Source of the DNA: Brachybacterium huguangmaarense
Lineage (GTDB): Bacteria; Actinomycetota; Actinomycetes; Actinomycetales; Dermabacteraceae
NCBI RefSeq assembly: GCF_025725725.1
Contig: NZ_CP107020.1
Location: forward strand, 1,364,001 to 1,428,000
Direction of reading: 5' to 3'
DNA: 64,000 nt
Part shown: one piece after another, positions 1-64,000 of the stretch
How the letters are laid out: the number at the start of each line of letters is the position of its first letter
Position numbering within the stretch: position 1 is the first letter of the stretch
The notes under the pieces: model-generated
The model's database searches: none
What the model was told of the DNA's origin: nothing
The model's input: only the letters and a program-made list of their open reading frames with translations
Position numbers and translations under genes: made by a program

Positions 1-894
1 CACATCGCGCACGAGCCGGGTCTGGCGGCGCTTGGCGTCCTCCTCGAGCTGGCGGTACTGGGCCCGCAGAGCGGGCGGCACCTTCTCGTCCTCGATGCCG
101 GCCGAGCGCAGGAACCGCTCGCGCTCGGCCGCGCTCACCTCGTCCGCGTGCTCCTTGGCCTCCGACGTGGCCTGGTCCACGAGCGCCTGCGCCGCGAGCA
201 CGGCGGCTCCCGCCCCGCGCAGGGACAGCAGGGTCCGGGCGGCCCGCTCGCGCCCCTCGAGCGCACCGGGCTGGGTCGCGTAGCGCAGCGCGAGGCCGAT
301 GTGCCCCTGCGCGGCGCGGGCGCTGCGCCCGGCCACCTCCGGATCGACGCCGTCGCGCCGCACGAGCAGCTCGGCGACCGTCTCGGCGGGCGGGATCGTG
401 AGGGTGACGACGTGGCAGCGCGAGCGGATCGTCGGCGCGAGGTCCTCGGCCGAGGGCGCGCACAGCATCCACACGGTCAGCGGCGGCGGCTCCTCGATCG
501 ACTTCAGGAGCACGTTGAAGGTGCCCGCGCTCATCCGATCCGCGTCCTCGACGATGATCACGCGGTGACGGCCCGTCGCGGGGGAGCGCTGCGCGGTGAG
601 CACGAGGGAGCGCACCTCGTCCTTGGAGATCGACAGCTTGTCGGTCGCGACCACCGTGACGTCGGGATGCGTGCCGGCGAGCACGGTGACGCACGCGCGG
701 CAGCGGCCGCAGCCGACGGGAGGGTCGTTCTCGCATTCGAGGGTGGCGGCGAAGGCGCGCGCGGCCGTCGAGCGTCCCGAGCCGGGCGGCCCCGTGATCA
801 GCCAGGCCTGGGCGAGCGTGCCCTCCGGCGAGGCGGCACGGCGGAACCGTGCCACGGCCGCCTCCTGGCCCACGACCTCGTCCCACACGCTCAT
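1..894 (-). CDS. holB: DNA polymerase III subunit delta' (partial, 3' end beyond left edge)
   Basis: Clamp-loader delta' subunit, which helps load the sliding clamp at the replication fork. The 298 visible codons begin MSVWDEVVGQ and show an AAA+ fold. The P-loop-like GPPGSGRST (residues 35-43) has Arg at the usual Lys position, as expected for the non-hydrolysing delta' subunit. A zinc knuckle is formed by C54, C62, C65 and C68. The motif IIVEDADRM follows, then a sensor-type SRC (TIRSRCHVV). The start overlaps the tmk stop by 4 nt (ATGA), so the two are translationally coupled in a tmk-holB order. The C-terminus lies outside the window. The holB-tmk pairing is widespread in bacteria, which supports the call. 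Confidence 0.93.
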   Translation of the reverse strand, partial: MSVWDEVVGQEAAVARFRRAASPEGTLAQAWLITGPPGSGRSTAARAFAATLECENDPPVGCGRCRACVTVLAGTHPDVTVVATDKLSISKDEVRSLVLTAQRSPATGRHRVIIVEDADRMSAGTFNVLLKSIEEPPPLTVWMLCAPSAEDLAPTIRSRCHVVTLTIPPAETVAELLVRRDGVDPEVAGRSARAAQGHIGLALRYATQPGALEGRERAARTLLSLRGAGAAVLAAQALVDQATSEAKEHADEVSAAERERFLRSAGIEDEKVPPALRAQYRQLEEDAKRRQTRLVRDV

Positions 895-1583
895 CGGGGC
901 TCCGGGCCGCTCGCGGCGAGGGCGTCGAGGTCGGCGGCGAGGGCGGCGACCACGTCGGCGTGCACGTCCTCGCGCGAGCGCGAGCCGTCGATCACGCGCC
1001 AGCGGCCGGGATCGGCCGCGGCCATCGCCAGGAACTGCTCGCGGACGGCGGCGTGGAACACCTCGCCCTCGCGTTCGAGGCGGTCGAGGGAGCCGGCCTC
1101 GCGGCGCCGCGAGATGGTCTCCGGCGGGATGTCGAGCAGGAGCGTGCGATGGGGGAGCAGCCCGCCCGTGGCCCACAGCGACAGCGCCGCGACCTGCTCC
1201 GGGTCGAGCGCTCGCCCGACGCCCTGGTAGGCGACCGAGGAGTCGAGGTAGCGGTCGGACAGGACGACGCCGCCCGCCTCGAGGTGGGGGCGCACGAGGG
1301 TCGCGACGTGGTGCGCGCGGTCGGCCGCGTACAGGAGCGCCTCCGCGCGCGGGTCGACGTGGTCGCCGTGCAGGATCAGCTCGCGCAGCTGCGCGCCCAG
1401 AGCGGTGCCGCCGGGCTCGCGCGTGGTCAGGACCTGGTCGGGGGCCAGCCCGCGCGACCCCAGCAGATGCTCGCGCAGAAGGCGCAGCTGGGTCGACTTG
1501 CCCGCGCTGTCGCCGCCCTCGACCGTCACGAACAGGCCCCGCGGCGAGGGGCCGGGGGCGGGGACGCGCAGCTCGGCGCTCAC
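891..1583 (-). CDS. tmk: Thymidylate kinase
   Basis: dTMP kinase: phosphorylates dTMP to dTDP with ATP in the cytosol, the last dedicated step before dTTP. The 230-residue protein has the P-loop EGGDSAGKST (residues 22-31), the TREPGGT motif that binds the dTMP phosphate, and the DRYLDSSVAYQG motif. Length is normal for the family. A GTG start is chosen at 1583; it overlaps the stop of the upstream oxidoreductase gene by 4 nt (GTGA), and its own stop overlaps the holB start. The three genes therefore look like one operon. Confidence 0.95.
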   Translation of the reverse strand: MSAELRVPAPGPSPRGLFVTVEGGDSAGKSTQLRLLREHLLGSRGLAPDQVLTTREPGGTALGAQLRELILHGDHVDPRAEALLYAADRAHHVATLVRPHLEAGGVVLSDRYLDSSVAYQGVGRALDPEQVAALSLWATGGLLPHRTLLLDIPPETISRRREAGSLDRLEREGEVFHAAVREQFLAMAAADPGRWRVIDGSRSREDVHADVVAALAADLDALAASGPEPR

Positions 1584-2686
1584 CGCGCTCCCAGCCACTG
1601 CCCGGGCGCGGACTCCCCTGGGTAGACCGTGCCGAGCGCCTCGCGCACGGCGTCCATCGTGCCGAGCACGGAGAGCGTGTCGTCCCACGTCATGCGCGGC
1701 GACTCGAACAGCCCGGCGTGCAGGCACCGTGCGAACTCCGCGGCCTCGAACGACATGCCGAGCGACGTGTCGCCCGGATGGGTGAAGGACGCGGTACGCC
1801 CGTCGTCGAGGTCGACGGTGAGCGTGCCGGGGGCGTAGAAGGGCCCCGTGAGGCGAGCGCGCCCGGCGGAGCCGGCCACCCAGGCCTCGGTGGGCGTGCG
1901 TGCGAGCAGCGTCGCGTCGAGCATCGCCAGGCCGCCCCGTGCGCCGCGCGCCAGCAGGCTCGACTGGGCGTCGACGCCCGTGGCCGTGAGGGAGCCGCGC
2001 ACGGCGAGCTCCGAGAGGTCGCCCAGCAGCGCCTGCGCGAACGAGATCGGGTAGACGCCGAGATCGAGCAGGGCCCCGCCGCCCAGCTCGGGGGCGAACA
2101 GGCGATGGGACGGGTCGAACGCGAAGTGCTGGCCGTGGTCCGCGGCGAGGGACGCGACCTCGCCGAGCAGCCCCGACGCGACGACCTGGCCGAGCACGTC
2201 CATCTGGGGCAGGAAGCGGGTCCACATCGCCTCCATCGCGAGCACGCCCTGCTCGCGGGCGAGCGCGAAGAGGTCCTCCGCCTGGGGGCGGTCGAGGGTG
2301 AACGCCTTCTCCACGAGCACCGGGAGGCCGGCCTCGAGCGCCGTGCGCGCGTAGTCGTGATGCTGGGCGTGGGGCGAGGCCACGTAGACCGCGTCGATGC
2401 CTCCGGCCTCGAGCATGGCCGTGACGTCGTCGAACGCGCGCGGCGGGGCGCCCTCGTCGGGCACGTGCTCGCTCGCGAAGGCCTCCGCCCGGTCGAGGGA
2501 GCGCGAGCAGACGGCGGCGATCTGCGAGGCGGTGCCCCGGTGGACCGCGCGCGCGAAGGAGCCGGCGATCCCCCCGGGCGAGATGATGCCCCAGCGGATC
2601 GCGGGCGCCGACCTGGGGGCGGGCACCGTGCTCGCGGGGAGGGTCAGCGGATCGGGGGTCGCGGAGGGCTCGGCAGCATCGGGCAT
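1580..2686 (-). CDS. Gfo/Idh/MocA family oxidoreductase
   Basis: NAD(P)-dependent sugar or polyol oxidoreductase of the Gfo/Idh/MocA family; substrate unknown. The 368-residue protein has an N-terminal Rossmann fold (WGIISPGGIAGSFARAVH), the segment IDAVYVASPHAQHHDYA, and VLVEKAFTLD, a variant of the family EKP motif with Ala for Pro. A C-terminal alpha/beta domain follows. The frame stays open upstream to 2809, but the ATG at 2686 is preferred because a TAGATT -10 box (2694-2699) lies 7 nt before it, the usual layout for leaderless actinobacterial mRNAs. It is first in an operon with tmk and holB, with which it has no obvious functional link. Confidence 0.85.
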   Translation of the reverse strand: MPDAAEPSATPDPLTLPASTVPAPRSAPAIRWGIISPGGIAGSFARAVHRGTASQIAAVCSRSLDRAEAFASEHVPDEGAPPRAFDDVTAMLEAGGIDAVYVASPHAQHHDYARTALEAGLPVLVEKAFTLDRPQAEDLFALAREQGVLAMEAMWTRFLPQMDVLGQVVASGLLGEVASLAADHGQHFAFDPSHRLFAPELGGGALLDLGVYPISFAQALLGDLSELAVRGSLTATGVDAQSSLLARGARGGLAMLDATLLARTPTEAWVAGSAGRARLTGPFYAPGTLTVDLDDGRTASFTHPGDTSLGMSFEAAEFARCLHAGLFESPRMTWDDTLSVLGTMDAVREALGTVYPGESAPGQWLGAR

Positions 2687-2772
2687 GCGCACCAATCTAG
2701 CGTCGGGCCCCGACGTTCGAGAGCGCCGCGACGACCGGGGGCGGCGAGGCGTGCCGACGGTGACCGTGGGGT

Positions 2773-2793
2773 AGGTCACAACTGTGTTGCAAT
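2773..2793. promoter_or_regulatory. Operator-like box, copy 1, upstream of first sugar-binding gene
   Basis: The core is CAAC-TGT-GTTG, an inverted repeat flanked by GGTCA on the left and CAAT on the right. An almost identical sequence, differing by one base in the core, sits upstream of the second binding-protein gene (4279-4299). It lies about 50 bp before a possible -10 (TACTTT, 2841-2846). The nearby TTGCAA-type half site resembles LacI-family operators of actinobacterial sugar transporters. No regulator gene is adjacent, so the binding protein is unknown. Confidence 0.5.
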
Positions 2794-2918
2794 TCCGCGA
2801 GACCCGCACGTTCTCCCTGGCCAGCGCGATCCGTCCCCGCTACTTTTAACCTCGCGGGCCGGGAGCGGACCCGTCCAGGGGCTGCACCGCCCGCTGATGC
2901 GAACAAAGGAGTTTCGAC

Positions 2919-4241
2919 ATGGCGACACATCGTCGCGGCCTGAGCCGCCGCACCGTCCTCGGCGCGAGCGCGGGGGCCGCCGCGGCCCTCGGTCTCGCCG
3001 CGTGCGGCGGGGGCTCGGACGACGCGGGAGGCTCGGACAGCGGCGGCGCCGCCGCCGACTTCTCCGAGCGCGGCCCGATCACCCTGGCCAAGGGCAAGGA
3101 CACGACGGGCAAGCTGCAGGAGTTCCTCGACGCCTGGAACACGGACCACCCCGACGAGAAGGTCACGCTCGTCGAGCTGCCCGAGAGCTCGGACGAGCAG
3201 CGCAGCAACCTGCTCAACAACGCCCAGGCGAAGTCCGACGCCTACACCGTGCTGGGCCTCGACGTGGTGTGGACCGCCGAGTTCGCGGCCAACCAGTGGG
3301 TCGTCGAGCTGCCGAAGGACAAGTTCCCGCTCGACACGCTCATCCCCTCCACCGTGGAGACGGCCACCTACTTCGACAAGCTCTACGGCGTGCCCTTCAT
3401 GACCAACGCCCAGCTGCTGTTCAGCCGCAAGGATCTGCTCGAGGCCGCGGGCTACACCGAGGCGCCCAAGACCTTCGACGAGATGTACCAGATCATCGAG
3501 AAGGTCAAGGGGGCCAACCCCGATCAGCTCGGCTACGGCGGCCAGTTCTCCAAGTACGAGGGTCTGACGTGTGCGGTCACCGGGATCGTCAAGTCGGCCG
3601 GCGGCGAGCTCTTCGACGACCAGGGCAAGCCGCATGCCGACTCAAAGCAGGCCATCGCCGGTCTGCAGACCCTCAGGAACGGCTTCGACCAGGACTACAT
3701 CCCCCAGGAGGCCCTCACCTACAAGGAGGAGGAGTCCCGCCAGGCGTTCCAGGACGGGCGTCTTGTGTTCCTCACCAACTGGCCCTACGTCTTCGAGAAG
3801 TTCCAGGCGGACGACGGCTCCTCGCAGGTCAAGGACAAGGTGCTGGTCTCCCTCGTCCCCGCCGTCACCGGGGACGGGGTCTCCACCCTGGGCGGCCTGA
3901 ACTTCGGCATCAGCGCGTTCGCGAAGAACAAGGGGACCGCGGTCGACTTCATCGCCTACATGGTGGCCGAGGAGCGCCAAAAGGAGTGGGCGATCGCGAC
4001 GGCCCAGCCGACGGCCGCCGAGAGCGTGTACGAGGACGCCGACGTCATCGCGCAGTTCCCCTTCTTCCCGCAGCTCAAGGACGCGATCGACAAGGGCGTG
4101 TCCCGTCCGCAGGTGGTCAAGTACGGCGATGTGACCCAGGCGATTCAGGAGAACGCCTACAGCTGCATCTCCGGCTCGACCGAGGCCAAGGCCGCCATGA
4201 CCGACCTGCAGAAGACGCTCACGGAGGTCGCCGGGAAGTGA
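2919..4241 (+). CDS. Sugar ABC transporter substrate-binding lipoprotein (copy 1)
   Basis: Extracellular solute-binding protein of family 1 (maltose/trehalose type), anchored to the outer face of the membrane. The 440-residue precursor has a twin-arginine-like signal (SRRTVLG, residues 9-15) and a lipobox LAAC with Cys29, followed by a Gly/Ser/Asp-rich linker. The body contains the conserved segments LGLDVVWTAEFAANQWVVEL and GGLNFGISAFAKNKGTA, typical of this fold. The start follows an AAAGGAG ribosome site. It is a close paralogue of the next gene, with which it shares the leader, signal peptide and many identical blocks. The permeases downstream suggest both proteins feed the same channel. 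The sugar cannot be told from sequence alone. Confidence 0.9.
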   Translation: MATHRRGLSRRTVLGASAGAAAALGLAACGGGSDDAGGSDSGGAAADFSERGPITLAKGKDTTGKLQEFLDAWNTDHPDEKVTLVELPESSDEQRSNLLNNAQAKSDAYTVLGLDVVWTAEFAANQWVVELPKDKFPLDTLIPSTVETATYFDKLYGVPFMTNAQLLFSRKDLLEAAGYTEAPKTFDEMYQIIEKVKGANPDQLGYGGQFSKYEGLTCAVTGIVKSAGGELFDDQGKPHADSKQAIAGLQTLRNGFDQDYIPQEALTYKEEESRQAFQDGRLVFLTNWPYVFEKFQADDGSSQVKDKVLVSLVPAVTGDGVSTLGGLNFGISAFAKNKGTAVDFIAYMVAEERQKEWAIATAQPTAAESVYEDADVIAQFPFFPQLKDAIDKGVSRPQVVKYGDVTQAIQENAYSCISGSTEAKAAMTDLQKTLTEVAGK

Positions 4242-4278
4242 TCCTCTCGGGGGCGATCGCTCCCGATAGCCGTGTCCC

Positions 4279-4299
4279 AGGTCACAACTGCGTTGCAAT
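4279..4299. promoter_or_regulatory. Operator-like box, copy 2, upstream of second sugar-binding gene
   Basis: Core CAAC-TGC-GTTG with the same flanks as copy 1 at 2773-2793. Just downstream is a second inverted repeat, TGACC-TG-GGTCA (4324-4335), which is absent from copy 1, then a likely -10 TATATT (4345-4350). The final 24 nt before the ATG, including the ribosome site, are identical in both leaders. This indicates that the whole promoter-operator-gene unit was duplicated and then diverged. Confidence 0.5.
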
Positions 4300-4422
4300 G
4301 TCCGCGTGCGGACTTCTGCCGTGTGACCTGGGTCATCGACGTCATATATTGGCCTGCGCGGGCTCCGGGCGAGTCCGCGCAGGGGGTGCAGCACCCGCTG
4401 GTGCGAACAAAGGAGTTTCGAC

Positions 4423-5745
4423 ATGACGACACGTCGTCGCGGCCTCAGCCGCCGCACTGTCCTCGGCGCCGGTGCAGGCGCCGCCGCCGCCCTCGGTCTC
4501 GCCGCGTGCGGCGGGGGCTCGGACGACTCGGGAGGCTCGGACAGCGGCGGCGCCGCCGCCGACTTCTCCGAGCGCGGCCCGATCACCTTCGCCACCGGCA
4601 AGGACACCTCGGGCATCCTCAAGGACTTCCTCGACCGCTGGAACAAGGACCACAGCGACGAGGCCGTGACGCTGGTCGAGCTCCCGGAGAGCGCCGACGA
4701 CCAGCGCAGCCAGTTCATCAACAACGCGCAGGCGAAGTCCGACGCCTACTCGGTCCTGGGCCTCGACGTGGTGTGGACCGCCGAGTTCGCGGCCAACCAG
4801 TGGGTCGTCGAGCTGCCGAAGGACAAGCTGCCCGTCGACGCCGCGATCCCCGCGACCGTGGCCACCGGCACCTACTTCGACAAGCTCTACGCGATGCCGT
4901 TCGCCACCAACGCCCAGCTGCTGTTCAGCCGCAAGGACGTGCTCGAGGCGGCGGGCTACACCGAGGCGCCCAAGACCTTCGAGGAGATGTACCAGATCCT
5001 CGAGAAGGTCAAGGGCACCAATCCCGATCTGCTCGGCTTCGGCTCGCAGTACTCCAAGTACGAGGGCCTGACCTGCCAGATCACGGACGTCGTCAAGTCC
5101 GCCGGCGGCGAGCTCTTCGACGACCAGGGCCAGCCCCAGGCCGACTCGTCCGAGGCGGTCCTGGGCCTGCAGACGATCCGCGACGGCTTCGACAAGGGCT
5201 ACATCCCCAAGGAGGCGCTCACCTACAAGGAGGAGGAGTCCCGTCAGGCGTTCCAGGACGGCCGGCTGGCCTTCCTGCAGAACTGGCCCTACGTCTACGA
5301 CAAGTTCCAGGCCGACGACGGCTCCTCGCAGGTCAAGGACAAGGTCCTCGTCTCCCTCGTGCCCGCCGTCAAGGGCGACGGCACGTCGACCGTGGGCGGT
5401 CTGAACTACGCCGTCAGCGCGTTCGCCAAGAACAAGGGCACGGCCCTCGACTTCATCGCCTTCATGGCCGCCGAGGAGCAGCAGAAGGCGTGGATGCTCC
5501 AGACGGGCAATCCCACCGCCTCGCAGGCGATGTACACCGACGCCGAGATCAAGGAGAAGTACCCCTACCTCGATCAGCTCAAGGACGCGATCGACAAGGG
5601 CGTGCCGCGGCCGCAGGTGGTCAAGTACGGCGAGGTCACCCAGGCGATCCAGGAGGCGGCGTACGGCTGCATCTCGGGGGAGACGGAGGCCAAGGCCGCG
5701 ATGACCGATCTGCAGAAGCAGCTCGCGGACCTCACGAAGAAGTGA
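4423..5745 (+). CDS. Sugar ABC transporter substrate-binding lipoprotein (copy 2)
   Basis: Second family 1 extracellular binding protein, 440 residues, exactly the length of copy 1. It carries the same twin-arginine-like signal (SRRTVLG) and lipobox LAAC/Cys29, and nearly the same linker. Differences cluster in the ligand-facing lobes and near the C-terminus (for example WMLQTGNPTASQAM against WAIATAQPTAAESV), so the ligands or affinities may differ. It ends 3 nt before the first permease gene, so this copy is directly co-transcribed with the channel; copy 1 would reach it by read-through or act separately. Confidence 0.9.
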   Translation: MTTRRRGLSRRTVLGAGAGAAAALGLAACGGGSDDSGGSDSGGAAADFSERGPITFATGKDTSGILKDFLDRWNKDHSDEAVTLVELPESADDQRSQFINNAQAKSDAYSVLGLDVVWTAEFAANQWVVELPKDKLPVDAAIPATVATGTYFDKLYAMPFATNAQLLFSRKDVLEAAGYTEAPKTFEEMYQILEKVKGTNPDLLGFGSQYSKYEGLTCQITDVVKSAGGELFDDQGQPQADSSEAVLGLQTIRDGFDKGYIPKEALTYKEEESRQAFQDGRLAFLQNWPYVYDKFQADDGSSQVKDKVLVSLVPAVKGDGTSTVGGLNYAVSAFAKNKGTALDFIAFMAAEEQQKAWMLQTGNPTASQAMYTDAEIKEKYPYLDQLKDAIDKGVPRPQVVKYGEVTQAIQEAAYGCISGETEAKAAMTDLQKQLADLTKK

Positions 5746-5748
5746 CCG

Positions 5749-6726
5749 ATGGCTGAGACGCACCGGCGCGCCGTCACGGGCGGGCAGGGGAGGATGGCCT
5801 ACCTCCTCCTGCTGCCCACCCTGGTCCTGCTCGCGATCGTGGTCGGGTTCCCGCTCGTCCTCTCGGCGTGGCAGTCGCTCACCCAGTCCGGCGGCGACAT
5901 CGATCCGACCACCGGCATCCTGCAGCGCGGCGACACGTTCGTCGGGCTGGAGAACTACGCGACCGCGTTCACGTCGGCAGGCGCCGGCGCGGGCTTCTGG
6001 AACGCGTTCTGGAACACGACGCTGTTCACGGTCGTGGGCGTCACGATCGAGACCGTGCTGGGCGTCGCGATGGCCCTCATCATGGCGCGCGCCATGCGCG
6101 CCACGGGCATCGTGCGCGCCTCGATCCTCGTGCCGTGGGCAATCCCCACGGTCGTGTCGGCCCTCATGTGGCAGCTCATCTTCGACGCCAACGGCATCGC
6201 CAACCGCCTGCTGGGCCACCAGATCCTGTGGACCACGGAGGGCTGGCAGGCCAAGGCGGCCGTGCTCATCGCCGACATCTGGAAGACCGCGCCGTACATC
6301 GGGCTGCTGACCCTCGCGGGCCTGCAGACGATCGACGACCAGGTCTACGAGGCCGCGAAGATGGACGGCGCCAACCGCTGGCAGACGTTCTGGCGGGTGA
6401 CGCTGCCGCTCGTGCGGCCCGTGCTCGTGGTCGCGGTGCTGTTCCGCATGCTCGACGCGATGCGCATGTTCGACCTGCCGTACGTGCTGCTGGGGCGTCT
6501 GAGCTCCGGGCAGACGCTGTCGATGCTCGCCTCGGACGCGGCCGGCAAGACCGACTACGGCATGGCGTCGGCCTATTCGATGATCCTGTTCGCGTACATC
6601 TGTCTGGTGGCGTTCGTCTTCGTCCGCGTGCTCGGCGCCGACGTGATCGGTGAGCAGACACCACGCAGGAAGAGCCGACGCGCCGCACGACGGATGCGCA
6701 GCACGGCGGAAGGGAGCATGGCATGA
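5749..6726 (+). CDS. Sugar ABC transporter permease, MalF type
   Basis: Inner-membrane channel subunit of a carbohydrate ABC importer, 325 residues. The first helix is MAYLLLLPTLVLLAIVVGFPLVLSA. The cytoplasmic coupling loop (EAA motif) reads YEAAKMDGANRWQTFWRVTLP, which docks on the ATPase. About six membrane helices are visible, which matches MalF-like proteins without the extra enterobacterial domain. It follows the second binding-protein gene by 3 nt and overlaps the next permease by 4 nt (ATGA). No ATPase gene is in this operon; a shared MsiK-type ATPase elsewhere is the usual solution in actinobacteria. Confidence 0.92.
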   Translation: MAETHRRAVTGGQGRMAYLLLLPTLVLLAIVVGFPLVLSAWQSLTQSGGDIDPTTGILQRGDTFVGLENYATAFTSAGAGAGFWNAFWNTTLFTVVGVTIETVLGVAMALIMARAMRATGIVRASILVPWAIPTVVSALMWQLIFDANGIANRLLGHQILWTTEGWQAKAAVLIADIWKTAPYIGLLTLAGLQTIDDQVYEAAKMDGANRWQTFWRVTLPLVRPVLVVAVLFRMLDAMRMFDLPYVLLGRLSSGQTLSMLASDAAGKTDYGMASAYSMILFAYICLVAFVFVRVLGADVIGEQTPRRKSRRAARRMRSTAEGSMA

Positions 6727-7646
6727 CCGCGACGGCGAGCAGCACGAAGAAGGAGGGCGTCCGCTCGAGCTCGGGCGAGCTCCTGACGCCCAAGAAGATC
6801 AAGGGCGGCCGCACCGGTGCGATCCTGATCGGCATCGGGATGGCCTTCATCCTGGTGTACTGCCTGGCGCCGTTCTACTGGATGCTCGTCTCGGCGCTGA
6901 GGCTGCCGAGCGAGGGCCGGTCGACCGAGCTCATCCCGAGCCCGATCAGCTTCGAGAACTTCGTCGCGGTGTTCGACCCGGACAACCACTTCGCGCGGGC
7001 GCTCGTCAACTCGCTCATCGTGGCGGGCGGGACCACCGTGCTCGTGCTGCTGCTGGGCACGTTCGGCGCCTACGCCCTCGCGCGGCTGGACTTCCGCGGC
7101 AAGGTGCTCGTCATGTTCCTGATCGTGGCGACATCGATGTTCCCCGTGATCACCCTCGTCGTGCCGCTCCTGAAGCTGTTCAGCGGCGGGTTCGAGTGGT
7201 GGCCCTTCAACTGGATCAACTCCTACCAGGCGATGATCCTGCCGACGATGTCGTTCGCGCTGCCGCTCGCGGTGTGGAACCTCAACGCGTTCTTCCGGCA
7301 GCTGCCGGTCGAGCTCGAGCAGGCGGCCATGGTCGACGGGACCACCCGCTTCGGGGCGTTCTGGCGGATCATCCTGCCGCTCGCGGCACCGGGCGTGTTC
7401 ACGACGGCGATCATCACCTTCATCGCGGCGTGGAACGAGTTCCTCATCGCGCTGACGATGGTCAACCAGCCGGAGATGCAGACCGCGAACGTCGCGATCT
7501 CGAAGTTCACGGGCTCCTCGCAGTTCGACACCCCGTACGGCACGAAGATGGCCGCCGGCCTGATCGTGACGGTGCCGCTCATCGTGATGGTGCTGATCTT
7601 CCAGCGCCGGATCATCGGCGGCCTCGCAGCCGGTTCGGTGAAGTAG
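6723..7646 (+). CDS. Sugar ABC transporter permease, MalG type
   Basis: Second channel subunit, 307 residues, pairing with the preceding permease. After a charged cytoplasmic N-terminus comes a first helix (TGAILIGIGMAFILVYCLAP), then about five more, and the coupling loop EQAAMVDGTTRFGAFWRIILP. The C-terminus (FQRRIIGGLAAGSVK) is typical of MalG-like proteins, which end with a short tail near the channel. It is the last gene of the operon; a strong hairpin follows 43 nt after its stop. Confidence 0.92.
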   Translation: MTATASSTKKEGVRSSSGELLTPKKIKGGRTGAILIGIGMAFILVYCLAPFYWMLVSALRLPSEGRSTELIPSPISFENFVAVFDPDNHFARALVNSLIVAGGTTVLVLLLGTFGAYALARLDFRGKVLVMFLIVATSMFPVITLVVPLLKLFSGGFEWWPFNWINSYQAMILPTMSFALPLAVWNLNAFFRQLPVELEQAAMVDGTTRFGAFWRIILPLAAPGVFTTAIITFIAAWNEFLIALTMVNQPEMQTANVAISKFTGSSQFDTPYGTKMAAGLIVTVPLIVMVLIFQRRIIGGLAAGSVK

Positions 7647-7688
7647 CCGCTTCCGCGCACAGCAACCCCACGCCCGACGGGCGGGAGA

Positions 7689-7724
7689 CGAGGAGGGCCG
7701 CGGCGGATGCCGCGGCCCTCCTCG
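7689..7724. terminator. Bidirectional hairpin terminator between sugar operon and topA
   Basis: A perfect 16-bp stem (left arm begins CGAGGAGGGCCGCGGC) closes a 4-nt loop GGAT. It sits between two convergent genes, 43 nt after the permease stop and 37 nt before the topA stop. There is no clear U-tract, as is common for actinobacterial terminators. Confidence 0.75.
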
Positions 7725-7760
7725 CGTGTCAGGGCCTCGTCGCGGTCGGGCCCGTGCCGG

Positions 7761-10460
7761 TCAGGACTTCTTGCGGGTCGAGGTCGCCTTCTTGGCGGGC
7801 GCGCGCTTGGCGGTGCTGCGCTTGGGCGCCGGCCCCTTGGCGCGCTTCTCGGCGAGGCGCTCGACGGCGATCTCGTGCGTCAGGGAGTCCAGGACGTCGT
7901 CCTTGCGCAGCGTCACGTTCGTCGTGCCGTCGGTGATGTAGGCGCCGAAACGCCCGTCCTTGACCACGATCGGCTTCTCGCTCGTGGGGTCGGTGCCGAG
8001 CTCCTTGAGCGGGGGCTTGGCGGCGGCCCGCCCGCGCTGCTTGGGCTGGGCGTAGATCGCCTGCGCCTCGGGCAGCGTGATCGTGAACAGCTGCTCCTCG
8101 GACTCGAGCGACCGCGAGTCCGTGCCCTTCTTGAGGTACGGGCCGTAGCGGCCGTTCTGGGCGGTGATCTCGGTGCCGTCCTCCTCGGTGCCGACCACGC
8201 GCGGCAGCGAGAGCAGCTTGAGGGCGTCCTCGAGAGTCACGGTCGCCAGCTCCATGGACTTCAGCAGCGAGCCCGTGCGCGGCTTGGGCCGCTTGGACTT
8301 CGGGGTCTTGTCCTCCGGGTCCTCGGGGAGGACCTCGGTGACGTACGGCCCGTAGCGGCCGTCCTTGGCGATGATCTCGTGGCCCGAGGCGGGGTCGGTG
8401 CCGAGCACGCGGCCGTCGTCCTTCTGCCGCTCGAGCAGCTCGGTGGCCGCGGCGACCGTCAGCTCGTCCGGGGCGATGTCGTCGGGCACCGAGGCGCGGA
8501 CCGGGTCGGCCCCCTCGATCGGCGTGCCGTCCTCGTCCCGCGCGGCGCGCTCGACGAAGGCGCCGTAACGGCCCACGCGCAGTGTGATGCCCTCGCCGAT
8601 CGGGATCGAGTTGATCTCGCGCGCGTCGATGTCGCCGAGGTTCTCGACGGTGTGGTGCAGCCCGATGTGGGCGACCTCGCCGCTGCCGTCGCCGTTGTAG
8701 AAGGTGTCGAGGTAGTCGCGCCCCTCGAGCTCGCCGCGCGCGATGCGGTCGAGGTCGCCCTCCATCTGGGCCGTGAAGTCGTAGTCGATGAACGTCCCGA
8801 AGTGCTCCTCGAGCAGGCGCACGACGGCGAACGCGATCCACGAGGGGACGAGCGCGCTGCCGCGCCGCAGCACGTAGCCGCGGTCCTGGATCGTCGAGAT
8901 GGTCGAGGCGTACGTCGAGGGGCGGCCGATCCCGCGCTCCTCGAGGGCGCGCACGAGCGAGGCCTCGGTGTAGCGGGGCGGCGGGGTGGTCTCGTGGCCG
9001 TCGGCCTCGAGCGCGCGGACCTCGAGCGTCTGGCCTTCGCGCATCTGCGGGAGGCGCTTGTCGGCGTCGTCGTCGCCGTAGCGGGAGGCGTCGCGCCCCT
9101 CCTCGTACGCGGCCAGGAACCCGCGGAACGTGATCACGGTTCCCGAGGCCGAGAACATCGCCTCACGGCCGCCGCCCGCGACGGTCAGCTGCGCCGTCGT
9201 GGTCTCGCCCTTGGCGTCGGCCATCTGCGAGGCGATCGTGCGCTTCCAGATCAGCTCGTAGAGACGGAACTGCTCGCCCTGGAGCTCCCCGGCGAGCTGG
9301 GCCGGGGTGCGGAAGGTGGATCCGGCGGGGCGGATCGCCTCGTGGGCCTCCTGCGCGTTCGCGCTCTTGGAGGCGTAGACGCGGGGCTTGTCGGGCACGT
9401 AGGAGGCGCCGTACAGCTCGGTGGCCTGGCTGCGGGAGGCGCGGATCGCCTCCTGGGACAGCGCGACCGAGTCGGTGCGCATGTAGGTGATGTAGCCGTT
9501 CTCGTACAGGCCCTGGGCGACCCGCATCGTCTCGCGCGCCCCGAGGCGCAGCTTGCGGGAGGCCTCCTGCTGGAGGGAGGAGGTCGTGAACGGCGCGGCG
9601 GGGCGTCGCGTGTAGGGCTTGGACTCGACCGAGGTGACGGTCGCGTCGGCTCCGGCGAGGGCCTCGACGAGCTCGCGCGAGGACTGCTCGGTGAGCACCG
9701 TGACGCTCGCCGTCTTCAGGGTGCCGTCGTCGGCGAAGTCACGGCCGGTCGCGACGCGGGAGCCGTCGACCGTGCGGATGCCGGCGGTGAAGGCGGGCGC
9801 CTCCTCCTCGGAGCGCGAGGCGAAGGTGCCGGTCACGTCCCAGTACGACGAGGCCACGAAGGCCATGCGCTCGCGCTCGCGATCGACCACGAGCCGAGTC
9901 GCGACGGACTGCACGCGCCCGGCGCTCGTGCCCTGGCGGACCTTGCGCCACAGCACGGGGGAGACCTCGTAGCCGACCAGACGGTCGAGCACGCGGCGGG
10001 TCTCCTGGGCGTCGACCAGGTCGGTGTCGATGTCGCGGGTCTGGGTCAGGGCGTTCTGGATCGCCTCGCGCGTGATCTCGTGGAAGACCATGCGGTGCAC
10101 GGGGAGGGACTTCTTGGGCTTGAGCGTCTCCATGAGATGCCAGGCGATCGCCTCGCCCTCGCGGTCCTCATCGGTCGCGAGGTAGAGGGTGTCGGCGTCC
10201 TTGAGCAGCCGCTTGAGCTCGGCGACCTTCTTCTTCTTGTCCGGGTCGACCACGTAGTAGGGCTCGAAGCCGTGCTCGACGTCGACGGCGAAGCGGCCGA
10301 AGGGGCCCTTCTTCATGTCCGCGGGGAGGTCCTTGGGCTGGGGGAGGTCGCGGATGTGACCGACCGACGCCTCCACGACGAAGTCGTCCCCGAGGTACCG
10401 GCCGATGGTCCGGGCCTTCGCGGGGGACTCGACGATCACGAGGTGGCGGCCATCAGCCAC
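7761..10460 (-). CDS. topA: DNA topoisomerase I (type IA)
   Basis: Relaxes negative supercoils by single-strand passage. The 899-residue protein begins with a Toprim domain (LVIVESPAKARTIGRYLG), has the acidic TDEDREGEAIAWHL motif that binds Mg, and the catalytic tyrosine in YITYMRTDS near residue 325. The C-terminal part carries repeated GRYGPYV-like modules (at least four) and ends in a Lys/Arg/Ala-rich tail, as in other actinobacterial TopA proteins, which use basic tails in place of zinc fingers. The GTG at 10460 is preferred over the longer frame because GGAAGGAAGTG precedes it at the right distance. It is convergent with the sugar operon. Confidence 0.96.
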   Translation of the reverse strand: MADGRHLVIVESPAKARTIGRYLGDDFVVEASVGHIRDLPQPKDLPADMKKGPFGRFAVDVEHGFEPYYVVDPDKKKKVAELKRLLKDADTLYLATDEDREGEAIAWHLMETLKPKKSLPVHRMVFHEITREAIQNALTQTRDIDTDLVDAQETRRVLDRLVGYEVSPVLWRKVRQGTSAGRVQSVATRLVVDRERERMAFVASSYWDVTGTFASRSEEEAPAFTAGIRTVDGSRVATGRDFADDGTLKTASVTVLTEQSSRELVEALAGADATVTSVESKPYTRRPAAPFTTSSLQQEASRKLRLGARETMRVAQGLYENGYITYMRTDSVALSQEAIRASRSQATELYGASYVPDKPRVYASKSANAQEAHEAIRPAGSTFRTPAQLAGELQGEQFRLYELIWKRTIASQMADAKGETTTAQLTVAGGGREAMFSASGTVITFRGFLAAYEEGRDASRYGDDDADKRLPQMREGQTLEVRALEADGHETTPPPRYTEASLVRALEERGIGRPSTYASTISTIQDRGYVLRRGSALVPSWIAFAVVRLLEEHFGTFIDYDFTAQMEGDLDRIARGELEGRDYLDTFYNGDGSGEVAHIGLHHTVENLGDIDAREINSIPIGEGITLRVGRYGAFVERAARDEDGTPIEGADPVRASVPDDIAPDELTVAAATELLERQKDDGRVLGTDPASGHEIIAKDGRYGPYVTEVLPEDPEDKTPKSKRPKPRTGSLLKSMELATVTLEDALKLLSLPRVVGTEEDGTEITAQNGRYGPYLKKGTDSRSLESEEQLFTITLPEAQAIYAQPKQRGRAAAKPPLKELGTDPTSEKPIVVKDGRFGAYITDGTTNVTLRKDDVLDSLTHEIAVERLAEKRAKGPAPKRSTAKRAPAKKATSTRKKS

Positions 10461-10560
10461 GGGCTCACTTCCTTCCGACGGGCGCCCGCGCCGTCCAGGG
10501 CGCGGGATCGATCCAGCCAACCCGGCAGCACGCAGGGGCGTGTCCGGGGCTCACGGGGCA

Positions 10561-11535
10561 TCACCGTACACGTATCGGATCACCGCGGCGCGGGACCGCC
10601 CGGCGCGGGACGGCGGGCACGTGGAGCGCGAGGGTCCCGCCGACGAGGGCGGACGACGCGCCCGCCAGCAGCAGCATGCTCGCGCGGTAGGCGCGGGCCT
10701 GGGCGGCGCCGTCCGTGAGGTCGAGCGGGGTGGGCACGCCCGCGAGCAGCACGGCGCCGAGGGCGAGCCCTGCCACGGCCGCGAGGCCGAGCACGACGAT
10801 CGCGGCGCGCGCGCCGCGATGGACCGGCAGCACCGGACGGGCGGGCCTCTCGCCCGCCGCGGGGCCCTCGGCGCCGGCACGGTCGTCGTCGCGGCCGGCG
10901 CCGTCGCGGGCGGTCCGGACGATGGCCATCGCGGCGTCCACGGCGAGCACGAGGAACGTCCAGGCGCCCACCACGAGGAGCGCGCCGAGCACGTCGCTCG
11001 GGCGGTGCCAGCCGCCCGCGACGGTGCCGATCCCCGCCATCGCGGTCCACGCGGCCCCCACGAGCGCGACCACGCTGCGCACCTGACGCGGACTGGCGAG
11101 CGTCACCGCGACCGCGACCGCGCCCGCCGTGGTCGTGTGCCCGGAGGGGAAGGAGTTGGGCGTCAGGTCGATGTCCGCGGCGAGCGCCGAGCGGGTCACG
11201 ACGAGGTGCTTGAGGACCTCGGTGGTCGCGATCGCGCCCGCGACCAGCACGATCAGGTGCAGCGCCATCGAGGTGCGGCGCTGGACGAGGGCGACGACCG
11301 CCGCGACGACGAGGGCGACGACGACCACGGGCACGGTCACGGTGTTCAGCGCGGGGAAGACGATGCGCGTCAGGGCCGAGGTGTCGTGCCGCGCCGCCGT
11401 CAGGATGAGCTGGTCGAGCCGCTGGCCGCGCGCGGTGCCGACCGCCGCGGCGGCGAGCAGGGCGGTGCCCGTCGCGCACACGGCGCACGCGAGCAGTGCG
11501 AGCACCATGCGCAGGACCAGGGCGCCGCGGGTCAT
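10561..11535 (-). CDS. PAP2-family membrane phosphatase
   Basis: Integral membrane phosphatase of the PAP2 superfamily, 324 residues, probably acting on a lipid or isoprenoid phosphate at the outer face of the membrane. The second and third parts of the active-site signature are clear: PNSFPSGHTTTAGAVAV (motif PSGH) and GIGTVAGGWHRPSDVLGA (motif with the nucleophilic His and Asp). The first motif is weaker, around EVLKHLVVTRSAL. About six helices are followed by a charged loop and two further C-terminal helices. The start overlaps the methyltransferase stop by 4 nt (ATGA). Confidence 0.85.
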   Translation of the reverse strand: MTRGALVLRMVLALLACAVCATGTALLAAAAVGTARGQRLDQLILTAARHDTSALTRIVFPALNTVTVPVVVVALVVAAVVALVQRRTSMALHLIVLVAGAIATTEVLKHLVVTRSALAADIDLTPNSFPSGHTTTAGAVAVAVTLASPRQVRSVVALVGAAWTAMAGIGTVAGGWHRPSDVLGALLVVGAWTFLVLAVDAAMAIVRTARDGAGRDDDRAGAEGPAAGERPARPVLPVHRGARAAIVVLGLAAVAGLALGAVLLAGVPTPLDLTDGAAQARAYRASMLLLAGASSALVGGTLALHVPAVPRRAVPRRGDPIRVR

Positions 11536-13163
11536 CGCGCACCCTCCCGGTGCTCGAGGTCGAGCATGCCGGTGCGCACGAGCTCGCGCAGCTCCGGCAG
11601 CAGGCGGCCGCGCGCCTCGGCGACGTCGGCATCGGTCAACGCGCACACGGCGCCGAGGATCTGGTCGACGGTGAGCTCGCCGTCGCTCGCCCCGACGGTC
11701 GCCGCGAGCAGCTGGTCCGCCGTCACGGTGCGCCCGAAGCCGGCGCCCTGGACCAGCTCGATCAGCAGCGGGTCCCAGGCGCCGGGCGTGAGGTGACGGC
11801 GCTCGACGACGTCGTCGGCCCGCACGGGGAAGGCGGCGCCGAGCGCGTCGTCGTCGAGCGCCGCGAGCTGCGCGAGGCGGTCGAGCCCCTGGGCCAGATG
11901 GGCGCCGAGACTCCCGGTCCCGGTGGTCAGGACCTCCTCGAACAGGCGCGCGGGCGGCCGCCCGGGGGAGGCCGGGCGGCGGGCGAGCAGATAGCCGAAG
12001 CCGATCGCGTCGACCGCGCGGGAGGCGAAGTCGTCGAGCCATGCGGAGACCATGGGGGCCCAGCGGGCATCGCGCTCGGTGATGCCGCCGTCGCGTGCCC
12101 AGGTCTCGGCGTACTGCGCGGGGTCCTCGCGCTCGCGCTGGATCACCCACGCGTCGAGACCGGTGCGGTCGAGCCAGGCGGCGGGATGCGTCTGCCACGG
12201 CTCCGGCGCGGAGATCTCCCAGTTGGCGAGCATGACGGCGGTGCCGCCGGGCCTCAGGTGCCCCTCGAGGCCCTCCACGACGTGGGCGAGCAGGGTGTCC
12301 CCGCGTTGGCCGCCGTCGCGGTAGGTCCACTCCGCGACGGTGCCGTCGCGCGGGGTGATGACGAACGGCGGGTTGGAGACGACGAGGTCGAAGCGCTCGG
12401 TCCCGACGGGGTCGAACAGGGAGCCCGCCCGCAGGTCGAGCTCGACGCCGTTGAGCGCGGCGTTGAACGCCGCGAAGGCGAGGGCGCGCTCGGACAGGTC
12501 GGTCGCGACGACGGTCTGCGCGTGGCGGGAGGCGTGCAGGGCCTGGATGCCGCAGCCGCAGCCGAGGTCCAGGACACGCTCGACCCGGCGTCGCGGCGTG
12601 AGGCGGGCGAGCGTGAGGGAGGCGCCGCCCACGCCGAGCACGTGGTCGGTGCCGAGCGGGCGCCCGGTCGCGAGCTCCGAGAGGTCCGAGGCGATCCACC
12701 AGGTGATCGCGCCCTGGTCGTCCTCGGCCGCGTACGGGGCGAGGTCCACGAGGGCGCGCCACGTGGGCGCGGCCGAGGCGCCCGGCTCCTGCCCGGTCTC
12801 GGCGGGGCCGAGCAGCCCGAGCTCGACCGCGCCGTCGAGACCGAGACGCGGCAGGGCCGGCTCGAGCTGCGCGGCCGTCGCCGTCCGGCCGAGCGTGAAG
12901 ACGGAGAACAGGAGGCCGGCCGCCTCGTCGGTGTCCGCGAGCACGCGCAGGGCCGGCAGGGCGTGCTCGCGCCGGAGCGCCGCGGCGGCCCCCGCGCCCA
13001 GCAGCTGCTCGATGCGCGCGCTCGTGTAGTCGGCGGCCTCGAGATCGGCGCGCAGGGCCGCGACCGGTCCCGGCGTCGCCCGCGGCGCGGGCGACGAGGG
13101 GGAGCGGTCCTGCAGGGGGGCCTGCGCCGTGAGCGAAGCGGCGCTCGGGGCGGTGTCGGGCAT
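11532..13163 (-). CDS. Class I SAM-dependent methyltransferase with NPPF motif
   Basis: Probable N-methyltransferase acting on nucleic acid or protein, 543 residues. The Rossmann-like centre has the SAM-binding DLGCGCGIQALHASRHA and the catalytic SNPPFVI, the (N/D)PP(Y/F) signature of enzymes that methylate amino groups (PrmC, RsmC and RlmG relatives). It has extra N- and C-terminal helical domains conserved among actinobacterial homologues; the target is unknown. The ATG at 13163 sits 7 nt after CACAAT, suggesting a leaderless transcript. The frame remains open far upstream (see the TadE-like entry), so start choice rests on this promoter and on the divergent helicase gene. Confidence 0.82.
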   Translation of the reverse strand: MPDTAPSAASLTAQAPLQDRSPSSPAPRATPGPVAALRADLEAADYTSARIEQLLGAGAAAALRREHALPALRVLADTDEAAGLLFSVFTLGRTATAAQLEPALPRLGLDGAVELGLLGPAETGQEPGASAAPTWRALVDLAPYAAEDDQGAITWWIASDLSELATGRPLGTDHVLGVGGASLTLARLTPRRRVERVLDLGCGCGIQALHASRHAQTVVATDLSERALAFAAFNAALNGVELDLRAGSLFDPVGTERFDLVVSNPPFVITPRDGTVAEWTYRDGGQRGDTLLAHVVEGLEGHLRPGGTAVMLANWEISAPEPWQTHPAAWLDRTGLDAWVIQREREDPAQYAETWARDGGITERDARWAPMVSAWLDDFASRAVDAIGFGYLLARRPASPGRPPARLFEEVLTTGTGSLGAHLAQGLDRLAQLAALDDDALGAAFPVRADDVVERRHLTPGAWDPLLIELVQGAGFGRTVTADQLLAATVGASDGELTVDQILGAVCALTDADVAEARGRLLPELRELVRTGMLDLEHREGAR

Positions 13164-13256
13164 GCCTACGATTGTGCCCCAGCGCTCTGCGCCCTTCCTC
13201 GGGTGACGGCCAGGGTGTGAGCAACGCGGTGCCGGGGCACCCGGGAAGGCGGCGGG

Positions 13257-15752
13257 GTGCGCACATCGAGGGCCGATCAGCTGCTCGCCGAGCTGTCCGA
13301 GCCCCTGACCCGGCGGTCCTGCCTGACCCACGTCGAGCATCGCGCTCCGCAGCCGGGACGCACCGCGGCGTGGCCGGCGTGGGCCGACGACCGGCTCGTC
13401 GAGCACCTGCGCGCCCAGGGCGTCGACCGCCCCTGGACGCACCAGGCCCGCGCGGCCGAGCTCGCCCATGGGGGACGGCACGTGGTGCTCGCGACCGCGA
13501 CCGCCTCGGGCAAGTCGCTCGCCTACCTGCTGCCGGCCCTGACCGCGATCGGCGCCCGCAGCCTCGATCCCGAGGCGCGCCGCGCGACGACGCTGTACCT
13601 GTCTCCCACGAAGGCCCTCGCCGCGGACCAGCTCACGTCGATCGCGGCGCTCGCCGACGGGGCGGGCATCCACGACGCGCGGGTCGCGACCTTCGACGGC
13701 GACACCCCGGCCGAGCAGAGGCGGTGGATACGGCGCCACGGCACGTTCGTGCTCACCAACCCGGATATGCTGCACTTCGGGATCCTGCCCGGGCACGAGC
13801 AGTGGGCGAGCTTCTTCCGGGCCCTGCGGTACGTCGTGGTCGACGAGTGCCACAGCTATCGCGGGGTCTTCGGCAGCCACGTCTCCCTCGTGATGCGCCG
13901 CCTGCGGCGCATCGCCGAGCACTATCACGCCTCGCCCACCTTCGTGCTCGCCTCGGCGACGGCCGCCGACCCCGAGGTCTCCGCCTCGCGCCTCGTGGGG
14001 GCCGATGTCGAGGCGGTCACGGAGGACGGCTCCCCGCGGGCCGGCCTCACCTTCGCCCTGTGGGAGCCCGGCACCCGCGCCCGCATCGACGGCCGACCGG
14101 GAGGCTCCGCCGTGCGCGCCGAGCGGCTCGACCCGGCCGAGCGCCTCGACGCCGAGCCCGACGGGCAGACCACGGACGGCGACGGGGCGCGCGGCGAGGG
14201 GGCGCGCGACGAGCCGCTGCGCCGCTCGGCCACGAGCGAGGCGGCCGCGCTCCTCGCCGACCTCGTCGAGCGCGACGTGCAGACCCTCGTGTTCGCCCGC
14301 TCCCGGCGCGGTGCCGAGCTGGTGTCCTCGGGCGCGCGCCGCCTGCTGACCGAGAAGGCCGAGCACGGCGGGTCGCGGGCCCTGGCCGAGGGCGCGCGCC
14401 GCATCGCCGCCTACCGCGGGGGCTACCTCGCCACCGAGCGCCGCGCCCTCGAGGACGCGCTGCGGTCCGGGGAGCTGCGGGCGCTCGCGACGACCAACGC
14501 CCTCGAGCTGGGCATCGACATCGCGGGGCTCGACGCCGTGGTCATCACCGGCTGGCCCGGCACGCGCGCCTCCCTGTGGCAGCAGGCGGGCCGGGCCGGC
14601 CGTCGTCAGGGCGAGGGCGCATCGTCCGGGGCGCTCGCGATGTTCGTGGCCCGTGAGGACCCGCTCGACACCTATGTGGTCCATCATCCGGAGTCGGTGT
14701 TCGGCGCGAGCGTCGAGGCCGCCGTGTTCGATCCGGCGAACCCGTACGTGATGACGCCGCACCTGTGCGCCGCGGCCGCCGAGCTCCCGCTCCGCGACGG
14801 CGACCAGGAGATCTTCGGCCCCACCGCGGACGAGCTGCTGGCGACCCTCGTCGCGCGCGGCGTGCTGCGGCGTCGCGTGGCCGGCTGGTACTGGACGCTG
14901 CCCCAGAGCGCGCACGACCTCACGGACCTGCGCGGCAGCGGCGGGGAGCCGGTGCGGATCGTCGAGGGCGCGACCGGGTCGCTGCTCGGCACCGTCGACG
15001 CCGCGAGCGCCCACACCCAGGTGCACGACGGCGCGGTCTACCTCCACCAGGGACGCAGCTACGTCGTGGACCACCTCGACGTCGAGCGGGCCGTCGCGTT
15101 CGTGCATCGCGAGGACCCCCTGCACTCGACGCATCCGCAGACCGCCTCGAGCATCCGCGTGCGCCAGGTCGAGCGCACCGAGCCGTGGCACGACGGCGTC
15201 ACCCTGTGCTTCGGCACGGTCGACGTGACCGACCAGGTCACCGGCTATCAGGTGCGCGACGTCTTCACCCAGGCGGTGCTCGGGCAGCACCCCCTCGACC
15301 TGCCGCCGCGCACGCTCACCACCAAGGCCGTGTGGTGGGAGATCCCCGCGGCGGTCGCCGAGTCCGCCGGGATCGACGACGACGCCCTGCCCGGTGCGCT
15401 GCACGCCGCCGAGCACGCGGCCATCTCGATGCTGCCGCTGCTGGCCACGTGCGACCGCTGGGACATCGGCGGGGTCTCCACGGCGCTGCACGAGGACACC
15501 GCCCGCCCCACGATCTTCGTGTACGACGGCGCCGCCGGCGGGGCGGGCTTCGCCGAGCGCGGCTTCGAGGACGCGGGCGCCTGGGTGCGCGCGACCGCCG
15601 ACATGATCGCCGAGTGCCCGTGTGAGGGCGGCTGCCCTGCGTGCGTCGTCTCGCCCAAGTGCGGCAACGGCAACGAACCGCTGTCGAAGACCGGCGCCTC
15701 CGCGTTGCTGGAGGTCCTGCGACCGGACGACGTCGCGGGCCCCGTCGGCTGA
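13257..15752 (+). CDS. DEAD/DEAH (DECH)-box helicase with C-terminal Cys cluster
   Basis: Superfamily 2 ATP-dependent helicase of the 'helicase/secretion neighborhood' family, 831 residues. Motif I is TATASGKSLAYLLP (about residues 81-94), motif II is DECH within VVDECHSYRG, motif III is SATAA, and motif VI lies in QQAGRAGRRQG. The C-terminal DUF1998-like region holds a four-cysteine zinc cluster, CPCEGGCPACVVSPKC, near residues 785-800. This architecture is shared with MrfA/YprA-type and mycobacterial SftH-type helicases, which act in DNA repair. The GTG start at 13257 follows GGGAAGG. The gene is divergent from the methyltransferase and convergent with the Tad operon, as in other actinobacteria. 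Confidence 0.9.
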   Translation: MRTSRADQLLAELSEPLTRRSCLTHVEHRAPQPGRTAAWPAWADDRLVEHLRAQGVDRPWTHQARAAELAHGGRHVVLATATASGKSLAYLLPALTAIGARSLDPEARRATTLYLSPTKALAADQLTSIAALADGAGIHDARVATFDGDTPAEQRRWIRRHGTFVLTNPDMLHFGILPGHEQWASFFRALRYVVVDECHSYRGVFGSHVSLVMRRLRRIAEHYHASPTFVLASATAADPEVSASRLVGADVEAVTEDGSPRAGLTFALWEPGTRARIDGRPGGSAVRAERLDPAERLDAEPDGQTTDGDGARGEGARDEPLRRSATSEAAALLADLVERDVQTLVFARSRRGAELVSSGARRLLTEKAEHGGSRALAEGARRIAAYRGGYLATERRALEDALRSGELRALATTNALELGIDIAGLDAVVITGWPGTRASLWQQAGRAGRRQGEGASSGALAMFVAREDPLDTYVVHHPESVFGASVEAAVFDPANPYVMTPHLCAAAAELPLRDGDQEIFGPTADELLATLVARGVLRRRVAGWYWTLPQSAHDLTDLRGSGGEPVRIVEGATGSLLGTVDAASAHTQVHDGAVYLHQGRSYVVDHLDVERAVAFVHREDPLHSTHPQTASSIRVRQVERTEPWHDGVTLCFGTVDVTDQVTGYQVRDVFTQAVLGQHPLDLPPRTLTTKAVWWEIPAAVAESAGIDDDALPGALHAAEHAAISMLPLLATCDRWDIGGVSTALHEDTARPTIFVYDGAAGGAGFAERGFEDAGAWVRATADMIAECPCEGGCPACVVSPKCGNGNEPLSKTGASALLEVLRPDDVAGPVG

Positions 15753-16112
15753 CGGCACGCGGGGCGGTCCCGGCCCCGCCCGGGCGCTCGCGGTGACGGT
15801 GCCGAGCCTGCCGACCGGGACCTCGACGGTCACGAGCACGTCCGTGCCCGTCACCGTGCACGCGGAGACGCGTGCCTCGTTGCGCTCGGCGACCTCCCCG
15901 GCGATCGCGCACGGGCCGGACCGGCCGATCGTGAGCGCGTCGGATCCCGCGAGCGCGGCCAGGTCCGCGGCGCTCGCGGCACGCGCCTGCGCGGCGGCCC
16001 CCTGCCCGAGCAGGGCCAGTGCGCTCAGCAGCACCACGGTGATCCCGATCCAGGCGAGCACGGCCGCCGGAGCGGACCCGTTCTCCGCGCCCAGGCGCCC
16101 GCGCCCGTTCAC
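15753..16112 (-). CDS. TadE-like pilus/secretion protein (Rv3654c type), no stop codon found
   Basis: Last gene of the Tad operon. From the GTG at 16112 (overlapping the TadE stop by 4 nt) the protein has a charged N-terminus, one helix (PAAVLAWIGITVVLLSALALL), then AAAQARAASAADLAALAGSDAL and a small periplasmic domain with two cysteines. That matches helicase/secretion-neighbourhood TadE-like proteins of about 100-120 residues. The recognisable part ends near TVTASARAGP (about 15780). The right-hand coordinate is the start; the left one is arbitrary at the helicase stop, because the frame has no stop until 11532, and the other two minus frames only stop at 15316 and 15248. A lost stop, an indel or real antisense overlap are all possible. 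Confidence 0.6.
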
Positions 16113-16510
16113 GGCCCGCCGCCGTCGAGCAGCTGCGGCTCGAGACGGGCCACGGCGTCGGCACGGAGCGTGACGGAGACGCCGGCGAGCATGCCGCCCG
16201 GGAGCGGGCGCAGGGTGCGCGTCGCCTCGACGCGCACCCAGTCCCCGTCTCGGCGCACCCCGATGCTCGCGGCAGGACCGGCGGTCCGGCGGCCGCTCGC
16301 GACCGCCTCGCCCTCGGGCTCCCCGCGGGCGAGCTCGCGTGCCGCGGCACGCGCCCCGCTCTCGAGGCGGACCTGCTCGAGCGCTCCGAGGCCCACCATC
16401 GCGAGCAGGATCACGAGGACCACCACGACGGGCAGCACGACCGCCGTCTCCGCGGTCGCCGACCCCCGGTCGTCCAGCCAGCGGGACGACCGGGCGCGGG
16501 ACGCTGTCAC
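16109..16510 (-). CDS. TadE-family pseudopilin-like protein
   Basis: Small membrane-anchored protein of the Tad machinery, 133 residues. It shows the typical TadE start: DDRGSATAETAVVLPVVVVLVILL, where a Gly/Ser-x-x-x-Glu processing-like site precedes a hydrophobic helix, followed by a soluble outer domain ending LEPQLLDGGGP. The GTG start overlaps the DUF4244 stop and the stop overlaps the next gene's GTG, both by 4 nt. In actinobacterial Tad loci such proteins are thought to be minor pilins. Confidence 0.82.
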   Translation of the reverse strand: MTASRARSSRWLDDRGSATAETAVVLPVVVVLVILLAMVGLGALEQVRLESGARAAARELARGEPEGEAVASGRRTAGPAASIGVRRDGDWVRVEATRTLRPLPGGMLAGVSVTLRADAVARLEPQLLDGGGP

Positions 16511-16740
16511 GAGCCCATGGACAGGGCGGACGTGATGATGCCCATGAGCAGGGACCGCACCTCGCCCGACTTCAGCAGCACCACGAGCACGGCGGCGAAG
16601 CCGCACGCGGCGAGCGTCGTGATGGCGTACTCGGCGGTGGTCGCGCCCGTCTCGTCGGCCAGGCGGTCGACGGGCGTCACCTCCGCTCCCCGGGTCCGCC
16701 GCCCGGGGGCTCCGGTCCGGTTCTTCTCGATGATCGTCAT
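16507..16740 (-). CDS. DUF4244 Flp-like pilin subunit
   Basis: 77-residue protein of the DUF4244 family, the likely structural (Flp-like) pilin of this locus. The core is DETGATTAEYAITTLAACGF, in which a Gly precedes a Thr/Ala-rich stretch with the pilin-type Glu-Tyr (AEYA), then a hydrophobic helix and a short C-terminus. The ATG follows GAAAGGAAG at good spacing. A perfect 18-bp palindrome lies just upstream (16757-16774), and a 105-nt gap separates it from the secretion-protein gene, unlike the 4-nt overlaps elsewhere in the operon. This could let the pilin be expressed at a higher level than the machine. Confidence 0.82.
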   Translation of the reverse strand: MTIIEKNRTGAPGRRTRGAEVTPVDRLADETGATTAEYAITTLAACGFAAVLVVLLKSGEVRSLLMGIITSALSMGS

Positions 16741-16756
16741 CGGTGCTTCCTTTCTC

Positions 16757-16774
16757 GGCGCCCGCGCGGGCGCC
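16757..16774 (-). promoter_or_regulatory. Perfect palindrome/hairpin in leader of DUF4244 pilin gene
   Basis: GGCGCCCGCGCGGGCGCC is an 18-bp perfect palindrome in the only sizeable gap of the Tad operon, about 17 nt before the pilin start and directly upstream of its ribosome site. It could act as a 5' stabilising stem or a partial terminator that sets the ratio of pilin to ATPase. No U-tract follows on the coding strand. Chance formation in GC-rich DNA is possible. Confidence 0.4.
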
Positions 16775-16845
16775 TGTCCTGGGCGACCCGGCGTGCCGGA
16801 CCGCCCGGCCGGGGGCGTCCCGGCCGTCCAGAGGGCAGGGGCCGG

Positions 16846-17937
16846 TCACGGCAGCACCTGCGAGAACGAGCCGCCCAGCAGGGACGCCACGGTGGGCACG
16901 ATGCCCAGCAGCACGAAGGCGGGCAGCAGGGTGGCCCCCGTCGGCAGCACGAGGCGCACCGCGAGCCGCGCGGCCGCCGCCTCCGCCTCGCGGGCGCGGC
17001 CGCGACGGGCGTCGGCGGCGTTCGAGCGCAGGAGCCCCACCGGATCCGCGCCCGTCGTCTCGCCGACCAGGGCGGCCTCCCGCAGCGGCTCGAGCGCGGG
17101 CCCCGACCCCGCGAGCGCGATCGCGACCGGTGCTCCGGCCCCGAGCGCCGTCCCGGCGTGCTCGAGGGAGGACGCCGCCTCGTCGTCCTCGAGGGCGTCG
17201 GCGACCGCGACCAGGGCGGCGGCGAGCGGTGCCCCGGCGGCGAGAGGGCCGGCGACCAGGTCGAGCACGATGGAAGGGTCGACGGCACCCGCCGCGGGCT
17301 CCTCGCGCGCCGAGCGCACGAGAGATCGCATCCACCACCACCCCGCGGCGGTGAGCGCGACGCCGAGCACGCCGAGCAGCCGGCCGCCGCCTGTGAGCAG
17401 GAGGCCGAGGGGGTCGGCGCCGAGCAGCATGCCCAGGCCGATCCCGAGGACCGGCAGGGCGAGCAGGATCCTGGCCGTCGCGAGCGGTCCCGCGAACGCG
17501 CTGCGCCGGGCGAGGCCCGCATCGGCCACGGCGCGCAGGGCGTCGGCGAGCGTGAGCAGCACCGGGCCCGCGGGCGCCCCCGTGCGCTCGCACAGCGCCA
17601 GAGCCGCGCCGAGGGCGGCCACCTCGCCGCTGCGGGCCAGGCGGGCAGGCGCCGCCCGACGCGGATCCGCCCCGGCTCCCACGGCGCGTGCGAGGTCTCG
17701 CAGCGGGCCGGCGCCCGTCGTCGACGCGACCGCGGCCCACGCGGCCCGTGGTGCCACTCCCGAGCCGACGACCGTCGCGATCCGCTCCACCAGACGGGCG
17801 ACGTCGAGGGGGCCGGGGCGTGCGGAGGGGCGTCTCGGGTGCCGCCCGCTCGAGGCGTCGCGAGGCCAGGCCGACGGCGGCCCCGCGGACAGGAGCAACC
17901 CCGCTCCCAGGACGGCGGCCACGGCGACGGGGATCAT
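16846..17937 (-). CDS. Type II/Tad secretion system F-family membrane protein (TadB/TadC-like)
   Basis: Inner-membrane platform protein of the Tad system, 363 residues. The N-terminal half resembles TadB (LVERIATVVGSGVAPRAAWAAV, then ALALCERTGAPAG). The C-terminal half resembles TadC (DLVAGPLAAGAPLAAALVAVADAL, ALVGETTGADPVGLLRSNAADARRGRAREAEAAAARLAVRL), and closes with helices such as LVLPTGATLLPAFVLLGIVP. Many actinobacteria encode these as two genes; here both halves lie in one reading frame. The ATG overlaps the tadA stop by 4 nt. It probably works with the TadA ATPase to assemble the DUF4244 pilin. Confidence 0.85.
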   Translation of the reverse strand: MIPVAVAAVLGAGLLLSAGPPSAWPRDASSGRHPRRPSARPGPLDVARLVERIATVVGSGVAPRAAWAAVASTTGAGPLRDLARAVGAGADPRRAAPARLARSGEVAALGAALALCERTGAPAGPVLLTLADALRAVADAGLARRSAFAGPLATARILLALPVLGIGLGMLLGADPLGLLLTGGGRLLGVLGVALTAAGWWWMRSLVRSAREEPAAGAVDPSIVLDLVAGPLAAGAPLAAALVAVADALEDDEAASSLEHAGTALGAGAPVAIALAGSGPALEPLREAALVGETTGADPVGLLRSNAADARRGRAREAEAAAARLAVRLVLPTGATLLPAFVLLGIVPTVASLLGGSFSQVLP

Positions 17938-19109
17938 CGCACTCTCCCGGCGTCCATCCCGAGGCGCCGGGCGAGCCCGGGCCACGCCGGCCCGGCCGTC
18001 ACCGGACCGTGCAGGTCGAGCGCCGTGCGCGCCCGCAGTCGCCCGGCCTCGTCCCGCTCGAGACATGCGACGTGCTCGAGCGCGCGCCGCCCCTCCCGGC
18101 GCCCGAGGTGGAGGACGACGTCGAGGGCGCTCGCCGCCTGGCTCCCCAGGGCCAGGGGATCGAGGCCGCCGAGCACGCCGAGCGCCTCGAGCCGGGCCGG
18201 CACGTCGACGGCGCGGTTGGCATGGACCGTGCCGCAGCCGCCCTCGTGGCCCGTGTTGAGTGCCTGCAGCAGCTCGCGCACCTCGGCGCCGCGGCACTCG
18301 CCCACCACGATGCGGTCCGGGCGCATGCGCAGGCACTCGCGCACGAGGGCGACGAGGTCGACGCCGCCCGCTCCCTCGGTGTTCGCGTGGCGCGCCTGGA
18401 GGTGCACCACATGGGGGTGCTCGGGGTCGAGCTCGTGCGCGTCCTCGACGACGACGATCCGCTCGCTCGCGGGCGCGGCGGACAGCATCGCGCCGAGCAC
18501 CGTGGTCTTGCCGGTCCCCGTGCCCCCGCTGACGAGGAAGGCGACGCGCCGGGCCACGATCCGTTCGAGCACCTCTCGTGCGAAGGGCGTGAGGGAGCCG
18601 CTGCGCTCGAGCCCGGCGAGCGTGAGACGGGCGGCGGCGGGCCGCCGCAGCGAGATGAGGGCCCCGCCCGTCGACAGCGGCGGGAGCACGGCGTGCAGCC
18701 GCGTGCCGTCGGGCAGATGCGCGTCGGCGCACGGCGAGGCGTCGTCCAGGCGCCGCCCTCCCGCCGTCGCGAGGCGCACGGCGAGCGCCCGCGCCTCGCC
18801 GGGGCCGAGGCGGACCGCGGTGGGGTGCAGCCCGCTCGCGTCGTCGACCCACACCGCGCCGTCGGCGTTGACCAGGATGTCCGTGGCGCCGGGCACGGCG
18901 AGCTCCTGGAGCGGGCCGAGCCCCTGCACGTGATCGCGCACGGCGACGGTCAGGCGCAGCAGCTCCGCGGCGCCGATGACCCTGCCCTCCCGGTGCAGGA
19001 GGCGCGCCACCCGCGGGACGTCGACCTCGCCCGGCGCGGCCACGAGATCCTCGCGCACCCGTTCGAGCAGGGAGGCCGACACGGCGGCCGCGGCCGCCCG
19101 GGAGGTCAT
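17934..19109 (-). CDS. Tad secretion ATPase (TadA/CpaF family)
   Basis: Cytoplasmic hexameric ATPase that powers Tad pilus or protein secretion, 391 residues. Visible features in order: the N-terminal FIST-like segment GLGPLQELAVPGATDILVNADG; Walker A SGGTGTGKTTVLGA (about residues 189-202); the Asp-box IVVVEDAHELDP; the Walker B-like RMRPDRIVVGECRGAEV; and the His box NTGHEGGCGTVHAN. All are intact, so the enzyme should be active. It overlaps the ssd stop and the following secretion gene by 4 nt each. Confidence 0.93.
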   Translation of the reverse strand: MTSRAAAAAVSASLLERVREDLVAAPGEVDVPRVARLLHREGRVIGAAELLRLTVAVRDHVQGLGPLQELAVPGATDILVNADGAVWVDDASGLHPTAVRLGPGEARALAVRLATAGGRRLDDASPCADAHLPDGTRLHAVLPPLSTGGALISLRRPAAARLTLAGLERSGSLTPFAREVLERIVARRVAFLVSGGTGTGKTTVLGAMLSAAPASERIVVVEDAHELDPEHPHVVHLQARHANTEGAGGVDLVALVRECLRMRPDRIVVGECRGAEVRELLQALNTGHEGGCGTVHANRAVDVPARLEALGVLGGLDPLALGSQAASALDVVLHLGRREGRRALEHVACLERDEAGRLRARTALDLHGPVTAGPAWPGLARRLGMDAGRVR

Positions 19110-20215
19110 CGTCCCTCTCCCGCGTCGGCGGCGAGCCGGTCGAGCAGCCGTCTGCAGGCGGCGTCGGCTCCCCGCCGTCGCACGTCGAGCAGCGGCACGA
19201 CCCCCGCGGCCGCGTCCCGGAACGCCCCGCTCGTCCGCAGCCCGAGACGCTCGGCCACGTCTCCGGGCGACAGCGGACCGGTGCGCCGCACGAGCAGGTG
19301 CACCCGCCCGCGTCGCAGGCCCCAGCCGTGCAGGCGGCGGGCTGCCGCGCGGACGGCATGGTCCGTCGCGGGCACGACCAGCACGACATGGTCGAGCAGG
19401 GGGAGGACGGCCTCGACGGTGCCGGTCCCGACGTCCACCACGACCGTGCCGTCGAGCGGGGCGAGAGCGGCGACGGCCGCCACGGCCTGCTCGGGCGTGG
19501 GCAGCGCGGCCTCGCGCGCGACGAGCACGTGCACGCCGTCGACCACGGGCAGCCCGTCCCGCAGAGCCCCGCCGTCGTCCCCGCCCAGGCCCCCGACGTC
19601 CTCCCACCGCGCCCCCGGCATGCCCGCGGCCTCGACGAGCACGTCGAGGCCGCCGCCGAGCGGGTCGGCGTCGACCAGCACCGCGGACGAGCCGGATCGC
19701 GCCGCGGCCCCCGCGAGACGGGCGGCGAGGCTCGACGCGCCGGCGCCGCCGCACCCGCCGACCACGCCGATCACGAGGCCGCGGGAGGTGCGGCGCACGC
19801 TCGCGGCCAGCAGGTCGAGCAGCCGGGCGGAGTCGGCCGGCAGTCTCACGACCGCGCGCACCCCGCCCTCGAGGCACGCCCGCCAGTGCTCCTCGCCGAT
19901 GTCGCCGTCGGGGGCGAGCGCGATCACGGTGCCGGCGGGCCGGGTCGCTCCCCGCCGGGCGCTCCGCCGCGCGAGCACGGCGACGGAGCCCAGGGCGACG
20001 CCGGGCCCGGGATCGTGCGGCGCGGCGTCCACGAGACGGGCGCCGAGCGCGCCGACATGGTCGGCGGCGAGCTGACGCAGGGCGTCCGGTCCGCCGAGCC
20101 AGGAGACGACGCCCGGTTCGGCCGAGGGGAACACCGAGGCGGGACGCGAGGACGCCGCGGGCCAGGACGCCGGCGAGGTCCGGGACGGCGGGGGAGCGAT
20201 AGCAGAACGGGTCAT
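19106..20215 (-). CDS. CpaE/Ssd-like MinD-family protein of the Tad locus
   Basis: 369-residue protein of the septum-site-determining protein (Ssd)/CpaE-like family found beside Tad operons in actinobacteria; it is thought to position the secretion machine or influence septation. The MinD-like domain begins GLVIGVVGGCGGAGASSLAARLA. The deviant Walker A lacks the usual GKT lysine (GAGAS), a trait shared with mycobacterial Ssd, so ATP use is doubtful. Further motifs are VLVDADPLGGGLDVLV and VVDVGTGTVEA. It is the first gene of the operon; GACGAT lies 6 nt before the ATG, suggesting a leaderless transcript. Confidence 0.85.
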   Translation of the reverse strand: MTRSAIAPPPSRTSPASWPAASSRPASVFPSAEPGVVSWLGGPDALRQLAADHVGALGARLVDAAPHDPGPGVALGSVAVLARRSARRGATRPAGTVIALAPDGDIGEEHWRACLEGGVRAVVRLPADSARLLDLLAASVRRTSRGLVIGVVGGCGGAGASSLAARLAGAAARSGSSAVLVDADPLGGGLDVLVEAAGMPGARWEDVGGLGGDDGGALRDGLPVVDGVHVLVAREAALPTPEQAVAAVAALAPLDGTVVVDVGTGTVEAVLPLLDHVVLVVPATDHAVRAAARRLHGWGLRRGRVHLLVRRTGPLSPGDVAERLGLRTSGAFRDAAAGVVPLLDVRRRGADAACRRLLDRLAADAGEGR

Positions 20216-20324
20216 GTCGGCATCGTCGGTGCGCCGTGCCCGTCGGCACAGCCCCCGTCACCGCGCGGGGGATGATCCGGACGTGGGGAGGGGAGGCGGG
20301 CCCGGGCCGACCGCCGGCGGCCCC

Positions 20325-20353
20325 TTGTCGCCGCGGCAGGGCGGGAGTATGGT
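20325..20353 (+). promoter_or_regulatory. Sigma-A-type promoter of the orphan structured RNA
   Basis: A -35 TTGTCG (20325-20330) and a -10 TATGGT (20348-20353) are separated by exactly 17 bp. It faces a stretch with no coding gene on that strand. It is among the best -35/-10 pairs seen in the window, and transcription should begin near 20360. Confidence 0.6.
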
Positions 20354-20360
20354 GTGAGTC

Positions 20361-20525
20361 ACAACTCGATAAGGGACGCGGAACCCACGTGCGGGTGGTC
20401 TCCGTATCAGACCCGGCTCCCCGATGCCGACAGCATCCAGGCAGCCACGCATGAGATGCACGCCTGATACCGCGTCCCAGATCGAGTCAGACGGCGTCGC
20501 GGGTCACCGCGGCGCCGTTGTCTGT
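20361..20525 (+). ncRNA. Unassigned structured RNA (small RNA or orphan riboswitch)
   Basis: No protein-coding frame is credible here, but the sequence folds strongly by eye. Outer stem: CTCGAT (20365-20370) with ATCGAG (20481-20486), then a 2x2 internal loop, then GGGACGCGG (20373-20381) with CCGCGTCCC (20470-20478). Inside are ACCC/GGGT (20383-20396), GATGC/GCATC (20423-20437) and GCAT/ATGC (20449-20459). Two inner pairings exclude each other: GTATCAG (20404-20410) with CTGATAC (20464-20470), or CAGGC (20438-20442) with GCCTG (20462-20466). A good promoter precedes and a 12-bp hairpin follows. Pieces (GGAACCCAC, CCGACAGC) recall actinobacterial ydaO c-di-AMP riboswitches, but spacing differs and no gene follows on this strand. 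I cannot assign a known family. Confidence 0.5.
20491..20518 (+). terminator. Terminator-like hairpin after the structured RNA
   Basis: A 12-bp stem, ACGGCGTCGCGG paired with CCGCGGCGCCGT (one G-U), closes a GTCA loop and is followed by TGTCTGTG. It starts 5 nt after the RNA's outer stem, which would define an RNA of roughly 165 nt. The remaining stretch to the xth gene (20526-20680) contains only GC-rich inverted repeats that I cannot assign. Confidence 0.5.
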
Positions 20526-20680
20526 GCGCGGTCGCTCCGCGCGGGCACCGACCTGGCGCCCGCACGCGACGCTCGAGGCTCCTGGCGGACCGCAGGCGTG
20601 CTCACACGGTCCGTGAGCAGGCGCGCACCCGAGACCGTCGGCCGCCGGCGCGCCGCCCGGAGCGCACCGCCCTCTGCGCG

Positions 20681-21481
20681 TCAGAGCTCGAGGTCGACGA
20701 TGACCGGCGCGTGGTCCGAGGCTCCCTTGCCCTTGCGCTCGTCACGGTCGATGCGGGCGTCGGTGACCGCGCGCTGGACGGCGGGGGAGCCGAGCAGGAA
20801 GTCGATGCGCATGCCTTCCTTCTTGGGGAAGCGCAGCGCCTGGTAGTCCCAGAAGGTGTAGACGCCCGGCCCCGGCGTGTAGGGGCGCGCGAGGTCGGCG
20901 TACCCGGCGTCGACGATCGCGCCGAACGCCTCCCGCTCGGGCGCGGTGACGTGGGTGCGGCCCTCGAAGAACCCCATGTCCCACACGTCGTCGTCCTGCG
21001 GGGCGACGTTGAAGTCGCCCGCGAAGATCGTGCGGGCCTCCGGGTCGGCCGCGAGCTCGCGCGCGCCCTCGGCCCGCACGGCCTCGAGCCAGCGCAGCTT
21101 GTAGGCGTAGTGCGGGTGGTCGATCTCGCGCCCGTTGGGCACGTACAGCGACCACACCCGCAGCCCGTCGCCGACGACGCCCGAGAGCATGCGGGCCTCG
21201 AGAACGCCGCCCTCCTCCTCGGGCCAGGTCGGCACGGCCTCCATCGCGACCCGCACGTCCTGGAGGCCCACGCGCGAGATCAGCCCCACGCCGTTCCACT
21301 GGTTCAGGCCGTGCACGGCCGTCTCGTAGCCCGCCGCGTGGATCGCCGTGAGATCCAGCTGCTCAGGGCGGGCCTTGAGCTCCTGGAGGGCGAGCACGTC
21401 CACGTCGTGGCGCTGCAGGAACGCGACGACGCGGTCGGTCCGGGCACGCAGGGAGTTGATGTTCCAGGTCGCGATGCGCAT
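20681..21481 (-). CDS. xth: Exodeoxyribonuclease III / AP endonuclease
   Basis: Mg-dependent exonuclease III-type AP endonuclease for base-excision repair, 266 residues. It starts MRIATWNINSLRARTDRV, the family's N-terminal catalytic Asn region, and contains LALQELKA (metal-binding Glu), SLYVPNGR, FAGDFNVAP (catalytic Asp-Asn) and GASDHAPVIVDL (final Asp-His). All active-site residues are present and the length is normal. TAGACT lies 6 nt before the ATG, so the message is probably leaderless. It runs convergent toward the structured RNA. Confidence 0.94.
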   Translation of the reverse strand: MRIATWNINSLRARTDRVVAFLQRHDVDVLALQELKARPEQLDLTAIHAAGYETAVHGLNQWNGVGLISRVGLQDVRVAMEAVPTWPEEEGGVLEARMLSGVVGDGLRVWSLYVPNGREIDHPHYAYKLRWLEAVRAEGARELAADPEARTIFAGDFNVAPQDDDVWDMGFFEGRTHVTAPEREAFGAIVDAGYADLARPYTPGPGVYTFWDYQALRFPKKEGMRIDFLLGSPAVQRAVTDARIDRDERKGKGASDHAPVIVDLEL

Positions 21482-21490
21482 GGGACGAGT

Positions 21491-22285
21491 CTAGGAGGCC
21501 GCGCGGCGGCGCTCGGGCCGCCAGTACCCGCAGAAGTCGACGCTCGCCTTCGGCATCCCCCGCCGCAGCGCGCGCCGGCGCGCCTTGAGCGTGACCGCGG
21601 ACTCGCCGACGATGTACACGTAGCCGCGCGGGTCCAGGGGGATGGCGTCGAGCTCCTCGAGCAGGGCGACGCCGGCGGCCGCGCCCTCCCGCACCGCCCA
21701 GCGCACGTCGAGATCGGCGCGAGACTCGAGCGGGCGCCGGTCGTCGGCGTGCGGCACCTCGAGCAGCACGGCCGCGCGGGTCGCGGCGGGCAGGGAGCGG
21801 GCGATGCCCTCGACGCCGGGCAGGCCCGACTCGTCCGACACGATCACGACGGGCGCCCCGTCCCCGTCGGCGCCCGTGCCGGCCGTGGTGAAGATGGTGC
21901 CCTGATCGAGGAATCCCACGACGTCGCCGGGACGCGCGGCGAGCGCCCAGCTCGCCGCGACGCCCTCGACCCGCCCCGTCTCCGGGGAGGTGTGGACCAC
22001 GAAGTCGATGTCGATCCGCCACGTCCCGTGCTCGCGGCGCGCCTCGCGCACGGTGTAGTTGCGCACGGCCGGCCGCGTCCGCTCGTCCATGCCGAGCAGA
22101 CGCGTGTACCAGCCCTCGGGGTCGCCCTCGGACAGGGCGAGATCGCATCCCGCCGCGGGGAAGAACAGGCGGAACCACTGGTCGTAGCCCATGGCGGCGT
22201 AGGTCGCGTCGAACGCCGGGTCGGAGCAGCGGACGCTCACGCGCACGAAGCTCGAGCTGAGGCGCCGCGCGGAGACCACGCGCAT
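21491..22285 (-). CDS. Siderophore-interacting protein (FAD-dependent ferric-siderophore reductase)
   Basis: ViuB/SIP-family flavoprotein that releases iron in the cytosol by reducing imported ferric siderophores. It has the FAD-binding RNYTVREAR motif (R-x-Y-T/S), then WALAARPGDVVGF in the position of the family's ASSWA-GD segment, and a C-terminal NAD(P)H-binding half with GYVYIVGESA and CGYWRPER. From the ATG at 22285 it is 264 residues. The frame is open back past the binding-protein stop, with only CTG (22378) as an overlapping alternative, so the N-terminus is uncertain. It lies downstream of the iron-siderophore binding protein in the same direction, consistent with one iron-uptake operon. 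Confidence 0.85.
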   Translation of the reverse strand: MRVVSARRLSSSFVRVSVRCSDPAFDATYAAMGYDQWFRLFFPAAGCDLALSEGDPEGWYTRLLGMDERTRPAVRNYTVREARREHGTWRIDIDFVVHTSPETGRVEGVAASWALAARPGDVVGFLDQGTIFTTAGTGADGDGAPVVIVSDESGLPGVEGIARSLPAATRAAVLLEVPHADDRRPLESRADLDVRWAVREGAAAGVALLEELDAIPLDPRGYVYIVGESAVTLKARRRALRRGMPKASVDFCGYWRPERRRAAS

Positions 22286-22374
22286 CCGGGTCAGGACCGA
22301 CCGGCTCGGCCTGGTCGCCCTCGTCCGGGACCTCTCCTCCTCGGCGTCCGCCGCCCGCTCCCCGGTGCGGCCGC

Positions 22375-23394
22375 TCAGGATGCCGGCACCGCCTTCTCGA
22401 GCAGCGGCACGAGCCCCTCGATCGTGTACTTCGACGAGAGCGTGGTCTCCGTCGAGAACGCGGAGGAGAGATCGCCGTCGATCACGACCGCGTGCCCCGC
22501 CTGCACCGTGGACAGCTGCTTCCACTGGGGATCGTCGGTGATCGCGGTGGTCTCGATGTAGATCGGGAACGCGACGATCAGGTCGGCGTCGAACAGATCC
22601 AGCTGCTCGCTCGAGACGTCGACCGAGAACCCGCTGCTGGAGACGGGGAGCGCGGCGATCTGCGGGTTCTGCACGAAGCCGAACTTGCTGAGCGTGTCGA
22701 CCCGGCCGCCCCCCTCGATGTAGGCGCCCCAGCCCTCGCTCGTCTTGGTGGCCGCGGTGACGGTCTTACCCTTCCACTCGGGGTGGGCCGAGGCGGCCGC
22801 CTCGAAGGCGGAGTTGACCTCGTCGAGCAGCTCGGCGCCCTTGTCGGGCATGCCCAGGGCGGTCGAGATCATGGTCATCTGCGCGTTGGTCGTCGTGAGG
22901 TAGCTCTCGCCGCCCTCGGGCACGCCGATCGTGGTCGCGATCTCCGACAGCTTCTCGTAGCGGTCCTTGTCGCCCGAGCTCTTGACGTCGAGGATCAGAT
23001 CCGGCTTGAGCGCGGCGATCGCCTCGTACGACGGCTCGAGCGTGTCGATGATCGTCGGCGGGGACGTGTAGAGGCCCTGGGCCCAGGGGCCGACGCCCTC
23101 GCCGCCGAAGCCGAGCCAGTCCGAGGCGCCGACCGGCTGGACGCCGAGCGCGAGCGCCGTCTCGGCGTCGCCCCAGCCGAGGGCGACGACGCGGGAGGGC
23201 TTGGCGTCGACCGTCACGTCGCCGAAGGCCGTCGTGACGGTCTGGGGGAAGGACTGGTCGCCGGCGGCGGCGGACCCGTCGCTCGCACCGGAGCCGTCGC
23301 TCCCGCCGGAGCCGCCTCCGGACTGGGCGGCACAGCCGGTCGGGATGAGGACGGTCATGGCGGCGGCGGCGAATGCCCTGCGGGTGAGCTTCAA
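22375..23394 (-). CDS. Iron-siderophore ABC transporter substrate-binding lipoprotein
   Basis: FepB/FhuD-like periplasmic-type binding protein, 339 residues, anchored by lipid. The signal peptide has TRRAFAAAAM and a Cys at residue 21 (PTGC), then a Gly/Ser-rich linker. The body has FPQTVTTAFGDVTVDAKPSRVVALGWGDAE and YEAIAALKPDLIL, hallmarks of class III binding proteins. A TTG start is chosen at 23394 because AAAGG lies 8-9 nt upstream and the signal peptide begins there. It is divergent from the permease genes, with an iron box between them, and is followed by the siderophore reductase. Confidence 0.9.
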   Translation of the reverse strand: MKLTRRAFAAAAMTVLIPTGCAAQSGGGSGGSDGSGASDGSAAAGDQSFPQTVTTAFGDVTVDAKPSRVVALGWGDAETALALGVQPVGASDWLGFGGEGVGPWAQGLYTSPPTIIDTLEPSYEAIAALKPDLILDVKSSGDKDRYEKLSEIATTIGVPEGGESYLTTTNAQMTMISTALGMPDKGAELLDEVNSAFEAAASAHPEWKGKTVTAATKTSEGWGAYIEGGGRVDTLSKFGFVQNPQIAALPVSSSGFSVDVSSEQLDLFDADLIVAFPIYIETTAITDDPQWKQLSTVQAGHAVVIDGDLSSAFSTETTLSSKYTIEGLVPLLEKAVPAS

Positions 23395-23484
23395 GGAGAT
23401 GCCTTTCTGGTCCGTCGTGCACCGGCGGGCACGACGCCGGAGACGTGTGGCGCGTCGAACGTCGAGACGACGTCCGAGCGGCTC

Positions 23485-23503
23485 TAAGGGCAGCCTAAGC
23501 TGA
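23485..23503. promoter_or_regulatory. DtxR/IdeR-type iron box
   Basis: TAAGGGCAGCCTAAGCTGA matches the 19-bp DtxR/IdeR consensus (TWAGGTWAGSCTWACCTWA) at 15 of 19 positions. It lies 6 nt before the permease ATG, overlapping the likely promoter, and about 90 bp from the start of the divergent binding-protein gene, so one iron-loaded repressor could close both directions. The consensus is established knowledge; the match was counted by eye. Confidence 0.7.
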
Positions 23504-23509
23504 ATCGCT

Positions 23510-24574
23510 ATGACTGTCGACGTACGCGGAGCCCGCCCCGCCCCGGCCGGGCGCGAGCGGCGCAGAGGCCTGTTCCGCGCGGCCCCCGCCCGTGCGCTCG
23601 GGCTCGTCCCGGTGCTCGTGGCCCTGGCCGCCGTCGTGGCCCTGAGCCTCGCCGTCGGTTCCCGCGAGGTGGCGCTGAGCACGGTGTGGGACGCCCTGAC
23701 CGGGACCGCCACGGGCGACGGCGCCTCCGTGGTCACGTCGATCCGCCTGCCCCGCACGGTGATGGGCCTCCTGGTCGGGGCGGCGCTCGGCATCGCCGGG
23801 GCGCTCATCCAGGCCGTCACGCGCAACCCGCTCGCCGACCCCGGGATCCTCGGGGTCAACGCGGGCTCCGCCTTCGCGGTGGCGATCGCGGTCGGCGTGC
23901 TCGGCATCTCCCAGCCGCTCGGGTACGTGTGGTTCGCCTTCGCCGGCGCGCTCGTGACGACGGTGGCGGTGTACGTGATCGGCTCGGCCGGCCGCGGCTC
24001 GGTCAACCCCGCCCAGATCACGCTCGCGGGCGTCGCGCTCGCGGCGGTGCTCTCGGGCATCACGACCGCCATGCTGCTGGCCGACCCGAAGGGCTTCAAC
24101 GCGATGCGGGCGTGGGAGGCGGGATCGCTCGTCGACCGCGGATGGGACGTCATCGCGGCCGTCTGGCCCTTCCTCTTGATCGGCGCCCTGCTGGCGCTGG
24201 GCCTGGGGCGGCCGCTCAACGCGGTGGCCCTCGGCGACGACCTGGCCCGCGCCATGGGGGCGAGCGTCCTGCTCGTGCGCACCCTGGCGATGATCGCGAT
24301 CACCCTGCTGGCCGGGGGCGCGACCGCCATGGCCGGACCCATCGCGTTCGTCGGTCTCATGATCCCGCACGTGGCGCGCTGGATCACGGGACCCGACCAG
24401 CGCTGGATCATCGTCTACTCGGCGCTGCTGGCCCCGATCCTGCTGCTGGCCGCCGACGTGGTCGGGCGCATTGTGCTGCGCCCCGGCGAGCTGCAGGTGG
24501 GCATCGTGACGGCGTTCCTCGGCGCCCCCGTGCTGATCGCGCTCGTGCGCCGCCAGCGGGCGAGCGGGCTGTGA
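23510..24574 (+). CDS. Iron-siderophore ABC transporter permease (FecCD family)
   Basis: Channel subunit of a ferric-siderophore importer, 354 residues with around nine or ten helices. Family motifs include SIRLPRTVMGLLVGAALGIAGALIQAVTRNPLADPGILGVNAGS and, near the C-terminus, GPIAFVGLMIPHVARW and RPGELQVGIVTAFLGAPVL, spread over the protein as in FepD/FhuB. There is no ribosome site before the ATG; the iron box and a possible -10 TAAGCT (23496-23501) are almost adjacent, which suggests a leaderless message. Its stop overlaps the next permease's GTG by 4 nt. Confidence 0.93.
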   Translation: MTVDVRGARPAPAGRERRRGLFRAAPARALGLVPVLVALAAVVALSLAVGSREVALSTVWDALTGTATGDGASVVTSIRLPRTVMGLLVGAALGIAGALIQAVTRNPLADPGILGVNAGSAFAVAIAVGVLGISQPLGYVWFAFAGALVTTVAVYVIGSAGRGSVNPAQITLAGVALAAVLSGITTAMLLADPKGFNAMRAWEAGSLVDRGWDVIAAVWPFLLIGALLALGLGRPLNAVALGDDLARAMGASVLLVRTLAMIAITLLAGGATAMAGPIAFVGLMIPHVARWITGPDQRWIIVYSALLAPILLLAADVVGRIVLRPGELQVGIVTAFLGAPVLIALVRRQRASGL

Positions 24575-25566
24575 GCGCCCCGCTGCGCGCCTCCCGGCGC
24601 CCCCTCGTCACGGCGATCGTGCTCGTCGTCCTGGTCGCCGTGCTGGCCCTGCTGGCCCTGGGCCTCGGCGACTACCCGCTCACGCCCCGGCAGGTGATCG
24701 CGGCGATCGTGAGCGACCAGGGCTTCGACACCCGCGTCGTCACCCAGTGGCGCGCCCCCCGCGTGCTCGCGGCCATCGTGTTCGGCGCGGCGCTCGGGAC
24801 CTCGGGAGCGCTGTTCCAGACCCTCACGCGCAACCCGCTCGGCTCGCCCGACATCATCGGCTTCTCGACGGGCGCCTACACGGGCGCCATCATCACGATC
24901 ACGGTGCTCGGCACCGGCGTGCTCTCGGTCTCGGCGGGCGCCCTCATCGGCGGCCTCGCCACCGCGTTCGTCGTCTACGTGCTCGCGTGGCGCGGCGGGG
25001 TGCAGGGCTTCCGGCTCATCGTCGTGGGCATCGGCGTGACCGCGATGCTCTCGGGGCTCAACACCTTCCTGCTCCTCAAGGCGCAGACCGAGGTCGCGAT
25101 GGCCGCCTCGATCTGGGGAGCGGGCTCCCTCGGCGAGGTCGGCTGGCACGAGGTCGTCTCCGCGCTGATCCCCCTGGCCGTGCTCGCGGCGGCGACGGCC
25201 CTGCTGGCCGGCCCGCTGCGCCAGCTCGAGCTGGGCGACGACACGGCACGCGCGCACGGCACCGCCGTCGAGCGCACGCGCCTCGGGGTGCTCGTCGTGG
25301 GCGTGGCCCTGATCGCCCTCGTCACGGCCGAGACCGGCCCCATCGCGTTCGTCGCCCTCGCGGCCCCGCAGCTCGCCCGCCGCCTGTGCCACGGCGCCGG
25401 CATCCCGATCGGCGCCTCGGCCCTCATGGGAGCGCTGCTGCTGCTCGCGGCCGATCAGATCGCCCAGCACGTCATCCCCGGCGCGGTGCCCGTCGGCGTG
25501 ATCACGGTCGTGATCGGCGGCGTCTATCTGATCGCCCTGCTGATCCGGGAGGCGCGCAGGCCCTGA
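24571..25566 (+). CDS. Iron-siderophore ABC transporter permease (FecCD family), second subunit
   Basis: Second FecCD permease, 331 residues, forming a heterodimeric channel with the previous one (FepD/FepG arrangement). It has WRAPRVLAAIVFGAALGTSGALFQ, then TRNPLGSPDIIGFSTGAYTG, and the C-terminal GPIAFVALAAPQLARRL. A GTG start is chosen since it overlaps the upstream stop (GTGA) and gives a normal N-terminal helix (LVTAIVLVVLVAVLALLALG). The ATPase gene follows 23 nt later. Confidence 0.92.
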   Translation: MSAPLRASRRPLVTAIVLVVLVAVLALLALGLGDYPLTPRQVIAAIVSDQGFDTRVVTQWRAPRVLAAIVFGAALGTSGALFQTLTRNPLGSPDIIGFSTGAYTGAIITITVLGTGVLSVSAGALIGGLATAFVVYVLAWRGGVQGFRLIVVGIGVTAMLSGLNTFLLLKAQTEVAMAASIWGAGSLGEVGWHEVVSALIPLAVLAAATALLAGPLRQLELGDDTARAHGTAVERTRLGVLVVGVALIALVTAETGPIAFVALAAPQLARRLCHGAGIPIGASALMGALLLLAADQIAQHVIPGAVPVGVITVVIGGVYLIALLIREARRP

Positions 25567-25589
25567 TGACTTCGATCCAGGAGGCAAGC

Positions 25590-26405
25590 ATGAACACCGG
25601 TGACGAGACCGCGGCCGCGTCCGCACGGCTGCGCGCCGACGGGGTGACCCTCGCCTATCAGCAGCGCGTGATCTCCGAGGCGCTCTCGGTGGACATCCCC
25701 GATGGGTCCTTCACCGTGATCGTCGGCCCCAACGCGTGCGGCAAGTCGACCCTGCTGCGCGCGCTGTCGCGCCTGCTGTCGCCGGACGCGGGCTCCATCG
25801 TGCTCGACGGGCGGGCGATCTCGACCTATCGCGCGAAGGAGGCGGCGCGCATCGTCGGGCTCCTGCCGCAGAGCTCGATCGCGCCCGAGGGCATCACCGT
25901 GGCCGACCTCGTCGGACGCGGCCGCTACCCGCATCAGGGCCTGATCCGGCAGTGGAGCGAGCGGGACCGCGAGGCCGTCGAGGCGGCCATGGCCCAGACG
26001 CACGTCGCGGACCTCGGGCGACGCCAGGTCGACGAACTCTCGGGCGGCCAGCGCCAGCGCGTCTGGGTGGCCATGGCCCTCGCCCAGCAGACCCCGCTCC
26101 TGCTGCTCGACGAGCCGACCACGTTCCTCGACATCGCCCATCAGATCGAGCTGCTGGACCTCTTCGCCGATCTGCACGACGCCGGCAGCACCCTGGTCGC
26201 CGTGCTGCACGACCTCAACCACGCCGCCCGGTACGCGACGCACCTGATCGCCATGAAGCAGGGACGCGTGGTCGCCGAGGGGGCTCCGCGCGAGATCGTC
26301 ACCGCCGAGCTCGTCGAGGAGGTCTTCGGCCTGCCCTGCCTCGTCGTGGAGGACCCCGCGACCGGCACCCCGCTCGTGGTGCCCGCGGCACGCGACGCCC
26401 GCTGA
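25590..26405 (+). CDS. Iron-siderophore ABC transporter ATP-binding protein
   Basis: FepC/FhuC-type ATPase, 271 residues, that powers the two FecCD permeases. Walker A is VGPNACGKSTLLRAL, the signature is ELSGGQRQRVWVAMALAQQ, Walker B is LLLLDEPTTFLDIAHQIELL, and the switch is AVLHDLNHAARY. The ATG at 25590 is preferred over an in-frame ATG at 25566 because AGGAGG precedes it at ideal spacing. It completes the iron uptake set; the stop codon overlaps the first of four heptamer repeats that lead to the exporter. Confidence 0.94.
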   Translation: MNTGDETAAASARLRADGVTLAYQQRVISEALSVDIPDGSFTVIVGPNACGKSTLLRALSRLLSPDAGSIVLDGRAISTYRAKEAARIVGLLPQSSIAPEGITVADLVGRGRYPHQGLIRQWSERDREAVEAAMAQTHVADLGRRQVDELSGGQRQRVWVAMALAQQTPLLLLDEPTTFLDIAHQIELLDLFADLHDAGSTLVAVLHDLNHAARYATHLIAMKQGRVVAEGAPREIVTAELVEEVFGLPCLVVEDPATGTPLVVPAARDAR

Positions 26406-26442
26406 CAGCGGCCGACAGCGCCGCGACAGCGACCTGCCAGCG
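26404..26442 (+). promoter_or_regulatory. Phased heptamer direct repeats, SARP-type binding site candidate
   Basis: GACAGCG occurs at 26404, 26414 and 26425, and GCCAGCG at 26436, giving steps of 10, 11 and 11 bp. The last three are heptamers with 4-bp gaps, the arrangement bound by SARP/AfsR-family activators. Exactly 8 bp separate the last repeat from CACGCT (26451-26456), a plausible weak -10, and the exporter ATG lies 7 nt after that. A large AfsR-type regulator is encoded convergently just downstream of the exporter. Confidence 0.45.
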
Positions 26443-26463
26443 CTCCCGGGCACGCTCGGAGGC

Positions 26464-27474
26464 ATGACAGCACTGCACACCGATCCGACGGCCGACTGGG
26501 CCGTCGAGGCCGAGGGACTCGTCAAGACCTTCGGCACGAACCGCGCGGTCGACGGCGTCGACCTGCGCGTCGCCTCCGGCACCGTCTACGGGGTCCTCGG
26601 GCCCAACGGCGCCGGCAAGACCACCACCATCAACATGCTCACCACCCTGCTGCGGCCCGACGGCGGCAGCGCCCGCATCTTCGGCCACGACGTCGTGCGC
26701 TCGGCGCAGGTCGTGCGCCAGCTGATCGGCGTCACCGGGCAGTTCGCCTCGGTCGACGAGACCCTCTCGGCCACCGAGAACCTCGTGATCTTCGGCCGTC
26801 TGCTGGGACTGTCGCGTCCCGCAGCCCACGCCAAGGCCACCGAGCTGCTCGAGCGGTTCGGCCTGAGCGAGGCGGCCCGGCGGCCCCTCAAGAAGTTCTC
26901 CGGCGGCATGCGCCGTCGCCTCGACCTCGCGGCGAGCCTCATCGCCCAGCCGCCGCTCATCTTCCTCGACGAGCCCACCACGGGGCTCGACCCCCGCACG
27001 CGCGGCCAGATGTGGGACACGATCCGCGAGCTCGTCGCGAGCGGCTCGACGGTCGTGCTGACCACCCAGTACCTCGACGAGGCCGACCAGCTCGCCGACC
27101 GCATCGCCGTGATCGACCGCGGCCGGGTCGTGGCCGAGGGCACGGCCGACGAGCTCAAGGCGTCCGTCGGCACCTCCTCGCTGCAGCTGCGCGTCGAGGA
27201 TCCCGCCGACACCGCCCTCGCGCTGCGGGCCGTCGAGCAGGTGCTCGGCGTGCGGGCGGCCCTGAGCCCCGAGGCCTCGCGCCTGACCGCCCCCATGGCC
27301 GACGCCGACCGGGTCGCCGAGCTGCTCATCACCCTGCGGGACGCCGGCGTGCACCTCGCGGAGATGAGCGTCCAGAAGCCGTCGCTCGACGAGGTCTTCC
27401 TCACCATCACCGGCCACGACGCGACCGATCAGAGCGCCACCGCCCCCGAGCAGAAGCAGGAGGTGCCCGCATGA
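26464..27474 (+). CDS. DrrA-type ABC exporter ATP-binding protein
   Basis: ATPase of a daunorubicin-resistance-type (DrrAB) efflux pump, 336 residues. Walker A is GPNGAGKTTTINMLTTLL, the Q-loop segment is IGVTGQFASVDETLSATENL, the signature is KKFSGGMRRRLDLAASLI, Walker B is LIFLDEPTTGLDPRTRG, and the switch His is replaced by Gln in TTQYLDEADQLADRI, as in DrrA. A C-terminal regulatory domain of about 100 residues is present, also a DrrA trait. The substrate is unknown: a drug, lipid or endogenous metabolite. The stop overlaps the permease start by 4 nt. Confidence 0.9.
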   Translation: MTALHTDPTADWAVEAEGLVKTFGTNRAVDGVDLRVASGTVYGVLGPNGAGKTTTINMLTTLLRPDGGSARIFGHDVVRSAQVVRQLIGVTGQFASVDETLSATENLVIFGRLLGLSRPAAHAKATELLERFGLSEAARRPLKKFSGGMRRRLDLAASLIAQPPLIFLDEPTTGLDPRTRGQMWDTIRELVASGSTVVLTTQYLDEADQLADRIAVIDRGRVVAEGTADELKASVGTSSLQLRVEDPADTALALRAVEQVLGVRAALSPEASRLTAPMADADRVAELLITLRDAGVHLAEMSVQKPSLDEVFLTITGHDATDQSATAPEQKQEVPA

Positions 27475-28298
27475 GCACCCTCGCCCCCACGGCCCGCATC
27501 GTGCCGGCCGCCGAACGCGACCTGCGCAACCGCACGAGCCTCGCGCAGACCCTCTCCCACACCCTCACGATGGCCTACCGCGGTCTCGTCAAGATTTGGC
27601 GCACCCCGGAGCAGCTGATCGACGTGACCGTGCAGCCCATCATCTTCACGCTCATGTTCGCGTACATCTTCGGCGGCGCGATCGCCGGGGACGTCCAGGA
27701 CTACCTGCCCCAGCTGATCCCCGGGATCGTCGTGCAGACGGTCATCACGACCTCGGTCGTGACCGGCACCCAGCTGCGCGAGGACATGGACAAGGGCGTG
27801 TTCAACCGCTTCCGGTCCCTGCCGATCGCACGCATCGCGCCGCTGTCCGGCGCCCTGCTCGCGGACACCGTGCGCTACGCGATCGCCACCACCCTCACCT
27901 TCGCGATGGGCTACGCCATGGGCTACCACCCCGCGGGCGGCCTGGGCAGCGTGGTCCTCGCGGGCGTGCTCGTGATCGCGTGCTCGTGGGCCATCAGCTG
28001 GATCTTCGCGTTCTTCGGCGTCGTGGCCCGCACCGCCTCGAGCGTGCAGGGCATCTCGATGCTCGTCCTGTTCCCGCTGACGTTCCTGTCCAACGCCTAC
28101 GTGCCGGTCGACACCCTGCCCACGGCGCTGCGCGTCTTCGCGACGATCAACCCGATCTCGCACCTGGTCAGCGCGATCCGCGAGCTCGCTAACAGCGCGA
28201 CCTTCGGGGGCGACGCGTGGCTGTCGCTGCTCGGCGCGGCGGTCGTGGTCGCGGTGTTCGCCCCGCTCACCGTGCGCGCCTACATGCGCAAGGCGTAG
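27471..28298 (+). CDS. DrrB-type ABC-2 exporter permease
   Basis: Membrane partner of the preceding ATPase, 275 residues with six predicted helices of the ABC-2 type. Family features are LVKIWRTPEQLIDVTVQPIIFTLMFAYIFGGA near the first helix, GVFNRFRSLPIAR in the cytoplasmic loop, and FPLTFLSNAYVPVDTLPTALR before the last helix. It is convergent with the BTAD regulator gene; the two reading frames overlap by 19 bp at their 3' ends, with no room for a terminator between them. Confidence 0.92.
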   Translation: MSTLAPTARIVPAAERDLRNRTSLAQTLSHTLTMAYRGLVKIWRTPEQLIDVTVQPIIFTLMFAYIFGGAIAGDVQDYLPQLIPGIVVQTVITTSVVTGTQLREDMDKGVFNRFRSLPIARIAPLSGALLADTVRYAIATTLTFAMGYAMGYHPAGGLGSVVLAGVLVIACSWAISWIFAFFGVVARTASSVQGISMLVLFPLTFLSNAYVPVDTLPTALRVFATINPISHLVSAIRELANSATFGGDAWLSLLGAAVVVAVFAPLTVRAYMRKA

Positions 28299-31200
28299 AG
28301 CGCGCGGCGCACGGCCTCGTCGCGGGGGAGGGCCTGCGCCTCCTGGCGCAGGCCCTCGACGGCCGCGGCGCCCAGGCGCCGGGCGGCGACCTCCCGCCAC
28401 GGCGCCAGATGCAGGCTCAGGAGGTCCTGGCGGGCGCCCATCGCCTCGGCGAGCGCGATCGCGCGGGCGCCCGCCTCCGGCTCCGCGGCCTCGTCGCGCA
28501 GCAGCCACGCGCCCCAGCCCAGCAGGGCCGTGCCGAGCACGGGCAGGTCGACGTCCTCGGTGCGTGTGCGCACATAGGCGACGGAGCGGTGGCGCATGCG
28601 GCGCACCCAGGGCGCGACGGCCTCCTCGGGGACGAGCCCCTCGGTGGCCGCGGCGGCCGCGACGAAGGCGGCGATCGCGGTCAGGTGCCACGGCAGCGAC
28701 CGGCCGTCCGTGTCGGCGGCCGAGCGCAGGGCCGTCTCGAAGCGCTCGCGGGCGCGCGGCAGGTCGCCGTCCGCCCACGCGGCCTCGGCGAGCCCCAGGT
28801 GGCCGAGGAAGGCGAGCTCGCGGTCCTGGTCGTCGAGGTGGGAGGAGGTGGCCCGCTCGACGAGGGCCTCGAGCAGCCCCGTCGCCTCGTCGGTGCGGCC
28901 GAGAGCGAGCAGGCTGCATGCGCGCAGCCAGGTCTGGTCGCCGTTCTCCTCGCCCTGGTCGAAGGGGGCGAGGAGCTCGCGGAAGCGGTCGAGGTGGTCC
29001 AGCGTCGCCTCCGGCTGGGCGGACTCCGAGGCCAGATGGGCGAGCGTCGCGGTCGCCATGCCCGCGATCCACAGCTGGTCGGCGGCCTCGGCCACGAGCG
29101 CGGTGCGCCGGGCGACCTCGCGGGCGGCCGCCAGGTCGCCCGTGTTCTCGGCGAGCTGGGCGAGCAGCAGCGAGGCCAGCAGGGTGCCGTGGGCGCCGCC
29201 GCCGTGGCAGACCCGCTCGAGCACGGCCCGCACCCCGGCGACGTCGTCGGCCTCGAGCACGATCTCGAGCAGGGTGCGCAGCTCCGGGTCGAGCGGCGTG
29301 CCGGCGTCGAGCAGCTCGCGGGCCGCGCGGGAGCGGTCGGCCAGGTCGGCGCCGAGCGCCGTGAGCTCGAGCCCCGCGAGCTCCTCGGGGCCGTGCCGGG
29401 CGTCCTCGGCGTCGGCGAAGGCCTTGGCGAGGGCGATGCCGAGCAGCAGCACGAGGGCCCGCGCCGCGGGCGGGGCCGCGGCCGAGGACGGCCGGGAGCT
29501 CGCCGCGAGCGCCCGCGGGGCGAGCGTCATCATCTCCGTGAACCCGCCGCGCACGACCCATTCGCGGCACAGCAGGGCGTACACCGCGACGGCGTCCGCC
29601 TCCGCCCCGTCGTCGAGCGCGCGGCGCAGCACCGCCACGAGGTTGTCGTGCTCGGCGCGCACGGCGTGGAAGGACGCCGGGCCGAGCGGGAAGGCGTCAT
29701 GGGTCCTCGCGAAGGAGACCGCCCAGCCCCGGGCCGCCGTCCAGGCGGCGCCGACGTCCTCGCCCAGGCGCGCGAGCGCGAACTCGCGCACCGTCTCGAG
29801 CATCCGGAACCGCACGCCCGCGCGCCCCTGCTCGGAGACGACCAGGAGGGACTGCGCCACGAGGCGGTCGAGCACGTCCTCGGCCTCGAGCTCCCCGCGG
29901 CCGATCAGGTGGGCCGCGGTGCGCGCGCCGAAGCCCGCCGGCAGCACGGCCAGGCGGGCCAGGGCCTCGCGGGCGACCGGGTCGACCAGGTCCCAGCTCC
30001 ACGCGATCACCGCCTCGAGGGTGCGGTGGCGCGGCGGGGCGGCGCGGTCGGCGCTGCGCAGCAGGGCGAAGCGATCGCCCAGGTGCGTGTCGATCTCCTC
30101 GACCGACATCGTGCGCACGCGTGCGGCGGCCAGCTCGATCGCGAGCGGGAGGCCGTCCAGGCGCGCGCACAGACGTGCCACCACCTCGCGCGGCAGCTCC
30201 GCCTGCGGGCGCACGGCCCGGGCGCGCTCGCCGAACAGGCGCACGGCGGGACCGTCGGCCTCCGCCCCGCCGGTCGTGAGCGGCCCGAGCGGATGCACGA
30301 CCTCGCCGGCCACGCTCAGCGGGGTGCGGCTCGTGGTCAGCAGGCGCAGCGACGGCACCGCCGCGAGCGCCTCCGCGCTCCAGCGGGCGACGCCGTCGAC
30401 GATCTGCTCGCAGTTGTCGAGCAGGAGCAGGGCGGGGCGCTCGGCGAGGGCGTCGAGCAGCAGGTCGCGCAGCTCGACCTTGGCGCGCGCGTCGGACAGG
30501 CTCCTGCCCGGGACCGTCTCGGAGAGGCCGAGCACGGTGGCGATCGCGGCGGTCACGTCCTCGTCGGCGCGCACCGAGGCGAGCTCGACGACGATCACGG
30601 CGGGGGCGGACGACGCGGCGGCGACCGCCTGGGCGAGCCGGGTCTTGCCCAGGCCGCCCGCGCCGAGCACGGTCACCAGGCGCGAGCGCGCGAGCAGCCC
30701 GGCGACGGCCGCGAGGTCGTCGGCGCGCCCGATCAGCTCGTGGGGGGCCGCCCGCAGCCCGATCCGGAGGCGCGGCCCCGCGGGCTCCGCCCTCAGCAGG
30801 CTCGTGTTGAGGGCCTCGGTCTCGGGCTCGGGCGAGACGCCGAGCTCGTCGCGCAGCCGTCCGCGCAGCCGCGCGCACACCGCGAGCGCCTCGGCGCGGC
30901 GCCCGTCCTCGACGAGCGCCGTCATGAGCGCGCGATGGACGGGCTCGTCGAGCGGGTGGCGTGCGACGCAGTCCTCGAGCAGGCTCACGGCCTCGCCCGC
31001 CCGCGACTGCGCGAGCAGCGCCTCGGCGCGCACGGCGAGCAGCCCGGAGCGCACGGTCTCCGCGACCTCGGCGAGCCGGGCCGCCACGGGCGCCCCGCCG
31101 AGGTCCGCTCCGACCTCGCCGCGCCACAGCGCGAGCGCCCGGCCGGTCAGGTCGAGCCGGGCCGGGTCCGCGGGCGTGCGCGCCTCGGCGCGCGCGAGCA

Positions 31201-31528
31201 GCCCTCGGGCGGCCGTGAGGTCGACCTCGTCGCCGGCCGCTCCGAGCGCGTAGCCCGCGGGGCCGCTCACGACGAGGTCGGCGCCGCCTGCGCTCCGCAG
31301 CCGCGAGACGAGGGTCTGCAGGGCGCCGCGCGGGTTGCGCGGCAGGTCCTCTCCCCAGACGTCGTCGGCGAGGGCGTCCACCCCGCGCAGGGTCCCGGGC
31401 CGGCCCGCACCCAGCGCGAGAGCCGCGACGAGCGCCCGGGCGAGCGGGCCGCCCGCGTCGCCCGGCCGCAGCACGACGGGGCCGAGCACGCCGACGCGCG
31501 GCGCGGGAGACGGCTCGGGGAGGGACAC
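28280..31528 (-). CDS. AfsR/SARP-family transcriptional regulator (BTAD, NB-ARC, TPR)
   Basis: Large 1082-residue regulator. Residues 1-95 form an OmpR-like winged helix (VGVLGPVVLRPGD to the SRLRSAGGADLVVSGPAGYALG region); about 100-245 is the bacterial transcriptional activation domain, rich in Leu/Ala helices. An NB-ARC-like ATPase follows with Walker A VLGAGGLGKTRLAQAV (near 285-300) and Walker B LLLLDNCEQIV (near 368), and the last 450 residues look like TPR-type helical repeats. It probably activates a local target on sensing a ligand or partner. The GTG start is supported by TAGGCT 6 nt upstream, a leaderless layout. The adjacent DrrAB exporter, with SARP-like repeats, is the best target candidate. 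Confidence 0.85.
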   Translation of the reverse strand: MSLPEPSPAPRVGVLGPVVLRPGDAGGPLARALVAALALGAGRPGTLRGVDALADDVWGEDLPRNPRGALQTLVSRLRSAGGADLVVSGPAGYALGAAGDEVDLTAARGLLARAEARTPADPARLDLTGRALALWRGEVGADLGGAPVAARLAEVAETVRSGLLAVRAEALLAQSRAGEAVSLLEDCVARHPLDEPVHRALMTALVEDGRRAEALAVCARLRGRLRDELGVSPEPETEALNTSLLRAEPAGPRLRIGLRAAPHELIGRADDLAAVAGLLARSRLVTVLGAGGLGKTRLAQAVAAASSAPAVIVVELASVRADEDVTAAIATVLGLSETVPGRSLSDARAKVELRDLLLDALAERPALLLLDNCEQIVDGVARWSAEALAAVPSLRLLTTSRTPLSVAGEVVHPLGPLTTGGAEADGPAVRLFGERARAVRPQAELPREVVARLCARLDGLPLAIELAAARVRTMSVEEIDTHLGDRFALLRSADRAAPPRHRTLEAVIAWSWDLVDPVAREALARLAVLPAGFGARTAAHLIGRGELEAEDVLDRLVAQSLLVVSEQGRAGVRFRMLETVREFALARLGEDVGAAWTAARGWAVSFARTHDAFPLGPASFHAVRAEHDNLVAVLRRALDDGAEADAVAVYALLCREWVVRGGFTEMMTLAPRALAASSRPSSAAAPPAARALVLLLGIALAKAFADAEDARHGPEELAGLELTALGADLADRSRAARELLDAGTPLDPELRTLLEIVLEADDVAGVRAVLERVCHGGGAHGTLLASLLLAQLAENTGDLAAAREVARRTALVAEAADQLWIAGMATATLAHLASESAQPEATLDHLDRFRELLAPFDQGEENGDQTWLRACSLLALGRTDEATGLLEALVERATSSHLDDQDRELAFLGHLGLAEAAWADGDLPRARERFETALRSAADTDGRSLPWHLTAIAAFVAAAAATEGLVPEEAVAPWVRRMRHRSVAYVRTRTEDVDLPVLGTALLGWGAWLLRDEAAEPEAGARAIALAEAMGARQDLLSLHLAPWREVAARRLGAAAVEGLRQEAQALPRDEAVRRALYALRM

Positions 31529-31590
31529 GGGGCGAGCCTATGTCAGGGTCGCATCCCGTCCTGCGGGCCGCGAGAACCTATCATCGGCCC

Positions 31591-32439
31591 ATGGCACGAG
31601 CGCTGGTCACGGGGTCCACGAGCGGACTGGGCCTCGAGTTCGCCTGGCAGCTCGCCGGCACCGGCCACGACCTCGTGCTCGTCGCGCGCGACGAGGACCG
31701 TCTGCGCGCGGTCGCCGAGCAGATCCGCCACGTGCACGACGTCGACATCGAGGTGATCGCGGCCGACGTCACGGACCGGCGCCTGCTCGATAAGGTCGCG
31801 GTGCGCCTCACGGACCCGGTCGAGCCTGTCTCCCTGCTCGTCAACAACGCCGGCTACGGTCTGCGAGGCACCTTCCTCGAGGTCCCCGTCGAGGACCACG
31901 AGCGTCAGCTCGACGCGCTCATGCGGGCCGTGCTCGTGCTCTCGCACGCTGCGGCCGGGGCGATGCTGCAGCGCCGCCGCGGCGCGATCCTCAACGTCTC
32001 CTCGCTCGCCGGGTACACCGTGAGCGGGCCCTATGCCGCCGCCAAGAGCTGGGTCACCGTGTTCACGGAGTCCCTCGCGCACGAGCTCAAGGGCACCGGC
32101 GTGACGGCCACGGCCCTGCTGCCGGGCTTCGTGCACACCGAGACCCACGACGGCGCCGCCGTCAACGTCGAGGGGCTCCCGCGCGTGACCTGGCTCAAGG
32201 CGCCGTACGTGGTCGAGCGGGCGCTCCAGGACACGGCGCGCGGCGTCGTGCTGTCGATCCCGTCGATGAAGCACCGCCTGCCCGCCGGTCCCAGCCGGGA
32301 GGCCCGGCACCTCCTCATCCGGCATCTCGCCGCGACCCGGCTGCGGCGCCGCATCGCCGAGCGACGCCTCGAGCAGGCCCGTCGCCGCGCCTCCCGCCGC
32401 CGGCTGCGCGCCCCATGGCAGCGCGACGACGACGAGTGA
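31591..32439 (+). CDS. SDR-family NAD(P)-dependent oxidoreductase
   Basis: Short-chain dehydrogenase of the DltE/YqjQ-like group, 282 residues; substrate unknown. The cofactor motif is TGSTSGLGLEFA (TGxxxGxG), followed by NNAGYGLRG, the catalytic Ser in NVSSLAGY, and Tyr/Lys in YAAAKSW, which replaces the common YxxxK with the same spacing (Y-A-A-A-K). A basic C-terminal tail (ATRLRRRIAERRLEQARRRASRRR) is unusual. The ATG at 31591 is preferred over one at 31540: TATCAT lies 6 nt before it, a leaderless layout. Confidence 0.85.
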   Translation: MARALVTGSTSGLGLEFAWQLAGTGHDLVLVARDEDRLRAVAEQIRHVHDVDIEVIAADVTDRRLLDKVAVRLTDPVEPVSLLVNNAGYGLRGTFLEVPVEDHERQLDALMRAVLVLSHAAAGAMLQRRRGAILNVSSLAGYTVSGPYAAAKSWVTVFTESLAHELKGTGVTATALLPGFVHTETHDGAAVNVEGLPRVTWLKAPYVVERALQDTARGVVLSIPSMKHRLPAGPSREARHLLIRHLAATRLRRRIAERRLEQARRRASRRRLRAPWQRDDDE

Positions 32440-32482
32440 GCGGCCGCGCGGCCCCCGCCCGGGCCGCCGGTACCCTGGCGCC

Positions 32483-33085
32483 ATGACTGCTGCCGCCACC
32501 CCCCGCACCGATGCCGACCGCGCCGCCGATCGGACCCGCCTGCTCGAGCTCATCGACTCCCTCGCCGTCGTGCGCGGGAAGGTGACGCTCTCCTCGGGCG
32601 CCGAGGCCGACTACTACGTCGACCTGCGCCGGATCACCCTGCACCACGAGGCGGCCCCGCTCGTGGGCCGGGTCATGCTCGACCTGCTGCGGTCCGCCGG
32701 GGTGCTCGACGGCGTCGAGGCCGTCGGCGGTCTCACCCTCGGCGCCGACCCCGTCGCCGGCGCGATGCTGCACGCGGCCGCGGCCGCGGCCGACGACGGC
32801 GCCGCCGACCTCGACGCGTTCGTCGTGCGCAAGGCCAACAAGGCCCACGGCCTCCAGCGCCGCATCGAGGGGCCCGGCATCGCGGGCCGGACGGTGGTCG
32901 CGGTCGAGGACACCTCGACCACGGGCGGCAGCGTGCTCACCGCGTGCGAGGCGATCGCCGCCGAGGGCGCCGACATCCGCGCCGTCGCGGTCATCATGGA
33001 CCGCGGCACGGGCGCCCGGGAGGCCATCGAGGCCGCCGGTTACCGCTACCTCCACGCCTTCGACGTGACCGAGCTCGACGTCTGA
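32483..33085 (+). CDS. pyrE: Orotate phosphoribosyltransferase
   Basis: Converts orotate and PRPP to OMP in pyrimidine synthesis. The 200-residue protein has the conserved LSSGAEADYYVDLRRITL near the N-terminus, GGLTLGADPVAGAML, the flexible-loop VVRKANKAHG, and the PRPP-binding loop VVAVEDTSTTGGSVL (about residues 137-151). The promoter TACCCT lies 6 nt before the ATG and no ribosome site is present, a textbook actinobacterial leaderless start. It is convergent with the metallopeptidase gene, the stops being 1 bp apart. Confidence 0.95.
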   Translation: MTAAATPRTDADRAADRTRLLELIDSLAVVRGKVTLSSGAEADYYVDLRRITLHHEAAPLVGRVMLDLLRSAGVLDGVEAVGGLTLGADPVAGAMLHAAAAAADDGAADLDAFVVRKANKAHGLQRRIEGPGIAGRTVVAVEDTSTTGGSVLTACEAIAAEGADIRAVAVIMDRGTGAREAIEAAGYRYLHAFDVTELDV

Positions 33086-33086
33086 C

Positions 33087-33989
33087 TCACGGCTGCTCGA
33101 CGTCGAAGGTGTCGCACGATCGCGGGTCCCCGCTGCCGTAGCCGGTCGTGAACCAGGCGCGGCGCTGCTCGGACGAGCCGTGCGTCCAGGTCTCGGGGGT
33201 CACCGGGCCGCCCGAGACGTCGTGCTGGATGTGGTCGTCCCCCACGGCGCTCGCAGCCGAGAGGGCCGAGTCGATGTCGTCCGAGGACAGCGGCTCGAGC
33301 ATGGCCACTCCGTCGTCGTCCGTCGCGCTCGACGCGTGGTTCGCCCACACGCCCGCGTAGCAGTCGGCCTGCAGCTCGAGGCGCACCGAGTCCGAGGCGG
33401 GCCCGGTGGCCCGCGGGTCGATCCGGTCCATCGTGCCCTGGAGCTCCTGGATGTGGTGGCCGTACTCGTGGGCCACGACGTACTCCTTGGCGAGCTGGCC
33501 GCCGTCGGCGCCGAAGCGCGACGTGAGCTCCCCGTAGAAGCTCGTGTCGATGTAGATCGTGCGGTCGGCCGGGCAGTAGAAGGGGCCGACCGCCGAGGTC
33601 GCGGCGCCGCAGCCGGTCGAGACCCGGTCGGTGAAGAGGAGGGCCTGGGGCTCGACGAAGCGGATCTGGGCCTCGGTCGCGAGCGCGGCCCACACCGCGT
33701 CGGCGGACTCGACGGTCGCCTGAACCAGGCAGTCGTCGTCGGCGTTGGCGTCCGCCCCCGTGCGGCACTGCTCGGCGAGGCTCGTGTCCTGGCCCTGGGA
33801 GGTGGTCGCCGTGCCGCCCAGCAGGTCGCCGACGTCGCCGCCCGCGACGGCCCACACGAGCACGATCACGAGCAGCAGGCATCCGCCGCCCCCGCCGCCG
33901 ATCGCGAGGCCGCGTCCGCCCCCGCCGCGCGGGCCGCCCGCACGGGACACGTTCCCGGAGCGGATCTCGGTGTCGGGGTTGAAGGTCAT
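33087..33989 (-). CDS. Neutral zinc metallopeptidase (YpfJ/PF04228 family)
   Basis: Membrane-anchored, outward-facing predicted zinc peptidase, 300 residues. A Gly-rich cytoplasmic start is followed by one helix (CLLLVIVLVWAV), then the catalytic domain with VVAHEYGHH (HExxH, near residue 173) and the downstream ELQADCYAGVWA that supplies the third ligand. FYCPADRTIYIDTSFY and HGSSEQRRAWFTTGY are also family landmarks. The ATG at 33989 is chosen because TATTCT lies 6 nt upstream; an in-frame ATG 21 nt earlier overlaps that box. Physiological substrate unknown. Confidence 0.88.
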   Translation of the reverse strand: MTFNPDTEIRSGNVSRAGGPRGGGGRGLAIGGGGGGCLLLVIVLVWAVAGGDVGDLLGGTATTSQGQDTSLAEQCRTGADANADDDCLVQATVESADAVWAALATEAQIRFVEPQALLFTDRVSTGCGAATSAVGPFYCPADRTIYIDTSFYGELTSRFGADGGQLAKEYVVAHEYGHHIQELQGTMDRIDPRATGPASDSVRLELQADCYAGVWANHASSATDDDGVAMLEPLSSDDIDSALSAASAVGDDHIQHDVSGGPVTPETWTHGSSEQRRAWFTTGYGSGDPRSCDTFDVEQP

Positions 33990-34093
33990 GGGCGAAGAAT
34001 AGACGCTCATGGAGGACGCAGGAAGCCCCCGTACCCTGCGGAGCGCCCCGATGCCCGTACCCCGTCCGGCACCCGCACCAGGAGGTCCAGCCC

Positions 34094-34756
34094 ATGAACA
34101 TCGTCGAGTGGGCCGTCGCCACGATCGATCGCTTCGGCGGTCCCGGCGTGGCGTTCCTGATCGCGCTCGAGAGCGTGTTCCCGCCGATCCCCTCCGAGGT
34201 GATCCTCCCGCTCGCGGGCGTCAACGCCGCGAGCGCCCACCACTCGCTGCCGGGCATGTTCGCCTGGTCCGTGCTGGGCTCGGTGATCGGCGCCCTCATC
34301 CTGTACTCCCTCGGGCGCGCGCTCGGCGCCGAGCGGCTGCGTCGCCTCGTGATCCGCCTGCCGCTCGTGAGCGTCGAGGACTTCGACGCGAGCGTGCGCT
34401 GGATGGACCGCTACGGGAGCGCGGGCGTGTTCTTCGGGCGCATGGTGCCGGGGGTGCGCTCGCTCGTGTCGATCCCCGCGGGCATCTACCGCATGCCGCT
34501 GCCGCGCTTCGTGCTCCTGACCACCGCGGGCAGCGCTCTGTGGAACGCCCTGTTCGTCGGCCTCGGCTACGCGCTCGGGGAGAACTGGCATGTCATCGAG
34601 CCCTACACCGAGGTCGTCTCCAACGTCATCTACGCCCTGATCGTGCTGGTCGTCGTGGTGTGGGTGGTGCGCCTCGTGCGGCGCGACCGGCGGCGCCGCG
34701 CCGAGGGGCTGCCCGACCCCGACGACCGCGTCCGCTCCGAGCAGGACGAGCGGTGA
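34094..34756 (+). CDS. DedA-family membrane protein
   Basis: DedA (SNARE-associated/VTT) membrane protein, 220 residues, a family linked to undecaprenyl-phosphate or lipid carrier recycling and membrane homeostasis. It shows FLIALESVFPPIPSEVILPLAG (the conserved ESxxPPIPSE segment), the arginine motif FFGRMVPGVRSLVSIPAGIYRMP, and NALFVGLGYALGENW. About five helices end in a basic tail. AGGAGG precedes the ATG. Its stop overlaps the GTG of the methyltransferase gene by 4 nt. Confidence 0.9.
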   Translation: MNIVEWAVATIDRFGGPGVAFLIALESVFPPIPSEVILPLAGVNAASAHHSLPGMFAWSVLGSVIGALILYSLGRALGAERLRRLVIRLPLVSVEDFDASVRWMDRYGSAGVFFGRMVPGVRSLVSIPAGIYRMPLPRFVLLTTAGSALWNALFVGLGYALGENWHVIEPYTEVVSNVIYALIVLVVVVWVVRLVRRDRRRRAEGLPDPDDRVRSEQDER

Positions 34757-35406
34757 GCGAGCGCGCGGTCGGGGTCGGCCCGCATGCGCGCCCGTGGCCG
34801 CGCGACGAGCGCCTGGACCCCGAGCTGCTCGCCCACGGCGACGCCCGCAACGTCGAGGACCGCTACCGCTACTGGCGGCGCGAGGCGATCGTGGCCGACC
34901 TCGACCGCACGCGCCACGCCCTGCACATCGCGATCGAGAACGTCGAGGACGACCGCAACATCGGCTCGATCGTGCGCACCGCCAACGCCTTCGCGGTCGG
35001 CGCCTTCCACATCGTCGGCCGCCGGCGCTGGAACCGGCGCGGGGCGATGGTCACCGACCGCTACCAGCACGAGCTGCACCACGCGTCCATGGCCGATCTC
35101 GCCGCGTGGGCCCGCGCGGAGCACCGGGAGCTGATCGCGATCGACAACCCGCCCGGCGCCGAGCCGCTCGAGCACGCCGCGCTGCCCGAGCGCGCCGTCC
35201 TCGTGTTCGGCCAGGAGGGCCCCGGGCTGAGCCCCGAGGCCCTCGCGGTCTGCACGCGCACCCTCGCGATCACCCAGTACGGCTCGACGCGCTCCCTCAA
35301 CGTCGCGGCGGCCGCCGCGATCGCGATGCACATGTGGATGCTCCAGCATGCGCGGCCCGGCTCCTCACGTCCCGAACGTCCTGGGCCTCTCCCGCCGCTT
35401 CCGTGA
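34753..35406 (+). CDS. TrmH-family (SPOUT) RNA 2'-O-methyltransferase
   Basis: SAM-dependent 2'-O-ribose methyltransferase of the TrmH/SpoU group, 217 residues; tRNA or rRNA is the likely target. All three SPOUT motifs are visible: IENVEDDRNIGSIVRTANAF (motif 1), VLVFGQEGPGLS (motif 2) and YGSTRSLNVAAAAAIAM (motif 3), which build the trefoil knot that binds SAM. A GTG start overlapping the DedA stop (GTGA) is chosen. The C-terminal 20 residues are Pro-rich and probably disordered. Confidence 0.9.
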   Translation: MSERAVGVGPHARPWPRDERLDPELLAHGDARNVEDRYRYWRREAIVADLDRTRHALHIAIENVEDDRNIGSIVRTANAFAVGAFHIVGRRRWNRRGAMVTDRYQHELHHASMADLAAWARAEHRELIAIDNPPGAEPLEHAALPERAVLVFGQEGPGLSPEALAVCTRTLAITQYGSTRSLNVAAAAAIAMHMWMLQHARPGSSRPERPGPLPPLP

Positions 35407-35470
35407 GAGGATCGGGGCACCGGGTGCTCCACGCGCCCGGACGAACGCCCACGACCCGTGAGGAGCTGCC

Positions 35471-36502
35471 ATGCCCATCGCAACCCCGGAGAAGTACGCC
35501 GAGATGATCGATCGCGCGAAGGCGAACAAGTTCGCCTACCCCGCGATCAACGTATCGAGCTCGCAGACGGCCATCGCCGCGCTGCAGGGCTTCACCGAGG
35601 CCGGCAGCGACGGCATCATCCAGGTGTCCGTCGGCGGCGCCGAGTACCTCTCGGGCTCGACCATCAAGGACCGCGTCGCGGGCTCGCTGGCCCTCGCCGA
35701 GTTCGTGCACGCCGTGGCCAAGAACTACCCGGTCACGGTCGCCCTGCACACCGACCACTGCGCCAAGGAGAACCTCCCGACGTGGGTCGAGCCGCTCATC
35801 GAGTGGGACCTCGAGAACCGCGTCAAGAAGGGCCTCGACCCGCTGTTCCAGTCCCACATGTGGGACGGCTCGGCCGTGCCGGTCGACGAGAACCTCGAGA
35901 TCGCCGAGCGCCTGCTCGCCAAGACCGCCGAGGCCAAGAAGATCCTCGAGATCGAGGTCGGCGTCGTGGGCGGCGAGGAGGACGGCTACTCGGCCGACGT
36001 CGACGAGTCCAAGCTCTTCTCGACCCCCGAGGACGGCCTCAAGACCGCCGCGAAGCTCGGCCTGGGCGAGAACGGCCGCTACACGACGGCGCTCACCTTC
36101 GGCAACGTGCACGGCGTGTACAAGCCGGGCAACGTCAAGCTCACCCCGTCGATCCTGCTGGACATCCAGAAGGCCGTGGGCGAGAAGTACGGCAAGGACA
36201 TGCCGTTCGACCTGGTCATGCACGGCGGCTCGGGCTCGACCCTCGAGGAGATCCGCGAGGCCGTCGACAACGGCGTCATCAAGATGAACGTCGACACCGA
36301 CACCCAGTACGCCTTCACGCGTCCTGTCGTCGGGCACATGTTCGAGAACTACGAGGGCGTGCTCAAGATCGACGGCGAGGTCGGCAACAAGAAGATGTAC
36401 GACCCGCGCGCGTGGGGCAAGAAGGCCGAGGCCGGCATGGCCGCGCGCGTCGTCGAGGCGTGTGAGAGCCTCCGCTCGGCGGGCACCTCCGCGACCGCCT
36501 GA
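35471..36502 (+). CDS. fbaA: Class II fructose-bisphosphate aldolase
   Basis: Zinc-dependent aldolase of glycolysis and gluconeogenesis: cleaves fructose 1,6-bisphosphate to DHAP and glyceraldehyde 3-phosphate. The 343-residue protein has FAYPAINVSSSQTAIAAL, the zinc-binding VALHTDHCAKENLP, SHMWDGSAVP, EIEVGVVGGEEDG, FGNVHGVYKPGNVKL with another metal His, and VMHGGSGSTLEEIREAV for phosphate binding. These mark the long (class IIA) form seen in actinobacteria. GAGGAG precedes the ATG. It stands alone and ends in a strong hairpin. Confidence 0.96.
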   Translation: MPIATPEKYAEMIDRAKANKFAYPAINVSSSQTAIAALQGFTEAGSDGIIQVSVGGAEYLSGSTIKDRVAGSLALAEFVHAVAKNYPVTVALHTDHCAKENLPTWVEPLIEWDLENRVKKGLDPLFQSHMWDGSAVPVDENLEIAERLLAKTAEAKKILEIEVGVVGGEEDGYSADVDESKLFSTPEDGLKTAAKLGLGENGRYTTALTFGNVHGVYKPGNVKLTPSILLDIQKAVGEKYGKDMPFDLVMHGGSGSTLEEIREAVDNGVIKMNVDTDTQYAFTRPVVGHMFENYEGVLKIDGEVGNKKMYDPRAWGKKAEAGMAARVVEACESLRSAGTSATA

Positions 36503-36518
36503 TCGACACACCGTCCCT

Positions 36519-36552
36519 CGACGCCCGTCCCGCGCTCGCGGGGCGGGCGTCG
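36519..36552. terminator. Bidirectional hairpin between fbaA and DUF2516 gene
   Basis: A 16-bp stem (left arm CGACGCCCGTCCCGCG, one G-U pair) closes a 2-nt CT loop, so the tip probably opens. It begins 17 nt after the fbaA stop and ends just before the stop of the convergent DUF2516 gene. Confidence 0.7.
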
Positions 36553-36556
36553 TGCG

Positions 36557-36868
36557 TCAGCGGCTGTTGCCCTGGGCGCGCAGCATGACGGCGCGCAGCG
36601 CGGGCAGCACGTCGGCGAGGAAGACGCCTGCCATCACGATGCCGATGATGCCCAGCAGGTAGGACGAGTACCCGGCGAGCGCGAGCAGGCCCAGGAGCAC
36701 CGCGCCGCCCGCCATGAGCGACCAGAAGGTCTTGGTGCGCTTGGAGGCGGCGGTGTAGGCGCCGGGGCGGTAGCGCAGCGCGTTGACGAGCGCCCACACC
36801 TCGATCGCGACGAGCGCGAGCAGGAGGGCGCGGAACACCCAGAACTGGAACTCGGCGATGAGGAGCAT
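36557..36868 (-). CDS. DUF2516-family small membrane protein
   Basis: 103-residue actinobacterial membrane protein of unknown function. It begins MLLIAEFQFWVFRALLLALV, then a charged loop RYRPGAYTAASKRTKTFW, and two more helices (GGAVLLGLLALAGY and LGIIGIVMAGVFLADVLPAL). The arrangement and length match the DUF2516 family, found near aldolase and pyrimidine genes in relatives. TAGCAT lies 6 nt before the ATG, so the message is likely leaderless. Confidence 0.75.
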   Translation of the reverse strand: MLLIAEFQFWVFRALLLALVAIEVWALVNALRYRPGAYTAASKRTKTFWSLMAGGAVLLGLLALAGYSSYLLGIIGIVMAGVFLADVLPALRAVMLRAQGNSR

Positions 36869-36886
36869 GCCTCGATGCTACCGGCG

Positions 36887-38200
36887 CTAGCGGCGTCGGT
36901 CGGGATCCGAGCGGTCGGTGATGAGCAGCTCGAGCGCCTCGGTCGTCGCGGGCGGCTCGACGGCCGACATCTCGCGGGTCTGCGGGCGAGGGCCGATGGT
37001 GTCGCCGTCGCCCGTGATGAGCAGGCTCGGCAGGAAGCGCCCGGCCTGGTCGTGGGTGAGCCCGGTGGCCTCGAGCAGGTCGGTCGCGAGCGCTCGCAGC
37101 TGGATCACGAGCGTGACCCCCTCGAAGTGCCCGGCCCGGCCCGGCCGGGTGCCGTTGTCGTTGGTCAGCAGGATCTCGGGCGTGAGGTAGGAGCAGAAGA
37201 TCCGCAGCGCGCGGCGTGAGGCGGTGAAGTCGGCGTCGTCGGTCGCGATCGCGTCGCGGATCGCGGTGACCGCGTCGTGGGCCGCGACGAGCGCGTCGGC
37301 GAGGGAGCTGTGGGGGTCGCCGTCGACCGCGTGGAGGAACTCGGCCTCGCGCCGGGCGATCACGCGCGCGTTGCGCATGGCGCGGTCCGAGCCGACGAGC
37401 AGCTTGCGCAGGCGCTCGACCGAGCGGGCGTGGCGGGCGCCGGTGGGGGAGAAGGTCGCCATCTCGTTGGCCGCGTCGTTGGCCAGGTCCCACTGGTCGG
37501 TGAGCTTCTGGGAGTTGCTGCGCAGGCTGCGCAGGCCGGCCGTGGCGACCTCCTCGGAGCCGGTGCGGGCCGCGACCGCGAGGGAGACGAGGGTGTCGTC
37601 GAGCTCGAGGTAGAAGCGCTCGGCCGCGCGGCGCTGCGGGCGCCGCGGATCGCCCGAGAACAGCAGGTAGATGACGATCGCGACCGTGACTCCCGTGACG
37701 GCGTCGAGGAAGCGCGAGCCGGGGGTCATGCTGGGGGTGGCCGGCATGACCAACACGAGCATCGACTGGATCCCGCACTGCATCGCGAACATGACCCCGG
37801 AGTCGATGAAGCGCGCGAGCATCGCCGCCACGAAGATCATGACGCCGATCTGCCAGACCCCGCCGCCGATCGTGACCCGGGCGACCTCGCCGAGCAGCAC
37901 GCCCAGCAGCACCCCGGCCGACATCTCGAACATCTTGCGCATCTTCTTCTCGACCGTGAAGCCGACGACGACGTACGCCGCGACCGCCGAGAAGAACGGG
38001 AACTGGTGGCCCCACAGGAGGTGGGAGATGCCGTAGGCGATCGCGGCCGACGCGGCGACCCGTGCGATCGAGAACGTCGCCGAGCCCGAGCGCTTGAGGC
38101 CCGTGCGCAGGCGTGCCCCCGTCGCGCGGCGGGCCCGCTCGAAGGCGGATGGGTCGGCGATGTGCGAGCCGGTGCGGCTCGCCGGGAGCGGGGGCGTCAT
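36887..38200 (-). CDS. FUSC-family (aromatic acid exporter-like) membrane protein
   Basis: 437-residue membrane protein with an N-terminal FUSC/ArAE-like block of about six short helices (SIARVAASAAIAYGISHLLW, FFSAVAAYVVVGFTVEKKMRK, VLLGVLLGEVARVTI, IGVMIFVAAMLARFIDSG) and a long, mostly alpha-helical cytoplasmic C-terminus from about residue 190 on. Related proteins are assigned to efflux of aromatic acids or to wall-linked transport, but no substrate is evident here. The start overlaps the upstream gene's stop by 4 nt (ATGA), which places both in one operon. Confidence 0.8.
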   Translation of the reverse strand: MTPPLPASRTGSHIADPSAFERARRATGARLRTGLKRSGSATFSIARVAASAAIAYGISHLLWGHQFPFFSAVAAYVVVGFTVEKKMRKMFEMSAGVLLGVLLGEVARVTIGGGVWQIGVMIFVAAMLARFIDSGVMFAMQCGIQSMLVLVMPATPSMTPGSRFLDAVTGVTVAIVIYLLFSGDPRRPQRRAAERFYLELDDTLVSLAVAARTGSEEVATAGLRSLRSNSQKLTDQWDLANDAANEMATFSPTGARHARSVERLRKLLVGSDRAMRNARVIARREAEFLHAVDGDPHSSLADALVAAHDAVTAIRDAIATDDADFTASRRALRIFCSYLTPEILLTNDNGTRPGRAGHFEGVTLVIQLRALATDLLEATGLTHDQAGRFLPSLLITGDGDTIGPRPQTREMSAVEPPATTEALELLITDRSDPDRRR

Positions 38201-38655
38201 GGGATCACCGGGTCCCGCAGGCGCATCTCGAGCAGCTCGGGCAGGTCGAAGGTCTCGCCGTCGCGGGCGCCGCGGCCGACCACGAGCGGCGCCTCGGTGG
38301 GCTCGGGGTCCTCGCCGCGGAAGCGCGCCGCGAGACCGCCCGCGACCCGCATCACGTAGTAGCGGGCCTCGGTGTCCACGGCGATCGAGCGGTCCTTCTT
38401 GAGGTACCAGCCCGTGAGCGAGGTGCGCACGCTGGCGCCGCGATCGGTGCGTGCCCGCAGCGGCACCGGGTCGATGCCGGCGGCGCGGAACGCGGCGATG
38501 CCCTCGCGCAGGAGGGCGGTCGCCTTCTCGTGCTCGTCGCGGCGGGCCGCGTGGAGGGCCTCCTCCTGCGCGCGGATCACCTCGGCGCGGCGGGCCGTCC
38601 AGTCCTCGGCGGGGCCCGGCCCCGGGTCGGCGCCGGGAGGTGCGGGGTGGTCCAT
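38197..38655 (-). CDS. Conserved hypothetical protein
   Basis: 152-residue soluble protein I do not recognise. The N-terminus is Pro/Gly-rich; then comes a helical stretch (AQEEALHAARRDEHEKATALLREGIAAFRAAG) that could be a TPR-like hairpin, and a beta-rich end with TGWYLKKDRSIAVDTEARYYVMRV. CACAAT lies 7 nt before the ATG at 38655; the alternative in-frame ATG at 38664 overlaps that box, so the shorter form is chosen. It is coupled by a 4-nt overlap to the FUSC transporter gene and may assist it. Confidence 0.65.
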   Translation of the reverse strand: MDHPAPPGADPGPGPAEDWTARRAEVIRAQEEALHAARRDEHEKATALLREGIAAFRAAGIDPVPLRARTDRGASVRTSLTGWYLKKDRSIAVDTEARYYVMRVAGGLAARFRGEDPEPTEAPLVVGRGARDGETFDLPELLEMRLRDPVIP

Positions 38656-38673
38656 GTCCGCCATTGTGTCAGG

Positions 38674-39795
38674 TCACAGGCGCGCGGTCGGCGGCCGGGA
38701 GCCGTGGTCGCGCGGCACGACGATCGGCTCCTGGGCCGCGTCGAGCTCGACCACGTGCTCCTCGTCCCCGGCCAGGCGCACGTCGACCGTGAGCGGGGCG
38801 TCGAGCGGCACGCCGCGCCGCACCACCGCGAGCGCGATCGGGCCCAGGTCGGCGTGGAGCGCGGCCGTGGTCACGGCCCCGACGTCCTTGCCGGCGAACA
38901 GGACGCGGGAGCCCGCGGTCGCGCCGACGTCCTGGGAGCCGTCGAGGTGCAGCATCACGAGGCGGCGCGGCGGCTGGCCGAGGTTCAGGACCTTGGCCAC
39001 GGTCTCCTGGCCGCGGTAGCAGCCCTTGGCGGTGTGCACGGCGGTGCGCAGCAGGTCGACCTCGTGGGGGATCGTGCGCTCGTCGACCTCCGTGACCAGG
39101 CGCGGCCGGTGGTCGGCGACGCGCAGCGCCTCGGCCGCGAGCATGCCGGCCAGGTGCTCGGGCCGCCAGGGCAGGTCGGCGAGGGGCGCGGCAGGCAGGA
39201 TCGTGAGCACCCACGGGGTGGGGTCCTCGGGATCGGGGCCGTAGGAGACGCCGCCCGCCGTGACGGCCGGCCACGGATCGGCCCACACCGCGACCGGCTC
39301 GGGCAGGTCGAGGCCGAGCGGGCCGAGCACCTCGGCGGCGGGCCGCAGCGCGCCGAGCACGCGCAGGTCGTCGCGGTCGGTCAGCTCGACCCGGGCGGCG
39401 AAGCGCATCATCTCGAGATAGCGGCGCAGGTCGGCGCGCGTCCCGGGATCGGTCACGAGCAGGATCGAGCCGTCGGCGGGGACGGCGACCGCGGCCAGGT
39501 GCTCGACGCGGCCCTGCGGGCTCAGCACCGCGAGCTGCGCGCTGTCGCCCGGGGCGAGGGGATCGAGCACCTGGGAGGTGACGGTCGTCAGCCAGGACCG
39601 GTGGTCGGCGCCGCTCACCTGCAGGACCTCGAGCTGCGCGAGATCGGTGACGGCGCGCCCCGCGAGCAGGCGCCGCTGCTCGCGCAGGATCGCGCCGTAG
39701 TGGGCGGGCACGGCCTCGTCGGGGCCGGGGAGGTGGACGGCGTCGGTGGTCAGGAGCGGGCGGTGGGCGGGTGCGGGCGACACGTCCTCAGACAC
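38674..39795 (-). CDS. ygfZ: YgfZ/GcvT-like folate-binding protein
   Basis: Folate-dependent protein that supports iron-sulfur cluster assembly or repair, related to the glycine-cleavage T protein. The 373-residue protein has the diagnostic KGCYRGQE motif near residue 257, preceded by DERTIPHEVDLLRTAVHTA and followed by RRLVMLHLDG. The GcvT-like start of the fold is seen in LEVLQVSGADHRSWLTTVTSQ. The GTG start overlaps the end of the nitrobindin-like gene by 8 nt. That pairing (heme protein, then YgfZ) is common in actinobacteria and hints at a redox or Fe-S theme. Confidence 0.9.
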   Translation of the reverse strand: MSEDVSPAPAHRPLLTTDAVHLPGPDEAVPAHYGAILREQRRLLAGRAVTDLAQLEVLQVSGADHRSWLTTVTSQVLDPLAPGDSAQLAVLSPQGRVEHLAAVAVPADGSILLVTDPGTRADLRRYLEMMRFAARVELTDRDDLRVLGALRPAAEVLGPLGLDLPEPVAVWADPWPAVTAGGVSYGPDPEDPTPWVLTILPAAPLADLPWRPEHLAGMLAAEALRVADHRPRLVTEVDERTIPHEVDLLRTAVHTAKGCYRGQETVAKVLNLGQPPRRLVMLHLDGSQDVGATAGSRVLFAGKDVGAVTTAALHADLGPIALAVVRRGVPLDAPLTVDVRLAGDEEHVVELDAAQEPIVVPRDHGSRPPTARL

Positions 39796-40441
39796 GATCG
39801 AGCTCCGCGGAGATGAAGGGCGCCGACTCCGACGACTCGCCCGCGCGTTCGACGAGCCACAGGAGGCGTCCGCCGACGAGCCCGAACATGCGGGTCGACG
39901 ACGCGTGGGCGACCACGGCGCCCTCGGTGCGCCCCACCAGGTCGGTGGCGAGCTGGATGCGGGGCCCGCGCACCTCGCCCACGCACACCTCGACGGTGCC
40001 CTGCGTGCTCGCGAGCACCGTCTCGAGCTCGTAGGAGACGAGGGCCTCGGGCGAGCCCGGCTTGGCCGCCCGGGCGGCCTCGAGATCCTGCCCGGGCACG
40101 GGGCCGACGACCCGCCAGAAGCCGCTCTCGGCGATCAGCAGGCGGCGCTGCCCCTCGCCCGTCTCCGGCTCGGCGTCCTCGCTCTCGTCGTCCTCCTCGT
40201 CCGCGGCGAACGCGGCCGTCGGGGGCACGGGCGGCGGGGCGTCGAGCACCCACGTGCGCATCGACCAGGCCAGGGCCCCGTCCTCGGTCGGCTCGGCGAC
40301 CACCTCCTGCTCGATGCGCCGGCCGTCCGCGGCGCCGTCCTCGGCGGCCAGCTGCACGGCCCCCTCGCCGCGCCACGTGCCCAGGAGCCACGCGAGCGGG
40401 TAGAGCGCCGGGTCGAGATCCGCGTCGAGCGTGATGGGCAT
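39788..40441 (-). CDS. FABP/nitrobindin-like heme-binding beta-barrel protein
   Basis: 217-residue member of the THAP4/nitrobindin-like family (often annotated 'FABP family protein'). Characteristic features are LAWLLGTWRGEGAV at the barrel start and STRMFGLVGGRLLWLVER at the end. Nitrobindins bind heme in a beta-barrel and scavenge NO or peroxynitrite. Here an acidic insertion (FAADEEDDESEDAEPETGEG) lies about one third along; its role is unknown. The gene follows a 34-codon membrane peptide by 2 nt and overlaps ygfZ, forming a three-gene operon. Confidence 0.82.
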   Translation of the reverse strand: MPITLDADLDPALYPLAWLLGTWRGEGAVQLAAEDGAADGRRIEQEVVAEPTEDGALAWSMRTWVLDAPPPVPPTAAFAADEEDDESEDAEPETGEGQRRLLIAESGFWRVVGPVPGQDLEAARAAKPGSPEALVSYELETVLASTQGTVEVCVGEVRGPRIQLATDLVGRTEGAVVAHASSTRMFGLVGGRLLWLVERAGESSESAPFISAELDRV

Positions 40442-40443
40442 GC

Positions 40444-40548
40444 TCAGCCCCTCGAGAACAGGCGGACGATCACCAGGACGGCGAAGGCGGCGGTGCCCAC
40501 GCCCACGAGCGCGGACAGGACGAGGAACAGGGTCGAGATCGCGATCAT
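40444..40548 (-). CDS. Small membrane peptide (34 residues)
   Basis: A short open frame reads MIAISTLFLVLSALVGVGTA and continues to RLFSRG. It is almost entirely one hydrophobic helix of about 28 residues with a basic C-terminal end, typical of single-pass small membrane proteins. TAGGAT (promoter -10) lies 7 nt before the ATG, so it is first in a leaderless operon; its stop is 2 nt before the start of the nitrobindin-like gene. It could be a real peptide, a coupling leader for the next gene, or both. Function unknown. Confidence 0.6.
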   Translation of the reverse strand: MIAISTLFLVLSALVGVGTAAFAVLVIVRLFSRG

Positions 40549-40591
40549 GACCTCGATCCTAGCGGCCGCCGCCCGGCGGCGAGGGGAGCCC

Positions 40592-41347
40592 TCAGCCGAG
40601 CAGCCGCGCGGCCAGCAGCACGATCACGCCCGCGGTCGCGACGGGCGTCGCGGCGACCGCGAGCGAGGGCAGCGGGTCGCGCGCGACCAGGAGCGAGGCG
40701 AGCAGGCGATGGGACGCGGCGGCCGCGACGCCGATCATGGCGCCCGCGGCGATCGCGAGCAGGGCCGAGGCCCCGCCGGGCCCGGTCACGAGCACGAGCA
40801 GGGCCACCGCGGTCGCGACCACGACGGCGCCGCCGGCGGCGAGGGGTGCGGGAAGGGGCGCCTCGAGCACCACGAGAGCGGCCGCGAGCGCGACGGCGCA
40901 CGCGGTCACGGCCGCGAGCGAGGCCCCGTCGGTCTCGACGGCGCGGACGGCCTGCACCCAGCAGCCGACGAGCCCCGTGAGCACGACGCCCGCGACCGTG
41001 CCCGTGAGGGAGGCGGTGAGCTCGCTGCGGCGCCGACGCAGCATCTGGTGGACGAAGGAGGCGAAGACGCCGAGCGCGCACACCGAGGCGATCGAGGCCA
41101 TCGGGCTCAGCGCGGCGGGCGGGGAGAGGGCCGCGAGCACGCCCACGAGACCGGTCGTGGCCATCACGATCCGGGTGCCCAGGGCCGAGGGCAGCTCGAG
41201 CAGGACCGGCCAGCCGGCGGCGACCAGGAGCACGAGGGCCACGGCGACCACGGCGACGATCGCGGAGGCGGCGCCGCCGCACAGCGAGGCGAGGGCGAGG
41301 AGGAGGGCCAGGGCGGCCCCCAGGGGTGCCCGCGCGGGCGGGGTCAT
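40592..41347 (-). CDS. Hypothetical multi-pass membrane protein
   Basis: 251-residue protein made of seven or eight hydrophobic helices (for example [55 protein letters not shown]), with one basic cytoplasmic loop ([14 protein letters not shown]). I do not recognise the family; no catalytic motif is visible. GAGGGAGG precedes the ATG at 41347, which is preferred over an in-frame ATG at 41413. It is divergent from mshD, with about 180 bp of promoter-bearing sequence between them. Confidence 0.7.
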
Positions 41348-41525
41348 GGGGCCTCCCTCGGTGCTCTCGGCTGCCGTCCACGGACGGGGATCCGCACACG
41401 CTGCCGTGCGCATCGTTACAGTTGCAGTCTACGAGGCCCCGGCACCCGCCGATGCCCGGCCCGGCCCCACGCCCGCGATCGCCCCCGTGCGTCTCGGGCC
41501 GCTCCCTGCGGAAGGACCCTCGAGG

Positions 41526-42434
41526 ATGATCAGCACGGACCTGCTCACGCCCGGGCAGGGCCGCGCCGTCGCCGAGCTGCTCGACGCGGTCGCCGAGCAC
41601 GACGGCGTCGCGCCCGTCGACGAGGCCGGTCGGCTGCAGCTGCGGGACACGCGCCGTCGCCGCGGGGTCCTGCACCTGCTCGTCTACGCGACCGACCGCA
41701 GCCTCGCCGCGTACGCCGGGGTGCTGCCCGACGGCACCGCGCAGGGAGCCGTGCGCCCCGACCAGCGGCGCCGCGGCCACGGCGCCGCGCTGCTGCGCAC
41801 CGTGCTCGAGCGTCGCCCCGAGGCGCGCGTGTGGGCCCACGGCGCTCTCGACGGCGCCCTCGCGCTGCTGAGCGGGGCGGGCCTGGCCCCCGTGCGGACC
41901 CTGCTCACGATGCGCCGCACGCTCGAGGACGACATCGCCCAGGGGGCGGGCGCCCCCGAGGACGTCGAGCTCACGACCTTCGAGCCGCGCCACGACGCCG
42001 ACGCGTGGGTCGCGGTCAACGCCCGGGCGTTCGCGGCCCACCCCGAGCAGGGCCGCCTGAGCCGGCGCGACCTCGAGGCGCGCATGGCCGAGCCCTGGTT
42101 CGACCCGCGCGGCTTCCACGTCGCCCGCCGCGGCGACGAGCTGCTCGCCTTCGTGTGGACCAAGCGCGAGACGGGCTCCGACGTCGGCGAGATCTACGTG
42201 GTCGGCACCGCCCCCGAGGCGCAGGGCCTCGGGCTCGCCTCGACCCTGATGGCGCGCGCCATGGCGCATCTGCGCGACGAGGGCGTGCGCACCCTCGAGC
42301 TGTACGTCGAGGGCGACAACGAGCACGCCCGCCGCCTGTACGAGCGCCTGGGCTTCACGGTCGCCGCGCGCGACGTGCAGTTCGCCGCCGAGGGCGGCGC
42401 GGAGGACGCGGGGGCCGGGGGAGCCGAGGCCGCC
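41526..42434 (+). CDS. mshD: Mycothiol synthase (N-terminal part of one open frame with Ppk1)
   Basis: MshD is an acetyltransferase that transfers acetyl from acetyl-CoA to Cys-GlcN-Ins, the last step of mycothiol synthesis. It has two GNAT domains: the first is degenerate; the second carries the acetyl-CoA loop [22 protein letters not shown] and the end [28 protein letters not shown]. The 303 residues before the internal GTG match the usual family length. There is no stop codon: the frame runs straight into polyphosphate kinase through an Ala/Gly-rich segment containing two G5 runs (GCGGGGGCCGGGGG, about 42407-42420). Removing one G would create a TGA overlapping the ppk GTG (42435-42438). 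Either a true fusion or an indel. Confidence 0.85.
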
Positions 42435-44693
42435 GTGAGCGCGACGCGCCCCATCCCGCTCGTGATCCCGCCCCAGCAGGCGGCGCCCGAGGGAGCCGGA
42501 CGCCCCGAGGGCGCCCGGTCCTCCCGGGCCCGGGACACGGGCCTGACCCGTGGGGACAGCGCCCGCGAGCGCCCGCTCGCCGAGGAGCTGCCCGCCGACC
42601 GCTTCCTCGAGCGCGAGCTGAGCTGGCTCGCCTTCAACGAGCGCGTCCAGGAGCTGTCGGCCGACCCCATGACGCCCCTCCTCGAACGGGTGCGGTTCTC
42701 GGCGATCTTCTCCTCCAACCTCGACGAGTTCTTCATGGTGCGCGTCGCGGGCCTCAAGCGGCGCCTCGAGACCGGCCTCGCCGTGACCGGGCCCTCCGGG
42801 ATCTCGCCGCGTCAGGTGCTCGAGCTCGTGCGCCGCCGCGCCCACGAGCTCCAGGTGCGCCAGGCCCGCATCGTCGAGGACGAGCTGCGGCCCGCCCTCG
42901 AGGAGGTCGCGGGCGTGCGCCTCGTGCACTGGGGCGAGCTCGACGCCGACGAGCAGGCCCAGCTCACCGACTTCTTCGTCGCCGACGTGTTCCCGGTGCT
43001 CACGCCGCTCGCGGTCGACCCCGCCCACCCCTTCCCATACATCTCGGGGCTCGCCCTCAACCTCGCGATCCAGATGCGCCCCGAGGGGGCGGGCGACGAC
43101 GGCAAGATCCGCTTCGCCCGGGTGAAGGTGCCCGACGCGCTGTCGCGCTTCGTGCAGGTGCGCTCGGGGGACGGCTCCGAGACGGCCGAGGACGCCCAGG
43201 TCCGCTTCATCGGGCTCGAGGACGTGATCGCCGCGAACCTCGACCAGCTGTTCCCCGGCATGGAGATCGTCGACCACCACCTGTTCCGGGTCACCCGCAA
43301 CGAGGACCTCGAGGTCGAGGAGGACGACGCCGAGAACCTCCTGCACGCGCTCGAGAAGGAGCTGCTGCGGCGCCGCTTCGGCGCGCCCGTGCGCCTCGAG
43401 CTCGAGGAGGACATCGAGCCGGAGGTGCGGGACTGGCTCGTGCGCGAGCTCGGGGTCGCCGGCGCCGAGGTCTTCGAGCTGCCCGGCCTGCTCGACCTGC
43501 GCGGCCTCACGGAGGTCGCCGACCTCGACGCCCCGATCCTGCACTACCCCGCGTTCGTGCCCGCGACCAACCTCCAGCTCAAAGAGGTCGAGAGCGCGTC
43601 CCAGCCCGACGTGTTCGCGGCCATCCGCAAGCGCGACATCCTCCTGCACCATCCCTACGACTCCTTCTCCACCTCCGTGCAGGCCTTCCTCGAGCAGGCC
43701 GCCGCGGACCCGCAGGTGCTCGCGATCAAGCAGACCCTGTACCGCACCTCGGGCGACTCGCCGATCGTCGACGCCCTCATCGACGCCGCCGAGGCCGGCA
43801 AGCAGGTGCTCGCCCTCGTCGAGATCAAGGCGCGCTTCGACGAGCAGAACAACATCTCGTGGGCCCGCAAGCTCGAGCACGCGGGCGTGCACGTCGTCTA
43901 CGGCATCGTCGGGCTCAAGACCCACTGCAAGCTCTCGATGGTGGTGCGCCAGGAGGAGGGCGGCCTGCGCCGCTACTGCCATGTCGGGACCGGGAACTAC
44001 CACCCCAAGACGGCGCGGCTCTACGAGGACCTCGGGCTGCTCACGTGCGACGAGCAGGTCGGCGCCGACCTCACGCGCCTGTTCAACCAGCTCTCGGGGT
44101 ACGCGCCCCGCACGACCTTCGGCCGGCTGCTGGTCGCGCCGCGCTCGGTGCGCAGCGGCCTCGTCGAGCTGATCGAGCAGGAGATCGAGCACCACCAGGC
44201 GGGGCGTCCGGCCCGGGTGCGCCTGAAGTGCAACTCCATGGTCGACGAGCAGCTCATCGACGCCCTCTACCGCGCCTCGCGCGCCGGCGTCCCCGTCGAC
44301 ATCGTGGTGCGCGGCATCTGCGCGCTGCGCCCGGGCGTGCCCGACCTGAGCGAGAACATCCGCGTACGCTCTGTCCTCGGCCGCTTCCTCGAGCACTCCC
44401 GGATCTTCGCGTTCGAGGGCGGGGGAGCGCCCGTGGTCATGATCGGCAGCGCCGACCTCATGCACCGCAACCTCGACCGACGGGTCGAGGCGCTCGTCGA
44501 GCTGGCGGCGCCCGACCAGATCGAGTACCTGAGAGGACTCATGGACCTGGAGATGGACGACGCCACGCAGAGCTGGCACCTGGACGCGGAGGGCCGCTGG
44601 ACCCGCCACGGGGTCGACGCCTCGGGCGAGGCGCTGCGGGACGTCCAGGCCGAGCTGATCGCCTCGCGCCGTCGCCGCAGGCGGCTCGCATGA
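42435..44693 (+). CDS. ppk1: Polyphosphate kinase 1
   Basis: Reversibly makes polyphosphate from ATP; the family is often annotated 'RNA degradosome polyphosphate kinase'. From GTG 42435 it has 752 residues. The N-terminal domain starts [20 protein letters not shown]; the [19 protein letters not shown] segment, then [35 protein letters not shown] (phospho-His region), [22 protein letters not shown] and [14 protein letters not shown] are all intact. It reads in frame with mshD (see that entry), so the product may be a 1055-residue fusion. The 35-40 residues after the GTG are Pro/Gly-rich and probably a linker or an extended N-terminus. The stop overlaps the next gene by 4 nt. Confidence 0.92.
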
Positions 44694-45664
44694 GCCCCAA
44701 GACGGAGGTCAAGCCCGCCAAGAACGGGACCAAGGGCCTCGTGGCGCCGATCCTCGCCGCGGGGGCGCTCGTGTGGCGCGAGAAGAAGGGGCGGCTCGAG
44801 GTGCTCGTCGTGCACCGTCCGCGCTACGACGACTGGTCGATCCCCAAGGGCAAGCTGGACCCCGGTGAGACCTTCCCCAGCGCCGCCGTGCGCGAGGTGG
44901 CCGAGGAGACCGGCTACCGGGTGCGCCTGCACCGCCCCCTGCCGGCCTCGATCTACACGCTGCCCGACGGCCGCTCCAAGGTGGTCCACTACTGGGTGGG
45001 CACGGTGCGCTCCCGCATCGGGCCGGGCCCCAAGAACCGGCGCGAGATCGACGAGGCGCGCTGGGTCCCCCTCGACGACGCCGACTCCGTGCTCACGCGC
45101 GGCATGGACCATCTCCAGGTCGACGCCCTGCGCCGCCAGGCCGCGACGGGCACGCTGCGCACCGAGCCGATCATCATCCAGCGCCACGCGGCCGCGCTCT
45201 CGCGCTCGAAGTGGCGCAAGGGCGAGGGCACCCGTCCGCTGAGCTCCAAGGGCAAGAAGCAGGCCGCGGCCCTGCCCCCGCTTATCGGCGCCTTCGCCCC
45301 CATGAGCGTCGTGACGAGCCCCTGGAAGCGCTGCGAGGCGACGGTCGAGCCCTTCGCGCGCGAGGGCGGCATGGAGATCGAGACCAAGGACTCCCTCACG
45401 GAGGCCGCCCACGAGAAGCGTCCCTCGCGCGCCGCGGCCGTCGTCGACCGGGTGCTGCGCTCGGCGCGCCCCGCCGTCGTCTGCACCCACCGGCCGGTGC
45501 TGCCCACGGTGATCGACGTGGCCCGCGAGCACGCGACGCGCGACGCGGCCCTCGAGCTGCCCACCGCCGATCCCTACCTCGCCGCGGGCGAGGCCCTCGT
45601 GCTCCACACCACCCAGGACGGCCGCGTCGTCGCCGTGGAGCGTCACCAGCCCGACATCGGCTGA
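44690..45664 (+). CDS. NUDIX hydrolase with C-terminal histidine phosphatase domain (MutT1-like)
   Basis: 324-residue two-domain nucleotide hydrolase. Residues about 18-150 are a NUDIX fold with a complete Nudix box ([23 protein letters not shown], starting near residue 54). Residues about 165-320 are a histidine-phosphatase domain with the RHAAAL nucleophile loop and CTHRPVLP. This matches mycobacterial MutT1, which hydrolyses 8-oxo-dGTP and diadenosine polyphosphates and couples it to a phosphatase. Co-transcription with ppk1 (4-nt overlap) fits a nucleotide/polyphosphate theme. Confidence 0.9.
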
Positions 45665-45693
45665 GCGCCGATCCGATCCGTCAGAGGTGCCTC

Positions 45694-46116
45694 ATGACCG
45701 GACCGACCGACCCCTACGACCTCTACGGCTCGTCGGACCCCTACGGCCCGGACGACCCGTACGCGGCCCCGCCCGCGGCCTCGGGCCCGTCGGCCCTCAC
45801 GGTGCCGACGGCGTACCCGTACCCCTATCCGAGCGCTCCCGTGCCGCCCCCGACCTCGGGCACCGCGGTCGCCTCCCTCGTCCTGGGCATCCTGGCCCTG
45901 ACGCTCTGCGCGGGGATCACGTCGATCCCGGGTCTCATCTGCGCGGCCGTCGGGATGCGCGAGACGCGCGAGGGCCGGCGCTCCGGCGGCGGCATCGCGG
46001 TCGCCGGTCTGATCCTGTCGATCCTCGGCCTGCTCGTCCTCGTGCTCGAGCTCGCGTGGTTCGCGTTCATGATCCTGACCGTCTGGATCGGCGTCTCGCA
46101 GTCCACCGGGTACTGA
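45694..46116 (+). CDS. DUF4190-domain small membrane protein
   Basis: 140-residue protein with a Pro/Tyr/Asp-rich cytoplasmic N-terminus (PYDLYGSSDPYGPDDPY) and two helices joined by a short basic loop: SLVLGILALTLCAGITSIPGLICAAVGMRETREGRRSGGG and IAVAGLILSILGLLVLVLEL, here quoted in part. This is the DUF4190 pattern, common in actinobacteria and of unknown function. AGAGGTG precedes the ATG. It follows the NUDIX gene and precedes the pst promoter. Confidence 0.75.
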   Translation: MTGPTDPYDLYGSSDPYGPDDPYAAPPAASGPSALTVPTAYPYPYPSAPVPPPTSGTAVASLVLGILALTLCAGITSIPGLICAAVGMRETREGRRSGGGIAVAGLILSILGLLVLVLELAWFAFMILTVWIGVSQSTGY

Positions 46117-46168
46117 CCCGCACGTCTCGACGGGCGGCGTGCGCGGCGTCCCCGAGTGGTGCGCGCAC

Positions 46169-46190
46169 GTTCATCGCGCGTTCACGCGAG
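46169..46190 (+). promoter_or_regulatory. PHO box (PhoP binding site) upstream of pstS
   Basis: GTTCATC (46169-46175) and GTTCACG (46180-46186) are repeated with an 11-bp period, the layout of actinobacterial PHO boxes made of GTTCACC-type units. A weaker third unit may start at 46191. A -10-like TAGCGT (46218-46223) follows. This fits phosphate-starvation induction of pstSCAB; the boxes are read by eye. Confidence 0.65.
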
Positions 46191-46258
46191 CGGTCGGCTC
46201 GTGTCACCTGTCTTTCCTAGCGTAGGGGCCGACACCCCCGACCCAAAGGACATGTGCA

Positions 46259-47380
46259 GTGAACGTTCGCTTTTCCCGCCTCACCGCCGTCGCCGCCCTC
46301 GCCCTCACAGGCGGCCTGGCCCTCAGCGCCTGCGGCGGCTCCGGCGGCACGGCCGTCGGCACCGCCTCGGCCGCCTCCGACGCGGGCGGCTCCGGCGACG
46401 CGACCGGCAAGATCTCGGGTGCCGGCGCCTCCTCCGCGGAGGCCGCGCAGACCGCATGGACCCAGAACTTCGGCGCCCTCAACGCGGGCGCCACCGTCAC
46501 CTACACGGCCGTCGGCTCGGGCAAGGGCCGCGAGCAGTTCCTCAACGGCGGCGCCGCCTTCGCCGGCTCCGACGACGCCATGAAGCCCGAGGAGATCCAG
46601 GAGTCCTCGACGGCGTGCCAGGGGGGCACCGCGTTCGACGTGCCCATCTACATCTCCCCGATCGCGGTCGTCTACAAGCTCGACGGCGTCGAGGACCTGC
46701 AGCTGTCGCCCGCGACGCTCGCCGGGATCTTCTCCGGAAAGATCACCACCTGGAACGACCCGGCGATCGCCGCCGACAACCCGGGCGTGAGCCTCCCCGA
46801 CAAGCCCGTCGTGCCGGTCCACCGCTCCGACAAGTCCGGCACCACCGGCAACTTCACCGACTACCTCGCGCAGACTGCGGGCGACGTCTGGACCGCGGGC
46901 ACGATCGAGGAGTGGCCGACCGACGGCGGCCAGTCCGGCGACGGCACCTCGGGCCTCATCTCGACCGTGCAGGGCGGCGACGGCACGATCGGCTACGCCG
47001 ACGCCTCCAAGGCCGGCAACCTCGGCGTCGCCAAGCTCAAGATCGGCGACCAGTACGTGGCCCCCTCCGAGGAGGGCGCCGCCGCGGCCGTCGAGAACTC
47101 GCCGCGCGCCGAGGGCCGGGCCGACACCGACATCGCGATCCAGATCGACCGCACCCAGACCGAGTCCGGCGCCTACCCGCTCGTGCTCGTCTCGTACATG
47201 ATCCTGTGCGACACCTACAAGGACGCGGGGACGGCGGACCTGGTCAAGGCCTACGCGACCTACGTCGTGTCCGAGCAGGGCCAGCAGCAGGCCGCCGAGG
47301 CCGCCGGGTCGGCGCCGCTGTCCGAGGCGCTGCGCACGGACGCCCAGGCCTCGATCGACACGATCAAGGCCAAGGCCTGA
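46259..47380 (+). CDS. pstS: Phosphate ABC transporter substrate-binding lipoprotein
   Basis: High-affinity phosphate-binding protein, 373 residues. A lipoprotein signal has LSAC with Cys25, then a Gly/Ser/Ala linker. Phosphate-contact segments are ISGAGASSAEAAQTAW, FAGSDDAMKPEE, and VVPVHRSDKSGTTGNFTDYL (Ser/Asp/Arg ligands); GTIGYADASKAG follows. The GTG start follows AAAGGA by 8 nt. It opens the pstSCAB operon behind the PHO box. Confidence 0.95.
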   Translation: MNVRFSRLTAVAALALTGGLALSACGGSGGTAVGTASAASDAGGSGDATGKISGAGASSAEAAQTAWTQNFGALNAGATVTYTAVGSGKGREQFLNGGAAFAGSDDAMKPEEIQESSTACQGGTAFDVPIYISPIAVVYKLDGVEDLQLSPATLAGIFSGKITTWNDPAIAADNPGVSLPDKPVVPVHRSDKSGTTGNFTDYLAQTAGDVWTAGTIEEWPTDGGQSGDGTSGLISTVQGGDGTIGYADASKAGNLGVAKLKIGDQYVAPSEEGAAAAVENSPRAEGRADTDIAIQIDRTQTESGAYPLVLVSYMILCDTYKDAGTADLVKAYATYVVSEQGQQQAAEAAGSAPLSEALRTDAQASIDTIKAKA

Positions 47381-47388
47381 GCGATCGG

Positions 47389-48312
47389 ATGACCGCCCTG
47401 AGAGGCCGCGGGGGCCGCCGCGCGGGGGACAGCGTCTTCTCGACGCTGAGCGTCGGCTCGGGCCTGCTGATCTTCCTGACCCTCGCGCTGGTCACGATCT
47501 TCCTCGTGGTCCAGTCGATCCCGGCGATCCGGGCGTCGCGCGAGCTCACGGGCGACGCCGACGCCGTCTCCCTGCTCTCCTACGCGGGGCCGCTGCTGTT
47601 CGGCACGGTCTTCGCGGCCCTCCTGGCGCTCGTCATGGCCGTCCCGGTGTCGATCGGGATCGCCCTGTTCATCTCGCACTTCGCCCCGCGGCGCCTGGCC
47701 TCCGTGCTCGGCTACGTGATCGACCTGCTCGCCGCCGTGCCCTCGGTCGTCTTCGGCCTGTGGGGCGGCAAGTGGCTCGTGCCGCTGCTGGATCCCTTCT
47801 TCCGACTGCTCAATGAGCACCTCGGCTGGATCCCGCTGTTCGGCGGCGAGGTCTCCTCCCCGATGAAGAACCTCGCCTCGGCCTCGATCGTGCTGGCCGT
47901 GATGATCCTGCCGATCATCACGGCGGTCTCGCGCGAGGTGTTCCTGCAGACCCCGCGCCTGCAGGAGGAGGCGGCCCTCGCCCTCGGCGCGACCCGCTGG
48001 GAGACGATCCGGACCGTGGTGCTGCCCTTCGGCCGCTCCGGGGTCGTGTCGGCCTCGATGCTCGGGCTCGGACGTGCGCTCGGCGAGACCATGGCGGTGC
48101 TCATGATCCTCTCGCCGGGGGCGACCTACTCCCTGCACATCCTCGAGGTGGGGCGGCACAACACGATCGCCGCCAACATCGCCTCGCACAGCGCCGAGTC
48201 CGCGGGCGTGGACATGTCCCGCCTGATCTTCACGGGCCTCGTGCTGTTCGTCATCACCTTCGTCATCAACGCGCTCGCGCGCGCCGTCGTCTCGCGCCGC
48301 GCGACCAGCTGA
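47389..48312 (+). CDS. pstC: Phosphate ABC transporter permease PstC
   Basis: One of two channel subunits of the Pst importer, 307 residues with about six helices. It has FGTVFAALLALVMAVPVSIGIALFI near the conserved first core helix, LLAAVPSVVFGLWGGKWLVP (family PSVVyGl motif), the coupling loop LQEEAALALGATRWETIRTVVLP, and RALGETMAVLMI. It starts 8 nt after the pstS stop and ends 8 nt before pstA. Confidence 0.95.
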   Translation: MTALRGRGGRRAGDSVFSTLSVGSGLLIFLTLALVTIFLVVQSIPAIRASRELTGDADAVSLLSYAGPLLFGTVFAALLALVMAVPVSIGIALFISHFAPRRLASVLGYVIDLLAAVPSVVFGLWGGKWLVPLLDPFFRLLNEHLGWIPLFGGEVSSPMKNLASASIVLAVMILPIITAVSREVFLQTPRLQEEAALALGATRWETIRTVVLPFGRSGVVSASMLGLGRALGETMAVLMILSPGATYSLHILEVGRHNTIAANIASHSAESAGVDMSRLIFTGLVLFVITFVINALARAVVSRRATS

Positions 48313-48320
48313 GGGGACCC

Positions 48321-49493
48321 ATGAGCGCGACCACCGCCCGCACCCCCATCCGCCGCGAGGGGGAGGAGCGCCGCCTGCCGTGGTGGCACCTGCTGCTGTC
48401 GGCCGCGGCGGCCCTCGTCGTCGCCGCCGTCGTGCTCCTCGCCGCCGGCGCCTTCTCCCTGCCCGCCGTCGTGGTGCTCGGCTACGTGCTGCACCTCGCC
48501 TTCGCCTACGCCTACGCGAGGGTCCGCGAGGGGCGCCGCTGGGCGATGGACCGCTTCATGTCGATGCTCGTGATCGGCGCCTTCGTGCTCGCGCTGATCC
48601 CGCTCGTCTCGCTGCTGTGGGAGGTCATCTCCCGGGGCGCCGCGCGCTTCGTGACCCCCGGCTTCCTCACGGCCGACATGTCGGGCGTGACGGGCGGCAT
48701 GGACGCGGGAGGCATCGGCCACGCGATCGTCGGCACCCTCCTGATCACGCTCGGCGCGACCGTCATCTCGGTCCCGATCGGGCTGCTGACCGCGATCTTC
48801 CTCGTCGAGTACGCGCGCACCGGCGCCCTGCGGGTGCTCGGGCGCGGCATCACCTTCCTCGTCGACGTGATGACGGGCATCCCGTCGATCGTCGCGGGCC
48901 TGTTCGCCCTGGCCATGTTCATCTCGGCGACGCAGCTGTTCGACGTCGCCGGCGGGCACCAGGGCAATCCGGGCATCCGCATGGGCATCATGGGGTCGGT
49001 CGCCCTGTCGGTGCTCATGATCCCGACGGTCGTCCGCTCGAGCGAGGAGATGCTGCGCCTCGTGCCGATGGAGCTGCGGGAGGCCGCCTATGCGCTCGGC
49101 GTGCCCAAGTGGCTCACCGTCGTGCGCGTCGTGCTGCGGACCGCGATCGCGGGGCTCACCACGTCCGTCACGCTCGCGATCGCCCGCGTGATCGGCGAGA
49201 CGGCGCCGCTGCTGCTGACCGCCGAGGTGCTCCCGCAGTACAACCTCAACCTGTTCGACGGGCAGATGCAGACCCTGCCGACCTTCATCAACAGCCAGTA
49301 CAAGCTCGACCTCGCGACGTGCAACGCCGATGTCGTCACCAACCCCTTCACCGGGCTGCAGTACGCCTGCAGCATCACGGCGAACCTGGACCGCGCGTGG
49401 GGTGCCGCTCTCGCGCTGATCCTCATCGTGATGATCCTGAACATCATCGCGCGCCTGGTCAGCTACTGGTTCGCCCCCAAGACCGGCCGCTGA
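48321..49493 (+). CDS. pstA: Phosphate ABC transporter permease PstA
   Basis: Second Pst channel subunit, 390 residues, longer than the usual ~290 because of an N-terminal extension with two extra helices ([21 protein letters not shown] and [19 protein letters not shown]). The core is normal: [68 protein letters not shown] (coupling loop) and [13 protein letters not shown]. The extended N-terminus is seen in other actinobacteria. pstB follows after 34 nt. Confidence 0.93.
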
Positions 49494-49527
49494 GGCCCTG
49501 CCCGACCCGCTCCCGAGAGGAACCCCG

Positions 49528-50307
49528 ATGCCCCAGCCGATCACCGTCGAGGACCTGAACATCTACTACGGCGACTTCCTCGCCGTGCAGGACGTCGACA
49601 TGGTCATCGAGCCCCGCACCGTCACGGCCCTCATCGGCCCCTCCGGCTGCGGCAAGTCCACCTTCCTGCGCACCCTCAACCGCATGCACGAGGTGATCCC
49701 CGGTGCGTACGCGAAGGGCACGGTCGAGATCGACGGCCAGAACATCTACGCCCCGGGGGTCGACCCCGTCAACGTGCGGCGCCGCGTGGGCATGGTCTTC
49801 CAGAAGGCCAACCCGTTCCCGACCATGTCGATCCGCGACAACGTGCTCGCGGGCGTCAAGCTCAACAACCGGCGCATCTCCAAGTCCGCGGCCGACGAGC
49901 TCGTCGAGCGCTCGCTGCAGGGCGCGAACCTCTGGAACGAGGTCAAGGACCGCCTCGACCGCCCTGGCATGGGGCTCTCGGGAGGCCAGCAGCAGCGCCT
50001 GTGCATCGCCCGCACGATCGCGGTGCGCCCCGAGGTGGTGCTCATGGACGAGCCCTGCTCGGCGCTCGACCCGATCTCCACCCTCGCGATCGAGGACCTC
50101 ATCCACGAGATGAAGGAGGAGTTCACGATCGTCATCGTCACCCACAACATGCAGCAGGCCTCGCGCGTCTCCGACCGCACCGGGTTCTTCAACATCGCCG
50201 GGACCGGCAAGCCCGGCCGGCTCATCGAGCTCGACGAGACCGAGCGCATGTTCACCAACCCGGCCGAGAAGCAGACCGAGGACTACATCTCCGGTCGCTT
50301 CGGCTGA
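49528..50307 (+). CDS. pstB: Phosphate ABC transporter ATP-binding protein
   Basis: Pst ATPase, 259 residues. Walker A is [21 protein letters not shown], a PstB-specific context, followed by the Q-loop [15 protein letters not shown], the signature [17 protein letters not shown], Walker [17 protein letters not shown] and the switch [15 protein letters not shown]. Length and motifs are typical. AGAGGAACCCC precedes the ATG. A GC-rich hairpin after the stop probably ends the operon. No phoU follows. Confidence 0.96.
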
Positions 50308-50313
50308 GCGGGC

Positions 50314-50337
50314 GGCGTCCGCCCGGGGTCGGACGCC
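50314..50337 (+). terminator. Hairpin after pstB
   Basis: GGCGTCCG pairs with CGGACGCC (8 bp) around an 8-nt GC loop, 6 nt after the pstB stop. No U-tract follows; it is a plausible operon terminator. Confidence 0.5.
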
Positions 50338-50400
50338 CGCGGCCCACGATGGTCCCGCGGGCCGACGCGCGCCCGGCCGGCCACCGCGGAGGCTGGGGGC

Positions 50401-51162
50401 ATGACCACATATGCCGCCCCTCATCCCGACGCCGCCCTGCCGCCCACGACGGGCCCGGCCCCCATCCTGCGCGGGCGCGCGCTCACGGCCGTCTACGGCG
50501 ACCGCACCCAGCGCACCGTCGCGCTCGACGGCGTCGACGTCGCCGTGTGCCCCGCCGAGTCGCTCGCCATCATGGGCCCCTCCGGCTCCGGCAAGACGAC
50601 CCTCCTGCACGTGCTCGCCGGGATCCTGCGTCCCGCCGCGGGCAGCGTCGACTACAACGGGACCGACCTCGCGTCCCTGCCGGACCGCGCCCGCACCCGT
50701 CTGCGGCGCAGCGACTTCGGCTTCGTGTTCCAGGACGGCCAGCTGCTCTCGGAGCTCACGGCCCTCGAGAACGTGATCCTGCCGCGCCTGCTCGGCGGCG
50801 CGTCGCGTCGCTCGGCGACCGCCGAGGCCCGCGGATGGCTCGACCGGCTCGGGCTCGCGGGGATGCACGACCGCCGACCCGGCCAGCTGTCCGGCGGCCA
50901 GGCGCAGCGCGTGGCCGTGGCGCGCGCCCTCGCGGGGCGCCCCGGCGTCGTCTTCGCCGACGAGCCGACCGGGGCCCTCGACCAGACCACCGGTCACGCG
51001 GTGATGGACCTGCTCGTGGGGACCTGTCACGAGGCGGGGGCGAGCCTCGTGGTCGTCACGCACGACATGGGCGTCGCCTCCGCGTGCGAGCGCACGCTCG
51101 CGATGCAGGACGGCCGGATCGCGAGCGAGTTCCGTCGCGACGGGCGGGAGGCGCGCGCATGA
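50401..51162 (+). CDS. MacB/LolD-type ABC transporter ATP-binding protein
   Basis: ATPase that pairs with the FtsX-like permease that follows, 253 residues. Walker A is [19 protein letters not shown], the Q-loop is [20 protein letters not shown], the signature is [19 protein letters not shown], Walker B is [16 protein letters not shown], and the switch is [12 protein letters not shown]. These are the features of the MacB/LolD/BceA group, which often work in mechanotransmission, peptide resistance or lipoprotein handling rather than import. GGAGG lies 8 nt before the ATG; the stop overlaps the permease by 4 nt. Confidence 0.9.
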
Positions 51163-52493
51163 TCCCGCTCCTGCTGCGGCGCCGGGGCTCGGTCTCCGAG
51201 GCGCTCGCCGTCATCGCCTTCACCGCGTCCTCGGCGATCCTCGCGACCGTCGTGGGCGGCGTCGTCGCCTTCGCCCACCGCGCGCACCTGCTGCCCGGCG
51301 ACACGCCCCTGCCCGACGGGGCGGGGCTGTCCGACGAGCAGCAGCTCGCCGCCTCGCTCGTCGTGTGCGCCGTCGTCGCCGGGGCCCTGCTGGTCCCGAG
51401 CGCCGTGAGCCTCGGAGCCTCCGCCGCGAAGCTCTCGCTCGTGCGCCGCGCCAGGTCGCTCGCGACCATCCGCCTCGTGGGCGGGACCACCGGCCAGGTC
51501 GGCTCGATCGCCGTGCTCGACGTGGCCGTGCAGGCGCTCGTGGGCGCCGTGCTCGGCATCGGCGTGCACCTCGCCGTGACCCCGGTGCTCACCCGCCTCG
51601 ACTTCGGCATGACGCCCTTCACGGCCTCCGAGCTGATGCTGCCGGTGTGGGCCTATCCGGTGCTCGTCCTCGTGCTCGTCGCGCTCGCCGCGGCCTCCGG
51701 GGCGATCTCCCTCGTGGGCGTCGCGATCTCGCCGCTCGGCGTGGCACGCGAGTCGCGCACGGTGCGGGTGTCGCTGCTGCGCGGCGGCCTGTGGGTGCTC
51801 ATGCTCGTCGCTTTCGTCGTGGTCAGCCGCATGTCCTTCCATGACACGGGCGTCGCGATGGCCGTGATCGCGGTGTTCATGATGATCGTCGTCGCAGGGG
51901 TCGACGTGGTCGGTCCGCTCGTCGTGTGGCTCGCGGCCAAGGCCGTGGGCGCCACCGCGCCCTGGCCGAGCTGGCTGGTGGGGGCCCGGCGCCTCGCCGC
52001 CGACCCCAAGTCCGGCTGGAGGACCGTCTCGGGCATCACCTTCGGTCTCGTCGTGGCCGGCATGCTGACGCTGCTCGCGGTGGTCGGCGACTCGAGCGGC
52101 GACGCCGACCAGTTCGCGTCCGCCCTCATGACCGGAGGCTACCTGACCCTCGGGATCGCGACCGTGCTCGCCGCCGTGAGCACGGGCGTCACCCAGGCCG
52201 CCCGCGTGATCGACCAGGCCGACACCTACCGCGCCCAGCACATCGGCGGGGCCACGGTCGCCCAGCTGCACCGTGCCCGCGCGGCCGAGGTGGTGCTGCC
52301 CGTCGCGCTCAGCTCGATCGTCGCGACCACCTCGGCGCTCGTGCTGCTCTCGCCCGTGCTGGGATCGATGTCCACGAGCGTGATCCCCGTCGTGCTGTAC
52401 GTCGCGGCCGCGATCTGCGCCTATGCCCTCGTGGGCGTCGCGGTGGCCGCGAGCGCGCCGCTCGTGCGCCGGGCGGCCCTGTCCGCGCGCTGA
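51159..52493 (+). CDS. FtsX-like ABC transporter permease
   Basis: 444-residue permease with roughly eight to ten helices and two FtsX-like halves. The first half has LVRRARSLATIRLVGGTTGQVGSIAVLDVAVQALVG, the second TYRAQHIGGATVAQLHRARAAEVVLPVAL; both resemble the 'lrlvGat...' element of FtsX domains before a helix. The large outer domain of MacB is missing, as in many actinobacterial antibiotic- or envelope-stress-linked pairs. No two-component genes are next to it, so its signal or substrate cannot be inferred. Confidence 0.85.
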   Translation: MIPLLLRRRGSVSEALAVIAFTASSAILATVVGGVVAFAHRAHLLPGDTPLPDGAGLSDEQQLAASLVVCAVVAGALLVPSAVSLGASAAKLSLVRRARSLATIRLVGGTTGQVGSIAVLDVAVQALVGAVLGIGVHLAVTPVLTRLDFGMTPFTASELMLPVWAYPVLVLVLVALAAASGAISLVGVAISPLGVARESRTVRVSLLRGGLWVLMLVAFVVVSRMSFHDTGVAMAVIAVFMMIVVAGVDVVGPLVVWLAAKAVGATAPWPSWLVGARRLAADPKSGWRTVSGITFGLVVAGMLTLLAVVGDSSGDADQFASALMTGGYLTLGIATVLAAVSTGVTQAARVIDQADTYRAQHIGGATVAQLHRARAAEVVLPVALSSIVATTSALVLLSPVLGSMSTSVIPVVLYVAAAICAYALVGVAVAASAPLVRRAALSAR

Positions 52494-52575
52494 GCCGATG
52501 CCGGCTGGCCCGTGCGCGGCCCGGTGCTGTAGTGCCCGGTGCCGAGGCACGGGCCTGCCGCGTACGCTGGAACCC

Positions 52576-52899
52576 ATGAACGTGGACGCCGTGGACCCCG
52601 CCGATCTGCCCGAGGGCGCTCAGCTCATCGATGTGCGCGAGCAGGACGAATGGGAGGCGGGGCATGCTCCCACCGCTCAGCATCTGCCGGCCAGCGAGCT
52701 CATCGCCCGCCTCGGCGAGCTGCCCGAGGACGGCGATCTGTACCTGATCTGCCGCAGCGGCGGCCGCAGCGTGCAGGCGGCCATGTGGCTCAACCAGAAC
52801 GGCTACGACGCGATCAACGTGCGCGGCGGCATGGACCAGTGGTTCGAGTCAGGTCTGCCGATGGTCTCCGACGGCGAGGGCGAGCCGTACGTGCTGTGA
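52576..52899 (+). CDS. Rhodanese-like domain protein
   Basis: Single-domain rhodanese (sulfurtransferase-like), 107 residues, probably cytosolic. It has QLIDVREQDEWEAGHAPTAQHLP and the active-site loop LICRSGGRSVQAA with Cys59, then NVRGGMDQWFESGLP. The loop is intact, so persulfide chemistry is possible, though the sulfur acceptor is unknown. TACGCT lies 7 nt before the ATG, a leaderless layout. The next gene faces it with the stops 12 nt apart. Confidence 0.92.
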   Translation: MNVDAVDPADLPEGAQLIDVREQDEWEAGHAPTAQHLPASELIARLGELPEDGDLYLICRSGGRSVQAAMWLNQNGYDAINVRGGMDQWFESGLPMVSDGEGEPYVL

Positions 52900-52911
52900 G
52901 GCGACGCCTCC

Positions 52912-53709
52912 TCACAGCCCGATGACGTTCTTGAGCAGGGCGTAGCCGACGAACGCGACCACGTCGAGCAGCGTGTGGGCGACGATGAGCGGCATCGTCC
53001 GGCGGGTGCGCCGGAAGAACTCCGCGAAGACGACGCCCATCAGGGCGTTGGCGATGCCCGGGCCGATGCCCTGGTAGAGGTGGTAGCTGCCGCGCAGGAG
53101 GGCGGAGACGGCCACGATGCGTCGAGGCCCCCAGCCCAGCTGCTCGAGGCGCACGGTCAGATAGCCGACCGCGATCACCTCCTCGATCACGGCGTTCTTG
53201 ATCGCCTGGAGGATCAGCACCGGGACCGTCCACCAGTACTCGCCGAGCGCGGCGGGCACGACCTCGACGGTCGCGCCGATCGCCCGCCCGGCGTAGTAGA
53301 TCGCGAGGCCGGGGATCCCGATCGAGGCGGCGAGCAGCGCGCCCCAGCCCAGGTCGCGCACGAGGCGACGTCGCCCGCCGCGCGCTCGTGCGAGACCCAG
53401 CGTCTCCCACGCGGCGAGCCCGCTCATCGCCAGGAGCAGCACGGCCAGGGCCGCCGGCGTGAGGGTCACGGCGATCCCGACGAGCTGGTAGGCGAAGTCG
53501 AACCAGGGCCGCGGCGACTGGGACGTGTTGAGCGACGTGGTCTGGTGGCGCAGCGGTCCCCGGCTCAGCGCGTCCGCGAGCGCGAGGATCGCGTAGACGG
53601 CCGACTGGCCGAGCGAGAGAGCGAGCACGATCACGATCTCGGCCCGCACGAGCGTGCGGGCGCGAGGGCTCTCGATCGGCGGGACGGACGGCGGGGCGGC
53701 GGGCAGCAC
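52912..53709 (-). CDS. CPBP-family intramembrane metalloprotease
   Basis: 265-residue membrane protein of the CPBP (Abi/Rce1-like) protease family with about eight helices. Motif 1 is EEVIAVGYL in helix context (EE present, the usual Arg absent), motif 2 is LRGSYHLYQG with His, motif 3 is IVAHTLLDVVAFVGY with His. Such proteins process small peptides or, rarely, prenylated substrates; none is evident here. The GTG start lies 6 nt after CACGAT on the coding strand, consistent with a leaderless message. Confidence 0.83.
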   Translation of the reverse strand: MLPAAPPSVPPIESPRARTLVRAEIVIVLALSLGQSAVYAILALADALSRGPLRHQTTSLNTSQSPRPWFDFAYQLVGIAVTLTPAALAVLLLAMSGLAAWETLGLARARGGRRRLVRDLGWGALLAASIGIPGLAIYYAGRAIGATVEVVPAALGEYWWTVPVLILQAIKNAVIEEVIAVGYLTVRLEQLGWGPRRIVAVSALLRGSYHLYQGIGPGIANALMGVVFAEFFRRTRRTMPLIVAHTLLDVVAFVGYALLKNVIGL

Positions 53710-53745
53710 GCGGTCATCGTGCCACGAGGCACCGGGAGCCGGCCG

Positions 53746-54243
53746 TCAGGCGATCCTGCGCTCCATGAGGAGGTACGGCTCGCGGCCCGGCGCGTCCTCC
53801 ACGCGTCGCAGACGGACGAAGCCGACGGCCTCCCAGAAGCGGATCCCGGCCGGGTTGCCGACGTCCGGGTCGACCGTGAGCCGTGCCCACCCGTGCACGG
53901 CCTGCGCCCGCTCCACGAGCGCCTCGACGACCGTCCTGCCTGCTCCGGCACCGCGCGCTCGGGGCAGGAGGATCAGGTCCAGGCCGCCGCCCTCGCCCTC
54001 GTCGGCGACGTGCAGCAGGGCGAGCCCGACCGGATCGAGATCCTCCGGCGCGTCCCCCCGGAGCACCAGGAAGCACTCGACATCGGGCAGCCGCGCGCCG
54101 AGGTACTTGGTGCGGAGGTCATCGTCGGAGAGCGGTCCCTCGCCTCCCCAGCCGGCGAACGCGGGATCGTCGACGAGGGTGCGGAGGGTCGCGAGATCGG
54201 TCGGGGAGGTGGCCCGCAGCGCGACGGTGCTCGGGGTGTGCAT
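53746..54243 (-). CDS. GNAT-family N-acetyltransferase
   Basis: 165-residue acetyl-CoA-dependent acetyltransferase. The acetyl-CoA loop is LPRARGAGAGRTVVEALVERAQ (R-G-x-G-A/x-G pattern), followed by ARLTVDPDVGNPAGIRFWEAVGFVRL, a canonical GNAT C-terminus (N-x-x-A-x-x-F/W-E-x-x-G-F). The acceptor is unknown. The frame is open upstream, but the ATG at 54243 is chosen because CAGAAT lies 7 nt before it and the fold starts there. The upstream side is the repeat-rich intergenic region. Confidence 0.85.
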   Translation of the reverse strand: MHTPSTVALRATSPTDLATLRTLVDDPAFAGWGGEGPLSDDDLRTKYLGARLPDVECFLVLRGDAPEDLDPVGLALLHVADEGEGGGLDLILLPRARGAGAGRTVVEALVERAQAVHGWARLTVDPDVGNPAGIRFWEAVGFVRLRRVEDAPGREPYLLMERRIA

Positions 54244-54279
54244 GCCGCGGATTCTGCCAGGCGCCGCCGCATCGGGATG

Positions 54280-54339
54280 CTGTCGAGGTGCGGTCTGTCG
54301 AGGTGGGGCGCGTCGAGATGGGGTCTGTCGAGGTGTGGT
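54280..54339. repeat. 15-bp tandem direct repeat, four copies
   Basis: The unit CTGTCGAGGTGNGGT repeats exactly every 15 bp at 54280, 54295, 54310 and 54325; the third copy is the most diverged (GCGTCGAGATGGGGT). It begins 37 bp upstream of the GNAT start, in the non-coding stretch 54244-54766. A period of 1.5 helical turns places copies alternately on opposite faces of the DNA. Confidence 0.85.
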
Positions 54340-54555
54340 CCACGTCTGTCTCCTGTCGCCCGGGATCGCTCTGCGGCGATCGGTCTCTTCATGCATTCTC
54401 TCGTGACGCCGGGCATTTCCCGATGGTGTCCCGACGTGATTCCTTGGCCATCATTCTTGGCGATGCCGGCGGCGTCTGTCCATCGCCGGATGTCGCGGTG
54501 GATACGGCGCACGTGGGGAGGAGACCTGCGGCTGGGGTCGATCGAGTGGGGATGC

Positions 54556-54623
54556 GATGTGGAGAAGTCCGCAGTGTGGAAAAGCATGGGATGTGGAGAA
54601 GTCTGCCTTGTGGAGGCATCAGG
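54556..54623. repeat. 17-bp iteron-like tandem repeat, four copies, TGTGGA core
   Basis: TGTGGA occurs at 54558, 54575, 54592 and 54609, exactly 17 bp apart. Units 1 and 3 are nearly identical (GATGTGGAGAAGTC), unit 2 reads AGTGTGGAAAAGC and unit 4 CTTGTGGAGGC. TGTGGAGAA and TGTGGAAAA each differ from the DnaA-box complement TGTGGATAA at one base. The array lies between the 15-bp repeat and the LexA box, about 70 bp before the latter. Between the arrays (54340-54555) I see one hairpin (GATCGC/GCGATC) and no coding frame. Confidence 0.75.
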
Positions 54624-54691
54624 AAAATACCAGGGAAGAATATGGCGCCCAGGCCTTCCTGCACCTGAACGCAGCGACTAGAGTGGTCCGT

Positions 54692-54709
54692 ATCGAACAC
54701 GTGTTCGAT
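54692..54709. promoter_or_regulatory. LexA SOS box upstream of HNH endonuclease gene
   Basis: ATCGAACACGTGTTCGAT is a perfect 18-bp palindrome containing TCGAAC-N4-GTTCGA, the consensus LexA box of actinobacteria. It begins 8 bp after a likely -10, TAGAGT (54679-54684), an ideal blocking position, and lies about 58 bp before the start codon. 13E12-family genes of Mycobacterium tuberculosis are known LexA targets, which supports the assignment. Confidence 0.88.
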
Positions 54710-54766
54710 GATTCGACGGGTGGACGACAGGGAGCCGCGCGACGACGACAGGAGGGGAGGGGCGCC

Positions 54767-56518
54767 ATGACCACGACAGAACGTCGCGACAGGGCGCCCA
54801 GCGACCGCCGCGGCGCCGCGCCTCGTGCGGGGGTCCGCCCGCCCGGCCCTGTTCGCGCCCGTCTCCCGCTCACGCGCGAGGGCCTCGCCGAGCGTGTCGA
54901 CGCGGCCGGTGACGTCGCGTTGTCGCGGGACCTCCGCAGCCTGTGGGACCTCGGTGCCGAGGAGTCGCGCCTGCTCGCCGATCGCCACCGCCGTCTGGCC
55001 GCACTGTGGACGCCACCTGTCACGGACCCCGAGTCCGACGATCCGGCGGATCTCGTCGAGCTGCAGGTGGCCTGCTCCCTGCGCACCACGCGTGGTCATG
55101 CGAGTGCTCTCGTCCGCGACGCCCATCGTGCCGTGACGGCCTTCCCGCTGACCCTCGCCCGGCTGTCGGCCGGCCAGATGCCGGCGGAGTGGTTCACGCG
55201 CCTGCTGCGGCGGTCGAGCGATCTCGACGAGTCCGCGTGCGCTCGGCTCGACGGCATGGTCTCGCGCTGGGACGCGGGCATCACGGCGGAGCGGTTCCGT
55301 CGTGAGCTCGCCCGCGCGATCGCCTGGGTCGCCGCCGGCCAGCCCGCGCCGGCGTGCGTCCCCGACCGGCTGCGCAGGGTCGAGACCTTCGCACGCGAGG
55401 ACGGCACCGCGACGCTCGCCGTGACCGGCCCGGTGCCGGAGATCTTCTTCCTGTCCACACGTCTCGACGCCGGGGCGAGGGCGGTGCAGACCCAGCAGCG
55501 TCGCGCCCTCGAGGCGGGGTCCCCCATCCCCTTCGACGACGGCACGGTTGCGGAGAGCGGGCGACCCCTGACTCTGGCGGCGCTGCGCTATGCGCTCCTG
55601 GTGCACTCGGTCCACGACACCGGCGGCATCGAGGTGCCGGCGCAGCGGTACCGCCTCAACGTGCTCGTCCCCGCCCTGACCCTGCTGGGGGAGTCCGATG
55701 CGCCCGGCGTGATCGAGGGCATCGCCCCGATCCCGGCGCCCCTGGCGCGTGACCTCGCGGGCCAGGTCGACACCTGGTACCGCGTGCTCACCGACCCGAC
55801 CACCGGCGCGTTCCTGCCGCTCGCCCCGCAGCGGTACAGGCCCACGCCCTCGATGCTCGAGCACCTCCGCCTGCGAGGAGCACAGTGCGCCGTCCCCGGC
55901 TGCACCGGCCTCGTGACCTGGGCCAGCGAGGCCGACCACATCGAGGAGTACGACCACCTCCATCCCGAACGGGGAGGCCGCACGGAGGTCGAGAACCTCC
56001 ACGACCTGTGCTGGAAGCATCACAGCCTCAAGACCGCGGGAACGATCGACCCCGTGCGCGTTCCCGGCGTGATCGAGGTGAGAGACGCCGCTAGCGGCAT
56101 GAGCGGCCAGGACGAGCAAGCGGAGGGCGAGCATGCGGAGCGCGAGCATGCGGAGGGCGAGCATGTGGGGGAGGAGCCGAGCTCCCCGTGGCCGCTCCCG
56201 CCGTTGCCCGCCGAGCCGCCGCCCCCGCACACGATCGTGCACCCCGGGCGCACCGCCTGGCATCTGGGACTGAACGCGACGATCACGGTCACCGACGACA
56301 CGGACCTCACCACGCCCGCCATGGCGCGCGCCTTCTACCGCGCGTGGGCTCGGTGCCGGCAAAGGGACGGAGGAGGGGCAGCGCCGGACGAGAAGACGGC
56401 GGCGTCGAAGCCAGCGTCGGCGTCGGCGTCGGAGACGGCACCGGAGTCGCAGACGCCCCCGACCTCGTCCGACCCGCCTGCTCCGCCCTTCACCTTCGAC
56501 GACCCGCCGCCGTACTGA
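54767..56518 (+). CDS. HNH endonuclease / DUF222 protein (13E12 family)
   Basis: 583-residue protein of the actinobacterial 13E12 repeat family: an N-terminal helical DUF222 domain (about residues 20-330) followed by an HNH nuclease domain near residues 355-430. The HNH part reads GAQCAVPGCTGLVTWASEADHI, then NLHDLCWKHHSLKT, with the zinc cysteines and catalytic His present. A Glu/His/Pro-rich tail follows, with a 15-bp intragenic repeat (about 56131-56170) encoding EHAEGEHA-like units, and an extended Ser/Pro/Ala end. GGAGGGGAGGGG precedes the ATG. Control by LexA suggests a DNA-damage role or a mobile-element origin; the substrate is unknown. Confidence 0.88.
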   Translation: MTTTERRDRAPSDRRGAAPRAGVRPPGPVRARLPLTREGLAERVDAAGDVALSRDLRSLWDLGAEESRLLADRHRRLAALWTPPVTDPESDDPADLVELQVACSLRTTRGHASALVRDAHRAVTAFPLTLARLSAGQMPAEWFTRLLRRSSDLDESACARLDGMVSRWDAGITAERFRRELARAIAWVAAGQPAPACVPDRLRRVETFAREDGTATLAVTGPVPEIFFLSTRLDAGARAVQTQQRRALEAGSPIPFDDGTVAESGRPLTLAALRYALLVHSVHDTGGIEVPAQRYRLNVLVPALTLLGESDAPGVIEGIAPIPAPLARDLAGQVDTWYRVLTDPTTGAFLPLAPQRYRPTPSMLEHLRLRGAQCAVPGCTGLVTWASEADHIEEYDHLHPERGGRTEVENLHDLCWKHHSLKTAGTIDPVRVPGVIEVRDAASGMSGQDEQAEGEHAEREHAEGEHVGEEPSSPWPLPPLPAEPPPPHTIVHPGRTAWHLGLNATITVTDDTDLTTPAMARAFYRAWARCRQRDGGGAAPDEKTAASKPASASASETAPESQTPPTSSDPPAPPFTFDDPPPY

Positions 56519-56582
56519 TCCGACAGCGATCGCCGGGCGAGGTCGGCGGGGGAGAGGGAGGCACCATGCCAGACTCGATCGC

Positions 56583-57293
56583 ATGACACCTGCTGATGCT
56601 TCCACCGCCCGCCCGGTCGCGCTCATCACCGGCGCCTCGCGCGGGATCGGGCGCGCGATCGCCGACGCGCTCGCCGCCGACCACCACCTGCTGCTCGGCG
56701 GCCGTGACCGCGACGCCCTCGACGAGCTCGCCGCAGGCCTTCCCTCGGCCGAGCCCTTCGCCGCCGACCTCACCGACCCGGCGGCCACCGCGCGCGCCGT
56801 CGAGGAGCTCGACCTCCCCGAGGGTCTCGCCGCGCTCGTGCACAGCGCCGGCATCCTCGTGTCCGGACGGGTCGACGAGCTCGCCGCCGAGGACTGGAGC
56901 CGCTCGCTCACGGCCAACGTCGCGGCCGTCGCCGACCTCACCCGGCTGCTCCTGCCGGCCCTCCGCCGCGCCCACGGCACCGTGGTCACCCTCAACTCCG
57001 GCTCGGGCTTCAGCTCAGGTCCCGGAGGCGGCGCCTACAGCGCATCGAAGTTCGCCCTGCGCGCGCTCACCGACTCCCTGCGCGAGGAGGAGCGGGCGCA
57101 CGGCGTCCGCGTCTCCTCGATCCATCCGGGCCGCGTCGACACCGACATGCAGCACGAACTGCGCGCCTACGAGCACGGCGACTACGAGCGCGAGAACTAC
57201 CTGCGCCCCGCCTCGGTCGCCGCCGCCGTCGCCTTCGCCGTGCGCGCTCCCTCCGAGGCGAGCGTCGACGTGCTCTCCATCCGGCCTCGCTGA
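56583..57293 (+). CDS. SDR-family oxidoreductase
   Basis: 236-residue short-chain dehydrogenase, substrate unknown. The cofactor motif is TGASRGIGRAIADAL, then LVHSAGILVSGR, catalytic Ser in LNSGSGFSSGPGGG and the YSASKFAL motif (Y-x-x-x-K) for catalysis, then IHPGRVDTDMQ. The set is complete, so it should be active. CAGACT lies 7 nt before the ATG, consistent with a leaderless message. It is convergent with ppdK, the stops lying 4 bp apart. Confidence 0.88.
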   Translation: MTPADASTARPVALITGASRGIGRAIADALAADHHLLLGGRDRDALDELAAGLPSAEPFAADLTDPAATARAVEELDLPEGLAALVHSAGILVSGRVDELAAEDWSRSLTANVAAVADLTRLLLPALRRAHGTVVTLNSGSGFSSGPGGGAYSASKFALRALTDSLREEERAHGVRVSSIHPGRVDTDMQHELRAYEHGDYERENYLRPASVAAAVAFAVRAPSEASVDVLSIRPR

Positions 57294-57297
57294 CGGC

Positions 57298-60003
57298 CTA
57301 GTGGTGCGGCTCGAACTCGTCCTCGAGCAGCGTCGCCCTCCCGGCCTCGAGCCGCGCCACGGGCACCCGGAACGGCGAGCACGACACGTAGTCGAGGCCG
57401 ACGTGGTGGAAGAAGTGGATCGAGTCCGGGTCGCCGCCGTGCTCCCCGCACACCCCCAGCTTCAGGCGCGGGTTCGTGCGGCGCCCGCGCTCGGCGCCGA
57501 TCCGCACGAGCTCGCCGACCCCGTACTGGTCGATCGACTCGAACGGGCTGGTCAGCAGGATCCCGCGGTCCTTGTACGTGAAGAAGAACCCGGCCTCGAC
57601 GTCATCGCGCGAGAATCCCCACGTGGTCTGCGTGAGGTCGTTCGTGCCGAAGCTGAAGAACTCCGCGACCTCGGCGATCTCGTCGGCCCGCAGCGCCGCG
57701 CGCGGCAGCTCGATCATCGTGCCGATGCGGAAGTCGAGGTCGAGACCCACCTCGCCGACGACCTCCTCGCGCACCGCGTCGAGCTCCCGCTTGATCTCGA
57801 GCAGCTCCCGGATCGAGGACACGAGCGGGATCATGATCTCGACGTGCGGCTCCCCGCCGGCGCGGCGCACGTGCGCCTCGGCCTCGAGGATCGCGCGCGT
57901 CTGCATCCCGTACAGCCCCGGGATGGTCAGCCCCAGCCGCACCCCGCGCAGGCCCAGCATGGGGTTCTGCTCGTGCAGGCGTCGCACGGCCGCGAGCACC
58001 CGGCGGTCCCGCTTGGACCCCTTCTTGCCGCGCTCCTCGGAGCGAGCGACCTTGACCGACAGATCGGTGATGTCCGGCAGGAACTCGTGCAGCGGCGGGT
58101 CCAGCAGCCGGATCGTCACCGGGTGGGTCCCCATCGCCTCGAGGATGCCGACGAAGTCGTCGCGCTGCATCGGCAGCAGCCGCTCGAGCACCGCCTGGCG
58201 CTCCTCGTCGTCGGCGGCGAGCACGAGGTCCTCGACGTGCTTGCGCCGAGGCCCAAGGAACATGTGCTCAGTGCGCACCAGCCCGATCCCCTCGGCCCCC
58301 ATCGCCCGGGCCCGCGCGGCGTCCTCCGCGGTGTCGGCGTTGGCGCGCACCCGCAGGCGCCGCGTGCGATCGGCGACGGTCATGAGCCGGTGCACCGAGG
58401 CGACCAGGTCGCTCACGTCCCCGCCCTCGGCGTCGACCTCGCCCGCGAGGTACTGGGCCACCTCGCTCGGCACGACCGGCACCTCGCCGCGGAACACCTC
58501 GCCCGTCGAGCCGTCGATCGACAACAGGTCGCCCTCGCGCGCGATCACCTCGCCGCCCGAGCGGATGACCTTGTTCTTCTCGTCGACCTCGAGCGACTCG
58601 GCGCCGCACACGCACGTCTTGCCGAGCCCGCGCGCGACCACCGCGGCGTGCGAAGTCTTGCCGCCGCGGGAGGTCAGCACCCCGTCGGCGGCGAGCATGC
58701 CGCCGAGGTCCTCCGGGTTGGTCTCGCGCCGCACCAGGATCGTCGCGACCCCCTCGTGCTGCTGGGTGATCGCGCTCTCGGAGTCGAAGACGACCTCGCC
58801 GACGGCCGCGCCGGGGGAGGCGTTGAGCCCGCGCGCCACGAGCTCCCGCTCGGCGTGGTCGTCGAAGCGGGGGAACATCAGGCGCGTCAGCTGCTCGCCG
58901 CTCACCCGGCGCAGGGCCTCGTCCTCGTCGATCACGCCCTCGTCGACGAGCGTCGTGGCGATCCGGAAGGCCGCGGCCGCGGTGCGCTTGCCCACCCGGG
59001 TCTGGAGCATCCACAGGTGCCCCGACTCGACCGTGAACTCGATGTCGCACAGGTCCCGGTAGTGCCCCTCGAGCGTCTCCATGATCCCGGTGAGCTCGGC
59101 GTACACCTCGGGCACCACCTCGCCCAGCTCGGGCAGGGAGCGCGTGTTGCGGATCCCGGCGACCACGTCCTCGCCCTGCGCATTGACGAGGAAGTCCCCG
59201 TAGACGCCGCCCTGGCCCGTCGCCGGGTCGCGCGTGAAGGCGACCCCCGTCGCGGAGCGGTCGTCGAGGTTGCCGAACACCATCGAGCACACGGTCACGG
59301 CCGTGCCCATCTCGTGGCTGATGCGCTCGGCGTTGCGGTAGATGATCGCGCGCGGCGCGTTCCACGAGTCGAAGACGGCCCGGATCGACTGGCGCAGCTG
59401 CTCGCGCGGATCCTGCGGGAACGGCGCGCCCGTCTCCTCGGCGATGATGCGCTGGAACTGCTCGACGACGCCCCGCAGGTCCTCGGCGGTGAGCTCGACG
59501 TCCGTCGCCACGCCCCGCTCGGCCTTGGTGCGGTCCATGACCTCCTCGAAGCGCTCGCCCTCGATGCCCTGCACGGTGCGCCCGAACATCTGCAGCAGGC
59601 GCCGGTAGGAGTCCTGCGCGAAGCGCTCCGAGCCCGAGCGCTCCGCGAGCCCCCGCACGGTCTCGTCGTTGAGCCCGACGTTCAGGACCGTCTCGAGCAT
59701 GCCCGGCATCGACATCGCGGCGCCCGAGCGCACCGACACGAGCAGGGGATCGGCCGGGTCGCCGAACGCGCGACCCAGGTCGCGCTCGACCTCCCCGAGC
59801 GCCGTGGCGACCTGCGCGGCGAGCTCGGGCGGGTTCTCGCCCTCGTGCATGTAGTAGCGGCACGCGTCGGTCGTGATCGTGAAGCCGGGCGGGACCGGCA
59901 GGCCCAGCCGGGTCATCTCGGCCAGGTTGGCGCCCTTGCCGCCCAGCAGCGCCCTCTCGTCCTTCGAGCCTTCACGGAACGGATGCACGTACGTCGAGGT
60001 CAT
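57298..60003 (-). CDS. ppdK: Pyruvate, phosphate dikinase
   Basis: Interconverts pyruvate, ATP and Pi with PEP, AMP and PPi, at the glycolysis/gluconeogenesis branch. The 901-residue protein has all three domains: the ATP-grasp part (LGGKGANLAEMTRLGLPVPPGFTITT, SVRSGAAMSMPGMLETVLN), the phosphohistidine swivel (ADGVLTSRGGKTSHAAVVARG, near residue 450), and the TIM-barrel PEP/pyruvate domain (GVCGEHGGDPDSIHFF, catalytic Cys near 850). The ATG follows AAGGATC. No PPDK regulatory protein (DUF299) gene is nearby. It stands alone, head-on to the SDR gene. Confidence 0.95.
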   Translation of the reverse strand: MTSTYVHPFREGSKDERALLGGKGANLAEMTRLGLPVPPGFTITTDACRYYMHEGENPPELAAQVATALGEVERDLGRAFGDPADPLLVSVRSGAAMSMPGMLETVLNVGLNDETVRGLAERSGSERFAQDSYRRLLQMFGRTVQGIEGERFEEVMDRTKAERGVATDVELTAEDLRGVVEQFQRIIAEETGAPFPQDPREQLRQSIRAVFDSWNAPRAIIYRNAERISHEMGTAVTVCSMVFGNLDDRSATGVAFTRDPATGQGGVYGDFLVNAQGEDVVAGIRNTRSLPELGEVVPEVYAELTGIMETLEGHYRDLCDIEFTVESGHLWMLQTRVGKRTAAAAFRIATTLVDEGVIDEDEALRRVSGEQLTRLMFPRFDDHAERELVARGLNASPGAAVGEVVFDSESAITQQHEGVATILVRRETNPEDLGGMLAADGVLTSRGGKTSHAAVVARGLGKTCVCGAESLEVDEKNKVIRSGGEVIAREGDLLSIDGSTGEVFRGEVPVVPSEVAQYLAGEVDAEGGDVSDLVASVHRLMTVADRTRRLRVRANADTAEDAARARAMGAEGIGLVRTEHMFLGPRRKHVEDLVLAADDEERQAVLERLLPMQRDDFVGILEAMGTHPVTIRLLDPPLHEFLPDITDLSVKVARSEERGKKGSKRDRRVLAAVRRLHEQNPMLGLRGVRLGLTIPGLYGMQTRAILEAEAHVRRAGGEPHVEIMIPLVSSIRELLEIKRELDAVREEVVGEVGLDLDFRIGTMIELPRAALRADEIAEVAEFFSFGTNDLTQTTWGFSRDDVEAGFFFTYKDRGILLTSPFESIDQYGVGELVRIGAERGRRTNPRLKLGVCGEHGGDPDSIHFFHHVGLDYVSCSPFRVPVARLEAGRATLLEDEFEPHH

Positions 60004-60136
60004 GACCGAGATCCTTCGGTTCCGCTCCCGGGGGAGCAGGCGGGGCGGCGCGGACCGCCGGCCCCGCCGCCGGACGCGTCGTTGCGTCCACGTGCCACTG
60101 TACGACCCGCTGGGTGCCGTGGCACCGGCCACGCGG

Positions 60137-60769
60137 TCAGCGGTTCAGGCGCCCCGGGCCCGAGACGGTGCGGTCCCCGGCGATGCGGAAGCGCCACGGG
60201 AAGCGCTCCGGATCGCTCGCGATCTCCCGCAGCCCGATGCGCGGACCGGTCGCGACGGTCGGCGCGGGCAGGGCCGGATCGCGCCCCTCGAGATGCATCG
60301 CGGTCGCGGGGTCGCGGGCGCCGTCGCACAGGTCGAGCCCGTCATCGGCGAAGGTGATGGCGCACGCGACGGTCGCCCGCCCTGGCCCGCGCGCGAGGTC
60401 CAGGTCGGTGCGGGACACCCCCGCGGCGTTGCGGCGCTCGCGCGCGAGCTCGACGCCCTCGACGATCCGGCCGGCGCGCACGAGGCAGCCGGTGCCGACG
60501 CCCTCGGCGTCGGCCACGACGTTCATGCACGAGTGCAGGCCCATGTGCCGATAGACGTACAGGTGGCCGGGCTCGCCGAACATCGTCGCGTTGCGCGCGC
60601 TGATCCCGCGGTAGGCGTGCGAACCGGGGTCCTGCGCCCCCACGTACGCCTCGACCTCGGTGATGCGCAGCCGGACGCCGCGCCCCACGAGCTCGCAGCC
60701 CAGCAGCAGCGGCGCGAGCTCGAGCACCCCTCGGTCGAACCAGGAGCGTGCGAGCGGCTTCCCGCTCAC
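60137..60769 (-). CDS. DNA-3-methyladenine glycosylase (Mpg/AAG type)
   Basis: Base-excision repair glycosylase that removes alkylated purines, 210 residues. Family segments are LLLGCELVGRGVRLRITEVEAYVGAQDPGSHAYRG (the ITEVEAY catalytic Glu), ARNATMFGEPGHLYVYRHMGLHSCMNVV, and LARGPGRATVACAITFADDGLDL, here quoted in parts. Length is normal. The GTG start overlaps the csoR-like stop by 4 nt, making a purB-csoR-mpg operon. An alkylation-repair enzyme behind a copper-type sensor is an unexpected pairing. Confidence 0.92.
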   Translation of the reverse strand: MSGKPLARSWFDRGVLELAPLLLGCELVGRGVRLRITEVEAYVGAQDPGSHAYRGISARNATMFGEPGHLYVYRHMGLHSCMNVVADAEGVGTGCLVRAGRIVEGVELARERRNAAGVSRTDLDLARGPGRATVACAITFADDGLDLCDGARDPATAMHLEGRDPALPAPTVATGPRIGLREIASDPERFPWRFRIAGDRTVSGPGRLNR

Positions 60770-61056
60770 TTCATGAGCCTCTTGACGACCGTCATGACCT
60801 CGTCCATCTTGCGGTCGATCTCGAGGGGATCCCCCGACGCCGCGGCGTGCTGGACGCAGTGGTGGATGTGGTCGTCGGCGAGGGCGACCGAGAGCGACTC
60901 GAGGGCCTTGGAGACCGCGGAGACCTGTGTGAGCACGTCGATGCAGTACGTGTCCTCCTCGACCAGGCGCGCGAGGCCGCGGACCTGGCCCTCGATCAGC
61001 TTGAGCCGGCGCAGGTACGCCTTCTTGTCGCTGTGGTAGCCGGGCTCGTCGATCAT
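60766..61056 (-). CDS. csoR: CsoR-type copper-sensing transcriptional regulator
   Basis: 96-residue metal-sensing repressor of the CsoR/RcnR family. The metal ligands are Cys38, His63 and Cys67, with the same spacing (25 and 4) as C36-H61-C65 of Mycobacterium tuberculosis CsoR, which points to Cu(I) rather than Ni or formaldehyde sensing. The rest is the all-helical DUF156 fold (YLRRLKLIEGQVRGLARLVEEDTYC). ATG 61056 is preferred over a GTG 6 nt earlier because AGGAGGA then sits at proper spacing. No copper ATPase or chaperone gene lies in the window. Confidence 0.88.
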   Translation of the reverse strand: MIDEPGYHSDKKAYLRRLKLIEGQVRGLARLVEEDTYCIDVLTQVSAVSKALESLSVALADDHIHHCVQHAAASGDPLEIDRKMDEVMTVVKRLMK

Positions 61057-61058
61057 CG

Positions 61059-62495
61059 TCACTCCTCCTGCAGGTGTCGCACGAGGTCGGGCGCGTAGCC
61101 GACGTAGCTCGCGGGCGAGAGCGCCAGCAGGCGCTGCTCCTCGTCCTGCGGAAGGTGCAACGCCCGGATGAAGTCCCGCATGCCCGCACCGTCGACCCGG
61201 TGTCCGCGGGTGAGCTCCTTGAGGCGCTCGTACGGGTTGTCGAGCCCCTCGACGCCCTGCACCCCGAGGGTGCGCATGACCGACTGCACGGCCTCGCCGA
61301 GCACCTCCCAGTTGGCGTCGAGGTCCGCGGCCATCGCCTCCGCGTCGACGTCGAGGCCCGCGAGCCCGCGGCGCAGGTTGGCGATCGCGAGCAGCGAGTG
61401 CCCGAAGGCGGGGGCCACGTTGCGCTGGGTGGTCGAGTCCGTCAGGTCGCGCTGCAGGCGCGAGGTGACGAGGGTCTGGCACAGCACGTCGAACAGGCCG
61501 CCCGAGATCTCGAGGTTGGCCTCCGCGTTCTCGAAGCGGATGGGGTTGACCTTGTGGGGCATCGTCGAGGAGCCCGTGCCGCCCTGCGCCGACAGGCGCT
61601 GACGGAAGTAGCCGAGCGAGATGTAGGTCCACATGTCGGTCGCGAGGTTGTGCAGGATGCGGCCCGCGCGCGCGACGTCCGCGTACAGCTCGGCCTGCCA
61701 GTCGTGGGACTCGATCTGCGTGGTCAGCGGGTTCCAGGTCAGGCCGAGATGCTCGACGAAGGTGCGCGAGACCTGCTCCCAGTCGGTGCCCGGCACGCTG
61801 ATCGCATGGGCCGCATAGGTGCCCGTCGCACCGTTGAGCTTGCCGAGGTGCTCGTCGGCCTCGATGCGGCGGATCTGACGTCCCAGGCGGTGGGCGAAGA
61901 CCGCGAGCTCCTTGCCGAGCGTGGTGGGGGTCGCGGGCTGGCCGTGCGTGCGCGAGAGCATCGGCACCTCGGCGGTCTCCCGTGCGAGCGCGGCGATCTG
62001 CTCGGTGACATCCCGCAGCGCGGGCAGCCACACGTCGTGCACGGCGCCGCGGATCATGAGCGCGTAGGAGAGGTTGTTGACGTCCTCGGACGTGCAGTAG
62101 ATGTGCACGAGCTCGCCGAGGTCCTCGAGCGAGGTGCCCGCGAGGCGCCGCTTGATGTAGTACTCGACGGCCTTGACGTCGTGGACCGTCTCGGCCTCGA
62201 TCTCCGCATGCTCGGCGATGCCCTCGGCCCCGAAGTCGGCGGGGATCGCGCGCAGCAGGGCGACCTCCTCGTCGGTGAGCGTGCGCAGGCCCGGGATCGC
62301 GCCCGTCGCGAGCAGATGGATGACCCACTCGGTCTCGACGACGAGGCGCGAGCGGTTGAGCGCGGCCTCGGAGAGGTGGTCGACGAGCGGGGCCACCTGG
62401 GCGCGGTAGCGGCCGTCGAGGGGGGTCAGCGCGATCGGCGGCGTGATGTCGGCGAGGCTCGTGAACGACGGGGCGGGCGCGGGGACCTGAGGCAT
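61059..62495 (-). CDS. purB: Adenylosuccinate lyase
   Basis: Catalyses two steps of purine synthesis: SAICAR to AICAR and adenylosuccinate to AMP. The 478-residue protein has LTPLDGRYRAQVAPLVDHLSE, the segment RTHGQPATPTTLGKELAVF with its catalytic His, and the signature GGTGSSTMPHKVNPIRFENAE, quoted in part (SSTMPHKVNP). This is the E. coli-like PurB form. Two in-frame ATGs lie 9 nt apart; AACAAT ends on the first, so the second (62495) is 7 nt after the -10 and is preferred. The stop overlaps the GTG-ATG region of csoR. Confidence 0.94.
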   Translation of the reverse strand: MPQVPAPAPSFTSLADITPPIALTPLDGRYRAQVAPLVDHLSEAALNRSRLVVETEWVIHLLATGAIPGLRTLTDEEVALLRAIPADFGAEGIAEHAEIEAETVHDVKAVEYYIKRRLAGTSLEDLGELVHIYCTSEDVNNLSYALMIRGAVHDVWLPALRDVTEQIAALARETAEVPMLSRTHGQPATPTTLGKELAVFAHRLGRQIRRIEADEHLGKLNGATGTYAAHAISVPGTDWEQVSRTFVEHLGLTWNPLTTQIESHDWQAELYADVARAGRILHNLATDMWTYISLGYFRQRLSAQGGTGSSTMPHKVNPIRFENAEANLEISGGLFDVLCQTLVTSRLQRDLTDSTTQRNVAPAFGHSLLAIANLRRGLAGLDVDAEAMAADLDANWEVLGEAVQSVMRTLGVQGVEGLDNPYERLKELTRGHRVDGAGMRDFIRALHLPQDEEQRLLALSPASYVGYAPDLVRHLQEE

Positions 62496-62528
62496 GGGCC
62501 CCATTGTTCCAGACGGGCGGCCGGAGGC

Positions 62529-62924
62529 TCAGGCACGCTCGCGGTCGTCGTCCGGATCGATCGCGGCCTCGACGATCGACGTCAGCAGGCCCACCACGAT
62601 GCCGCCCAGCAGCGCCCACCAGAACGAGTCGAAGGCGAGCGTGAGGCCGAACAGCCCCGAGACCCAGCTCGTCAGCAGCAGCATGAGCGCGTTGATGACG
62701 AGCAGGAACAGCCCCAGCGTCACGCACGTGACCGGCAGCGACAGCACCGACACGATCGGGCGCACGACGGTGTCGACGATCGAGAAGATGAGCGCGACGG
62801 CCCCGATCGTGAGGACCTGGGTGAGCAGGGGCGCCGAGTCGTCGCCCAGATGCATGCCGGGCAGGATCAGCGCCGTCACCCACAGGGCGAGCGCCGTGAC
62901 CACGAGGTGTCCGAGGAATCGCAT
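62529..62924 (-). CDS. Phage holin superfamily IV-like membrane protein
   Basis: 131-residue chromosomal member of the holin 4_2 family, with four helices: VTALALWVTALILPG, LTIGAVALIFSIVDTVVRPIVSVL, TLGLFLLVINALMLLLTSWVSGLF and FWWALLGGIVVGLLTSIVEAAI, here quoted in parts. Despite the family name, such proteins are common outside prophages; no phage genes are present. The ATG at 62924 is preferred over a GTG 15 nt earlier because the coding sequence begins MRFLGHLVV and a weak CAGACT box lies 6 nt before it. Function unknown. Confidence 0.8.
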   Translation of the reverse strand: MRFLGHLVVTALALWVTALILPGMHLGDDSAPLLTQVLTIGAVALIFSIVDTVVRPIVSVLSLPVTCVTLGLFLLVINALMLLLTSWVSGLFGLTLAFDSFWWALLGGIVVGLLTSIVEAAIDPDDDRERA

Positions 62925-62964
62925 GGATCCAGTCTGCACCAGCGCGCGGCCCTACCCTGGAGCA

Positions 62965-64000
62965 GTGACCGCCCAGAACCCATCCGAGAACATCCGCCTG
63001 CGCGCAACGCTCGCCTCCCTGCCGCCCTACGTGCCCGGTCGGCCCGCCGCGGACGACGATCTCGTGCGCTACAAGGTCTCTTCCAACGAGTCCCCCTTCC
63101 CCGCGCTCCCGGCCGTGCGAGACGCCCTCATCGCGCAGATCGACGGCATCAACCGCTACCCCGACATGGGCGCGGTCGCCCTGCGCGAGGAGCTGGGCCG
63201 GATGCACCACGTCGACCCCGCCCAGATCGTGGTGTCGACCGGCTCGGTCGCGGTCACGGGCGATCTCGTGCGCGCCCTCGTCGACCAGGGCGACGACGTG
63301 GTCTTCCCGTGGCGCTCGTTCGAGGCCTACCCGATCCTGGTCGGCTCGCACGGGGGCGTCGGCGTCGGCGTGCCGCTCGGCGCCGACCACGCCCTCGACC
63401 TCGACGCGCTCGCCGACGCGATCGGCGAGCGCACCCGCCTGGTGCTCCTGTGCACGCCCAACAACCCGACCGGCCCGGCCCTGACCGCCGAGCAGATCGA
63501 GGGCTTCCTCGCGCGCGTGCCCGACACCGTCGTGGTCGCGATCGACGAGGCCTACCGCGAGTTCCTCGACCCCGAGATCGCGCCGGACACGGGCGCGATC
63601 TTCGCCGCGCACCCCAACGTCGTGCTCCTGCGCACCTTCTCCAAGATCCACGGGATCGCGGGCCTGCGCATCGGCTACGCCGTCGCCCACCCCCGGCTGG
63701 CCCGGGCGCTCTCGCAGGTCACGCTGCCGTTCGGGGCCGCCACGCTCGCGCAGGCGGCCGCGCTCGCGTGCCTGCGGCCGGCCGCCCGCGCCGAGCTCGA
63801 GCAGCGGGCCGCCCTGATCCGCGCCGAGCGCCACCGGGTGCTCGCCGCCCTGCGCGCCCAGGGCTGGGAGGTGCCCGACTCCCAGGGCAACTTCGTCTAC
63901 CTGCCCCTGGGCGGGCGCAGCCAGGAGTTCGCCGCCTTCGCCGATGCGCGGGGGCTCGTCGTGCGCGCCTACGGCGAGGACGGCGTGCGGATCACGATCG
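62965..64000 (+). CDS. hisC: Histidinol-phosphate/aromatic aminotransferase (partial, right edge)
   Basis: PLP-dependent class I/II aminotransferase, 345 codons visible, C-terminus beyond the window. It has YKVSSNESPFPALPAVRDAL and INRYPDMGAVALREELGRMHHV, typical of HisC-like enzymes, LLCTPNNPTGPAL, VAIDEAYREFLDP (PLP Asp/Tyr) and the lysine loop LRTFSKIHGIAGLRIGYAV (Lys near residue 227). TACCCT lies 6 nt before the GTG at 62965, a leaderless layout. Stand-alone position; such copies may act on phenylalanine (Pat) instead, so the substrate is not certain. Confidence 0.88.
   Translation, partial: MTAQNPSENIRLRATLASLPPYVPGRPAADDDLVRYKVSSNESPFPALPAVRDALIAQIDGINRYPDMGAVALREELGRMHHVDPAQIVVSTGSVAVTGDLVRALVDQGDDVVFPWRSFEAYPILVGSHGGVGVGVPLGADHALDLDALADAIGERTRLVLLCTPNNPTGPALTAEQIEGFLARVPDTVVVAIDEAYREFLDPEIAPDTGAIFAAHPNVVLLRTFSKIHGIAGLRIGYAVAHPRLARALSQVTLPFGAATLAQAAALACLRPAARAELEQRAALIRAERHRVLAALRAQGWEVPDSQGNFVYLPLGGRSQEFAAFADARGLVVRAYGEDGVRITI

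Follow-up and report, generated by a model that had tools for sequence, protein, structure and literature searches.

A compact RNA of the Ms1 class is very probably encoded beside ssd in Brachybacterium

The gap between ssd and xth of Brachybacterium huguangmaarense raises the question of what a stretch of 465 bp without genes encodes. The original prediction, made from the letters of the window analysed here (64,000 nucleotides in all), had proposed a structured RNA with its own promoter and terminator, and had left it as a free-standing small RNA, a decayed riboswitch or a new family. The gap was gene-free at the stated length, a tRNA/tmRNA scan of the region found neither, and no gene followed on the + strand, as had been noted; xth lies on the opposite strand. 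From comparisons of sequence, structure and gene context, we conclude that the gap very probably carries the gene for the Ms1 orthologue of Brachybacterium. The features of the locus are collected in Table 1.

Predicted transcript and covarying structure

The promoter-like pair TTGTCG-17-TATGGT was found as described and agrees with the consensus at 8 of 12 bases. Its general form, TTG-N17/18-TANNNT, stood upstream in 30/30 distinct loci (27 of the genus and 3 of sister genera), with a spacing of 17 in 29 of them, a count taken without a chance control. A GC-rich hairpin lay at the same downstream place in all 30 distinct loci folded. In the window this terminal hairpin was present as predicted, with 13 pairs in the minimum-energy fold, not 12. 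A T run was usually absent from it and was present in sister genera (L091, L093). Judged by sequence, the locus is a single transcription unit bounded by a promoter of its own and a terminator-like hairpin, conserved in 30/30 loci, which bears out the reading as a free-standing small RNA, here of ~160 nt. The transcript ends were placed from the promoter and hairpin positions.

The 171-nt sequence folded better than 200/200 dinucleotide shuffles (z −5.48), and the 125-nt domain better than 200/200 shuffles (z −4.55). When the ssd-xth region of relatives was aligned, compensatory changes were found. In alignment A3, which holds 29 of the 31 genus members (one unfetched locus and one identical stretch were omitted), the structure P1a, P1b, P1c, P2 and P3/P4 was paired in 95.5% of cells, against at most 39.3% in slid controls. 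Both sides had changed at 12/34 pairs, in 43 cells, and none of the five measures was reached by any of 500 shuffles. Unconstrained RNAalifold recovered P1b, P1c, P2 and P3/P4. Within the interrupted outer stem of the original prediction (CTCGAT..ATCGAG and GGGACGCGG..CCGCGTCCC), which was confirmed and covaries, P1a carried both-side changes at 3/5 pairs with 88.9% of cells paired in the genus, and P1b carried double changes at 3/7 counted pairs in the genus, 8/9 in other families and 7/8 in a broad set. One pair of P1c swaps from G-C to A-U within the genus (15:12), while P3/P4 was paired in 96.9% of genus cells with double changes at 4/12 pairs.

A matching structure was found in other families. 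Seventeen sequences (alignment A7, from which L129, L141 and L144 of 20 loci were omitted) were paired in 81.4% of cells, with double changes at 18/28 pairs (reached by 1/500 shuffles) and in 70 cells (0/500). The broad set of 31 sequences (alignment A8, omitting L137 and L172, for which the picking pattern gave no match) was paired in 84.0% of cells and contained 90 double-change cells, each value being reached by 0/500 shuffles. Two of the five measures do not exceed shuffles in this set, namely its 12 double-change pairs (reached by 57/500) and its 35 pair types (74/500). P1c showed further double changes in the broad set once this had been enlarged to 43 sequences (8 cells, 0/500 shuffles), its middle pair often being a C-A mismatch in other families. 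In the 31 sequences P2 was paired in 93.5% of cells, one of its pairs alternating between U-A and C-G (16:15), and the P3/P4 arm differed in length and sequence between families.

Of the inner hairpins first proposed, P2 and P3/P4 are kept in relatives, whereas the ACCC/GGGT hairpin of the single-sequence fold is absent from them, CGTGC pairing with GCACG as P1c instead. That hairpin and the T-loop-like reading of the CGACA loop were dropped because neither is kept in relatives. A pseudoknot reading of CGUGC/GCACG was also rejected, the pairs being nested.

These data bear on whether there is an RNA gene at all. The gap might hold chance GC-rich inverted repeats, or the 3' end of xth on the other strand: simple consensus scanners detected neither promoter nor terminator at the window locus, and the surroundings reach 78-79% G+C in relatives. 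Chance repeats would hardly give genus covariation above all shuffles or a fold at z −5.48, and the element is conserved across families, yet six relatives without it keep ssd and xth. The absence of an RNA gene is therefore barely credible.

Table 1. Positions of the features discussed (window coordinates unless a locus is named)
Feature	Position	Strand	Evidence or remark
tadA-type ATPase	17934..19109	-	TIGR03819 433.8 bits, cut-off 373.15
ssd (CpaE homologue), divergent neighbour of the RNA	19106..20215	-	TIGR03815 148.5 bits, E 2.6e-43, slightly below the curated cut-off of 154.45
Promoter-like pair TTGTCG (20325-20330), 17 nt, TATGGT (20348-20353)	20325..20353	+	sequence
Predicted transcript, Ms1-type RNA, ~160 nt	20360..20520	+	promoter and hairpin positions, genus conservation, R3 match
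P1a, outer stem CTCGAT/ATCGAG	20365..20370 with 20481-20486	+	
P1b, stem GGGACGCGG/CCGCGTCCC	20373..20381 with 20470-20478	+	
Central bubble, 5' side AACCCA	20382..20387	+	ACCCACG invariant in 31/31 A8 rows and 29/29 A3 rows; the selection of rows by patterns that include part of the core inflates this
P1c, stem CGUGC/GCACG	20388..20392 with 20458-20462	+	
P2, hairpin GGUCU..AGACC	20397..20413	+	100% of cells paired in genus
P3/P4 arm, outer GGCU/AGCC, inner GAUGC-CGACA-GCAUC	20415..20446	+	
Central bubble, 3' side CCUGAUA	20463..20469	+	YUGNUA in most rows, a count affected by the same row selection
Terminator-like hairpin, 13 pairs (minimum-energy fold), no T run	20490..20519	+	
xth, exodeoxyribonuclease III, convergent neighbour of the RNA	20681..21481	-	TIGR00633 230.4 bits, cut-off 99.05
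RF02566 Ms1 match used for the consensus-pairing comparison	L223 1354-1660		
6C RNA (RF01066)	L223 2792-2867; L243 2891-2966; L177 1029-1104		

Distribution and loss

BLASTN found a match in 17 of 38 genus genomes. The core pattern occurred exactly, and once each, in 31/38 Brachybacterium genomes, and a covariance model of the genus (R1) found the identical 31. Across the family, R1 matched 37/47 genomes (the 31/38 of the genus and 6/9 of sister genera) and, across the order, 41/297, with a best E of 2.9e-13 outside the family. One weak R1 match in a sister genus (L293, G068:C1:236686-236755, E 0.0018) lies away from the xth copy and may be a moved copy or chance.

A second model, R2, was built from the 17 sequences of other families. 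It matched 91/297 order genomes and 114/394 class genomes, once per genome among the matches listed; of the weak matches in the class count, L205 and L208 were inspected individually, and both were rejected as false (E 3.1e-4 and 5.4e-4, inside open frames, with no tadA or HAD gene near). The third model, R3, was built from 31 sequences, none from the family of the window and none mycobacterial. It matched the window at 20369-20483 with 48.5 bits (E 3.7e-12), a score that is a sign of consistency and not independent proof, because the sequences behind it were reached stepwise, from R1 through R2 to R3, with the genus as the starting point. The second-best R3 match in the 64 kb (41137-41201, - strand, 13.0 bits, E 0.092) is probably chance. 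A pattern search in named genomes fetched 19 contigs (18 from Brachybacterium and one from an Actinomycetales MAG), and R3 matched 19/19. In a genus presumed to be Streptomyces, R3 matched 34/41 genomes at E<=1e-3, one of them being a training row.

In seven genus genomes the RNA was not found. In six of them (L295-L300) ssd and xth stay adjacent across a gap of 93-149 bp, no RNA core was found in the 1.5 kb searched at each ssd-xth locus, and the lone ACCCACG in L299 falls inside ssd. A permissive R1 search at the ssd-xth place of the RNA-less genomes gave nothing, and the seventh genome (G005) is 84% complete. These six genomes thus appear to have lost the RNA cleanly, and a similar loss with short gaps has been described for Corynebacterium and others (PMC9130861).

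Relation to Ms1 and to other RNA classes

In Rfam searches of the whole window at gathering thresholds there was no match of any kind. Searching 20200-20720 up to E=10 gave four matches, none of them relevant and none to Ms1, 6S RNA or a riboswitch. The resemblance to the ydaO c-di-AMP riboswitch, suggested by the short words GGAACCCA and CCGACAGC, did not hold up: no riboswitch appeared up to E=10, conservation of CCGACAGC ends with the genus, no gene follows on the strand, and promoter and hairpin flank the RNA on both sides. A riboswitch with a downstream gene was dropped because the promoter and hairpin proved conserved, and decay sits badly with a core that is invariant in the genus alignment. 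A ydaO-type element, intact or decayed, is exceedingly unlikely.

The long hairpin with an open central bubble, the own promoter and the similar length would also suit classical 6S RNA (Rfam RF00013), which likewise binds polymerase in other bacteria. Neither Rfam search gave a 6S match, and the core and the locus fit Ms1. Moreover, 6S RNA binds the sigma-containing holoenzyme and was absent from Actinobacteria as then known (PMC9130861). This identity is very unlikely for the Brachybacterium RNA.

Ms1 binds the RNA polymerase core in M. smegmatis, S. coelicolor and M. tuberculosis (PMC4191392, PMC9130861, PMC11077062). It has earlier been called weakly conserved and was traced in Actinobacteria by gene annotation words and BLAST (PMC9130861). 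The gathering cut-off of its Rfam model (RF02566) is 162 bits, which the window RNA does not reach. The same model was silent on 13/13 relatives in one test and on 6/8 in another, Streptomyces-like loci included; since it misses most relatives, it marks the mycobacterial branch and not the Ms1 class. With up to 3 mismatches allowed, the reverse complement of a published anti-Ms1 oligonucleotide (PMC4191392) matched a single genome among 296 of the class, at a locus that is itself an RF02566 Ms1 of 296 bits. The RF02566 Ms1 locus reads CCGGACACCCACGCGG...GCACGCUUGGUAGCCGG, to which CGGAACCCACGUGC...GCACGCCUGAUACCG in the window corresponds, and the Rfam consensus structure pairs the 5' half CCGGACACCCACGCGG with the 3' half GCACGCUUGGUAGCCGG.

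Our models scored mycobacterial Ms1 weakly: R2 gave 14.0 bits (E 0.0035), R3 gave 17.4 bits (E 2.2e-4 in 3 kb) with its 5' half set on a second ACCCACG, and the best genome-wide E of R3 in 40 mycobacterial genomes was 0.013. This is the weakest link in the argument and reads as the long arm of mycobacterial Ms1 defeating a compact model; because of these scores, the link to authentic Ms1 rests on the core as seen by inspection, on the Rfam pairing and on the gene context. The bubble-core pattern was present in 15 distinct mycobacterial loci of the 30 fetched from R3 matches (L223 and L266, which coincide, were counted once). At least 14 of the other fetched mycobacterial loci look like noise.

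Gene context had been left out of the covariance searches. A gene for a HAD hydrolase or for CpaE that flanks the RNA on one side is a mark of the Ms1 neighbourhood (PMC9130861), and in the window Ssd directly adjoins the RNA, which sits between ssd and xth; no HAD hydrolase lies beside it there. A match to tadA lay near the RNA in 20/20 same-family, 17/20 order and 17/19 class loci, and a HAD-IB hydrolase in 7/20 order, 11/19 class, 20/20 Streptomyces-like and 14/15 mycobacterial loci; two of the HAD proteins were used to assign the family. The one same-family locus with a HAD gene (L107, from a sister genus) brings these genes together: HAD stands directly upstream of the RNA, xth behind it, and tadA is present. 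A further protein (cluster 17; L204:5055-5909 and relatives), for which neither Pfam nor NCBIfam gave a match at E<=0.001, was encoded near the RNA in 20/20 Streptomyces-like loci and in 15/15 mycobacterial loci with the core pattern. A 6C RNA (RF01066) was also observed close to Ms1 in mycobacteria and at one other class locus.

Mycobacterial Ms1 (RF02566; MTS2823 in M. tuberculosis) resembles the Brachybacterium RNA in its core, ACCCACG / CGCYUGNUA between stems, and in being a long hairpin with its own promoter and terminator (PMC4191392); a HAD hydrolase and the cluster-17 gene adjoin it. It differs in length (~304 nt against ~160 nt), and it alone has an additional 5' hairpin as well as a long side arm containing the second ACCCACG. 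In 84% of cases of the mycobacterial type, the gene lies near the replication origin and is transcribed towards it (PMC4191392, PMC9130861). The Ms1 of Streptomyces coelicolor, scr3559, is of intermediate length (~230 nt; PMC9130861) and binds the RNA polymerase core in vivo (PMC9130861, PMC11077062). R3-matched loci of the same kind occur in the presumed Streptomyces genus, where the published scr3559 oligonucleotides matched the fetched loci with 5-6 mismatches or not at all within the limit used.

The negative Rfam Ms1 model, the length and side arms unlike those of Ms1 and the weak model scores on mycobacterial Ms1 would together fit a different RNA class, with another function, that happens to occupy the Ms1 locus. 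Against this, the bubble core and its flanking stems recur at one locus in intermediate families as well as in the Streptomyces-like genus, and we consider a separate class improbable. Most likely, then, the RNA extends the known Ms1 class by its shared core, architecture and gene context, and the idea of a new family is given up. Published Ms1 carriers include Cellulomonas, Isoptericola, Streptomyces and others (PMC9130861), and the Micrococcales candidates (Cellulomonas, Isoptericola, Beutenbergia and others) share order and context with the window RNA and presumably represent the same RNA as the matches found across the order. Neither Brachybacterium nor Dermabacteraceae is named in Table 4 or the main text of PMC9130861; the RNA therefore seems to add a new and compact member to a class already known. 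A literature search on Brachybacterium with Ms1, 6S or small RNA gave none with Brachybacterium among the matches listed.

The central bubble and a proposed role

In the Ms1 class, the bubble and its adjoining stems are the most conserved parts (PMC4191392, PMC9130861), and the central bubble matters for polymerase binding (PMC4191392). The Brachybacterium RNA has the corresponding long hairpin, in which P1b and P1c enclose AACCCA/CCUGAUA and which covaries in three sequence sets. The third base of UGNUA was G in 20, A in 8, C in 2 and U in 1 of 31 rows.

The helix register beside the bubble was compared in 43 sequences (alignment A9, which adds L172, L170, L171, L142, L137 and seven same-family rows). 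In the Rfam Ms1 consensus, the partner of CCA in ACCCA is UGG and that of GCG is CGC; this register was paired in 86.4% of cells and had 0 double changes (equalled by 500/500 shuffles). The alternative, CG-N-RC with GCACG, was paired in 84.7% of cells and had 8 double-change cells (0/500 shuffles), counts that are not blind because rows were chosen after some had been seen to vary in P1c. The non-Rfam register is modestly favoured. The preference is no stronger because the middle pair is unpaired in 22/43 sequences, because some rows were added knowingly, and because a control slid by −2 scored higher for covariation (0.192 against 0.086), though it had fewer paired cells and a smaller number of double changes. 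In two metagenome-type genomes of one family (f20; L170 and L171) the core reads ACCCACGCACG...GCGCGAUUGAUA, and the middle P1c pair stays C-G.

These features suggest how the RNA may work. A sigma-A-like promoter would drive a transcript of ~160 nt, closed by the terminator hairpin. In the folded transcript, P1a and P1b would form a long, interrupted hairpin that holds a near-invariant bubble, AACCCA opposite CCUGAUA, beyond which the stem P1c would lead to a junction with two small arms (P2, P3/P4). Through the conserved bubble, the RNA would bind the RNA polymerase core, and binding of the sigma-free enzyme is its likely function; we infer its transcription, binding and physiological role from the class to which it is assigned. 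A search of the literature for a structure of Ms1 with polymerase gave nothing usable among the matches listed. We tentatively suggest, with somewhat less than even confidence, that the bubble ACCCACG/CGCYUGNUA is a sequence-specific polymerase-core module, going beyond the shape of an open promoter, in which the arms are dispensable, the non-Rfam register applies and the Brachybacterium RNA is a near-minimal Ms1.

Covariance models grown from one raw stretch of DNA join Brachybacterium with many other actinobacterial families, and the results point to a gap in the Rfam Ms1 model. The short near-invariant core narrows the likely polymerase-contact site to ~16 bases, and the Brachybacterium RNA would offer a compact natural version for structural work. 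The six genomes with apparent clean loss would provide a natural comparison for the role of the RNA.

Follow-up and report, generated by a model that had tools for sequence, protein, structure and literature searches.

The RNA Ms1 (Rfam RF02566; Ms1 in Mycobacterium smegmatis, MTS2823 in Mycobacterium tuberculosis) binds the sigma-free core of RNA polymerase in M. smegmatis, M. tuberculosis and Streptomyces coelicolor; removal of the central bubble weakens this binding, and Ms1 regulates how much polymerase there is in stationary phase (PMC4191392, PMC9130861, PMC11077062). Ms1-type RNAs are generally ~230-300 nt long, the mycobacterial form being ~300 nt, and their genes are flanked by those of a HAD-IB hydrolase and an oxidoreductase (PMC9130861). 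The authors of that study relied on words in gene annotations, since homology searches by sequence and structure failed, and the Rfam model is limited to species close to mycobacteria (PMC9130861). Table 4 of PMC9130861 (146 genera as stated) lists no Brachybacterium, Devriesea or Dermabacter, and Brachybacterium is not named in the main text of that paper. For taxa without an Ms1 match, polymerase RNAs of another type have been suggested as a possibility (PMC11077062). CoRP of Corynebacterium, an abundant polymerase RNA of an actinobacterium, is unlike the RNA described here in its length (~500 nt) and in its place beside tRNA genes, and its authors did not find it outside Corynebacterium (PMC11077062).

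In this study, a window of 64,000 nt from Brachybacterium huguangmaarense (family Dermabacteraceae) was analysed. A sequence-only reading of this DNA had noted an orphan structured RNA in a gap without genes, and had considered a free-standing small RNA, a decayed riboswitch related to the ydaO c-di-AMP riboswitch, or a new family. The fold, conservation, distribution and gene context of this RNA were assessed and compared with those of Ms1. Within the mostly open-access literature, exclusive of preprints, no report of Ms1 in Dermabacteraceae or of a shared covariance core was found (accessible text of PMC8539372 included).

Results

Location and boundaries of the RNA gene

The gap between ssd and xth measures 465 nt, from the start of ssd to the stop of xth, and contains the elements listed in Table 1. 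Direct reading of the letters agrees with the sequence-only description of the gap, of a promoter with a 17-nt spacer, of a closed multi-stem RNA with a two-part closing stem and of a 12-bp hairpin, all at the places given there. The ssd assignment scored slightly under the TIGR03815 cut-off (148.5 versus 154.45 bits). Covariance-model matches in the window cover 20358-20491 (model R1) and 20359-20490 (models R2 and R3).

Table 1. Coordinates of the predicted RNA gene, its elements and its neighbours in the window
Feature	Position	Strand	Basis or remark
-35 element TTGTCG	20325..20330	+	read directly
-10 element TATGGT	20348..20353	+	read directly; 17-nt spacer from -35
predicted Ms1-type RNA, ~165 nt	20360..20523	+	5' end placed by means of the -10 element and 3' end by means of the terminator hairpin
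P0, 5' strand	20364..20370	+	pairs with 20481-20487; contains CTCGAT 20365-20370 / ATCGAG 20481-20486
P1, 5' strand, GGGACGCGG	20373..20381	+	pairs with CCGCGTCCC 20470-20478
conserved internal loop, 5' side, AACCCA	20382..20387	+	invariant 17/17
P2, 5' strand, CGUGC	20388..20392	+	pairs with GCACG 20458-20462
P3 hairpin	20397..20413	+	consensus structure
P4/P5 arm with CGACA loop	20415..20446	+	consensus structure
P2, 3' strand, GCACG	20458..20462	+	consensus structure
conserved internal loop, 3' side, CCUGAUA	20463..20469	+	ACGCCTGAT invariant 17/17
P1 and P0, 3' strands	20470..20487	+	conserved structure
terminator-like hairpin, 12 bp	20491..20518	+	read directly, aligned, folded
ssd (CpaE homologue), divergent upstream neighbour	19106..20215	-	TIGR03815, E 2.6e-43
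xth, exodeoxyribonuclease III, convergent downstream neighbour	20681..21481	-	TIGR00633, E 2.5e-68, 230.4 bits

By BLAST, the element is present in further Brachybacterium genomes, and a MAFFT alignment of 17 genus members (L001-L017) showed that both the promoter block and the core are conserved. CTTG occupies the -35 place in all 17 rows as judged by eye, with one row shifted by one column, and the -10 block GTA..GT is invariant in 17/17. The alignment further shows CGGAACCCACGT, which is invariant, the pattern GGTC..CG.....GACC, a hairpin loop of the form CGAMA, ACGCCTGATnCCG and the terminator hairpin; the U tract that follows this hairpin is weak in the window and clear in the relatives L057 and L058. 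Sequence and conservation support the first option named by the sequence-only reading, a putative free-standing small RNA that has a promoter and a terminator of its own.

The exact form of the -10 element in the window, TATGGT, is common to L002 and L003, and most of the 17 members have a TAGTGT-type element. The alignment can also be read such that P1 is drawn longer in the window, L002 and L003. Upstream of the ssd start, at 20266-20297 of the window, lies a block resembling GGGGATGA...GTGGGGAGG that can still be made out by eye where the RNA is missing, and it may therefore be a control site of ssd.

Conserved fold and covariation

The closed domain spans 20364-20487 on the plus strand. 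P0 and P1 close it, followed by the internal loop AACCCA/CCUGAU, which ranks among the best-conserved parts, by P2 and by a three-way junction formed with P3 and P4/P5. The plus strand is more stable than shuffled sequence (z = -4.34; 0/200 shuffles equally stable), and so is the complementary strand (z = -4.95; 0/200 shuffles); the strand was assigned from conservation, because stability alone fits both. The hand-drawn structure agrees with RNAalifold except for one pair.

The sequence-only reading had proposed an alignment of relatives as a check for compensatory changes, and such changes were indeed present: in the 17-member alignment, which was made without fitting to the structure, 12/34 pairs show two-sided changes, with at least one in each of the five helices. 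Shuffled versions gave a mean of 5.6 pairs (0/500 as high) and slid versions at most 4. When other genera of the family were added (37 matches, 34 distinct), 22/34 pairs showed two-sided changes, and among 69 sequences this rose to 30/34, with a covariation score of 0.535 versus 0.145 for shuffled and at most 0.096 for slid versions; both larger alignments, having been fitted to the model, lean towards it.

Two mutually exclusive inner pairings, also described in the sequence-only reading, are real, namely, ACCC/GGGU (20383-20386/20393-20396) and CGUGC/GCACG (P2). The second was chosen because relatives keep it and it covaries in them, with GC changed to AU in 13 of the 34 distinct sequences; GGGU is not preserved in most of the 17 genus rows. 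For the window sequence itself, the minimum-energy fold (-86.2 kcal/mol) is 8 kcal/mol more stable than the conserved structure (-78.2 kcal/mol), and energy speaks to that extent against the chosen inner part. Across the 69 sequences, one P2 pair is unformed in 41, 34 lack the outer P3 pair and 34 lack one P4 pair. CGUGC/GCACG was also considered as a pseudoknot, a reading that was abandoned because this helix is nested inside P1. The Rfam Ms1 structure places additional pairs inside the internal loop, and by reading, the third position of UGA/UGG, opposite an invariant C, varies in distant members.

Distribution

In the genus, R1 matched 31 of 38 genomes, each at E 1e-23 or better, with Brachybacterium fresconis, Brachybacterium avium and Brachybacterium vulturis among the carriers; a second match in one genome (G002, E 0.04) was taken as noise. 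The family search with R1 also matched the genera g4, g5 and g6 (E 4.6e-8 to 3.7e-20), and one of eight family loci (L062) proved spurious by reading. At the order level, R1 matched 51/297 genomes, of which 34 lie outside the family; 33 of these were read and 27 accepted, the six others (L096, L097 and L099-L102) being spurious by sequence reading. R2, built from 44 sequences, matched 68/394 genomes of the class; 40 loci were read and 37 accepted. The three rejects (L134-L136) were spurious by reading, although L135 retains half of the core, and once they are dropped, the class matches, only part of which were read individually, spread over 20 families. R3, for which 69 sequences were used, none of them from the mycobacterial-type family f22, matched 23/396 genomes of the phylum, 13 of them outside the class; all 13 were read and 12 accepted, L183 being the spurious one. 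A second match in L116, on the other strand (E 0.0078), had been dropped before R3 by a lower E limit.

Rejected loci reach the E limits used, so that values of E ~1e-4 to 0.05 are unreliable in the order, class and phylum searches, and whole-genome searches at this scale used stricter filters by which members are missed. An exact DNA pattern search of contigs was too strict, returning two matches (L023 and L024) judged by reading to be chance, and a loose text-motif check over loci was discounted for its background of 61/365 shuffled loci. BLAST against phages returned nothing for the window RNA or for the RNA of the distant member L110. Against plasmids, the L110 RNA matched one record, the 11.85-Mb replicon of Nonomuraea gerenzanensis, an RNA from f37 matched none, and for the window RNA 46 records came up at E <= 10, each covering less than 80% of it.

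An RNA best read as Ms1-type is present in Dermabacteraceae, and apparently, judging from the model matches, Ms1 also occurs outside the class Actinomycetes; both are new here, as are the single covarying core of all these RNAs and the clean gene loss described below. In seven of the out-of-class loci (L180, L182, L184 and L190-L193), P1 seems long by eye and no obvious terminator hairpin is seen directly behind the domain.

Relationship to Ms1

Rfam did not recognise the RNA of the window. At gathering scores, the whole window gave no match; the window RNA did not match Ms1, whose gathering score is 162 bits, and gave only matches at E ~1 or worse (HOTTIP, MIR1846, ncS54 and others). The covariance search suggested by the sequence-only reading therefore yielded no clean match for the RNA at issue. 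In a permissive scan, the L110 RNA was matched by Ms1 RF02566 from end to end (30.8 bits, E 2.1e-6 in a scan of 291 bases), well below the gathering score, in an alignment that includes ACCCACGCG and GCACGCUUGGUA. None of the members scanned reached that score. Run over 296 genomes, the Rfam Ms1 model matched 27, 17 of them above the cut-off, and outside f22 only G340, G504 and G548; the match in G340 coincides with the place found by R2. Because the Rfam model covers near-mycobacterial species only, the missing match is taken here as a limit of the model and not as a defining trait.

The search was also made in the converse direction. On 20 Ms1 loci (L143-L162) returned by Rfam's own Ms1 model, R3 matched 20/20, on the right strand and at the Rfam Ms1 place (E 1.8e-5 to 0.0056), and up to E = 1 these loci gave no further match; in L144, L153 and L155 the match covers only ~80 nt. 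R2 matched 19/20 weakly, together with one off-target place, and its sole f22 match in the class search was spurious. In the phylum search with its strict filters, R3 gave no match in several f22 genomes (for example G322, G349, G366, G383, G398, G421 and G431), and the Ms1 of those genomes was recovered by R3 in the locus-level search. The RNA of N. gerenzanensis scores 80 bits with R3, and Nonomuraea stands in the genus table of the Ms1 paper (PMC9130861), an agreement at the genus level.

Seven Ms1 sequences contain ACCCACG and, much later, GCACGC.TGGTA, so that the ACCCACG and GCACGC.TG blocks of the window RNA recur in the same order. The Ms1 layout, a stem with a conserved internal bubble and short hairpins near the ends, is matched in part: closing stem, conserved internal loop and 3' terminator hairpin are present in the window RNA. 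The window RNA is unlike Ms1 in its length (~165 versus ~300 nt), in the absence of a 5' hairpin and of a long inner arm, in its neighbours ssd and xth and in lying below Rfam detection. It is also shorter than scr3559/Str13, the S. coelicolor Ms1 (~230 nt; PMC9130861). Judged on the sequences, homology to Ms1 is supported through these intermediates and not directly from the window RNA. By descent, the RNA appears to belong with Ms1, which had not been among the candidates of the sequence-only reading, and the suggestion of a new family made there is not supported.

Neighbouring genes

Presence of a HAD-IB gene was scored by tblastn with a HAD-IB protein within the stretch fetched around each locus. 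It was found in 20/20 Ms1 loci and, among accepted loci, in 11/27 at the order level, 22/37 at the class level and 9/12 outside the class; the fetched stretch held no HAD in 16/27 and 15/37, respectively. This neighbour, present in many relatives, is absent from the window site, where ssd is found instead; elsewhere in this genome, the closest HAD match (C1:1259945) lies ~124 kb away and shows 29% identity. Among the seven loci L055-L061 (six loci from other genera of the family and the diverged genus member G008), one has HAD-IB, namely, Devriesea agamarum, in which the order is HAD-IB (TIGR01490), RNA, xth and an SDR oxidoreductase. Devriesea joins the xth context of the window to the published Ms1 context. 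In that locus (L055:3131-3149), the RNA model begins 17 nt after the HAD-IB stop codon, and hence the promoter of the Devriesea RNA is probably inside the HAD reading frame.

R3 matches were obtained in seven f37 genomes of the phylum sample, and at least three f37 genomes had none. From their Streptomyces-sized genomes, we infer that f37 is Streptomyces, which would link these matches to scr3559/Str13. HAD-IB adjoins the RNA in all five f37 loci read (four found via R3 and one via Rfam Ms1). Three of the f37 loci are on large contigs, at 47%, 56% and 28% of the length, and two of these three fit the published mid-chromosome position in Streptomyces. A site close to the replication origin, with transcription directed towards it, counts among the diagnostic traits of Ms1.

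A 6C RNA (RF01066) lies ~0.2-2.3 kb from the Ms1-type RNA in 3/18 and 12/20 loci scanned (e.g., L110:4483-4558, L106:4498-4572, L107:3565-3640 and L112:1625-1699); in 12 of the 15 cases the two RNAs are on opposite strands. The order Ms1, HAD-IB, 6C was seen in L108, L112, L117, L120 and L122.

Gene loss within Brachybacterium

Seven of the 38 genus genomes are without the RNA, with R3 giving nothing better than E 0.3 in them. In the six in which xth was found (L169-L174, three of them Brachybacterium kimchii, Brachybacterium sp. JHP9 and Brachybacterium sp. EF45031), ssd still adjoins xth, at a distance of 90-146 nt when a guessed ssd start is used. In carriers, this gap is 331-355 nt in the three measured (of seven tried) and 465 nt in the window. 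On comparison of these genomes, the absence of the RNA gene appears as a clean natural deletion in some Brachybacterium.

Discussion

The locus is best explained, with a probability of about 0.85 given the sequence comparisons, as a free-standing small RNA gene homologous to Ms1, with a role at RNA polymerase predicted from that kinship. By analogy with Mycobacterium and Streptomyces, the RNA would accumulate as growth slows, would bind the sigma-free polymerase core via the internal loop AACCCA/CCUGAUA, the counterpart of the central bubble of Ms1, and would thereby set the amount of usable polymerase.

An unlikely alternative is that the RNA is a distinct structured RNA of actinobacteria, trans-acting or bound to another protein, which has only the locus and some motifs in common with Ms1 and does not bind polymerase. 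Such a view could appeal to the fact that the Rfam gathering score is reached by no scanned member, that lengths vary up to twofold, that the fetched stretch holds no HAD in 31 of the 64 loci accepted at the order and class levels, and that the strict whole-genome search with R3 passes over several f22 genomes. It fits poorly with the recovery of 20/20 Ms1 genes at the locus level by a model that was never shown f22, with invariant blocks in the same order in seven Ms1 sequences, and with the HAD neighbour in Devriesea, in the f37 loci and in three quarters of the accepted out-of-class loci.

That the RNA is an ordinary 6S RNA (RF00013), mimicking a promoter on the housekeeping-sigma holoenzyme, is very improbable. 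Both are RNAs associated with polymerase (by prediction here) with a closing stem and a conserved internal loop, the size is similar (6S ~180 nt; PMC9130861), and no other 6S was found in the genus. 6S, however, is hairpin-like with a central bubble and binds the sigma holoenzyme, whereas the layout here is a three-way junction and Ms1 homologues bind the core without the primary sigma (PMC4191392, PMC11077062); moreover, RF00013 matched 0/38 genus genomes (E <= 0.01) against 5/14 control genomes.

Least probable of all is the ydaO-like aptamer or its relic considered by the sequence-only reading on the strength of two short look-alike blocks, GGAACCCAC and CCGACAGC: neither the window RNA nor the L110 RNA has a ydaO match in Rfam, the fold is different, the CCGACAGC block is the variable CGAMA loop of a covarying hairpin, a terminator-like hairpin follows with xth convergent behind it and no regulated gene downstream, and the RNA is not decaying, because its fold covaries across many families.

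Returning to the Ms1 homologue, a broader proposal is put forward tentatively, at somewhat less than even odds. Ms1 may be one RNA of ancient standing in the phylum Actinomycetota, and not an assortment of unlike RNAs brought together by their gene neighbourhood. Its working part would be a three-way junction of ~120 nt with an almost invariant asymmetric loop, ACCCACG / CGCYUGRU, the sequence of which the core polymerase would read, in place of a 6S-like promoter mimicry; the 165-nt Brachybacterium form would be near the minimal unit.

Conclusions

One covarying core links mycobacterial-type Ms1, Brachybacterium, Devriesea, many families of Actinomycetes and, apparently, other classes. This shared core narrows down the nucleotides whose part in polymerase binding could be tested, and the RNA of the window provides a compact form for structural work. 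The natural gene losses within one genus allow for a comparison of growth and polymerase levels.
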